Translations under genes and position numbers: made by a program
The notes under the pieces: generated by a model
Told to the model about the DNA's origin: nothing
The model's database searches: none
What the model saw: only the letters and a program-made list of their open reading frames with translations
Source: a virus
IMG/VR virus record: IMGVR_UViG_3300045051_000150
Location: 1-24,674 of that record
Direction: 5' to 3' (one strand)
Length of the DNA stretch: 24,674 nt
Shown: positions 1-24,674 of the stretch, piece by piece
How positions within the stretch are numbered: the first letter of the stretch is position 1
Layout of the letters: every line of letters starts with the position of its first letter

Positions 1-1085
1 TTATATGGAGTGCCAAGGACATACGGAGGGTCCTTGTGGAAGAATGGATTGTCACGCGCTTTCCTAATCAAAACTTCTTTATTTGCTAAGGTAAAACTGG
101 CATCACACTTAACAAGCTGGCCCTGCGTATTGTATATATCTCCCCAGAAATGCCAAAGGTCAACCTGTCTAAGATAATTATTTGCTGACGGCCTACCTTC
201 GTTCGTGATAGGTGGAGTGGTGTCCTCCATGATTGTCGTAGCGGATGATAACTTCTCTCGCAACCTTGTAACGGCTTCCTTCTCATAAATGCCTTCTGCA
301 GCTAGCGATTCAACTTCGTTCAAGGTTGCCTGATCTCTCTCAATGATCATTCTACCACGAGTTCCTGGAACTACCCAGAAATTATCAGGATTGACTGGAG
401 CTACTCCTAGCTTTCCCTTCTCATATTGCTGAAGTTTAGTGCTTCTTTCTTCCTTCATGAACTTCCCAGTTGGCACGCCAAACTCATAAGTATATTCTTC
501 TTTCTGAGTGACTTCCAACTTAGGTTTGAAATCTCTAACTCGCATCCACCAGATCTTTAGGATTGATTCTGATGTTATCAGCCCGACTTTGAAAGCATCA
601 ACCATTGCCTCAATAATGCTGGCCTGATCAAAATGATAATCAGTCAGCAACATTGTGAATCTTCCCTTAGTTCTGCCCATCCTACTCTCAGCTTGAATCC
701 CATAGAAAGGGTTCATTCTGAGGAGAGTTTTTCTGAAGATGGCAACTGCTTTATCGACGGCTCCTCGGACTTTTGGGATTGGTGCCTTGTGCTGCCACCA
801 GACTTTGTCCGTCCAATCATACTCGTTATTGTACAAGGCCCAGCACTTCCGGCGAATCTCAAGGCGCGGAGCTGCAACCTTGTCTGCCTCCTCGAACATG
901 GCATTAAAGAATCTAACCAGATTATATTCTGAGAGCGCATCCTTCACGTCCTCGGCTGTGTAAAGTGGAACAGCTGGCTCACCTTGAGCTAATCCTAGAG
1001 CTGCTGAATCCCAGGCTTTGGAATCATCCTTGCCATTGACATAGCCGCCCTTAGGACTTGTAGGTGTATAATTTTCAGATGGCAT
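1..1085 (-). CDS. Phage portal protein, partial (C-terminus off left edge)
   Basis: The frame stays open for 361 codons from an ATG at 1085 to the window edge. The start has a good ribosome site (AAGGAAG, 5 bases upstream). The protein is hydrophilic. It has a W-rich stretch (VWWQHKAPIPKVRGAV, about residues 93-108) and ends at the edge with an NPFFHKDPPYVLG stretch, both of which resemble portal proteins of short-tailed phages. A portal forms the dodecameric ring through which terminase pumps DNA. It lies directly downstream of the nuclease half of the large terminase and one small gene, which is the usual place for a portal. The family call comes from remembered motif patterns and gene order. 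A different head or connector protein is less likely. Confidence 0.72.
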   Translation of the reverse strand, partial: MPSENYTPTSPKGGYVNGKDDSKAWDSAALGLAQGEPAVPLYTAEDVKDALSEYNLVRFFNAMFEEADKVAAPRLEIRRKCWALYNNEYDWTDKVWWQHKAPIPKVRGAVDKAVAIFRKTLLRMNPFYGIQAESRMGRTKGRFTMLLTDYHFDQASIIEAMVDAFKVGLITSESILKIWWMRVRDFKPKLEVTQKEEYTYEFGVPTGKFMKEERSTKLQQYEKGKLGVAPVNPDNFWVVPGTRGRMIIERDQATLNEVESLAAEGIYEKEAVTRLREKLSSATTIMEDTTPPITNEGRPSANNYLRQVDLWHFWGDIYNTQGQLVKCDASFTLANKEVLIRKARDNPFFHKDPPYVLGTPY

Positions 1086-1102
1086 TTTGCTTCCTTAGGC
1101 CA

Positions 1103-1354
1103 TTATGGAGTTGTTACAGCCGGAACTCCCATTACTAAAACTTCACTATCCAAGACAGTCAGGCCATGCCTAGCTAAAATGACAGCCTGGATTGTGGTAA
1201 GGAGATCGGCTAGCAACTGTGCGTTAGTCTGTCCAAATGTAGGCTGCCAATCAAAATTACCTTTGCCTCCACCTTCGACTTGGTATTCTAATCTAAATTT
1301 CATATTCTCAGTTGCATTGGCTGAGTTGGTGGCAACCAAAACTGCATTAGACAT
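1103..1354 (-). CDS. Small protein of unknown function between terminase and portal
   Basis: This 83-residue ORF starts at ATG 1354, which has a strong GGAGG site in the 3' end of the upstream terminase gene and overlaps its stop by 8 bases. A longer frame opening at 1390 lacks this ribosome site and is not preferred. The sequence is mildly hydrophobic, with no transmembrane segment and no recognised domain. A head-assembly or virion-accessory role is plausible from position alone. I do not recognise the family. Confidence 0.7.
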   Translation of the reverse strand: MSNAVLVATNSANATENMKFRLEYQVEGGGKGNFDWQPTFGQTNAQLLADLLTTIQAVILARHGLTVLDSEVLVMGVPAVTTP

Positions 1355-2294
1355 TAGCTGGTACCTCCGACTGTGTTGGAACTCTCCCACCGTATCTTGG
1401 TTCTAGTGGTTTAATGATCGCAGTTCCAGCCTTCATATCAACTGTTCTTACTTTTGAACAGAGGTATTGTAAGGCATCATGAATGTGACTAAAAATATTC
1501 TTCTCGGGATGGGATTTCAGGGTGCCCTGATGATAGGCATACATGTAGCCACCATTGAATCCCTTAATCAAAACCTCACAAGACGGATCTACAAGAAAGC
1601 AGGGTAATCCCCTGACATTATCCTTAAGAAAGTCGATGACAGCAGTTCGTCTCTGCGCTGGAGCGTTGGCCCCGAGATGGATTTGTTTCGCTCTAAGCGG
1701 CTTACTAGTAAGAAGCTTGGTATAAGTTCTGCCATCAGTCCCGACTCGATTTTTGCCTGTAGGATCGACAAACTCTCTAAACTTGGCGCCTGGGAACCAT
1801 TCGTTACTGAGACGGTCAACTTCATAGATGAATCTTTCGGTGTCAATGTCCTCACCTACAGCCTCTCGCAGAATGATTAAGCGAGAGTGTGGGAATAACT
1901 GGGCAAAGATGCAAGCAGGATATAATCCAAAGTCCCAACCTCTGCCGACCACCAGCTGAGGATTCCATCCCAGTGAGCTTTTTGAGACGTGGAACTCAGA
2001 GCCCCACTGATCCTGATAAACAGGCCTGCCATTCAGCGCTTCCCACACTAACTCGTACTCACGCAACCAGTTGGCAGTATCCATGCCAGCGCGAGTTTTC
2101 TCGACCCACTCCTTAGTTCTTTTCTTAGGATCAGCAGTCCTATGCAGCCTAATGACACAGAACCTATTGATAGGATTGTGCCATGTCTTAAGGCCTGTCA
2201 TCACTTCCTCAATTGGTAAGGCCTCAGGAAGTTCTTCTTTAACTTTCCCGAGAGCCTCAACAACTGAGGGCATGTCTAAGGAGCTGATTTTCAT
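1347..2294 (-). CDS. terL: Large terminase, nuclease half (RNase H-like domain)
   Basis: This 315-residue protein corresponds to the C-terminal half of a phage large terminase, which cuts concatemeric DNA during packaging. Three acidic residues fit the RNase H-like metal site: D121 in GWDFG, D177 in FVDPTG and D273 in IHDALQY. Residues 45-100 (VIRLHRTADPKKRTKEW and EYELVWEALNGRPVYQ) match the linker that normally joins ATPase to nuclease. No Walker motif is present; the ATPase is a separate ORF about 1.15 kb upstream. The start ATG overlaps the preceding 25-codon ORF as ATGA and has no clear Shine-Dalgarno site, so translation is probably coupled. The two ORFs together give about 563 residues, a normal TerL length. 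Confidence 0.88.
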   Translation of the reverse strand: MKISSLDMPSVVEALGKVKEELPEALPIEEVMTGLKTWHNPINRFCVIRLHRTADPKKRTKEWVEKTRAGMDTANWLREYELVWEALNGRPVYQDQWGSEFHVSKSSLGWNPQLVVGRGWDFGLYPACIFAQLFPHSRLIILREAVGEDIDTERFIYEVDRLSNEWFPGAKFREFVDPTGKNRVGTDGRTYTKLLTSKPLRAKQIHLGANAPAQRRTAVIDFLKDNVRGLPCFLVDPSCEVLIKGFNGGYMYAYHQGTLKSHPEKNIFSHIHDALQYLCSKVRTVDMKAGTAIIKPLEPRYGGRVPTQSEVPANV

Positions 2295-2368
2295 TTTGGT
2301 TCGAGGAATTTGAAACGCGCTAGCCTATAACGCTTCTGCTCCTCTGTCAGAGAATCCCAATAGCTCAT
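2291..2368 (-). CDS. 25-residue ORF coupled to the terminase nuclease gene
   Basis: This tiny ORF (MSYWDSLTEEQKRYRLARFK...) starts in an ATGA overlap with the lysine-rich ORF upstream and ends in an ATGA overlap with the nuclease ORF. The chain of 4-base overlaps is the main evidence that it is translated. The composition looks like an amphipathic basic helix. It may be a true micro-protein, or a translational relay that carries ribosomes to the terminase nuclease start, which lacks its own ribosome site. Confidence 0.5.
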   Translation of the reverse strand: MSYWDSLTEEQKRYRLARFKFLEPK

Positions 2369-2460
2369 TTCTTTTTCTTGAATTTCTCTTTCTTTTTGTC
2401 AGCCTTGGTTTCTTTATCCTTAGGCTTCTCTGATTTCTCAAAGTTATATTTCTTCTTCAT
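2365..2460 (-). CDS. Lysine-rich 31-residue micro-protein
   Basis: The ORF begins at ATG 2460 with an excellent site (GGAGGATGCT then ATG) and ends in an ATGA overlap with the next ORF. More than half of its residues are lysine (MKKKYNFEKSEKPKD, then runs of K and E), giving a highly basic, low-complexity chain with no hydrophobic core. Such peptides could bind nucleic acid or be a basic tail cut off from a neighbour. I recognise no family. It lies in the segment that separates the two terminase halves. Confidence 0.6.
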   Translation of the reverse strand: MKKKYNFEKSEKPKDKETKADKKKEKFKKKK

Positions 2461-2471
2461 AGCATCCTCCT

Positions 2472-2771
2472 TTATTTGGGAACAGCTAGAATTGCATCAG
2501 TTGGTTTGGCCGGCTCCTTAGGCTGGTCTATGTTTCTTTGCCATTGTAAGTAACCAATATTGAAAGGCCCATATGGAGTGGCCATAGTAAAGCCCCATCC
2601 AGTTATCAAGACTTTCTGAGTCCAGAAGGAGGGACTAACGCCTCCATCAAAGCCTGACTGAAAAGGATAACGCTCAGAGTAACTCCCGTAAGTGCAACCA
2701 CTAAAGATTAATGTTGCTATTATTGACTTTAGGGACCATGATACGCCTAGAGGACTTAACGCTCCCAACAT
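2472..2771 (-). CDS. Putative small exported lipoprotein
   Basis: I chose ATG 2771, which follows GGGAGGAAAG; the same frame is open to 2819. The resulting 99-residue chain opens with LKSIIATLIFSGC, a hydrophobic stretch ending in Ser-Gly-Cys that resembles a lipobox, although the -3 residue is Phe, which is atypical. The rest is rich in aromatic residues and Gly, with no recognised domain. The 5' part overlaps the end of the Fis-type gene by about 70 bases in another frame. A surface, exclusion or lysis-accessory role is possible but not shown. Confidence 0.55.
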   Translation of the reverse strand: MLGALSPLGVSWSLKSIIATLIFSGCTYGSYSERYPFQSGFDGGVSPSFWTQKVLITGWGFTMATPYGPFNIGYLQWQRNIDQPKEPAKPTDAILAVPK

Positions 2772-3090
2772 CTTTCCTCCCACCTTCCAATATTCCAAGC
2801 TGATGACAACGATACTCAAGTGCCCTGCGCGTTGTGCCTAGAAGCTTAGCTGCCTTCTCTCGCTTTCCAAAGGTAGCTCTAAGTGCTTCTACAATATGCT
2901 TCTTCTCAAACTCATTAACTTCATTATGTAAGTTAACTATTGGCGCTGGTGGGATTAACTCATCCCAGTGATGCTCAGCAATTGCATCAAGCTGCGCAAT
3001 CCTACCTTGTAGATATAAAATCCTATAGCCGATCAGATCGGGCTCAGCTATCTCGCTCTGCTCTGTCAGTTCTTCAACTGTTGCTAACAT
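2701..3090 (-). CDS. Small DNA-binding protein with Fis-type helix-turn-helix
   Basis: This 129-residue protein has a clear Fis-type HTH in its C-terminal half (about residues 59-101: EFEKKHIVEALRATFGK, then AAKLLGTTRRALEYRCHQLGI). This domain forms the DNA-binding end of NtrC-class sigma-54 activators and of Fis itself. The N-terminal half is predicted helical and is not an AAA+ domain, so the protein is free-standing. GTG 3093 directly precedes ATG 3090; neither has a strong ribosome site, and the start lies a few bases after the fibronectin gene stop, so coupling is likely. Regulation of late genes or a nucleoid-like role in packaging is inference. Its place inside a terminase operon is odd. 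Confidence 0.8.
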   Translation of the reverse strand: MLATVEELTEQSEIAEPDLIGYRILYLQGRIAQLDAIAEHHWDELIPPAPIVNLHNEVNEFEKKHIVEALRATFGKREKAAKLLGTTRRALEYRCHQLGILEGGRKDVGSVKSSRRIMVPKVNNSNINL

Positions 3091-3097
3091 CACGTTG

Positions 3098-3427
3098 TCA
3101 AGGAGTATAGATGATCACTAGTCCATCAGGTGTTGCTAGCATACAGGCCTCAGGTGACCACGGGCTTATGCCAGAGTCATTGAAGGCATTAACTCGATAG
3201 CAATAAACAACACCAACTTGGACTGTCGTATCTATGTAAGCAGCAGTGTTAGGGCCTGTGGTAGCTATTGTCGTGTAAGCTGTGACTGGCTCAGGGAATA
3301 ACTTTCGCTGGATATTAAAACCCTTCTCATTAGATGAGTTGTCACGCCAAGTTAGATTGACCTGAGCTGCAAGCAAAGGCTGAGCGAGGATGATAAGGAA
3401 ACCAATCGTCAGCATTAAGCGTTTCAT
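3098..3427 (-). CDS. Exported single fibronectin type III domain protein
   Basis: The 109-residue product begins with a typical signal peptide (MKRLMLTIGFLIILAQPLLAA, cleavage probably after Ala-Ala near residue 21). One fibronectin type III fold follows: VNLTWRDNSSNEKGFNIQR is the first strand pair, and YCYRVNAFNDSGISPWSPE is the characteristic Y-x-Y-R-V-x-A-x-N motif. Its AAAGGAG site overlaps the stop of the terminase ATPase ORF, with ATG 12 bases after that stop codon. Phage FN3 domains often sit on virion surfaces, but a Sec signal peptide implies export from the infected cell. A cell-envelope or exclusion role is possible. Confidence 0.85.
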   Translation of the reverse strand: MKRLMLTIGFLIILAQPLLAAQVNLTWRDNSSNEKGFNIQRKLFPEPVTAYTTIATTGPNTAAYIDTTVQVGVVYCYRVNAFNDSGISPWSPEACMLATPDGLVIIYTP

Positions 3428-3439
3428 AGTTGCTCCTTT

Positions 3440-4186
3440 TCATCTAACCTGATCAAAGCAGATTTCTTTGAAGAATCCCTCTTTGGGACTACTGACAAGA
3501 GTGACTTTTCCACCGCCATCAATAGTTGGCTTAGCCGCCATAAATGTTTCTCGAGCTCTTTCCCAGTGCGCAAACTCGTCGAAAAAGAGAGCCGAAGCAG
3601 TATATTGAGCCAATTGTCGGGCGCCTTGAGCCACGCCAAGGATGTAATTGTTAAGTCCTGGTACCTCAAAGTGACAATAAGTCCGTTTGATTCTAGGCTT
3701 AAGCATAACGTCGTCGGGGATATGGTTGTAGATAAACTCCACTCTGTCGATGAGCTCATCTGACTTCTCCTCCTTGTCAGACACGAAGAAGACTGATCGA
3801 CCTTCCTTAAACATCACTAGCCAGAGATGCAAGAAGATGAAGAGCCAGGAGATCATCATACGTCGAGATTTGAACAGAGAGATGAGGTCCTCTTGCTGCC
3901 ACTTCCATGCTGTCCATTGGAGCCAGGGATCACAGGGCATTTGCTTTACTGGGTTTATCTTATCAGCTTCGTCCAAAGTCCAGATGTGGCCGTCCTCAAC
4001 CATCGCCCAAGGATTGTCGAAATAGACCTCCATGTTGTGAGCAATGAAGTCAGCTTTGTTAGTAGCTTGACCCCAGTCGAACTTTGGTGATGGCTGCGGT
4101 TCGCTCGCGAGGATCTTCGGCGCAACAAGGCCCTTATGCCTCTCAGCCGCCTGCGGTCCCAGTATGTCGTCAAGTGCATGACCCAT
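3440..4186 (-). CDS. terL: Large terminase, ATPase half
   Basis: This 248-residue ORF corresponds to the N-terminal packaging ATPase of TerL. The Walker A position holds the arginine-rich form KSRRMMIS (about residues 106-113), the Walker B is ALFFDE (199-204), and the coupling motif is VSSP (231-234). I chose ATG 4186 because it overlaps the terS stop as TAATG; an in-frame TTG at 4201 is the alternative. The ORF stops just after motif III at EGFFKEICFDQVR, where an intact terminase would continue into the nuclease linker. The remainder is encoded at 1347-2294. A bipartite terminase assembled from two polypeptides is the simplest reading. Decay is unlikely because both halves keep their key residues. 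Confidence 0.87.
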   Translation of the reverse strand: MGHALDDILGPQAAERHKGLVAPKILASEPQPSPKFDWGQATNKADFIAHNMEVYFDNPWAMVEDGHIWTLDEADKINPVKQMPCDPWLQWTAWKWQQEDLISLFKSRRMMISWLFIFLHLWLVMFKEGRSVFFVSDKEEKSDELIDRVEFIYNHIPDDVMLKPRIKRTYCHFEVPGLNNYILGVAQGARQLAQYTASALFFDEFAHWERARETFMAAKPTIDGGGKVTLVSSPKEGFFKEICFDQVR

Positions 4187-4911
4187 TATTCTCGGCCCCA
4201 ATCACCAGGCATTTGTCTTGGATCCTTAACCCATTCAAGTTCTTGTGGCTGATCAGTATCAGAAGGAGGAGGTTCTGGAGGGCGCGCTGGTTGATGACTC
4301 CCATTAGAGCCCTCAGCAGCTTCTCTGCGCCGCTTATTAAGTTCTCTGATGACGTCCTCGCCGCTGACAACTCCAACAATCCTTCTCTCGATCTTAGAAT
4401 AACCAGCTGTGTCTAGGATCCTTTCAGCGGCAGCCTTCTGGAGAAACTCAGAGCGAGCTGACCTCATTAGAGTTTTGAGCTTATCAAGAGCTTCATTGCT
4501 CATGCTCTCGGCTCTCTGAACGATGTTGAAATCAGCCTCGGATTCCAACTTAGTCAGCTCTGCCCTGAAAAGAGGTGATGTGGCGACTAGCATCACCGTC
4601 TGCTTATGGATGCCCATTGCTTCAGCTATTTCTACATAAGTAGCTCCTTCTAGAATTCTCCTGAGGATCTCTCTGTGTCTGGGCCGCAGCACCGATGGCT
4701 CCCACTTACCATTACTTTCTAAGGCTTTCTGCTCTTCAGCGGAAAGGGGGCCAGGGAGCTCTTTGTTGGCTGTTGAAAGACCGTCTGCTACTAACTGGTC
4801 TAAGTGGTATTCGTCCGGTTCCCGGACAGATGGTCCTGTCGATTGTGATCTCCCATCTACAACGATTGGCCCGAGTGTCGGTAACGCCTGTGGCAACTTT
4901 TCCATTTCCAA
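4186..4911 (-). CDS. terS: Small terminase subunit (HTH protein)
   Basis: The 241-residue protein has a helix-turn-helix at about residues 80-110 (LEGATYVEIAEAMGIHKQTV), followed by TSPLFRAELTKLESEAD and a long helical region ending in AAAERILDTAGYSKIE. This pattern is typical of phage small terminases, which recognise the packaging site and stimulate TerL. The C-terminus is rich in Pro, Glu and Ser and probably disordered. It is the first gene of the leftward block and overlaps the ATPase gene as TAATG. Two close ATGs (codons 1 and 3) are possible starts. One copy of the 17-bp palindrome lies inside the gene (4812-4828). Confidence 0.82.
   Translation of the reverse strand: MEMEKLPQALPTLGPIVVDGRSQSTGPSVREPDEYHLDQLVADGLSTANKELPGPLSAEEQKALESNGKWEPSVLRPRHREILRRILEGATYVEIAEAMGIHKQTVMLVATSPLFRAELTKLESEADFNIVQRAESMSNEALDKLKTLMRSARSEFLQKAAAERILDTAGYSKIERRIVGVVSGEDVIRELNKRRREAAEGSNGSHQPARPPEPPPSDTDQPQELEWVKDPRQMPGDWGRE
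4812..4828. repeat. 17-bp palindromic site, copy 1 (inside terS)
   Basis: GTCCGG-TTC-CCGGAC is a perfect 6-bp dyad with a 3-bp spacer, flanked by the outer A on one side. In terS it encodes Val-Arg-Glu-Pro-Asp. It is one of five copies of TGTCCGGRAACCGGACA in the window. Confidence 0.9.
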
Positions 4912-4980
4912 CTCACACTATCACAAATTATCAGGAAAGTCAACAACTAAAGCGCTCACAATTATGTGAGATAGCTCACA
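4912..4980 (-). promoter_or_regulatory. Candidate leftward (late) control region with GTGAGC operators
   Basis: On the minus strand TTGACT (4943-4938) lies 17 bases before TAGTGT (4920-4915), a weak sigma-70 pair, and GATAAT (4932-4927) is a second possible -10. Just upstream, GCTCAC at 4954-4959, GTGAGA at 4966-4971 and GCTCAC at 4974-4979 alternate in orientation. These belong to the TTGTGAGC family found again near 5.8, 6.05 and 11.7 kb. The layout fits a regulated promoter for terS and the late block. No promoter element is close to consensus. Confidence 0.4.
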
Positions 4981-5007
4981 CAATGTATTTCTAGAGAAGC
5001 GAATCTG

Positions 5008-5075
5008 GGACTCCCCCACCCCTCCTCCCCGCAAAATTCGTGCCAGACCCCCCACGGTAGGGTATGGGCGGTCCT
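5008..5075. other. C-rich segment, candidate packaging (cos-like) site
   Basis: Directly upstream of terS is a strongly strand-asymmetric stretch with C runs (CCCCCACCCCTCCTCCCC), a short AT patch, and ACCCCCCACGGTAGGGT (5047-5063), whose ACCC/GGGT ends form a short dyad. Cohesive-end sites commonly sit next to terS and are often G/C-run-rich. No other feature explains this block. The function is inferred from position and composition only. Confidence 0.3.
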
Positions 5076-5231
5076 GGTAAGTTTCTGGTAGTCCTGGTCA
5101 GTCGCTGGCATTTTGACAGGCATTGACATTTCTGACAATCGTGACGTGTCACAGTGTCAAGTGGCATGGCAGTTCTTGGCATTTGCACGCGCTTGTTGGC
5201 AGTTGCGACCGTTTCAGTTCCGGCATGGCAC
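5073..5231. repeat. Array of TGG/TGGCA repeats at about 10-bp spacing
   Basis: CTGG elements recur with TGG at 5075, 5086, 5095 and 5106, about one helical turn apart. TGGCA elements follow at about 5162, 5167, 5177, 5196 and 5226, along with a TTGACA/CTGACA cluster and the imperfect dyad GTGACGTGTCAC. A shorter array with the same TTGGCAGTT wording occurs at 7391-7443. The phasing suggests cooperative protein binding on one DNA face. The segment does not look coding. Confidence 0.55.
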
Positions 5232-5243
5232 TTGCTATATATA
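5232..5243 (+). promoter_or_regulatory. Candidate rightward promoter (extended -10)
   Basis: TTGCTATATATA contains TGC followed by TATATA, an extended -10 form that tolerates a weak -35. The TGGCA repeats end immediately upstream. Transcription would start near 5250 and read through the hairpin-rich leader into the gene at 5443. Confidence 0.4.
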
Positions 5244-5280
5244 CAAGTTGTCATCAGCAATAACTTAAGAGTTGATGACT

Positions 5281-5384
5281 CCGATGGCGAATCGGCCTAA
5301 CCTGCCGGAATCAGGTTGTGCAAATCCCTAACCGGATGAATGGTGACGCCCTGCACGTAAAAGCCCACTCTGTTCCCTTCGGAA
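5281..5384 (+). ncRNA. Hairpin-rich leader RNA candidate
   Basis: Consecutive short hairpins can be drawn on the plus strand: CCGAT/ATCGG (5281-5285 with 5291-5295), AACCTG/CAGGTT (5299-5304 with 5312-5317), GTGCA/TGCAC (5318-5322 with 5352-5356) enclosing ATCC/GGAT (5324-5327 with 5334-5337), and TTCC-CTTC-GGAA (5373-5384). The segment ends exactly where the 23-bp inverted repeat begins and lies in the 5' leader of the gene at 5443. I do not recognise a known riboswitch or ribozyme. It may be a regulatory leader or part of a mobile cassette. Confidence 0.4.
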
Positions 5385-5406
5385 AGTCCCTCTAAACGAT
5401 CGCTGG
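5384..5406. repeat. Left arm of 23-bp inverted repeat
   Basis: Reads AAGTCCCTCTAAACGATCGC and then TGG. Its reverse complement recurs at 5773-5795 with one mismatch in 23, enclosing the gene at 5443-5757 and its ribosome site. Confidence 0.9.
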
Positions 5407-5442
5407 TCTAATACAAAGCGATTTTTAGGAGATCAAACTTAT

Positions 5443-5757
5443 ATGAAAAGCGTAGTAATCAAAGCATTTAATGGAACTGGGAAAGACAAAGTGTTAGCTG
5501 GCGACCGAACCGTTGACATGCCTGAAACAACTGAGGAAGCCGTTAAGTTGTTCGGCGAGGAAGACACGCTGGATTATATCACCTCGAGTTACACCATTGA
5601 GATACAGCGCCAAATCCGAGCTGGAACCACGATGAGCGCGCGTCAACAACTCCGCGCCTTGGAAGCCTTCGTCAAGGCCAATCCCGAGAGCGAAGTTGCG
5701 AAAACTTTGGAGACTCTTAAAATCACCTTCACCGCTCCAAAGGAAAACGCTCAGTAA
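5443..5757 (+). CDS. First early-region protein, unknown; paralogue of the 11967 gene
   Basis: This 104-residue protein is the first gene of the rightward block. An AGGAG site lies 11 bases before ATG. Residues 27-55 (PETTEEAVKLFGEEDTLDY, then YTIEIQRQIRAG) match the protein at 11967 (PETVEEAVQLFGQGD, then LLDY and YIIDLQREHRD), so the two are paralogues. The fold appears to be an N-terminal beta pair followed by helices. There is no catalytic motif, and I do not recognise the family. The gene lies between the arms of a 23-bp inverted repeat. Its codon use is more GC-rich and CGN-rich than the small genes downstream, so recent acquisition is possible. Confidence 0.82.
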   Translation: MKSVVIKAFNGTGKDKVLAGDRTVDMPETTEEAVKLFGEEDTLDYITSSYTIEIQRQIRAGTTMSARQQLRALEAFVKANPESEVAKTLETLKITFTAPKENAQ

Positions 5758-5772
5758 CATCAACCACTTAGC

Positions 5773-5795
5773 CCAGCGATCATTTAGAGGGACTT
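5773..5795. repeat. Right arm of 23-bp inverted repeat
   Basis: CCAGCGATC-A-TTTAGAGGGACTT is the reverse complement of 5384-5406, with a single mismatch at 5782. It begins 16 bases after the stop codon of the enclosed gene. In RNA the arms could close a long stem around the whole coding region; in DNA they could be element ends. Confidence 0.9.
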
Positions 5796-5800
5796 GAAAT

Positions 5801-5891
5801 GTGAGCGATTGTGAGCGCTTGTGAGCTTGACATCTGAGTGCGCGTGTGTTATTGTGAGCTATTGTGAGAAATAACACGCTCGCTCGCTCAC
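5801..5891. repeat. TTGTGAGC repeat cluster, iteron-like
   Basis: GTGAGC begins at 5801, 5811 and 5821 at exact 10-bp spacing, again at 5854, with GTGAGA at 5864, then GCTCAC in reverse at 5886-5891. GTGTTATT (5846-5853) and AATAACAC (5870-5877) form a perfect 8-bp dyad around the middle pair. Direct repeats at helical spacing are typical of initiator or repressor arrays. No gene is seen in 5758-6122. Confidence 0.75.
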
Positions 5892-5956
5892 ACGCTGTAT
5901 CCCCCCAGCCCGAGAAGTTTGTAGTACGAAGTCCACTCAGAATCAGTTCGTAGTAG

Positions 5957-5998
5957 TTCTCTTATTAAAAAAAAAAAAAGAAAAAAAAAATAAGAGAA
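5957..5998. other. A-tract bounded by 8-bp inverted repeats
   Basis: TTCTCTTA (5957-5964) and TAAGAGAA (5991-5998) are perfect inverted repeats around TT, 13 A, G and 10 A. GTGAGC clusters lie on both sides. This could be a DNA-unwinding element of an iteron-type origin, or a leftward terminator (a hairpin with a long T run on the minus strand). Homopolymer length in such a stretch may also be affected by sequencing error. Confidence 0.6.
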
Positions 5999-6050
5999 AA
6001 TTTGAAATGGTAGTCATATCTCGAAGTGGGCGAGCGTCTGGATACAGAGC

Positions 6051-6079
6051 GTGAGCGAGTGAGTGTGAGAGTTGTGAGC
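6051..6079. repeat. TTGTGAGC repeat cluster, right of A-tract
   Basis: GTGAGC at 6051, GTGAGA at 6065 and GTGAGC at 6074 repeat the motif of the 5801-5891 cluster at 9-14-bp steps. The cluster is followed 13 bases later by a 17-bp palindrome. Confidence 0.65.
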
Positions 6080-6091
6080 GTTAGAACGATG

Positions 6092-6108
6092 TGTCCGGGA
6101 ACCGGACA
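6092..6108. repeat. 17-bp palindromic site, copy 2
   Basis: TGTCCGGGAACCGGACA is intergenic, 15 bases before the start of the gene at 6123. It sits where an operator could control that gene cluster. Confidence 0.92.
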
Positions 6109-6122
6109 GAAAGGCTGAAGTA

Positions 6123-6317
6123 ATGAACGAGCCTAACAAACTCCATCGCTGTCAGCGCTGCTCATCAACTTGCTACGTTGATACTCGCCCAGAACAGCCT
6201 TGGAAGTATTGCCCAATATGCACTCAGGAGGTCACAGATGATGCTTTTAGAACTATGGTTGCTGTCATTAGTAATGAGCTGGATAATCTTCCAGTTCGTC
6301 ACCGTCAGTCCGCGTAG
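6123..6317 (+). CDS. Small zinc-ribbon protein
   Basis: The 64-residue product has two Cys pairs, C10-x2-C13 and C30-x2-C33 (CQRC and CPIC), with an extra Cys at 17. This is a compact zinc-ribbon layout for binding nucleic acid or a protein partner. The ribosome site before ATG is weak (AAGG, about 9 bases away). It is the first gene after the repeat-rich region and its last 80 bases overlap the next gene in another frame. No specific family recognised. Confidence 0.7.
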   Translation: MNEPNKLHRCQRCSSTCYVDTRPEQPWKYCPICTQEVTDDAFRTMVAVISNELDNLPVRHRQSA

Positions 6318-6435
6318 ATCGCCGATGACTGATGAGCGTGCTTATGAACTAATCTATGCGCGCTGCCAAGTTGTCGATCATTGGAGTTGCAACAGTTATC
6401 ACTATGGTGAGTTGAGATATCGCAGAATGGCTTAG
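6238..6435 (+). CDS. Small predicted membrane protein
   Basis: Start ATG 6238 is set by a perfect AGGAGG seven bases upstream; a longer reading from 6178 has no such site. The 65-residue product opens with a hydrophobic helix of about 20 residues (LLELWLLSLVMSWIIFQFV), then a basic patch (SPRRS) and a soluble tail with two Cys. This predicts a single-pass inner-membrane peptide. It overlaps the zinc-ribbon gene by 80 bases. Function unknown. Confidence 0.62.
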   Translation: MMLLELWLLSLVMSWIIFQFVTVSPRRSPMTDERAYELIYARCQVVDHWSCNSYHYGELRYRRMA

Positions 6436-6455
6436 GAAGGAGGTGATCAAGCTCA

Positions 6456-6644
6456 ATGTTTATTGAGATCAAGACCCTAACTTGCGATTGGGTCTATCCA
6501 ACTGGCGCAACTTGCAAGAGCCCAGTGTCATATTGGGAGCCAGGCAGTTGTAAGTTTTACTGTGCTGCCCACGTCAAGGAGCGAGAGCAGGCTTTCAATG
6601 ACAATCTCGCAAAGATAATCTTCGGTGATAAAGAAGATAAATAG
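6456..6644 (+). CDS. Small C3H-type zinc protein, paralogue of the 11341 gene
   Basis: The 62-residue protein has C10, C20, C36 and H39 in the pattern C-D-[WY]-x-[YF]-P-x-G-x2-C ... [FY]-C-x2-H, which recurs at 11341. That spacing fits one bound zinc. Its ribosome site is AAGGAGGTGATC (6437-6448), complementary over 12 bases to the conserved 3' end of bacterial 16S rRNA, 7 bases before ATG. Nucleic-acid or protein binding is inferred. Confidence 0.72.
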   Translation: MFIEIKTLTCDWVYPTGATCKSPVSYWEPGSCKFYCAAHVKEREQAFNDNLAKIIFGDKEDK

Positions 6645-6707
6645 CCCGAGCTTGCGAGTTGACCGATTAGCAACGCCCTGAAAGTTGATGAAAAAGGAGG
6701 TGATTAC

Positions 6708-6896
6708 TTGATCGTTCTCACAACTACTGTCCGCATTGTCTTCGATGACAATGCTAACATAGGCGACATTTCTAAGTGTCGCGATTTGCTGCAGCAAGCA
6801 AATCAGTCTGTTAGGTTTGGTGATGATAACAATGAGTACATCAACTCATGGTCTATCAATCATCAGCTAACAATTGCCGAGAAAATTGAGAAATAA
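6708..6896 (+). CDS. Small unknown protein with TTG start
   Basis: The start is TTG 6708, set by AAGGAGGTGATT (6694-6705) directly upstream; no ATG or GTG is available in frame. The 62-residue product is mixed beta and alpha (IVLTTTVRIVFDD at the N-terminus, then an amphipathic helix) and ends just before a strong terminator. No recognised domain. Confidence 0.65.
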   Translation: MIVLTTTVRIVFDDNANIGDISKCRDLLQQANQSVRFGDDNNEYINSWSINHQLTIAEKIEK

Positions 6897-6900
6897 CTAT

Positions 6901-6941
6901 ATCCCTGTCATAGTTGAGGCCTATGGCAGGGATTTTTTTTT
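6901..6941 (+). terminator. Rho-independent terminator
   Basis: ATCCCTGTCATA (6901-6912) pairs with TATGGCAGGGAT (6922-6933) over 12 positions with one G-U, loop of nine bases, followed by nine T. It begins four bases after the stop of the preceding gene and ends the first early transcription unit. Confidence 0.93.
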
Positions 6942-6985
6942 GGCTAAAATTCTAACTAACAACTAACATTAGAAGGAGAAGAAAA

Positions 6986-7282
6986 ATGCCTATCAGAAGT
7001 TGTCCAGTTTGTCGCTCAGGAAAAATCGTCAGGAAAGACATAAAAACTTGCGGCGCGCCAGATTGCGTTGAACTATGGCGACATATGACTTCATCTCAGC
7101 GCGCTAGAGCAATTGATGAGGCCTCTGAGACTGTTATCATAGAATCACTACCATCACCAACCTTCGACCCTATTAAAGCGCCCGCGCCCTCAGATTCAAC
7201 TACTGAGCGTGACAACCGCGCCTTGGAGGCTATCTTCGGCAAGGACGCACCAGGAGTAATGAAAAAACATGAGGACAAATGA
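6986..7282 (+). CDS. Zinc-ribbon protein of unknown role
   Basis: The 98-residue protein starts after AGAAGGAGAAG and carries C6-x2-C9 (CPVC) and C22-x4-C27 (CGAPDC), followed by ELWRHMTSSQRARAI. CPVC...CGxxxC followed by a helix resembles small phage zinc proteins in which the finger precedes a DNA-contacting helix. The C-terminal half (about 60-98) is Pro- and Ser-rich and probably disordered. It is the first gene after the 6901 terminator, so it needs its own promoter. Confidence 0.75.
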   Translation: MPIRSCPVCRSGKIVRKDIKTCGAPDCVELWRHMTSSQRARAIDEASETVIIESLPSPTFDPIKAPAPSDSTTERDNRALEAIFGKDAPGVMKKHEDK

Positions 7283-7294
7283 CCGCTCTCGAAA

Positions 7295-7353
7295 ATCGGA
7301 CACATTTGTACAATTTCCAAGATATAGCGAGATAATCGGACAATTTTGGACAA
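7295..7353. repeat. CGGACA-containing direct repeats
   Basis: AATCGGACA occurs at 7295 and 7335, and TTGGACAATTTTT follows at 7346. The CGGACA core equals the half-site of the 17-bp palindrome without the dyad. They lie in the 221-base gap before the gene at 7504 and may be weak operator half-sites. Confidence 0.4.
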
Positions 7354-7390
7354 TTTTTAGTAAGAATAGGGAATTACTAATGGTAATCTA

Positions 7391-7453
7391 TGGCATTATT
7401 TGGCAGTTTTGGTAAGTTTTTGGCAGTTTTTGGAAGTTGGCACGATTTCTGCA
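7391..7453 (+). promoter_or_regulatory. Sigma-54-like promoter with phased TGG repeats
   Basis: TTGGCAC-GATTT-CTGCA (7437-7453) keeps the invariant GG and GC at sigma-54 spacing and matches TGGCACNNNNNTTGCW except for one base. Just upstream, TGGCAT, TGGCAG, TGGTAA, TGGCAG and TGGAAG recur at about 10-bp steps (7391-7436). Transcription would start near 7465, giving a leader of about 40 bases before ATG 7504. The match could be chance within a TTGGCA-rich repeat. I assign it with caution. Confidence 0.45.
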
Positions 7454-7503
7454 TTATTATCTCCGTGTTGAATTTCGCCCTAAATAACATGGATGGAGGT
7501 AAA

Positions 7504-7977
7504 ATGACAACTGCTTATGGATGGATGGATAGTTGGAAATTGATGGAGGACAAAGAAAAAGAAGCTACTGACCGATTGATTTATCTACAGGGCCGCACAG
7601 CCGCGTTAAAGCCTACATGGGAAAAATACCTGGAGCTCTACAACACTCATATCAAACCTCTAATGAATGACGCTGATGAGTATTGGCGTGGCCAGAACGA
7701 GATTATCGAACTCGAGCATTTCCTCCAAGGCCAAGCTGCACATAGAGCTAATGAACGTGAGATGCTGCCACCTCCATCAGGCCAACGACATTGGTCATTA
7801 CCACCTCAGATCGAAAAGTTGCCCTATGCCGACAAAAATCAAGTTGGCAAAAAACCTAGAAAACAACCAGCCCTTGACGAAGCTGGCGCTAATGAGTTGA
7901 TGAAAAAACTAAAAGCATTGGATCCTAATACTTTTGCAGCATTACTCAAACAAGTTGAGAGAAAGGAGGTGAAATAA
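7504..7977 (+). CDS. Helical protein of unknown function
   Basis: ATG 7504 follows GGAGGTAAA; the frame is open back to 7390, but that part runs over promoter-like DNA and has no ribosome site. The 157-residue product is strongly helical and charged (residues about 10-85), with a Pro-rich linker (MLPPPSGQ) and a C-terminal helix pair (NELMKKLKALDPNTFAALLKQVERKEVK). No catalytic motif. It overlaps the next gene as TAATG. A coiled-coil adaptor or scaffold-like role is possible. Confidence 0.75.
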   Translation: MTTAYGWMDSWKLMEDKEKEATDRLIYLQGRTAALKPTWEKYLELYNTHIKPLMNDADEYWRGQNEIIELEHFLQGQAAHRANEREMLPPPSGQRHWSLPPQIEKLPYADKNQVGKKPRKQPALDEAGANELMKKLKALDPNTFAALLKQVERKEVK

Positions 7978-8195
7978 TGGCTGAAATTAGATGTCCACTT
8001 TGCAGGGAAATCCTAATCCCTGAGGATGATGACACAATAGTAAATGCTCAAGGCTTAATGTTTGATCAGGAGTGTTGGGCTGGAGTAGTTAAAGCTGCTG
8101 AGGCAGAAGGAATTGATCCTAACAAGATCATTGAGGCTACAGTTGATGAGAAGGTAGAAAATATTATTCTAAAACTTATCAAAGATAGGAGGTGA
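7977..8195 (+). CDS. Small CPLC-type zinc protein
   Basis: The 72-residue product begins MAEIRCPLCREI, with C6, C9 and C33 as probable metal ligands, followed by a long acidic and basic helix. AAGGAGGTGA lies upstream inside the previous gene, and the start overlaps its stop (TAATG). One ligand is missing from a full four-Cys ribbon, so an acidic residue or a partner may complete it. Function unknown. Confidence 0.7.
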   Translation: MAEIRCPLCREILIPEDDDTIVNAQGLMFDQECWAGVVKAAEAEGIDPNKIIEATVDEKVENIILKLIKDRR

Positions 8196-8199
8196 AAGA

Positions 8200-8367
8200 A
8201 TGATAGTTGATCTGACAGAAAAAGAGCTGATATCACTGATAGCGCTAGTTCTAAATCTCAGTGAGCGCACTAACAACAAGGATGAGAGAAGAGAGGCTGA
8301 GGACCTCGCCAGCAAGTTGATCAAGGCTCAGATTGGGGAAAAGAAAGGACCTATCAGTAATGGCTGA
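8200..8367 (+). CDS. 55-residue helical protein of unknown function
   Basis: This ORF starts at ATG 8200 after TAGGAGGTGAAAGA and ends at TGA 8365-8367, overlapping the next start by 8 bases. The protein (MIVDLTEKELISLIALVLNL...) is predicted to be two amphipathic helices. The strong ribosome site and tight packing with its neighbours support it. Confidence 0.68.
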   Translation: MIVDLTEKELISLIALVLNLSERTNNKDERREAEDLASKLIKAQIGEKKGPISNG

Positions 8368-8590
8368 CTCACCAGCAATGACAGTTGCCGAGTTCAAGGC
8401 GTACTTGCGATCTAAGCGTAATGCCAAAGCTCATCGCAATCAAACTCCTAAAACTTGGTTGGTTGTCAAGCGAGAAGGCAAGGCAATAACTCCCATTGGA
8501 GTTGCAGTTTTTAGGGGTATGGCTTTACCTTTCAAGCTTGGCTTGGATTGGCGCAAGTATGGCTTGTATGTGAAAGGAGGTGATAGTTAG
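8360..8590 (+). CDS. Small basic protein of unknown function
   Basis: I prefer ATG 8360 (MADSPAMTVAEFKAYL...), which overlaps the previous stop; the in-frame opening at 8333 lies inside the preceding gene. The 76-residue product has a basic N-terminal half (YLRSKRNAKAHRN) and a beta-rich C-terminal half (TWLVVKREGK..., GVAVFRGM). It ends in KGGDS because the ribosome site AAGGAGGTGAT of the next gene is translated as its last codons. No domain recognised. Confidence 0.68.
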   Translation: MADSPAMTVAEFKAYLRSKRNAKAHRNQTPKTWLVVKREGKAITPIGVAVFRGMALPFKLGLDWRKYGLYVKGGDS

Positions 8591-8591
8591 A

Positions 8592-8789
8592 ATGAGGATC
8601 TACATCAGCTGCACTCCATGTGATAAGTGGGTCAGCATAGACATCTGGGTTAAGCATATGTCAACTCACCACAAGAAGTTGTGGAAGGGCGTCATGGATA
8701 AGATCAACAATGGCTCTGAAGTTACGCTCGCTAAGAAAGCAATCAAGCTTAAGAAAGGTGGAGAAGATAATGGCAGCAGAAAACCCTGA
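8592..8789 (+). CDS. Small C2H2-like zinc-finger protein
   Basis: ATG 8592 follows AAGGAGGTGAT (8574-8584). The 65-residue product carries C7-x2-C10 and H22-x3-H26 (H27 also present): CTPC, an 11-residue spacer, then HMSTHH. This is close to a single classical C2H2 finger. A basic Lys-rich tail follows (KKAIKLKKGGED). Single fingers with basic tails usually bind DNA or RNA. It overlaps the next gene by 20 bases. Confidence 0.72.
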   Translation: MRIYISCTPCDKWVSIDIWVKHMSTHHKKLWKGVMDKINNGSEVTLAKKAIKLKKGGEDNGSRKP

Positions 8790-9039
8790 AAAGGCAGCAG
8801 ATAAATTACTGAATGTCATCAGTGGGAGAGTTGGAGGGGATTTCGATAGGACAATCGTTGGCGCTATCCAATCCATCCTAATCTCCGCCGAGGCGATAGA
8901 GAAACTATGGGATCATACTGGGACTAATATGATCTCAGGCTATCCCAAATGCTTACCATCCTGGGATGAGTTCGTTGTGCAGCTCAGAGATTGGTATCTC
9001 AAGCAGAGAGAGGAGCGCATAGAAAATGTCAACCGTTAG
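8770..9039 (+). CDS. Helical protein of unknown function
   Basis: ATG 8770 is chosen because AAAGGTGGAGAAG lies just upstream; the longer frame from 8710 runs over the previous gene. The 89-residue product is mostly helical (ENPEKAADKLLNVISGRV...) with two Trp in the C-terminal half and a charged end (KQREERIENVNR). No metal or catalytic motif. It overlaps the next gene by 14 bases. Confidence 0.68.
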   Translation: MAAENPEKAADKLLNVISGRVGGDFDRTIVGAIQSILISAEAIEKLWDHTGTNMISGYPKCLPSWDEFVVQLRDWYLKQREERIENVNR

Positions 9040-9241
9040 ATCAATTGCGCGCTCTCCATTGCTGATCTGTGATGGCTGCAGATTTGTTCTAGAGCCACAG
9101 ATTGTCAGTGACAATCCTGATCCTGCTAAAGGCTTGCTTGTCCACGAGACCTGGCAGGGTGAGTGTAAGAACTGCCATTATGAATTCACTATCATCGTCA
9201 AGCAGGAGGAAGAGCCTGGAAAGGAGGAGACCTTTGGCTAA
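9026..9241 (+). CDS. Small zinc-ribbon protein
   Basis: The 71-residue product has C15-x2-C18 (CDGC) and C47-x2-C50 (CKNC) separated by 28 residues with beta character, a standard zinc-ribbon arrangement. It ends in an acidic tail. A GAGGAG site lies about 11 bases before ATG in the preceding gene. Its last 8 bases overlap the next gene. Function unknown; nucleic-acid binding is the common role of the fold. Confidence 0.74.
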   Translation: MSTVRSIARSPLLICDGCRFVLEPQIVSDNPDPAKGLLVHETWQGECKNCHYEFTIIVKQEEEPGKEETFG

Positions 9242-9548
9242 GAAGTGCGATTTCTGTACTCACTCAGAGGATGCTAAGTGGAGCTATCGTGCTGGAGAGT
9301 TTACGATCGAGGATGTCGGAATTAGATTCCAGAATGAATGGCTCGCTTGCGAGGAATGCTCTAGACTAATTGATGAGGAGGATCTCAAAGGTCTGATGCA
9401 ACGTGCGCTAGAAACATTTGAGAAGTCATACCCTGAGCGCGTGCCTGATGAGTTTGTGAGGACTAAACTAAAAAATATCATCTACCAAACGCATCTCGAG
9501 TTTTTCAAGAAAAGGACTCAATGGAGGAAGGATCCTTTAAATGCCTAA
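9234..9548 (+). CDS. Conserved-type phage zinc protein with TTG start
   Basis: TTG 9234 is the start, supported by AAAGGAGGAGA just upstream; the upstream in-frame extension runs over the previous gene. The 104-residue product has C5-x2-C8 and C39-x2-C42 with a Trp before the second pair (WLACEECSRLIDEEDLKGL). I recall this pattern, C-x2-C...W-x-A-C-x2-C-x-L-I, from small proteins of many phages with no assigned function. It overlaps the next gene by 8 bases. Confidence 0.76.
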   Translation: MAKKCDFCTHSEDAKWSYRAGEFTIEDVGIRFQNEWLACEECSRLIDEEDLKGLMQRALETFEKSYPERVPDEFVRTKLKNIIYQTHLEFFKKRTQWRKDPLNA

Positions 9549-9792
9549 AATTGAATGTAAGTTGGAGGATTGGTGGATTAACTCAAGCTTGCACGTGACA
9601 GATAATCCAGATAATCCTTGTACTTTGTATGGTGATATCTACGGCCATCCAGATTATAATGAAGGCAAGTTTGTCACGCTGATTTTACTGAAGGCTGATT
9701 TCACCACCATGGTTGCTGAGACTGCAGATGCTTATATTAAGCTCGGCGTGGCACAGTCGCTAGATGGAATACTCAAAAAGGGGGAAAGGTGA
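9541..9792 (+). CDS. Small acidic protein of unknown function
   Basis: The 83-residue product starts at ATG 9541 after GGAGGAAGGAT and overlaps both neighbours by a few bases. It is beta-rich and acidic in the first half (KIECKLEDWWINSSLHV, TLYGDIYGHPDY) with a helical second half. No motif is recognised. Confidence 0.68.
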   Translation: MPKIECKLEDWWINSSLHVTDNPDNPCTLYGDIYGHPDYNEGKFVTLILLKADFTTMVAETADAYIKLGVAQSLDGILKKGER

Positions 9793-9947
9793 AAACTAGC
9801 ATCTTGGCACTGATTGGGATAGCTTTCAGTGGAGTTGGCGTAGGCATGAATGTCTGGAGTCAGAGTTGGCTCTGTTGTTTTTGGGCCCTGAATTCACTGC
9901 TCTGGGCTTTCTTATCATTTCGATTAGCAATGAAAGGAGGTGATTAA
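9789..9947 (+). CDS. Small two-helix membrane protein, GTG start
   Basis: GTG 9789 overlaps the preceding stop (GTGA) and follows AAGGGGGAAAG. The 52-residue product has two hydrophobic segments (ILALIGIAFSGVGVGM and CCFWALNSLLWAFLSF) joined by a short polar turn, so it should span the membrane twice. It ends in KGGD, encoded by the ribosome site of the next gene. A holin-like fold cannot be excluded, but the early-region location argues against lysis. Confidence 0.62.
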   Translation: MKTSILALIGIAFSGVGVGMNVWSQSWLCCFWALNSLLWAFLSFRLAMKGGD

Positions 9948-9950
9948 CTA

Positions 9951-10130
9951 ATGGTCATGATAAAGCCTGAGCCAGCCAGGACTTACTTATTGCTGACGCG
10001 CCAGGAATTGAAATACTTGGAAGCTTGTATTTTTGTCGCTGATGGAGAAGGGGAACAATCTGATAACTATCAAGTTGACCAAGTGGCATTAGGAAGGATG
10101 ATCCAGCGAAAAATCGAGGAGCTAGGATGA
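9951..10130 (+). CDS. 59-residue protein of unknown function
   Basis: ATG 9951 lies just after AAGGAGGTGATT (9934-9945), one of the strongest ribosome sites in the window. The product (MVMIKPEPARTYLLLTRQEL...) looks like a compact alpha/beta protein with a C-terminal helix (GRMIQRKIEELG). No recognised motif. Confidence 0.66.
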   Translation: MVMIKPEPARTYLLLTRQELKYLEACIFVADGEGEQSDNYQVDQVALGRMIQRKIEELG

Positions 10131-10133
10131 GAA

Positions 10134-10310
10134 ATGAGCGAGCTAACTAAATGCAACTATTGTGTGCTAGAAGCAATAAAGCGCAGAAATCCAGGAAGGG
10201 AGGTGGTTGTTATCAGATGTAATAATGATATCTGTGGGCTCCAGGTCTTCGTTGATGGACGAGGGATTGGAGTCTGGTTTGCAGAGTTGTCAGATCATTG
10301 TGTTTGCTAG
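10134..10310 (+). CDS. 58-residue Cys-rich zinc protein
   Basis: ATG 10134 follows GGATGAGAA and the tail of the previous gene. The product has C7-x2-C10, C29 and C34, with two more Cys at the extreme C-terminus (CVC), in a beta-rich context (EVVVIRCNNDICGLQVFVDG). This fits a small zinc ribbon. Confidence 0.64.
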   Translation: MSELTKCNYCVLEAIKRRNPGREVVVIRCNNDICGLQVFVDGRGIGVWFAELSDHCVC

Positions 10311-10328
10311 AAAGGAGTAAATAAGAGG

Positions 10329-10727
10329 ATGGCAATAGATAAAGGATTAACAAAAGGCTACCTCCAAGCAATTGGAAGGCATGCTAAGAAAGGTGAAGAA
10401 TTCAACCTTATTGACCTTGGGCCTAGTATAAATGCTAGTACTAAGTCAAGTGTTACTACGCGCTTCGTCAAGCATGGGATTCTAGAGAAAGTCGCTAGCG
10501 GCAGATATAAGCTGCTGGTCGATGAACCTTGGAACACTTACAAGGATAGAATTGCAGCTTGGAGGAGCGGACCTAGAGGAAAGAGAGGTCCTTATAAGCC
10601 GCCAGTCAATGGAGGTCCAGAGATTAAGATCGTTCCTTATGGAGAGTATGAGATGATCTTCATTGGCCGGCGTATCTTCCTAGCATCTGAAGTAGCATTG
10701 ACACCCAAGGGAAGGAAGGTTGAATAA
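10329..10727 (+). CDS. Winged-helix-like DNA-binding protein
   Basis: The 132-residue product begins after GAAAGGAGTAAATAAGAGG. Residues about 8-65 (TKGYLQAIGRHAKKGEEFNL, NASTKSSVTTRFVKHGILEKV, GRYKLL) resemble a winged helix with a recognition helix and a hairpin wing. A basic, Gly- and Pro-rich linker (RGKRGPYKPP) and a short beta domain follow. A transcriptional regulator of the early region is the natural guess, but no family is certain. It overlaps the next gene by one base (TAATG). Confidence 0.7.
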   Translation: MAIDKGLTKGYLQAIGRHAKKGEEFNLIDLGPSINASTKSSVTTRFVKHGILEKVASGRYKLLVDEPWNTYKDRIAAWRSGPRGKRGPYKPPVNGGPEIKIVPYGEYEMIFIGRRIFLASEVALTPKGRKVE

Positions 10728-11098
10728 TGGCTACTAACGGTAAGGTTGAGGGAATAGGGGCTAAGAGTTATCTACCCCAATTTGCAACTTGTAGAGACCT
10801 ACGACATAAGTGGGATTACATAGAGTGGTATGGAGGCAAGAGGACGCTAGTTTGTGTTAGTTGCGGAACTGTCCGGTTTGACGTCCTCGATGCCTTCGAC
10901 ATTGTAAGTCGTCACTACAAGTATCCAAAAGGCTACTCATGGCAGCATGAGGCAATACCTGTCAAAACACTGAGGAGAGAACTTAGGAGGCAGTCATCCC
11001 AGTTGGTCAGGTTCAATAAGTCAGTCAGGTTTCTAAAACTGGTAGAGGAGGCAAAATCAGATGGCAGAAAAGGGCGACCGCAGCACAAACCGCGGTGA
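10727..11098 (+). CDS. Phage CRDxxHxW / YPxGY-type zinc protein
   Basis: The 123-residue product has C22 with RDLRHKW, then C43-x2-C46 (CVSCGT), and a YKYPKGY signature near residues 64-70. I recall this combination from a widespread phage protein family of unknown function, especially in phages of Gram-positive hosts. The C-terminus is very basic (KTLRRELRRQSSQ, RKGRPQHKPR) and suits nucleic-acid binding. It starts after GGAAGGAAGG. Half of the 17-bp palindrome (TGTCCGGTTTG) occurs inside at 10870. Confidence 0.76.
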   Translation: MATNGKVEGIGAKSYLPQFATCRDLRHKWDYIEWYGGKRTLVCVSCGTVRFDVLDAFDIVSRHYKYPKGYSWQHEAIPVKTLRRELRRQSSQLVRFNKSVRFLKLVEEAKSDGRKGRPQHKPR

Positions 11099-11339
11099 GG
11101 CTGAGGAGGAAGATATTTACTTACAGGCAATACCACTTGAGTATAGAGACTTAGCCATAACATTGGTAGCTGTGATTGGGGCTTGGACACTATTCAAGAA
11201 CCATCACAACATAGAAGATCCTAATCTCAAGTGCTGTGAGGAAACTAAGCGTCTTTTTGAGGCACTAGATATACTTAGGATAGAGACAGCTACGGCCTAT
11301 AAAAGTTTCCTTGCAGATATTAAACAGAAAGGACACTGA
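11061..11339 (+). CDS. Small single-pass membrane protein
   Basis: The 92-residue product starts at ATG 11061 after GAGGAGG, overlapping the previous gene by 38 bases. An acidic N-terminus is followed by a hydrophobic segment (LAITLVAVIGAWTLF, about residues 31-45) and a soluble helical tail with a CC pair (KCCEETKRLFEALDIL). A single transmembrane helix is likely. Function unknown. Confidence 0.66.
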   Translation: MAEKGDRSTNRGEAEEEDIYLQAIPLEYRDLAITLVAVIGAWTLFKNHHNIEDPNLKCCEETKRLFEALDILRIETATAYKSFLADIKQKGH

Positions 11340-11340
11340 A

Positions 11341-11565
11341 GTGGCAAAGCCAGGAATCGTCGTAGAAGATTATGAGAATAGGTGCGATTACATCTTCCCA
11401 GACAGTGGAGAGCGGTGCTGGCTCCAGCCTTGCAAAATCGTCAAGCTGCCAGGCGGTAAGATCAGAGGCCAATTCTGCTCATACCACTATGAGGTCGGCC
11501 TATCGGCGATAGCTCAGAGAATGCATGAGGTTCTAAATGATGGAAAGGAGAGTGATAAGCTATAA
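11341..11565 (+). CDS. Small C3H-type zinc protein, GTG start; paralogue of the 6456 gene
   Basis: GTG 11341 is chosen because AAAGGA lies 9 bases upstream and the preceding gene stops at 11339; the frame is open to 11311. The 74-residue product has C15, C26, C46 and H49 in the same C-D-[WY]-x-[YF]-P...C...[FY]-C-x2-H layout as the protein at 6456. Both paralogues flank a region with a 17-bp palindrome and GTGAGC repeats, so the pair probably arose by duplication with its control DNA. Confidence 0.72.
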   Translation: MAKPGIVVEDYENRCDYIFPDSGERCWLQPCKIVKLPGGKIRGQFCSYHYEVGLSAIAQRMHEVLNDGKESDKL

Positions 11566-11577
11566 GTTAGAGGCGTC

Positions 11578-11594
11578 TGTCCGGAAACCGGACA
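11578..11594. repeat. 17-bp palindromic site, copy 3 (beside DnaA-box array)
   Basis: TGTCCGGAAACCGGACA is intergenic and ends 16 bases before the first DnaA-like box. Its position next to the origin-like array recalls how parS-type and origin sites can lie together. Confidence 0.93.
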
Positions 11595-11610
11595 CGTCGA
11601 TCTCAACAAT

Positions 11611-11684
11611 CTATCCACAGCTTATCCACAAGTTATCCACATGTTGGTAACTCTGTGGGTAAGTTGTGGGTAACCTGTGGAGAG
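11611..11684. other. Symmetric array of six DnaA-box-like 9-mers, candidate replication origin
   Basis: Three boxes point right: CTATCCACA (11611), TTATCCACA (11622) and TTATCCACA (11633). Three point left: TGTGGGTAA (11654), TGTGGGTAA (11665) and TGTGGAGAG (11676). Each set has exact 11-bp spacing and all pairs are centred on 11647.5. Two boxes equal the bacterial DnaA consensus and the others differ by one or two bases. No ORF fits here. An origin or a DnaA-titrating/regulatory site is the likely role. Confidence 0.85.
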
Positions 11685-11687
11685 GAA

Positions 11688-11705
11688 TTGTGAGCGTTTG
11701 TGAGC
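11688..11705. repeat. TTGTGAGC direct repeats
   Basis: TTGTGAGC occurs at 11688-11695 and 11698-11705, exactly 10 bp apart, immediately right of the DnaA-box array. The motif is the one repeated near 5.8 and 6.05 kb. Confidence 0.75.
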
Positions 11706-11754
11706 TTCTTATCAATTGACTTTGTCTTCCCGATGTGTTATGTTGGGAGTTGAA

Positions 11755-11970
11755 ATGATGAACGATGAGTTTGACGAAAATCACTTTGAGCTTGGCTCTT
11801 GTGAAATGTGTGGCAGGTCGGATGTTCCCATCTGCCCAAAGTGCCATCATCGAGCTCCACATGGTATGACTCCAGGAACTTGGCTACCTTGTTGGTGTGG
11901 AGGTATGGGGCCAACTGGTTTAGAACATCTTCTCAGTAATGTTATAAAGGAAGGAGGTGATAAAAAATGA
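11755..11970 (+). CDS. Small multi-Cys zinc protein
   Basis: The 71-residue product starts at ATG 11755 (a second ATG follows) after GGGAG. It has C16-x2-C19, C27-x2-C30 and a later CWC (46 and 48), with several His, so one or two zinc ions could bind. The C-terminus reads KEGGDKK because it spans the ribosome site of the next gene. It is the first gene right of the origin-like array, in the place that the zinc-ribbon gene at 6123 holds after the left repeat region. Confidence 0.7.
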   Translation: MMNDEFDENHFELGSCEMCGRSDVPICPKCHHRAPHGMTPGTWLPCWCGGMGPTGLEHLLSNVIKEGGDKK

Positions 11971-12314
11971 AGACAGAGAAGGTACCTGTAAGCTATCGGG
12001 ATAAGGAAAAGAACCAAAATGTTTCTCTGGGAGAGATTGAGGTTCAGATTCCTGAGACCGTCGAGGAGGCTGTACAGCTATTCGGCCAAGGAGACAATGG
12101 AACCGTCGACCACGATAAGGGCTTAGAGACATTGCTTGACTACGCGACAAAAGCCTACATCATCGACCTCCAGCGTGAGCATCGGGACGCGAACCGTCCT
12201 GACAAGCCGAAGACTCAGTCCAACCTGGCAAAGTTCAAACAACTCAGTCAGGATAAACAGGAAGAGCTCCTGCGAGCAGCTGGCATCATCAAAAGTGAAC
12301 AGCCTGCCGCTTGA
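11967..12314 (+). CDS. Unknown protein, paralogue of the 5443 gene
   Basis: The 115-residue product begins in an ATGA overlap after AAGGAGGTGAT (11951-11961). Residues about 27-70 (PETVEEAVQLFGQGD ... LLDYATKAYIIDLQRE) align with the protein at 5443, with an insertion (NGTVDHDKGLET) between the two blocks. The C-terminal half has another helix (KFKQLSQDKQEELLRAAGI). No catalytic residues are evident. Two copies, each beside GTGAGC repeats, suggest a DNA-linked role, but that is inference. Confidence 0.8.
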   Translation: MKTEKVPVSYRDKEKNQNVSLGEIEVQIPETVEEAVQLFGQGDNGTVDHDKGLETLLDYATKAYIIDLQREHRDANRPDKPKTQSNLAKFKQLSQDKQEELLRAAGIIKSEQPAA

Positions 12315-12324
12315 TCGACAGTCG

Positions 12325-12377
12325 CAGTGATTAAAACTCCTAGGGGTTGGTCATAGTACTGGCCCCTAGGATCACTG
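12325..12377 (+). terminator. Two-part stem-loop after the 11967 gene
   Basis: CAGTGAT (12325-12331) pairs with ATCACTG (12371-12377), and CCTAGGGG (12339-12346) with CCCCTAGG (12363-12370). The 3' arms are contiguous and the 5' arms are separated by a seven-base bulge. The stem totals 15 perfect pairs. Only a short TTT follows, so termination would be weak; an attenuator or processing hairpin is also possible. Confidence 0.6.
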
Positions 12378-12402
12378 TTTATGGGGAAGAAGATGAGGGA
12401 TA

Positions 12403-12591
12403 ATGAGCATTCTAAAAGAAGGACAGAAAAGCGTCAGGGTTGTCCTGCCAGACGATTTATATGCCTTGCTCAAGAAGGAGTGTCCCGATCATGGAGACAT
12501 GAGCAAGCTAATCAGAAAACTTCTCATTAAGCACTTAGAAGGATTGAGAGAAGATGGGGATCGGCCCAAATCAGACCAGCCTTCTACATAA
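12403..12591 (+). CDS. Ribbon-helix-helix DNA-binding protein
   Basis: The 62-residue product matches the RHH fold: strand KSVRVVLPDDLYALLKKE (about residues 9-26), then helix DMSKLIRKLLIKHLEGLRE. RHH dimers bind short inverted or direct repeats, so this is a candidate reader of the GTGAGC, TGG or palindrome repeats. The start follows GAGGGATA. It lies just after the stem-loop at 12325 and overlaps the next gene by 38 bases. Confidence 0.76.
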   Translation: MSILKEGQKSVRVVLPDDLYALLKKECPDHGDMSKLIRKLLIKHLEGLREDGDRPKSDQPST

Positions 12592-12895
12592 ACTAGGTAA
12601 GAAGGCAGCCTGGGAAATGTCCGACCTCGAGCTGCATCAGCTTGTCGCTAAGGAACAGGAGCGGCGCACTATTCAACGTGCCTTAGGTCGTGCTGCCAAG
12701 ATGATGGAGATAGATGTTGATGACGGGACTTATGTTCCCAAAGTTGGACGGCCGCGGACTAAATCGCGCGTGAAGAAAGCGCCTGCCAAGCTCGAGGACT
12801 TCGGGCTGAAAGCTGATCTCATAACGAAACTCAGGGCTACGGGGAAACCTGACTTTCAATTGATCTTAGAATTACAAGGAGCTGGGATCATATGA
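12554..12895 (+). CDS. Basic helical protein of unknown function
   Basis: This 113-residue ORF overlaps the RHH gene by 38 bases and the next by four (ATGA). It has a helical first half (ELHQLVAKEQERRTIQRAL) and a basic linker (KVGRPRTKSRVKKAP) resembling an AT-hook (G-R-P-R). The linker suggests DNA binding. The ribosome site is weak, so coupling with the RHH gene is likely. Confidence 0.68.
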   Translation: MGIGPNQTSLLHKLGKKAAWEMSDLELHQLVAKEQERRTIQRALGRAAKMMEIDVDDGTYVPKVGRPRTKSRVKKAPAKLEDFGLKADLITKLRATGKPDFQLILELQGAGII

Positions 12896-13107
12896 GTGAG
12901 CGAGATAAACCTATTGGAGTTATTGTTTGTAGTCGAAACATGGAAGAGGTTACTTTAGCCTGTGAACAAAAGGCAGAAACCGCATTATCTATATTATTTG
13001 ACTTTGGTGACAAGGAAGCATGGATTCCTAAATCACAGATCCTCCATTCTGGGACTAATGAGATTGATATTCCTGAGTGGCTTGCTAGAGCGAAGGGACT
13101 AATCTAA
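12892..13107 (+). CDS. Small replication-module-associated protein of unknown function
   Basis: The 71-residue product has an FDFGDKEAWIPKSQIL core and an IDIPEWLARAKGL end. I recall this W-[IL]-P-[KR]-S pattern from small phage proteins next to polymerase, helicase and nuclease genes, with no known function. It overlaps both neighbours (ATGA, then TAATG), so it is co-translated with the nuclease gene. Confidence 0.72.
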   Translation: MSERDKPIGVIVCSRNMEEVTLACEQKAETALSILFDFGDKEAWIPKSQILHSGTNEIDIPEWLARAKGLI

Positions 13108-14147
13108 TGACGGAAGCCACTCCAATTACAGAACTTAATGCAAGTGACATATCTAAGCCTGAGGTAGTCAAAAACCTCGCGGCTGAAATTGATTTATCTA
13201 AAGCGATGATAGTCGACGCGCATCTCCTCAAAACCTACCGAGCTTGCGAAATGAAGTTTTGGTGGTTTGAGGAACAGCATGTCATTGCAAAGGGAAAAGC
13301 TGCTGCCCCTGGCTTTGGCATTGCTATGCACTCCGGTATTGAGTGGTTCAGGCGCTCCAAGATGGATGGGCGTACTTACAATGATGCCTTGAAGATTGGG
13401 GCCGGCCACCTGATCCACTCATACCAGGAGTCAATGCCAACTGAAATGAAACAGGAGGTGATGCAGGATGATAAGCGATCACTCAACAATGCCCTCCGAA
13501 TTTACCAAGGCTATTGTGAACACTACGAACCATTCGGGCTTAGATTCCATTACATCGAGATCCCATTTGCTCTATACCTTGGACAGATTGAGACTGATGG
13601 AGGCGCTAAGGACGTCGTCTATGTTGGGATTATTGATGGAGTTCTTGAGATGCACGAACGACTCTACGTCAATGACCTCAAGACAACATCTTGGGTTGTT
13701 TCAGAACAGTGGCTAGAAGGCTTCAGAATGGATCAAGGCCTTTGTGGCTATACAATTGCTGCTCGTGAACTGCTAGGTGTCGATACTCAATACGCATTAG
13801 TCCACGGAATCTGGGTTCAGAAAGAACCTAAAACTAAAGGGGCTAAAAAGATTGATGAGTATTTCAAAACCAAAGAGATCTACTGGTCTGATTCCCAGTT
13901 GGCTCAGTGGCATCGTAACACCTTACGAACTGCCTATAGAATTGAGATATCTCGCCAAAGGAATGACTGGCAAGAGGACTGGGGTCAGAACTGTGGAGCT
14001 TTTGGAGGATGTTCTTACCGTGCTCTTTGTAGCGCTACTCCTGAGTTTAGAACTAAATTGATTGATTTAGATTACGAGCGCGCTGTCTGGACTCCATTGG
14101 AAGACGAGCGCCTACAGAAAATGAGCATGGAGGCTCAGAATCTCTAA
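13107..14147 (+). CDS. Cas4/RecB-like PD-(D/E)XK nuclease with probable iron-sulfur cluster
   Basis: The 346-residue protein shows the RecB-type nuclease motifs in order: H75 (GIAMHSGIE), E151, D177 (GIIDGVLE), D190-x-K192 (NDLKTT), then Q210 and Y215 (DQGLCGY). C47 in the N-terminal part plus C296, C302 and C308 near the end would hold a 4Fe-4S cluster, as in Cas4 and AddB nucleases. It would trim or open DNA ends for recombination. Its neighbours (Sak4-like ATPase, ssDNA-binding-like protein) support a recombination role. No CRISPR array is present, so a link to Cas4 adaptation is not implied. Confidence 0.88.
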   Translation: MTEATPITELNASDISKPEVVKNLAAEIDLSKAMIVDAHLLKTYRACEMKFWWFEEQHVIAKGKAAAPGFGIAMHSGIEWFRRSKMDGRTYNDALKIGAGHLIHSYQESMPTEMKQEVMQDDKRSLNNALRIYQGYCEHYEPFGLRFHYIEIPFALYLGQIETDGGAKDVVYVGIIDGVLEMHERLYVNDLKTTSWVVSEQWLEGFRMDQGLCGYTIAARELLGVDTQYALVHGIWVQKEPKTKGAKKIDEYFKTKEIYWSDSQLAQWHRNTLRTAYRIEISRQRNDWQEDWGQNCGAFGGCSYRALCSATPEFRTKLIDLDYERAVWTPLEDERLQKMSMEAQNL

Positions 14148-14326
14148 TGAGTTATGCTTACAATAAAGCTAAAGAGACGCGTAGAAGGTACTGGAAAAAA
14201 CACCCTAAGCGAGGCCACGGACAAGGATACCACCATCCAAGACTCACTCCCTCTGAGAAGCTCAGAAATCTTCTGGGCGCTTTTTCACGAGGTGTGGGGG
14301 GAGAGCAAGGAAGGGAAGTACGATAA
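14147..14326 (+). CDS. Small very basic ORF overlapping the nuclease stop
   Basis: ATG 14147 overlaps the nuclease stop as TAATG. The 59-residue product is Arg-, Lys- and His-rich (ETRRRYWKKHPKRGHGQGYHHP, spread over residues 10-31), with a helix (TPSEKLRNLLGAFSRG). It occupies almost the same bases as the ORF at 14154 in another frame. Coupled starts favour this frame at the 5' end. Both may be used. Confidence 0.45.
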   Translation: MSYAYNKAKETRRRYWKKHPKRGHGQGYHHPRLTPSEKLRNLLGAFSRGVGGEQGREVR

Positions 14327-14414
14327 GCGCAAATGGGGTGAACTGCAAGAAATGATTCAAGAACTAGAAAAGAAAGGAGGTGATAAACATGAGTATCATA
14401 ATGATCTTCAATAG
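14154..14414 (+). CDS. Small charged ORF, alternative frame
   Basis: This 86-residue frame has a convincing C-terminal half: SEIFWALFHEVWGESKEGKY, then KWGELQEMIQELEKKGGDK, a probable helix. It ends in the next gene's ribosome site (KGGD). Its N-terminus overlaps the basic ORF at 14147 and has no ribosome site at a usable distance, so the true start may be further inside. One or both frames could be real. Confidence 0.45.
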   Translation: MLTIKLKRRVEGTGKNTLSEATDKDTTIQDSLPLRSSEIFWALFHEVWGESKEGKYDKRKWGELQEMIQELEKKGGDKHEYHNDLQ

Positions 14415-14733
14415 GAAGGTGATTCCATTTCCTCCAGTTGCAGGTGAGAAAGACACTGGAAATGGGAAGGTGGAAGCTGAGGTTGTTGGCTTTATAGACG
14501 GAGAACCTTTCACTCCTGGTATTTTGAAGTTCCCGAACAAGCAGACCTGGACAAAATTCTGGGGCGCCTTGCAACGTGGAGCTCTCCAAGTGCCAGAGTT
14601 AGAGGTCAAGATGGAGAATGTGCCGCCGACTGAGGCAGAACTCAATGGGCAGGCAGCTCCAGCGCCAGACCCAGAGTTGTTAAAGCACACAACTGACATT
14701 CCAGCAGTGAAGTTCATAGGGAAACAGTCATGA
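14389..14733 (+). CDS. Unknown protein upstream of the Sak4-like gene
   Basis: ATG 14389 follows AAGGAGGTGAT (14374-14384); an in-frame GTG at 14380 overlaps that site and is rejected. The 114-residue product opens with a beta segment (SIIMIFNRKVIPFPPV), has a central FVGFIDGE-like strand pair and TWTKFWGALQRGAL, and a Pro-rich acidic tail. No domain recognised. It ends in an ATGA overlap with the recombinase gene and is probably its partner. Confidence 0.74.
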   Translation: MSIIMIFNRKVIPFPPVAGEKDTGNGKVEAEVVGFIDGEPFTPGILKFPNKQTWTKFWGALQRGALQVPELEVKMENVPPTEAELNGQAAPAPDPELLKHTTDIPAVKFIGKQS

Positions 14734-15536
14734 ACGCGAACTTTCTAGGTTTTGATAGGCTACGAAGAAAGGAGCTATCTTTTGTGCCTACGTTAGATGA
14801 AACAGCTGCATCTGATCCTATCAGGGCAGCGGTGTGGGGAGTGAGTGGCTCTGGTAAGACCACCTTAGCAGGGCTAATGGCGGGCTTCGAGGAATTCCGG
14901 CCTGTTTACTTCGCCGACTGGGATCGGCGTATTGTAAGTTTACGGGCTAGGGTTCCTCGGGAGCTATGGAAATATATCATCTCGGACGTCTACACAGATA
15001 CCAACATTCAAGGAGGAGGTTGGACTGCGTTTGAGGCGAAGATGCAACGGATTGAGTCAGAGGGAGTTAGAACTGTTGTCGTTGATTCTATGACCTTCAT
15101 GCTTATGGGAGTCATGAATAGAGTGCTGATGTTAGATGGCATGAAGCCTTCAACGACAAATCCTCAGTTGCAAAATTACCTCTCTCAGCAGTCCATCGTG
15201 AAAGATACCTTACAGAAGCTATGCTCGAAGAAGATCAATGTCATCTGCACCTTCCACGAGGCCAATGACAAGGATGAGTATAGCGGCAGAACCTTCAAAG
15301 CGTTTGCTATTACAGGCAAACTGACAGAGACCGTCCCTGGCTATTACAATGAGATATGGCACTGTGAGATTGCACCAGGAGCTGCTGGCACTGAGCCTGA
15401 GTATGTTATCAGGACGAAAAGTGACGCAGTTTATATGGCCAGGACTACGTTCAAGTCACTGAAGGCGACAGAGAAGCAAGGGGAAATCTGGCCCAAGATC
15501 ATCGCTGAGATGAAAGGGCTAAAGACAGCAGCTTAA
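14730..15536 (+). CDS. Sak4-like RecA-fold ATPase (AAA_24 type)
   Basis: The 268-residue protein has a Walker A GVSGSGKTT (37-45) and a Walker B VRTVVVDS (113-120, D119). The context is typical of the AAA_24 phage nucleotide-binding family, which includes the Sak4 single-strand annealing ATPases. These proteins work with a phage SSB to drive recombination, and an SSB-like gene lies two genes downstream. Length is normal for the family. The start overlaps the previous stop (ATGA). A RecA-core ATPase with a replicative role is the alternative. Confidence 0.85.
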   Translation: MNANFLGFDRLRRKELSFVPTLDETAASDPIRAAVWGVSGSGKTTLAGLMAGFEEFRPVYFADWDRRIVSLRARVPRELWKYIISDVYTDTNIQGGGWTAFEAKMQRIESEGVRTVVVDSMTFMLMGVMNRVLMLDGMKPSTTNPQLQNYLSQQSIVKDTLQKLCSKKINVICTFHEANDKDEYSGRTFKAFAITGKLTETVPGYYNEIWHCEIAPGAAGTEPEYVIRTKSDAVYMARTTFKSLKATEKQGEIWPKIIAEMKGLKTAA

Positions 15537-15554
15537 AAGAAAGGAGGAAGGAAA

Positions 15555-15764
15555 ATGACAGACAATGATCTAGTGAAGATATTCACTTATCATGCACCAA
15601 AGGCTGAGCAGCCAGCTCAGTATGAGGCGTTAAGGGCAGCCGGACTAGAGTTCGCTAGGAAGATCAACGCGCTGTGTCCTGATTGTAGAGAGCGCTCACT
15701 AGCAGTTACTTCAGTGCAGCAGGCTGTGATGTGGGCTAATGCAGCTAAAGCAATTCACGAGTGA
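15555..15764 (+). CDS. acb2: Acb2-like anti-CBASS cyclic-nucleotide sponge
   Basis: The 69-residue protein matches the Acb2 pattern as I recall it: F-x-Y-H-x-P (IFTYHAPKAEQPAQYEALR), a cPD-x-R-E-x-S-L-A segment (CPDCRERSLAVTS, 41-53) and the terminal QQAVMWANAAKAI (55-67). Acb2 proteins form helical hexamers that bind cyclic di- and trinucleotides and block CBASS defence. The start follows AAAGGAGGAAGG. It lies between the Sak4-like and SSB-like genes in the early region, which suits immediate counter-defence. The call rests on remembered motif similarity only. Confidence 0.82.
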   Translation: MTDNDLVKIFTYHAPKAEQPAQYEALRAAGLEFARKINALCPDCRERSLAVTSVQQAVMWANAAKAIHE

Positions 15765-15794
15765 TTTTAATCGAGGAGAAAGGAAAGAAATAAA

Positions 15795-16208
15795 ATGGAC
15801 TTGGATATTAACTTGAATGAGGTAAAGGAAAAGCCTTTACTTCCAGCAGATCGTGAAATGACTATTGCCATCATCAAGGCGGAAGTCAAAATAGCGAAGA
15901 ACGTCAACGCTAAGACAGGGCAGAAAGAGCCTTATGTCAACTGTGAAATGGCTCCTTTGGATCCTGAGTGGGCAGGGCAAGATTACAAGATATATCATGC
16001 CTTTGGATTAACGACAGGCGCGCTATCATCTCCTGACCCGACGTTCTCGATCAAGAAGTTCTTCATTGTCATAGGCCATGATTGGAGGCCAGACGGTAAG
16101 TTCTCGACTGAGGAACTCCAGACACTCAGGTTTATTGGCAAGCTAAAGTATGATGACAAGCGACCGAATTTACCTCAATTAGCGGCAGTCCTGAGAGCTG
16201 CACAGTAA
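15795..16208 (+). CDS. Single-stranded DNA-binding-like protein
   Basis: The 137-residue protein starts after AGGAAAGAAATAAA. It has an OB-fold-like layout: EMTIAIIKAEVKIAKNVN, TGQKEPYVNCEMAPLDPEW, YKIYHAFGLT, and IGKLKYDDKRPNLPQLAAV. The order of an N-terminal E-x-x-x-x-I-I-K-A-E strand, a P-L-D turn and a final F-I-G-K-L-x-Y-D strand resembles phage SSB-type proteins (DUF669-like). Its position two genes after the Sak4-like ATPase fits. No long acidic tail is present. The family call is provisional. Confidence 0.62.
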   Translation: MDLDINLNEVKEKPLLPADREMTIAIIKAEVKIAKNVNAKTGQKEPYVNCEMAPLDPEWAGQDYKIYHAFGLTTGALSSPDPTFSIKKFFIVIGHDWRPDGKFSTEELQTLRFIGKLKYDDKRPNLPQLAAVLRAAQ

Positions 16209-16228
16209 GTAAGATCAGCTAGGTAGGC

Positions 16229-16408
16229 ATGGGATCGGCAACTGGCAGCACCCGATAAAACAAGGGATGCTTAATTCAGTCTAAATTGCCTCATGCTTCC
16301 TGGTTAATAGGGTGCGGCTCAAGGGTTTACATAGGGGCCTCATAAACTCCCTAGCTGGAGCCTTGTGGAGGATGATGTGGCGACTGCGGTGGGTACGTTA
16401 AGCCGTGG
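16229..16408 (+). ncRNA. Structured intergenic RNA candidate
   Basis: The 239-base gap before the ParB-methylase gene has no convincing ORF but several long-range pairings. GCACCC (16248-16253) pairs with GGGTGC (16310-16315). GGCTC (16316-16320) pairs with GAGCC (16358-16362), abutting the first helix. GGGTTTA (16323-16329) pairs with TAAA (16343-16346) and TCCC (16348-16351) across a small bulge. It is more GC-rich than flanking DNA and is followed by AAAAGGAGGAG and ATG. It could be a leader regulating the fusion protein or an independent small RNA. I do not recognise a known family. Confidence 0.45.
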
Positions 16409-16447
16409 CCCCGTCCCTAATTGACCATCAAAAGGAGGAGAAACTAA

Positions 16448-17869
16448 ATGGCAGAAGAAGCAATTGCAGTAGAAAACAAAACACCACCTATCAGTATGAT
16501 CAGCTTAAGATCAATCTTGATCCCTGCTGACAGACAACGACAGAAGATCAACGAGGCCAAGTTGAGTGAACTAGCAACATCAATTCAAGCTCATGGCCTA
16601 ATGAATCCCATAGTAGTTTGTCCACTTGATCGTGTCCGGTTCCCGGACGTTCCGCCTCACATCACTTACCAGATCGTCGCTGGCTACCGACGTTACTGCG
16701 CTTACGTCAAACTCAAACGATCAGAGATCCCTGCTACCATGAGGGATGACGTTACTGATCGCTTGGACCAGGAGGAAATGGAACTCGACGAGAACTTGAT
16801 GCGCGAGAACCTATCGTGGCAGGACGAAGTTGTCGCTCGAAAGCGTATCTCTGAGATCAGGGCCAAGAAATATGGAGAAGGCATAAGAGATGTTGCTGAG
16901 CATATTGGTGAGTCCAAATCTGAGGTCTGGGAGGACGTCCGCTTAGCAAAGGCAATGGAAGTTCTACCGGAATTAGGTGAGTCAAAAAATAAAACTCAAG
17001 CTCATAACAAGTTGCGCTTATTGATGAGGCGCCAGGATTTAACTCTCAAAGCTGCTGCGCTGCAGATGGAGGCAGCTAAAGGCACTGATCACCTTGAGGG
17101 TATTGAATTCAAAGTTCACTTAGGCGACTGCTTACAGATCACTAAGAACTGGGTTGATGGTTGCTTACGTTGCGTCATTACTGATCCTCCTTATGGAATC
17201 AACTTGGATGAGGGTGAGACCAAGAAAGGCTCTCCGCATCCAACCATCTATGACGATGCAACTTATGACATAATGGACTTGACTGCTAGAATGGTCAAGG
17301 AGGCTTATCGCCTGCTAGGAGACAACACCCATGCCTACTTCTTCTTCGACATCAAACAGTATCCCAAAGTCTACAAAATGCTCTCAGACGTTGGATTTAC
17401 AGTTGAACCTATCCCACTTCTGTGGGTCAAACCGGGGCCTGGCCAAGTTAATCATCCAGACACTCGGTGGGGTTCAGGCTACGAAGCATGCTTCTTTTGC
17501 CGTAAAGGTAACCGTGCCTTGCTACGGCAAGGGCAATCAAACGTCCTCGCTCATGATCCTGTGCCATCTAATAAGAAAGTCCATCCCGTCGAGAAGCCAG
17601 TTAGTCTCCTTCGGCAACTCATTGAGACTTCAACAGCGCCTGGAGAAACTGTTGCAGATTTCTTTGCCGGGTCGGGATCGCTGGGAGAAGCTGCTATTCA
17701 GACAGGCAGAAATTTTCTTCTATGTGAAAAAGACCCAGCTTACCACGCCGGGATTATTGAGCGACTTAGAAAAGTCCTTGGCGCTGATCCAACTGCCGCA
17801 GTTCAAGAAGCTCCAGCAAGCCCAGCCAGCAAGTACGATCCCTTGGGCGGTGATGAGGAAGATGAGTAA
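16448..17869 (+). CDS. ParB-domain / beta-class DNA methyltransferase fusion
   Basis: The 473-residue protein joins two domains. Residues about 18-165 are ParB-like: LRSILIPADRQRQKINEAKL, AGYRRY (78-83), and ENLMRENLSWQDEVVARKRI, followed by an HTH-like segment (IRDVAEHIGESKSEVWED). Residues about 220-445 are an N4/N6 amino-methyltransferase in beta order: DPPY at 246-249 first, then HPVEKP (379-384) and the SAM loop DFFAGSGS (404-411). Such fusions occur in phages and mobile elements and modify DNA. A 17-bp palindrome lies inside the ParB part (16633-16649). It overlaps the polymerase gene by one base (TAATG). Confidence 0.9.
   Translation: MAEEAIAVENKTPPISMISLRSILIPADRQRQKINEAKLSELATSIQAHGLMNPIVVCPLDRVRFPDVPPHITYQIVAGYRRYCAYVKLKRSEIPATMRDDVTDRLDQEEMELDENLMRENLSWQDEVVARKRISEIRAKKYGEGIRDVAEHIGESKSEVWEDVRLAKAMEVLPELGESKNKTQAHNKLRLLMRRQDLTLKAAALQMEAAKGTDHLEGIEFKVHLGDCLQITKNWVDGCLRCVITDPPYGINLDEGETKKGSPHPTIYDDATYDIMDLTARMVKEAYRLLGDNTHAYFFFDIKQYPKVYKMLSDVGFTVEPIPLLWVKPGPGQVNHPDTRWGSGYEACFFCRKGNRALLRQGQSNVLAHDPVPSNKKVHPVEKPVSLLRQLIETSTAPGETVADFFAGSGSLGEAAIQTGRNFLLCEKDPAYHAGIIERLRKVLGADPTAAVQEAPASPASKYDPLGGDEEDE
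16633..16649. repeat. 17-bp palindromic site, copy 4 (inside the ParB-methylase gene)
   Basis: TGTCCGGTTCCCGGACG keeps the full GTCCGG-N3-CCGGAC dyad and encodes Val-Arg-Phe-Pro-Asp in the ParB domain. If the fusion protein binds this site, it may affect its own gene. Confidence 0.9.
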
Positions 17870-20403
17870 TGCCAACAGTTGAATGTCCACCAACTATCAA
17901 TCCTGGAGCTTTAATCACCTTCATCGGTGAAGCTCCTGGAGGTCAGGAGGTTTCTTGGCATGAGTGCCCCAGATGTAAAAGAGGAATTAACTACCCAGGA
18001 CTTTGTAAAGATTGTGGTGCCCCTCGCATCCACCACCCTCAAGGTTTCGTGGGAGGGTCAGGCAATCTACTTCGAAAAGCATGTAGAAATGCTAACATCA
18101 ACTTTGATGGCTGCAATCGTTCCAATGTATCAAAGCGCCGTCCTCCAGGAGATAACTTTAGCGTTTTCTACAAAGATCCCAAGCGACGTAGAGAACCGAC
18201 GGAAGAGCTCCTTTGGTGGCGTGAACTACTTTTGGCGGAACTCCGACGGTACAGGCCCAACGTCGTGGTTGCTCTCGGTAATGAAGCTCTTAAGACTTTA
18301 TGCCCAGGCGCCGACGGCATCACTAAATGGCATGGAAGTATCCTTACTAGCCCAGTTGTTGACGGACTTAAAGTCATACCCGCCCTACACCCAGCATACA
18401 TAATGAGGGATAATTGGGAGTGGTATTACATACTAATCAGACAACTCAAGCGCGTCGCAGTTGAATCAACCGCTCCTCGTATCCTTCAGAAGGAGCCAGA
18501 AGATGTCTTTGTCATTGCACCTAGATTGGAAGAAGTCGTTGGGTTTCTCCGGTTTATTGGTAGTTCCAAAGAGCCGTGGACACTTGATGTTGAAACTGTC
18601 GGTGACACGCTACGGTGCTTTGGACTATCGAGTTATGCCAAGCCACAGTACGCTCTCTGCGTCCCTATTCAGAAAGCGTCTGGCCCAGCATGGAGTGTGG
18701 TGGAAGAGAGTATCGTTTGGCGAGAACTCAGCCTTGCTATGCAAGCGAATACTCTACTTGAGAATCAGAATATTATTTATGACCTTGATTACCTCTTGGA
18801 CTACGGTGCAGAGCCAGGAGGGATCAACTTCGATCCAATGCTCGCAATGAATGTCGCTTATCCTGAATTTGATAAGGGACTAGATTTCACTACCATGCTT
18901 TACACCTTCTATCCTTACTACAAGGATGAGGGAAAGACCTGGAATAAGAAAGAACCTGATGAGAAAACTTTCACCTACAACTGTAAAGACATGGTGGCAA
19001 CTCCAAGAGTCGCGCAAGCAATCAAGAGGGATCTCAATGAAGCTGGACTCACAGAATGCTACAGAAAACGAGTTAATCGTCTGCTACCAGTCGCTCTTGA
19101 AATGCAACGGAATAGATTACGTCTCGATCGCAGTTGGCATGAACGACTGGGCACTATCCTTAAAACTGAGCGAGAGTTGCGACAGCAAGAGCTTGATAGA
19201 ATTACTGGGAGAGCAATCAACGTCAAATCTACTCCTCAAATCGCTGCTCTTCTATATGAAGAACTTCGGCTTCCTGTCAGAAAAAAGAGAGGCTCAGATG
19301 CTATCACAACCGACGAAAATACACTTAGAGAACTCAGGGCGGGTCATCCTAATATACCACAACTGAATATGATCCTAGAGATCAGGCATCTTAGAACGAA
19401 AGAGAGTAATTATATCAATGTGGACTTTGATACTGATAGTGATGGTGAACACTATCTCGGCTACATGGCTTGTGTTAGTGTTGCTAAGTCTGGGAGGTGG
19501 GCGTTTAAGCAAAGCCCTAAATGGCGCGGTTCTTCACCTCAGACTATCCCAAAGATTATGCGACTCATGTACAGTCCGCCACTACATTCAGTCTTTTGGC
19601 AGCGAGATCTTAGCCAGGCTGAGGCTCGCATTGTTGCTTGGCTTTCTGATTGCAAGTTTCTCTTGTCTGTTTTTGCTTCTCCAATTAAGATCCACAAGGT
19701 CGTCGGTGGCGCCATTTTCAGAAAGCTGCCCAATGAGATCGAGTCCGACTCCCAAGAGTATGACATTGCTAAGCGAGTAGTCCATGCTTACAACTACATG
19801 ATGGAGTATAAGAAACTAGCAATAACTGCCAACGTGCCATTTGACTTTGCAAGGATGACCTATGACCAGTACGCCAGACAAGTCCCAGAAATCCCTCAAT
19901 GGTGGCAGTGGACAAAGCAAGAAGTCCTCTCAAAAGGACGTCTTGTTACACCTATGGGAAGGGTTAGACAAACTTATAAGGCGGCATCCGCTCTCACCAA
20001 CACAGGCCAGATGCCTGATGAAGTACTTAGAGATTTGGTATCTTACGTACCGCAATCCACTGTCCCAGACGTCCTCAACGAGTCAATGTTTGAACTCTGG
20101 GAAACCTGCCCCTGGGTCAAGTGGCACCAACAAGGTCATGATTCTTTCCTTGCGAGTGGCCCTCCCGAGCGGACTGAGGAGTTCTTTCAGCGTTCTGAAG
20201 AAGCTGCAGGGAAAGTCCATTTTACTATCCATGGAAAAGACTGCCATATCCCAGGGGAGTTCCAGTGGGGCTACAGCTGGGGAGCAATGCTGGCGTATAA
20301 GGTCGGCGAAGACGTTTCCTATGAGGCATGGAAAGAGCGAGCAACTCGAGAAGGTTGTTTTAAGGAAGAGAAAATAAAAGAACGATTACTGTCAATGGCT
20401 TAA
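17869..20403 (+). CDS. UDG / 3'-5' exonuclease / family-A DNA polymerase fusion
   Basis: The 844-residue replicative polymerase has three domains. Residues 1-200 form a family-4-like uracil-DNA glycosylase: GEAPG (20-24), GFVGGSGNLLRKA (59-71), KRRPPGDN (89-96) and HPAYIMRD (174-181). A zinc-ribbon-like insert (CPRC...CKDC, 33-49) splits the first two motifs. Residues about 220-400 are a proofreading exonuclease with D240-x-E242, D305 and Y370...D374. The rest is family-A polymerase: motif A RDLSQAEAR (D580), motif B around K635/Y643, motif C GHDSF (D758). Motif B has His and Met where Phe and Gly are usual, and motif C has HDS rather than HDE. Confidence 0.92.
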   Translation: MPTVECPPTINPGALITFIGEAPGGQEVSWHECPRCKRGINYPGLCKDCGAPRIHHPQGFVGGSGNLLRKACRNANINFDGCNRSNVSKRRPPGDNFSVFYKDPKRRREPTEELLWWRELLLAELRRYRPNVVVALGNEALKTLCPGADGITKWHGSILTSPVVDGLKVIPALHPAYIMRDNWEWYYILIRQLKRVAVESTAPRILQKEPEDVFVIAPRLEEVVGFLRFIGSSKEPWTLDVETVGDTLRCFGLSSYAKPQYALCVPIQKASGPAWSVVEESIVWRELSLAMQANTLLENQNIIYDLDYLLDYGAEPGGINFDPMLAMNVAYPEFDKGLDFTTMLYTFYPYYKDEGKTWNKKEPDEKTFTYNCKDMVATPRVAQAIKRDLNEAGLTECYRKRVNRLLPVALEMQRNRLRLDRSWHERLGTILKTERELRQQELDRITGRAINVKSTPQIAALLYEELRLPVRKKRGSDAITTDENTLRELRAGHPNIPQLNMILEIRHLRTKESNYINVDFDTDSDGEHYLGYMACVSVAKSGRWAFKQSPKWRGSSPQTIPKIMRLMYSPPLHSVFWQRDLSQAEARIVAWLSDCKFLLSVFASPIKIHKVVGGAIFRKLPNEIESDSQEYDIAKRVVHAYNYMMEYKKLAITANVPFDFARMTYDQYARQVPEIPQWWQWTKQEVLSKGRLVTPMGRVRQTYKAASALTNTGQMPDEVLRDLVSYVPQSTVPDVLNESMFELWETCPWVKWHQQGHDSFLASGPPERTEEFFQRSEEAAGKVHFTIHGKDCHIPGEFQWGYSWGAMLAYKVGEDVSYEAWKERATREGCFKEEKIKERLLSMA

Positions 20404-20413
20404 AGGGGGTGAA

Positions 20414-20635
20414 ATGAACAAGCGCGCTAGAAATTCACTAATCCGTATCTATCAGGCCAAAGTTAACTATTACAGGGCCATGATGGTTACTTACCAAGAA
20501 AAACTGGATCAATTAAAGGAGGAAGATGATGACTCCAGCACGTCACAGACGGTTCAAACTAGAAGCGGAGGAAGCTCTCAGGCATTGGAGCGACAACATA
20601 AAGGCTATGCTTGCAGGCCGCTACGGGAAGGGTGA
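20414..20635 (+). CDS. Small protein of unknown function
   Basis: The 73-residue product starts after AGGGGGTGAA. Its first 37 residues form a convincing basic helix (RARNSLIRIYQAKVNYYRAMM), ending KLDQLKEEDDD. The remaining 35 residues lie over the next gene in another frame and look like low-complexity read-through (SSTSQTVQTRSGG). The overlap is 110 bases. No family is recognised. Confidence 0.62.
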   Translation: MNKRARNSLIRIYQAKVNYYRAMMVTYQEKLDQLKEEDDDSSTSQTVQTRSGGSSQALERQHKGYACRPLREG

Positions 20636-20801
20636 GGTTGGACATATTCTAATCCTTTTCCCTTTTGGCAATGATACCTCAGCAACATGGATCAGTGATG
20701 CAACGCGCCCAGGTGTCGCTAGGATGCTTAGAAAACTGGCTGATCACTTAGATGATCGAAGGGTTATCCTGCCAGGGGATGATAGATTTGGCTTGCAATA
20801 A
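20526..20801 (+). CDS. Small phage protein of unknown function
   Basis: The 91-residue product starts at tandem ATGs after AAAGGAGGAAG. The core (GHILILFPFGNDTSATWISDATRPGVARMLRKLADHL, spread over about 38-75) resembles a small protein seen in many phage early regions, where an FP or FG strand, I-S-N/D and R-x-x-x-x-x-x-L motifs recur; no function is known. It lies between the polymerase and the helicase genes and may be a replication accessory. Confidence 0.72.
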   Translation: MMTPARHRRFKLEAEEALRHWSDNIKAMLAGRYGKGEVGHILILFPFGNDTSATWISDATRPGVARMLRKLADHLDDRRVILPGDDRFGLQ

Positions 20802-20806
20802 CAAAG

Positions 20807-22072
20807 ATGAGAAACCTAGACAATTGGCTGCGCGCGTACATGGAGTATACCTTGGACACGGAGAGTCCATCGTGCTACCACTATTGGACTGGCTGTTCTC
20901 TAATAGCTGCAATCACGAGGAGGCAGATATGCCTAAACTTCAATATGTTCAAGATATACCCAAACATCTACGTGATCCTAGTTGGACCAGCTGGTGGCCG
21001 GAAAAGTATTGCTACTGGCATTGGGATGGCACTTGCGGAAAACGCTGGGATAAGGAAGTTCAGCGACAAGATCACGGCCGCTGCCCTTATCAAAGACTTA
21101 AGCAATGCTATTGAGAAAAAAATTTCCGTAACAGAGAATGGAGGACAGGAGGTTGAAATTGTTTCTCCTGTCATGATCTATGCAAGTGAGCTCGGAGTAT
21201 TCCTGGGCCATGACGCCTATGGAAGTGGAGTTGTCGCGGACCTTACTGACCTGTATGACTGCCCTACTAAGTGGGAAAAGAAAACCATTTCTAGAGATGC
21301 TGAGACTGTCCAGGGACCTTTTATCAATTTTCTTGCTGCGTCGACTACCCAGACGCTTAAGGACGTATTGCCACAAGGAGCAGTTGGTCAGGGTTTCACT
21401 TCGCGTATCCTCTTTGTCTGGGGATCGGGTAGACGACAGAGAGTCCCTATACCGACGTGGAGTGCTGGACACGAAATGCTACAAAAGAACTTAGTAGCTG
21501 ATCTCAAGCATATTGGCAATCTAAAAGGAACATTTCAGTTTAGTGATGATGGCTTCAAGGCTTACAAGAAATACTACATGGAGCACCCTGAGCCTGAGGA
21601 TGAGTATGATGATGAGAGACTTAGAGGTTATGGATCTAGAAAAGATATTCATATCTTAAAGCTCGCGCAGATTCATAGCTTGGCTGACAAAGATCCTCTT
21701 ATCATCACGGAGATCGACATAGCCAAAGCAATCGAAGCTGTTGTTTGGTTAGATGAAGGATTACCTAACGTCTTTGCAGGACATGGAACAGCTACTAACT
21801 CTCAGGACGTGATTAGAGTTTTCAGGCAGATTGAGGCAGCAACTGCAAGATTTGGTTATGTCAGCTATCCAGAGTTACTTAAGCGGAATTATAGTTATTG
21901 TAACGCGCAGGAGTTTGCGAGTGTTCTTGACACATTATTGCAGTCCAATGCCATCACTGAGACAATCGCAAAGGATCCAAAATCAGGAAAAATAGCGAAG
22001 ATCTTCAGGATTGAGGATCCTAGCTTCATACAAAAATGGCAAGGGAATATGCCGAGAGGATTAGGAAGATGA
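20807..22072 (+). CDS. DUF3987-type P-loop ATPase, probable helicase
   Basis: The 421-residue protein has a Walker A variant GPAGGRKS (60-67), a likely Walker B or sensor region VMIYASELGVFLG (about 123-135), and LAASTTQTLKDVLPQ near 178. The order, spacing and C-terminal winged-helix-like segment (SYPELLKRNYSYCNAQEFASVL) match DUF3987 proteins, the helicase or primase-helicase ATPases of phages and mobile elements. It would unwind DNA ahead of the polymerase two genes upstream. No primase Zn domain is seen. The ribosome site is weak (ACAAAG). It ends in an ATGA overlap. Confidence 0.82.
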   Translation: MRNLDNWLRAYMEYTLDTESPSCYHYWTGCSLIAAITRRQICLNFNMFKIYPNIYVILVGPAGGRKSIATGIGMALAENAGIRKFSDKITAAALIKDLSNAIEKKISVTENGGQEVEIVSPVMIYASELGVFLGHDAYGSGVVADLTDLYDCPTKWEKKTISRDAETVQGPFINFLAASTTQTLKDVLPQGAVGQGFTSRILFVWGSGRRQRVPIPTWSAGHEMLQKNLVADLKHIGNLKGTFQFSDDGFKAYKKYYMEHPEPEDEYDDERLRGYGSRKDIHILKLAQIHSLADKDPLIITEIDIAKAIEAVVWLDEGLPNVFAGHGTATNSQDVIRVFRQIEAATARFGYVSYPELLKRNYSYCNAQEFASVLDTLLQSNAITETIAKDPKSGKIAKIFRIEDPSFIQKWQGNMPRGLGR

Positions 22073-22248
22073 GAAGTGGAGAAGCGATTGTCACTTTGTG
22101 GGAGCAGCAGACTAAGCTAAAGCTGCCGACTGTAGCAAGGGATCTCTTGCTCAGTTATATAGAAGCAGCACTGAAGGAGGTGTATGAATTAGCGCAACAG
22201 GAAACCTTTAATATGGCTAGATTATTGGCTCAAAAGGAGGGGAAATGA
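22069..22248 (+). CDS. Small helical protein of unknown function
   Basis: ATG 22069 is chosen: it overlaps the helicase stop as ATGA and follows AGGATTAGGAAG. An in-frame ATG at 22036 lies inside the helicase gene. The 59-residue product (MRSGEAIVTLWEQQTKLKL...) is helical with no motif. It overlaps the next start as ATGA. Confidence 0.64.
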   Translation: MRSGEAIVTLWEQQTKLKLPTVARDLLLSYIEAALKEVYELAQQETFNMARLLAQKEGK

Positions 22249-22436
22249 TGACAGTTCAAGGTTTGATAGCTGAGTTGGCAGAGTGGCCTCAGGATGCTAA
22301 GGTTATTGTCACCCTAGTCCAAGGGGATAAAGTTCCACGTAGATTTGAGATTGATGAGCTTAGTTACGAGGAACCAGTTGGGCCTGATGCTGAGGATATT
22401 GGTGAGATCATTATTTTGGAGGGTGGGGAATTCTAA
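22245..22436 (+). CDS. Small acidic phage protein
   Basis: The 63-residue product starts at tandem ATGs after AAAAGGAGGGG. The opening TVQGLIAELAEWPQDAKVIVTL, seen as residues 3-24, follows a T-V-x-x-L-I-x-x-L-x-x-x-P-x-D-A-x-V pattern common in small phage proteins of unknown role. The rest is acidic beta sheet. It overlaps the next gene by one base (TAATG). Confidence 0.72.
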   Translation: MMTVQGLIAELAEWPQDAKVIVTLVQGDKVPRRFEIDELSYEEPVGPDAEDIGEIIILEGGEF

Positions 22437-22894
22437 TGACCAACAAGGACTTCGAGGCGCTTGTAAAGGAGTTTAGAGAGAAGCAGGATCAGTTGATTAT
22501 TCTCAAGGGGAATGATTATACTGTCGGCAATGCACAGGAGGATAGGCTATGGAATTTTAAGACTGTTGCTGGGCTGCTTGGAATAAGTCCTCTGCAGTGC
22601 CTCGGGGTCTATTGGCTCAAGCACGTTTTAGCTATCTGTACTTTCATCAAGTATGGGAAGGTGGAGAGCGAGGACATTGATGGGAGATTTTTAGATGAGT
22701 CTAATTACAACCTTCTGGGCAGAGCGCTCGTCAAAGAAGGTCACAAAGGTAATGGCAATGAGGTGGAGCTTCCTGGCAAACTTATCAGGCAGGCGATGCC
22801 CGTCTTGCGGAAAACTAAAGCTAGGACTAAAGATAAGAGATTTAACAATTCTAAGCGGCGGAAAGTGTCGAGTCGCGGTCGTTCAGTGCGCTAA
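22436..22894 (+). CDS. Nucleotide-modification-associated (DUF1599-like) helical protein
   Basis: The first 100 residues of this 152-residue ORF have KGNDY (23-27), a LWNFKTVAGLLG segment, KHVLAI, and a D-x-x-NYNLLGRAL segment (near 90). K-x-x-D-Y plus D-x-x-N-Y is the signature of DUF1599/Nmad1-type all-alpha proteins related to MazG-like pyrophosphatases, found in phages with modified nucleotides. From about residue 105 the frame runs over the zinc-ribbon gene and becomes basic and low in complexity, so the true C-terminus may be shorter or produced by frameshifting. Confidence 0.68.
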   Translation: MTNKDFEALVKEFREKQDQLIILKGNDYTVGNAQEDRLWNFKTVAGLLGISPLQCLGVYWLKHVLAICTFIKYGKVESEDIDGRFLDESNYNLLGRALVKEGHKGNGNEVELPGKLIRQAMPVLRKTKARTKDKRFNNSKRRKVSSRGRSVR

Positions 22895-22943
22895 CTTAGA
22901 GTGTCGATATTATCTGATTTTAGTCCCAGGAGGGAAAGGATAG
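22752..22943 (+). CDS. Small zinc-ribbon protein overlapping the Nmad1-like gene
   Basis: In the +3 frame relative to the previous gene, ATG 22752 opens a 63-residue ORF with C16-x2-C19 (CPSCG) and C46-x4-C51, joined by beta segments (GLKIRDLTILSGG, VAVVQCANLECRYYLILV). The ribbon is much more protein-like than the reading of the overlapping frame here. AAAGG lies just before ATG. The frame is open to 22695. It may be an independent gene or the C-terminal domain reached by frameshift. Confidence 0.6.
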   Translation: MAMRWSFLANLSGRRCPSCGKLKLGLKIRDLTILSGGKCRVAVVQCANLECRYYLILVPGGKG

Positions 22944-22950
22944 CTCGGGG

Positions 22951-22967
22951 TGTCCGGAAACCGGACA
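22951..22967. repeat. 17-bp palindromic site, copy 5
   Basis: TGTCCGGAAACCGGACA lies in the 39-base gap before ATG 22983, identical to copy 3 at 11578. It could control the last small early genes. Confidence 0.93.
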
Positions 22968-22982
22968 GATGAGGAGGCAGAA

Positions 22983-23279
22983 ATGTTTAAATTAAGGGCA
23001 AAAGCACTTTTTAGTGAATGGAGGCCGCTCTGGATAGTTGGTGATGGTCAGTATGCTTCCTTGGCTTTCTGCAATAAAGGTCTAAGTGTCATGCTGCACT
23101 CAGATCGAGACAAAGCTGAGAAGGCTAAAGCCGAAATAGATAAATATGGCTGTGGAGGGCGCTGCACTAAAAAACATGCTGTTGCTGATCTACTAGACAT
23201 TGATCTAGATGATCTTGCTATAAGATGCTGTAGGCCTCCAAAGAGAAATGCTGCTGGAAGAAGATTGGAGGAACTATGA
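22983..23279 (+). CDS. Small Cys-rich protein of unknown function
   Basis: ATG 22983 follows GAGGAGG; the frame is open to 22950, but that part runs over the palindrome. The 98-residue product has a Trp-rich N-terminus (FSEWRPLWIVGDGQYAS), a CGGRC motif near 61-65 and CC near 87. The Cys could hold zinc but no standard spacing is seen. It overlaps the next gene as ATGA. Confidence 0.68.
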   Translation: MFKLRAKALFSEWRPLWIVGDGQYASLAFCNKGLSVMLHSDRDKAEKAKAEIDKYGCGGRCTKKHAVADLLDIDLDDLAIRCCRPPKRNAAGRRLEEL

Positions 23280-23473
23280 AAATTATCTATACAGAATGGC
23301 TCTACAACCGAGAGATTCTAGTAGTTGAAGGCCAGATGACAATTCCTCGGCGCGACGAGCGAGTCGCATTAGCTAACCGAATCTTTAAGGTTGTCTTAGT
23401 AACTCACTGCTATGACGCTGAACTGCATTACTTTGCTAGAGTAGAAATAGAAGCAATCGCTAATCCAACATGA
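23276..23473 (+). CDS. Small beta-rich protein of unknown function
   Basis: The 65-residue product starts in an ATGA overlap after GGAGGAACT and reads as a beta protein (MKIIYTEWLYNREILVVEG, IFKVVLVTHCYDAELHYFARVEI). The spacing of strands resembles a small barrel. No motif is recognised. It overlaps the last early gene as ATGA. Confidence 0.66.
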   Translation: MKIIYTEWLYNREILVVEGQMTIPRRDERVALANRIFKVVLVTHCYDAELHYFARVEIEAIANPT

Positions 23474-23709
23474 GTACTAGAATCGAGCAGGAAGGCGAGA
23501 ATTATCTTGTCATCTTCTCTGAGGATCAAGTTGACATTATAACTGTCGTCCTTCCTCGCTCGGTTCCATTGAGAGAACTAGAGAAAAGAGCCTTAGCTTG
23601 CCTAACCTTCGATTTTATCCACCTCCGAAGAACTCAAACGGTAGTCCAGGTGGTGGAGGAATCGGCTCAGACGTCTGCGGAGAAGGCGCAAAAAGTTCCG
23701 AATTCCTAA
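23470..23709 (+). CDS. Last early-region gene, unknown, overlapping a convergent late gene
   Basis: This 79-residue ORF starts in an ATGA overlap without its own ribosome site. The first 55 residues are an alpha/beta chain (YLVIFSEDQVDIITVVLP, LRELEKRALACL). The last 30 residues overlap the end of the leftward gene by 95 bases, and that part is low complexity. No terminator separates the two opposing genes. Confidence 0.62.
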   Translation: MSTRIEQEGENYLVIFSEDQVDIITVVLPRSVPLRELEKRALACLTFDFIHLRRTQTVVQVVEESAQTSAEKAQKVPNS

Positions 23710-24674
23710 TAGCTGGAGGTGTTGACTTCATAATCCTTTGAGCTGTTCCTTGCAGAACTGTCTGGCTTCTTGCCTTAGCTCGATTCAAGATATCATCCTG
23801 ACTAATAGCAAACTCAGGCCATAAGTTGTTCCAGTGATCTACCTCATTCTTGACTAATGTCTGAATATCCTCGCCTAGATCAACGCCTGATGCTAAGGCT
23901 TGGCCATACCTACTTGCAGCATAATCTAAAACATCGCTCCTTTTCTGAGTCATATCCATCATAGCATCAGCAAACGTATCTATTTCCGCGGGCCTCATTT
24001 GGCGTGGATCTCCGGGGTCGTAAACTCCCATCGTTCCACCTGCAGGCTTAAATCCAGACATATACTTAAACAAGTCTCTCCAGTCACCCTTATATTTCAA
24101 GCGCCCCTCAGGATCCTTAAAATCGTAATCTATTCCATCTATCAGCATTGGTAAGGCCTTCAGCCAGCGCGCTGCAGGAATCCTAGCTGCCAATGACTCA
24201 TAACCACGTTTTAGAGCTGACGGTTCTGGTGCTGACTGTGACAACATAGCTCCAGTCACACTTCCTACCAACCCCATCAAGGGACCAGCAGCAAAGTTCC
24301 CAACTCGCGCAGCCCAGTTCTCACCAAAGGGTGGATTGTATAACTGGATACTACTACTAAGATCAACACCTAGTAGTGATGGCAAACCTACATGAAAGAT
24401 ATCTGCAGCCGGCTTTCCATACTGCTGCTCAACATCCTTATAAAGCTTATAAGTTAGCCATCCTGCCTGGCCCATTGTTGCTGCTTTGAATCCACCTAAT
24501 GCTAGCTGAACTCCCAACCACTTAGCTGCCGCGGGATAGTTTTTATCCTTCAAGATATCAATGAACATCTCAGTCTGCTTAACTGGGAATCTTTGAAACA
24601 TAGTCATCAATCCCCAGGGATCAAGCTTCCTGAAAGCTATTGGCTGGTCAGTTGTCAAGCCCATGAACTGTGAA
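23615..24674 (-). CDS. Large virion-type protein, partial C-terminal part
   Basis: The leftward frame is open through the right edge, so at least 352 C-terminal residues are visible; the Met at 24664 is unlikely to be the true start. The sequence has Gly- and Ala-rich amphipathic or membrane-active segments (LGVQLALGGFKAATMGQAGW, GPLMGLVGSVTGAML) and a Pro-rich, Gly-rich C-terminus (PIPPPPGLPFEFFGGG). The opening SQFMGLTTDQP...MFQRFPVKQ resembles long internal or polyvalent virion proteins delivered with phage DNA. It converges on the early region and fits the same leftward late operon as the portal and terminase on a circular or permuted genome. Confidence 0.65.
   Translation of the reverse strand, partial: SQFMGLTTDQPIAFRKLDPWGLMTMFQRFPVKQTEMFIDILKDKNYPAAAKWLGVQLALGGFKAATMGQAGWLTYKLYKDVEQQYGKPAADIFHVGLPSLLGVDLSSSIQLYNPPFGENWAARVGNFAAGPLMGLVGSVTGAMLSQSAPEPSALKRGYESLAARIPAARWLKALPMLIDGIDYDFKDPEGRLKYKGDWRDLFKYMSGFKPAGGTMGVYDPGDPRQMRPAEIDTFADAMMDMTQKRSDVLDYAASRYGQALASGVDLGEDIQTLVKNEVDHWNNLWPEFAISQDDILNRAKARSQTVLQGTAQRIMKSTPPAIRNSELFAPSPQTSEPIPPPPGLPFEFFGGG

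Follow-up and report, generated by a model that had tools for sequence, protein, structure and literature searches.

A conserved DnaA-box cluster ahead of phage replication genes as a possible site of promoter control by host DnaA

The window, the 24,674-nucleotide stretch of IMG/VR virus record IMGVR_UViG_3300045051_000150 analysed here, carries a single cluster of DnaA boxes, at 11611–11684, and two related phages (L085 and L118) also have a cluster at the corresponding site, in each case ahead of a promoter-like sequence. Based on this comparison, we propose that the array is a cluster of host-DnaA sites that would control the promoter of the phage replication genes, a reading to which we assign a probability of roughly 0.45. 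The conserved features are the cluster and its place; the symmetric geometry of the array is not conserved. The array is ordinary in kind and useful in detail, its exact form having no copy elsewhere in the viral collection.

The box array and its surroundings

The array is intergenic, located between an ORF at 11311–11565 and a small ORF starting near 11755. The features of this region are as follows.

11579–11593, + strand: 15-bp palindrome GTCCGG-AAA-CCGGAC immediately 5' of the boxes; five such copies are scattered over the window
11611–11619, + strand: DnaA-like box 1, CTATCCACA, one mismatch
11622–11630, + strand: DnaA box 2, TTATCCACA, exact
11633–11641, + strand: DnaA box 3, TTATCCACA, exact
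11642–11650, − strand: extra near-box inside the array, TTACCAACA, two mismatches
11654–11662, − strand: DnaA-like box 4, TTACCCACA, one mismatch
11665–11673, − strand: DnaA-like box 5, TTACCCACA, one mismatch
11676–11684, − strand: DnaA-like box 6, CTCTCCACA, two mismatches
11686–11706, + strand: two operator-like TGTGAGC motifs at a 10-bp pitch, AATTGTGAGCGTTTGTGAGCT
11716–11744, + strand: sigma70-like promoter TTGACT-N17-TATGTT, a consensus match with TG before the second hexamer
11755–11970, + strand: small cysteine-rich ORF directly 3' of the promoter, 65% identical in L085
11967–12314, + strand: conserved ORF of 115 aa, 75–77% identical in both relatives
13107–22072, + strand: co-directional replication genes (exonuclease, Sak4-like annealing protein, ParB-methyltransferase, PolA-type polymerase and DUF3987-type primase/helicase)

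The initial annotation had described three right-pointing and three left-pointing TTATCCACA-like 9-mers at an 11-bp pitch, and their coordinates, strands and pitch were all reproduced. The six boxes therefore stand, but the complete 3+3 picture is broken by the seventh, weak box on the − strand at 11642, absent from that annotation. The common centre reported for the box pairs is present but does not count as separate evidence, since two three-box arms of equal pitch will be mirror-symmetric for any gap. What the geometry does show is an equal pitch of 11 bp, with both arms facing inward.

Clustering was scored as box quality weighted within 90 bp and compared with 150 Markov-1 simulated sequences. 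The array scored 32, against 5 for the next best site of the window and a simulated maximum of 13. Several near-matches to TTATNCACA are clustered here above the chance level. Overall, the window has an ordinary number of boxes (84, with 69.5 ± 8.7 expected), so that only their clustering is unusual. The predicted identity of the 9-mers as DnaA boxes, also proposed earlier, is supported by the consensus, the clustering and the syntenic cluster in the two relatives, and the occurrence of TTATCCACA arrays with an 11-bp pitch at chromosomal oriC also supports this identity; matches were scored against TTATCCACA, a consensus that may not be that of the host DnaA.

The palindrome upstream of the array belongs to a separate set of repeats. 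Exact copies of GTCCGG-N3-CCGGAC start at 4813, 6093, 11579, 16634 and 22952 of the window (five copies, 0.01 expected), with six in the L085 phage and three in the L118 phage (counted in loci L107/L108/L109 and L122/L123 besides the window) and none in the unrelated loci fetched. The place beside the cluster lacks the palindrome in both relatives. Their spacing of several kilobases, together with the ParB-like protein of the phage, suggests that these copies are putative parS-like sites.

Conservation of the cluster and of the adjoining promoter region

The relative L085, a 45.1-kb contig, was found through the polymerase (77% identity), and L116/L118, a 43.4-kb contig, through the 115-aa ORF behind the array (75% identity). 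L116 and L118 are the same over the compared region and were counted as one, giving three distinct phages including the window. Searches with the exonuclease and Sak4 peptides yielded no close relatives, and no nucleotide match to the window was detected among annotated phages.

Both relatives contain one cluster only, at the syntenic site. In L085, it comprises four right-pointing boxes at 3667, 3676, 3687 and 3699 (pitch 9/11/12; score 18, next best 8, simulated maximum 14), and in L118, one right-pointing box at 5763 and five left-pointing boxes at 5774, 5787, 5799, 5811 and 5823 (pitch 11–13; score 24, next best 7, simulated maximum 13). Exact consensus boxes number two in the window and one in each relative, and the altered boxes of the relatives, TTATCAACA and TTATGCACA, are DnaA-box-like variants. 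Conservation of the same array in relatives had been proposed as a check, and it holds for the cluster and its site but not for box number, direction or pitch. The further suggestion of a defined nucleoprotein complex, drawn from the exact symmetry, is not supported, given the arrangements of four right-pointing, or one right- and five left-pointing, boxes. An exact symmetry, however striking, can arise by accident in a single genome, and it is the cluster and its place that recur.

In all three phages, the boxes are followed in the same order by TGTGAGC, a TTGACW promoter-like sequence and the conserved small ORF or ORFs, so that the DnaA boxes hold a conserved place relative to a predicted promoter. 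The promoter-like site of L085 (3729, TTGACA-N17-TATGTT) has the same place and form as that of the window, and that of L118 begins with TTGACA at 5861, followed by a weaker −10, TAATGTT. The distance from the last box to the −35 is 31 bp in the window, 21 bp in L085 and about 29 bp in L118, the promoters being consensus matches. The window and the L085 genome each contain a single TTGACW-17-TATGTT, and the L118 form also occurs once. Given that one to two promoter matches this good are expected by chance per 700 bp, the weight of the match comes from the position common to the three phages. This conserved promoter adjoining the array, which the first reading of the sequence had missed, suggests a regulatory role.

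The window and L085 have AATTGTGAGCG in identical form, and TGTGAGC is also present in L118; we take AATTGTGAGCG to resemble a lac-operator half site. The TTGTGAGC motif has eight copies in the window (1.1 expected), at 4954–6079 and 11688–11705, and its runs at a 10-bp pitch adjoin promoter-like sequences, also on the reverse strand of L122–L124. The motif is probably a phage operator.

The small cysteine-rich ORF was not seen at the equivalent place in L118. Replication genes lie downstream of the cluster in the window and in L085, and the terminase small subunit gene is leftward at 4.2–4.9 kb, 6.7 kb from the array. The replication module resembles those of 44-kb phages, among them Desulfofustis phage LS06, Microcystis phage Mel-JY34 and Pseudomonas phage PaMx41, with proteins about 23–31% identical. 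No such box cluster was found in distant phages with the same module (OP947158, PP438425, MW202554, MW202489 and PaMx41), so this replication module does not require the arrangement. An ORF at 17.1 kb in the L085 phage matches the profile of the array-adjacent 115-aa ORF (E = 2e-5).

Promoter control and competing explanations

DnaA is an established transcription factor, and it stimulates the lambda transcription that serves oriLambda and the lambda replication proteins (PMC8203912), which makes lambda the precedent for this reading. In the phage studied here, host DnaA would bind the boxes cooperatively, and the adjoining TGTGAGC operator would probably be used by a phage regulator. Bound DnaA would act, positively or negatively, on transcription starting at the TTGACW promoter 31 bp past the last box, and one transcript, assuming an operon structure, would reach the replication genes. 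Expression of the exonuclease, Sak4, ParB-methylase, polymerase and primase would in this way be tied to free or ATP-bound host DnaA. Promoter control is the most economical reading, and the roles of the array may combine. The free variation of box number, direction and pitch among the relatives is what one would expect of a regulatory cluster and not of a fixed initiation complex. Counting against promoter control are the weak −10 in L118, the number of distinct phages, only three, and the 8 of 28 other phage arrays that are placed between convergent genes, a setting in which a promoter is not expected (based on crude ORF calls). If host DnaA does control the promoter, replication of this lineage would be tied to the initiation switch of its host, and the conserved promoter region is a small, directly testable piece of DNA.

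The main rival, less probable than promoter control, is that the array is the replication origin of the phage, or one of several, at which DnaA on the inward arms would open the helix, perhaps assisted, as at oriLambda, by transcription starting at the adjacent promoter, and bring in a helicase. Inward-facing DnaA-box arms at an 11-bp pitch are known at chromosomal oriC, the E. coli oriC contains a pair of arrays that point in opposite directions (PMC4285127), and the cluster is unique in each genome, within an early region leading to the replication genes. However, the geometry is not kept in the relatives, the phage encodes its own primase/helicase, and near 5.8–6.1 kb a rival candidate site combines an A-tract and TGTGAGC repeats with an inverted repeat. 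Among the marks of an oriC-type region, the DnaA-box cluster is present and a switch in strand composition is not. The skew inflection near 11.6 kb that the initial annotation had suggested looking for did not appear: cumulative GC skew runs straight through the array site in the window and both relatives, without a turn, and skew at 4-fold sites of rightward genes is alike to the left and right (−0.25/−0.22 in the window, −0.28/−0.19 in L085). The minima of cumulative GC skew lie near 5 kb, 17 kb and 19–20 kb (window and two relatives), and leftward genes have a coding-strand skew similar to that of rightward genes; since skew follows gene direction, it is a weak test of origins and says little. 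The window lacks a distinct AT-rich unwinding element, its local maximum being 63% AT (92nd percentile), and the maximum by the L085 cluster is 70% (99.7th percentile), hence a mixed picture on this point.

The remaining explanations are less probable. Quite unlikely, in our estimate, is that the boxes are operators of a phage regulator, such as the small, possible ribbon-helix-helix protein at 12403–12591, and that their likeness to DnaA boxes is coincidental. This protein has a weak, sub-threshold RHH_5 match (E = 0.035) and a homologue in L085, and the TGTGAGC repeats show that phage-type operators are present in the region; against this, two boxes are exact TTATCCACA, the same 9-mer recurs at an 11-bp pitch in dozens of unrelated phages and in oriC, and the changed boxes of the relatives are still DnaA-box-like. 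We consider it slightly less likely again that the array is a DnaA sink, in which phage copies would bind host DnaA and lower host initiation, with no local role. Titration needs only number and affinity, and four to seven boxes per genome, free to vary in orientation and spacing, would suit it; yet any location would do for a sink, and the cluster holds one place before the promoter-like sequence in all three phages, with few exact consensus boxes (two, one and one). An RNA hairpin, formed by the inverted repeat in a read-through transcript and acting in attenuation or termination, is very improbable. The window strand forms a very stable fold (−46.9 kcal/mol, z −7.8), but any inverted box array folds, no T-run follows the array and the array is upstream of the promoter. 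The hairpin was rejected on the relatives: L085 lacks the fold (z −0.2), and L118 has only a weak one (z −2.4).

Several other conserved elements were observed in the window. The region with a long A-tract at 5875–6107 is also present at 17520–17735 of L107 and on the reverse strand of L122–L124 near 24.7 kb. In the window, a 28-nt inverted repeat (5875–5902/6040–6067) and TGTGAGC repeats flank it, and in two of the three phages it lies near the GC-skew minimum; it is an alternative origin candidate. A strongly conserved non-coding block at about 5300–5380 (about 16865–16945 in L107; GGATGAATGGTGACGCCCT...CGTAAAAGCC) may possibly encode a structured RNA and gave no Rfam match. Another 28-nt inverted repeat (93%; 5384–5411 and 5768–5795) flanks an ORF at 5443–5757, and a similar arrangement is visible in the L085 phage.

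DnaA-box arrays in other phages and in known systems

Arrays of the form TTATCCACA-NN-TTATCCACA followed by TGTGG within 8–20 bp were detected in 81 viral contigs, 49 of them distinct by neighbourhood. Across these 49 arrays, same-direction boxes peak at 11, 22 and 33 bp, leaving out the selected pair, and inward-facing boxes show start-to-start peaks at 12, 23 and 34 bp, a ladder shifted by one; the inner inward distance of the window, 21, is off this ladder. No strict 3+2 inward 11-bp array was found in other IMG/VR contigs, indicating that the exact form is rare though looser arrays are common. Three contigs of the genome collection contain the strict inward 2+2 form. Two of them are chromosomal oriC, in a dnaA-gyrB gap of Treponema (L105) and a dnaA-dnaN gap of Eubacteriales (L106), with genes recognised from translations; the third is a 3.2-kb contig. 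Pitch statistics for Treponema-phylum genomes were dropped, as these were too few to use. A 47-base array query, run with a permissive E-value cutoff of 10, matched 323 records of annotated phages.

The neighbourhoods of the other viral arrays were not enriched in replication genes, and terminase was seen instead. The terminase large-subunit gene, terL, was detected with phrog_2 or phrog_38 in 26 contigs (handles G073–G116) of 45 distinct array contigs. In 14 of these 26, the array was upstream of terL at a distance of no more than 1.5 kb, compared with 4.0 expected and a maximum of 12 in 20,000 random placements, many contigs being short fragments and relatedness being controlled only at the array neighbourhood. 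We regard this pattern as a lead, to which the array of the window, 6.7 kb from terS, does not belong. In NC_042009.1 (119910–121187, L113) and related Streptomyces phages, the boxes occupy a gap of 1.3 kb that contains no genes and separates convergent gene blocks. This gap is some 11 kb from the right end, and a promoter would not be expected there. From placements ahead of the replication genes in the present lineage and up to 1.5 kb upstream of terL in many unrelated phages, one might speculate that DnaA-box clusters are a general phage device for sensing host replication state, the level or exhaustion of free DnaA timing operons or end-of-genome events, but we consider this unlikely. Arrays upstream of terL would raise a general question on DnaA in phage biology.

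The literature found on phage DnaA boxes was limited to the T5 injection stop signal, one Ori-Finder prediction in a Pseudomonas phage and a review of DnaA in transcription. The T5 signal (PMC13250531; AY543070 checked) likewise has DnaA-box pairs, at a 12-bp pitch, in a phage non-coding region; its boxes lie in the long terminal repeat at 9.4–9.5 kb, whereas the present array is not known to lie close to a genome end. With regard to such a genome-end location, the L085 cluster sits mid-contig, and the window is itself a fragment. Chromosomal oriC (Treponema L105, Eubacteriales L106; E. coli, PMC4285127) shares the inward-facing TTATCCACA boxes and the 11-bp pitch, but the phage array lacks a nearby dnaA, a clear unwinding element, a skew turn and conserved geometry. 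DnaA-regulated bacterial promoters such as nrdAB (PMC8203912) similarly have several boxes in the promoter region of DNA-synthesis genes; the array differs in preceding phage genes, in having more boxes and in lying at least 31 bp upstream of the −35. In the lambda pR/oriLambda region (PMC8203912), set beside the array from its literature description and with no sequence relation claimed, host DnaA acts, as proposed here, on phage early-region DNA, where transcription serves the replication genes and the origin. Compared with lambda, the present phage has a tight cluster of six to seven boxes upstream of the predicted promoter.

Follow-up and report, generated by a model that had tools for sequence, protein, structure and literature searches.

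A 69-residue viral protein of the Acb2/Tad1 hairpin family, predicted to be a cyclic-oligonucleotide sponge, carries alanine in place of a conserved pocket arginine

The window analysed here is the entire virus-only record of 24674 bases. Direct reading identifies on its + strand a 69-codon open reading frame with its ATG at 15555 and a stop codon ending at 15764, and with a clear ribosome-binding site in front of it; the reading frame is real. The features at and around this locus are as follows.

14730..15536, + strand: upstream neighbour, Sak4-like AAA_24 ATPase, given for context only (phrog_124, E 7.1e-19)
15541..15547, + strand: Shine-Dalgarno-like AAGGAGG, 7 bases 5' of the ATG (direct reading)
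15555..15764, + strand: Acb2/Tad1-hairpin protein (PF24729, phrog_1454) of 69 aa, predicted cyclic-oligonucleotide sponge (profiles, predicted fold)
15588..15590, + strand: Y12 codon; Y12 corresponds to the Tyr that stacks on the base (T4 Y8, PaMx33 Y11; profile alignment)
15633..15635, + strand: R27 codon; R27 is basic like its counterparts T4 K23 and PaMx33 K26 (profile alignment)
15687..15689, + strand: R45 codon, aligned with PaMx33 R67 and with the CRE-motif Arg in Tad1 (profile alignment)
15741..15743, + strand: A63 codon, aligned with the Arg that contacts cGAMP (T4 R79, PaMx33 R85; profile alignment)
15795..16208, + strand: downstream neighbour, 137-aa protein matching no family
16448-17869, + strand: fusion of a ParB N-terminal domain with an N6/N4 DNA methyltransferase, downstream (profile match)
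17869-20403, + strand: single reading frame with a uracil-DNA-glycosylase domain (8-182) and DNA polymerase A (427-780), downstream (profile match)

The sequence-only reading of this stretch had placed an Acb2-like protein at the locus on the strength of three motifs, and both the reading frame and the motifs (F10-T-Y-H-A-P15, P42-D-C-R-E-R-S-L-A50 and A57-V-M-W-A-N-A63) are present. At the place of the first motif the characterised Acb2 proteins have GYKPHT (T4) or GYRDLS (PaMx33), and at the place of WANA they have WACR or AIIR. F-x-Y-H-x-P and WANA are signatures of the phrog_1454 branch described below and not of characterised Acb2.

The 69-aa protein matches the PF24729 Acb2_Tad1_hairpin profile with 71 bits (E 9.6e-20, residues 11-64 on positions 1-55 of 58), against a curated cut-off of 27 bits, and the same model gives 71.4 bits for T4 Acb2 (Vs.4) and 66.1 bits for PaMx33 Acb2. 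Its best PHROG is phrog_1454, a family without assigned function (75 bits, E 5.9e-21), and phrog_717 is absent among its PHROG matches at E<=1. Both T4 and PaMx33 Acb2 have phrog_717 as their best PHROG (∼1e-32), and T4 Acb2 reaches phrog_1454 only at 7e-4. An NCBIfam search with the 69-aa protein returned no match. Because the protein belongs to phrog_1454, whereas T4 and PaMx33 Acb2 fall in phrog_717, these profile assignments place it as a superfamily member on a branch separate from strict-sense Acb2.

In profile-profile comparison the PaMx33 family is matched over residues 12-67 (56 columns, E 1.9e-6) with a score of 34.7; 60 shuffles of the columns scored no higher than 18.2, and the reversed profile scored 12.7. 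The alignment to PaMx33 Acb2 is gapless from R45 onward. The T4 family is matched only weakly (E 0.002, probability 14). The branch core, CRExxxAxTxxxxAxMW, matches the Tad1 profile with an E of 4.6e-8 over 23 columns, whereas the PaMx33-type Acb2 set matches that profile at only 0.01 and the T4-type set at 4e-4. The C-terminal core of the 69-aa protein is accordingly at least as similar to Tad1 as to Acb2 in these comparisons, and since it matches Tad1 better than the PaMx33-type and T4-type sets do, the phrog_1454 branch links Acb2 and Tad1. A profile of 21 members searched against the PDB found 9ptq, 'Acb2 homolog 43', at E 0.006 and Tad1 at E 0.026; T4 and PaMx33 Acb2 were not reached at E 0.1. 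Homolog 43 is likewise short (76 aa) and aligns with a P-x-G-R-E-K-S motif; it differs in having Lys at the A63 place of the alignment, and the match is weak. A literature search found no paper on this homolog.

Relatives are widespread in phages. A scan of viral contigs found 58 loci encoding relatives, with up to 58% identity when matched over most of the length, and among sequenced phages 195 records match at E<=0.01, mainly phages of Mycobacterium, Paenibacillus and Gordonia. Among the matches listed, most phage relatives are named hypothetical proteins and some phosphomannomutase; the latter name is attached to several Paenibacillus phage homologues (H25-H34, H37-H40) and is very probably wrong for a protein of ∼70 aa. 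A genome scan with the alignment gave seven loci of 47-54% identity, spread over Lysinibacillus, Metasolibacillus, Paenibacillus and a Bryobacterales MAG, which are too distant to name the host of the virus, and a genome scan for the Sak4-like neighbour gave no match. None of the papers searched names PF24729, phrog_1454 or Acb2_Tad1; Acb2-like genes, of this or another PHROG, have already been annotated in Microbacterium and Mycobacterium phages (PMC13348362, PMC11953737).

The branch alignment comprises 46 rows, namely the 69-aa protein and 45 of the 58 loci; left out were identical or similar sequences (L013, L020, L025, L031, L035, L043, L045, L051, L052) and defective ones, namely L047 with an in-frame stop, L055 with ∼16 codons deleted in the hairpin, L057 with a frameshift, and the partial L058. 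The first three of these, out of the 58 relatives, look broken, either through errors in sequencing or perhaps because the gene was lost under pressure of the Panoptes type; such loss of acb2 is described in PMC12657218. The comparison sets consist of 67 distinct PaMx33-type peptides (from 80 loci kept of 308), 29 of 31 distinct T4-type peptides (from 35 loci, with L175 and L178 excluded as frameshifted) and 31 distinct Tad1 rows, 95-160 aa in length (48 matches shorter than this were dropped).

Structure prediction by AlphaFold2 with 46 aligned sequences gave a model with pLDDT 90.7 and pTM 0.77, used in place of a poor single-sequence prediction (pLDDT 63.5). The model consists of a short N-terminal helix (3-11) and an antiparallel hairpin of two long helices (20-40 and 45-68), with no strand. 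The helical hairpin, whose absence the sequence-only reading had named as grounds for abandoning its proposal, is thus present. A short N-terminal helix followed by two long helices is the Acb2 protomer topology as described in PMC12043709 and PMC10419184, and the predicted fold corresponds to it. Foldseek returned 35 PDB matches at E<=10, none convincing and the best of them unspecific. The PDB fold search placed Tad1 (7uav; Z 5.1, rmsd 3.0 over 45 residues) amid unrelated helical bundles and listed no Acb2 chain, and is uninformative for such a hairpin. This outcome can be expected for the fold and is not counted against membership.

The residues of the ligand pocket and of the hexamer interface were compared across the three sets of 46 branch members, 67 PaMx33-type and 29 T4-type sequences. 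According to Jenson et al. (PMC10097602), T4 Vs.4 holds cGAMP by Y8, H11, K23, R79 and F82; its hexamer interface is made up of L29, A66, A73 and A77, and the three alanines are required for hexamers and for cGAMP binding. The branch alignment has 14 invariant columns. The equivalents of the three interface alanines (A50, A57 and A61) are each Ala in 46/46 members. Y12 is Tyr in 44 of the 46, as are its equivalents Y8 and Y11 in 29/29 T4-type and 67/67 PaMx33-type sequences, and R27 is invariant (46/46), with Arg in place of the Lys of K23 and K26. R45 is Arg in 43/46; the same place, R67 in PaMx33, is Arg in 61/67 PaMx33-type sequences and in 27/31 Tad1 rows (CRE motif), and is mostly another residue in the T4-type set (Arg in 2/29). 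In PaMx33 Acb2, R67 contacts the trinucleotide.

The pocket differs at A63, which is Ala in all 46 members and is occupied by Arg in 29/29 T4-type and 67/67 PaMx33-type sequences and by Lys, followed by Arg, in 31/31 Tad1 rows. The basic residue gripping the dinucleotide is thus kept in every sampled sequence of Acb2 (Arg) and Tad1 (Lys). P15 occupies the place of T4 H11, and A66 (Ala in 45/46) that of T4 F82, at which PaMx33 types also have Ala (66/67). P15, E46, W60 and N62 are invariant across the 46 members and form signatures of the branch itself. Positions 55 and 67 covary, with E/R in 34 members, D/R in 2, Q/I in 9 and R/C in 1, these counts being inflated by related sequences. One reading of the E55/R67 pairing is a salt bridge; another is that R67, a turn of the helix further on, stands in for the Arg that was lost. 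The 69-aa protein and eight relatives constitute a Q55/I67 subtype having neither the salt-bridge pair nor the later Arg, and K65 occurs in the 69-aa protein alone (1/46).

Measured against individual systems, the protein resembles PaMx33 Acb2 (Pseudomonas phage; phrog_717; PDB 8h2j, 8ixz) in PF24729 membership, in having a short N-terminal helix and two long helices, and in the register of the Tyr, of the basic residue at the K26 place and of the Arg at R67; it differs in length (69 aa compared with 93), in PHROG, in having A63 where PaMx33 has R85, and in the invariant residues peculiar to its branch. With T4 Acb2 (Vs.4; phrog_717; PDB 7uq2) it shares an equal PF24729 score, the interface alanines and the MWA core, whereas T4 has a longer inter-helix loop, and R79 and F82 are replaced by Ala and H11 by Pro. 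The Acb2-like assignment of the sequence-only reading therefore holds for the PF24729 hairpin family and the fold, and does not extend to the phrog_1454 membership, the Tad1-like core and the missing pocket Arg: it recognized the hairpin family correctly, and the name Acb2 is too narrow.

The gene and both of its neighbours lie on one strand, and a PD-(D/E)XK nuclease gene also lies upstream. The upstream neighbour is Sak4-like, as had been proposed from sequence; the downstream gene, proposed to be SSB-like, has no Pfam, PHROG or NCBIfam match at E<=1, leaving that part of the proposal unproven. The position between these genes had been taken as a pointer to early expression. Linkage was examined in 49 of the 58 viral records (omitting L013, L020, L025, L035, L045, L051, L052, L057 and L058), most of which may be fragments. 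A Sak4-like AAA_24 gene occurs in 8/49 records, SSB in 7/49 and RecA in 0/49. The sponge gene lies within 3 kb of the Sak4-like gene in 2/8 records (L001 and L009, which have parts of the same gene order) and within 3 kb of SSB in 0/7, the nearest being 3.1 kb away, and in most records the gap to these genes is no smaller than at many random places. A terminase control (PF03354) matched only 2/49 records and was not useful. Other relatives sampled have differing neighbours, some of them tail, regulator or nuclease genes. Linkage to a recombination module as a family trait is accordingly rejected, the Sak4-like and SSB genes being mostly distant in relatives, and since the module position is not conserved it says little about timing or function; the argument for early expression is confined to this genome and the two that resemble it most.

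Adjacency to recombination genes is seen elsewhere in the superfamily. In Bacillus phage SPG24 (NC_030903.1) a Tad1 gene lies between annotated SSB and UvsX-like recombinase genes, in phage f2b1 (MN940411.1) a Tad1-like gene precedes RecA, and in Arthrobacter phage Racecar (MN234206.2) a short Acb2-like gene follows a RecA-like gene. These arrangements are not a trait of the branch of the 69-aa protein.

Elsewhere in the window, a large terminase on the - strand is apparently split (1347-4201). The segment 3440-4201 matches the terminase large subunit, and 1347-2294 looks by eye like the remainder, with no PHROG match at 1e-3. Two other reading frames lie between the parts, one of them by eye a secreted FnIII-like protein, and the region 1347-4201 has no Rfam match.

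The explanation that we consider probable is a hexameric sponge for cyclic oligonucleotides that keeps trinucleotide binding and has weakened dinucleotide binding or changed its specificity. By analogy with Acb2, from which the hexamer, ligand binding and an anti-defence role are carried over, the working form would be a hexamer of three-helix protomers, for which the interface alanines are conserved. The hexamer would bind cyclic oligonucleotide alarm signals of CBASS, and perhaps cA3 of type III CRISPR, tightly and without cutting them. Such a sponge would act stoichiometrically, and the suicide effectors of the host would remain off during phage replication. A preference for trinucleotides is suggested because R45, the equivalent of PaMx33 R67, is kept and the Arg of the dinucleotide pocket is replaced by Ala. 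Binding of cyclic trinucleotides would thus be retained, that of dinucleotides would be weakened or altered in specificity, and the former is favoured as the safer prediction from the residues present.

A broader activity is a real possibility, although we lean against it: the protein may be equivalent to PaMx33 Acb2 and bind both di- and trinucleotides, with another residue making up for the lost Arg; R27 is one candidate, and R67, a helical turn further along, is another in those members that have it. The retention of Y12 and R27 argues for such an equivalence, as does the combination of Arg67 with an acidic residue 55 in 36/46 members (34 E/R, 2 D/R); against it, the 69-aa protein and its eight Q55/I67 relatives (9/46) lack the compensating Arg67, and K65 is peculiar to this one protein. 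Rather unlikely, and put forward only tentatively, is that phrog_1454 constitutes a third branch of Acb2/Tad1 sponges, lacking the basic residue that grips dinucleotides and dedicated to trinucleotides or to an undescribed signal. It is improbable that the hairpin protein was repurposed to serve the phage's own recombination or replication and plays no part in anti-defence. Its gene directly follows a Sak4-like gene in a replication/recombination module, and some Tad1-like and Acb2-like genes adjoin SSB, UvsX or RecA genes, but the distances in relatives and the tail, regulator or nuclease genes beside some of them speak against such a role, as do the nearly invariant ligand-facing residues. 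A Tad1-like function, sequestering the Thoeris signal gcADPR, is suggested by the shared hairpin core and is very improbable, since Tad1 of Bacillus phage SBSphiJ7 and its relatives has an N-terminal beta-sheet domain that is missing here (142 aa in SBSphiJ7 compared with 69, the model being free of strands), the Lys-Arg that follows the Tad1 core is lacking, with Ala at the place of the Lys, and the gcADPR pocket lies partly in loops outside the hairpin according to a review (PMC12043709).

The 69-aa protein is a real and unexceptional representative of an anti-defence superfamily that is already known, and the absence of the pocket Arg throughout its branch is the notable part. If phrog_1454 is a third branch in the sense given above, the Q55/I67 subtype would be its most extreme case, lacking also the possible replacement Arg, and its sponges could go unnoticed by guards of the Panoptes type, which monitor dinucleotide depletion; Panoptes, as described in PMC12657218, turns the dinucleotide binding of sponges into a trigger. 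The success or failure of nucleotide-signalling defences depends on sponges of the Acb2/Tad1 fold, and a widespread branch having the Arg of the trinucleotide side without the Arg of the dinucleotide side would naturally separate the two sites.
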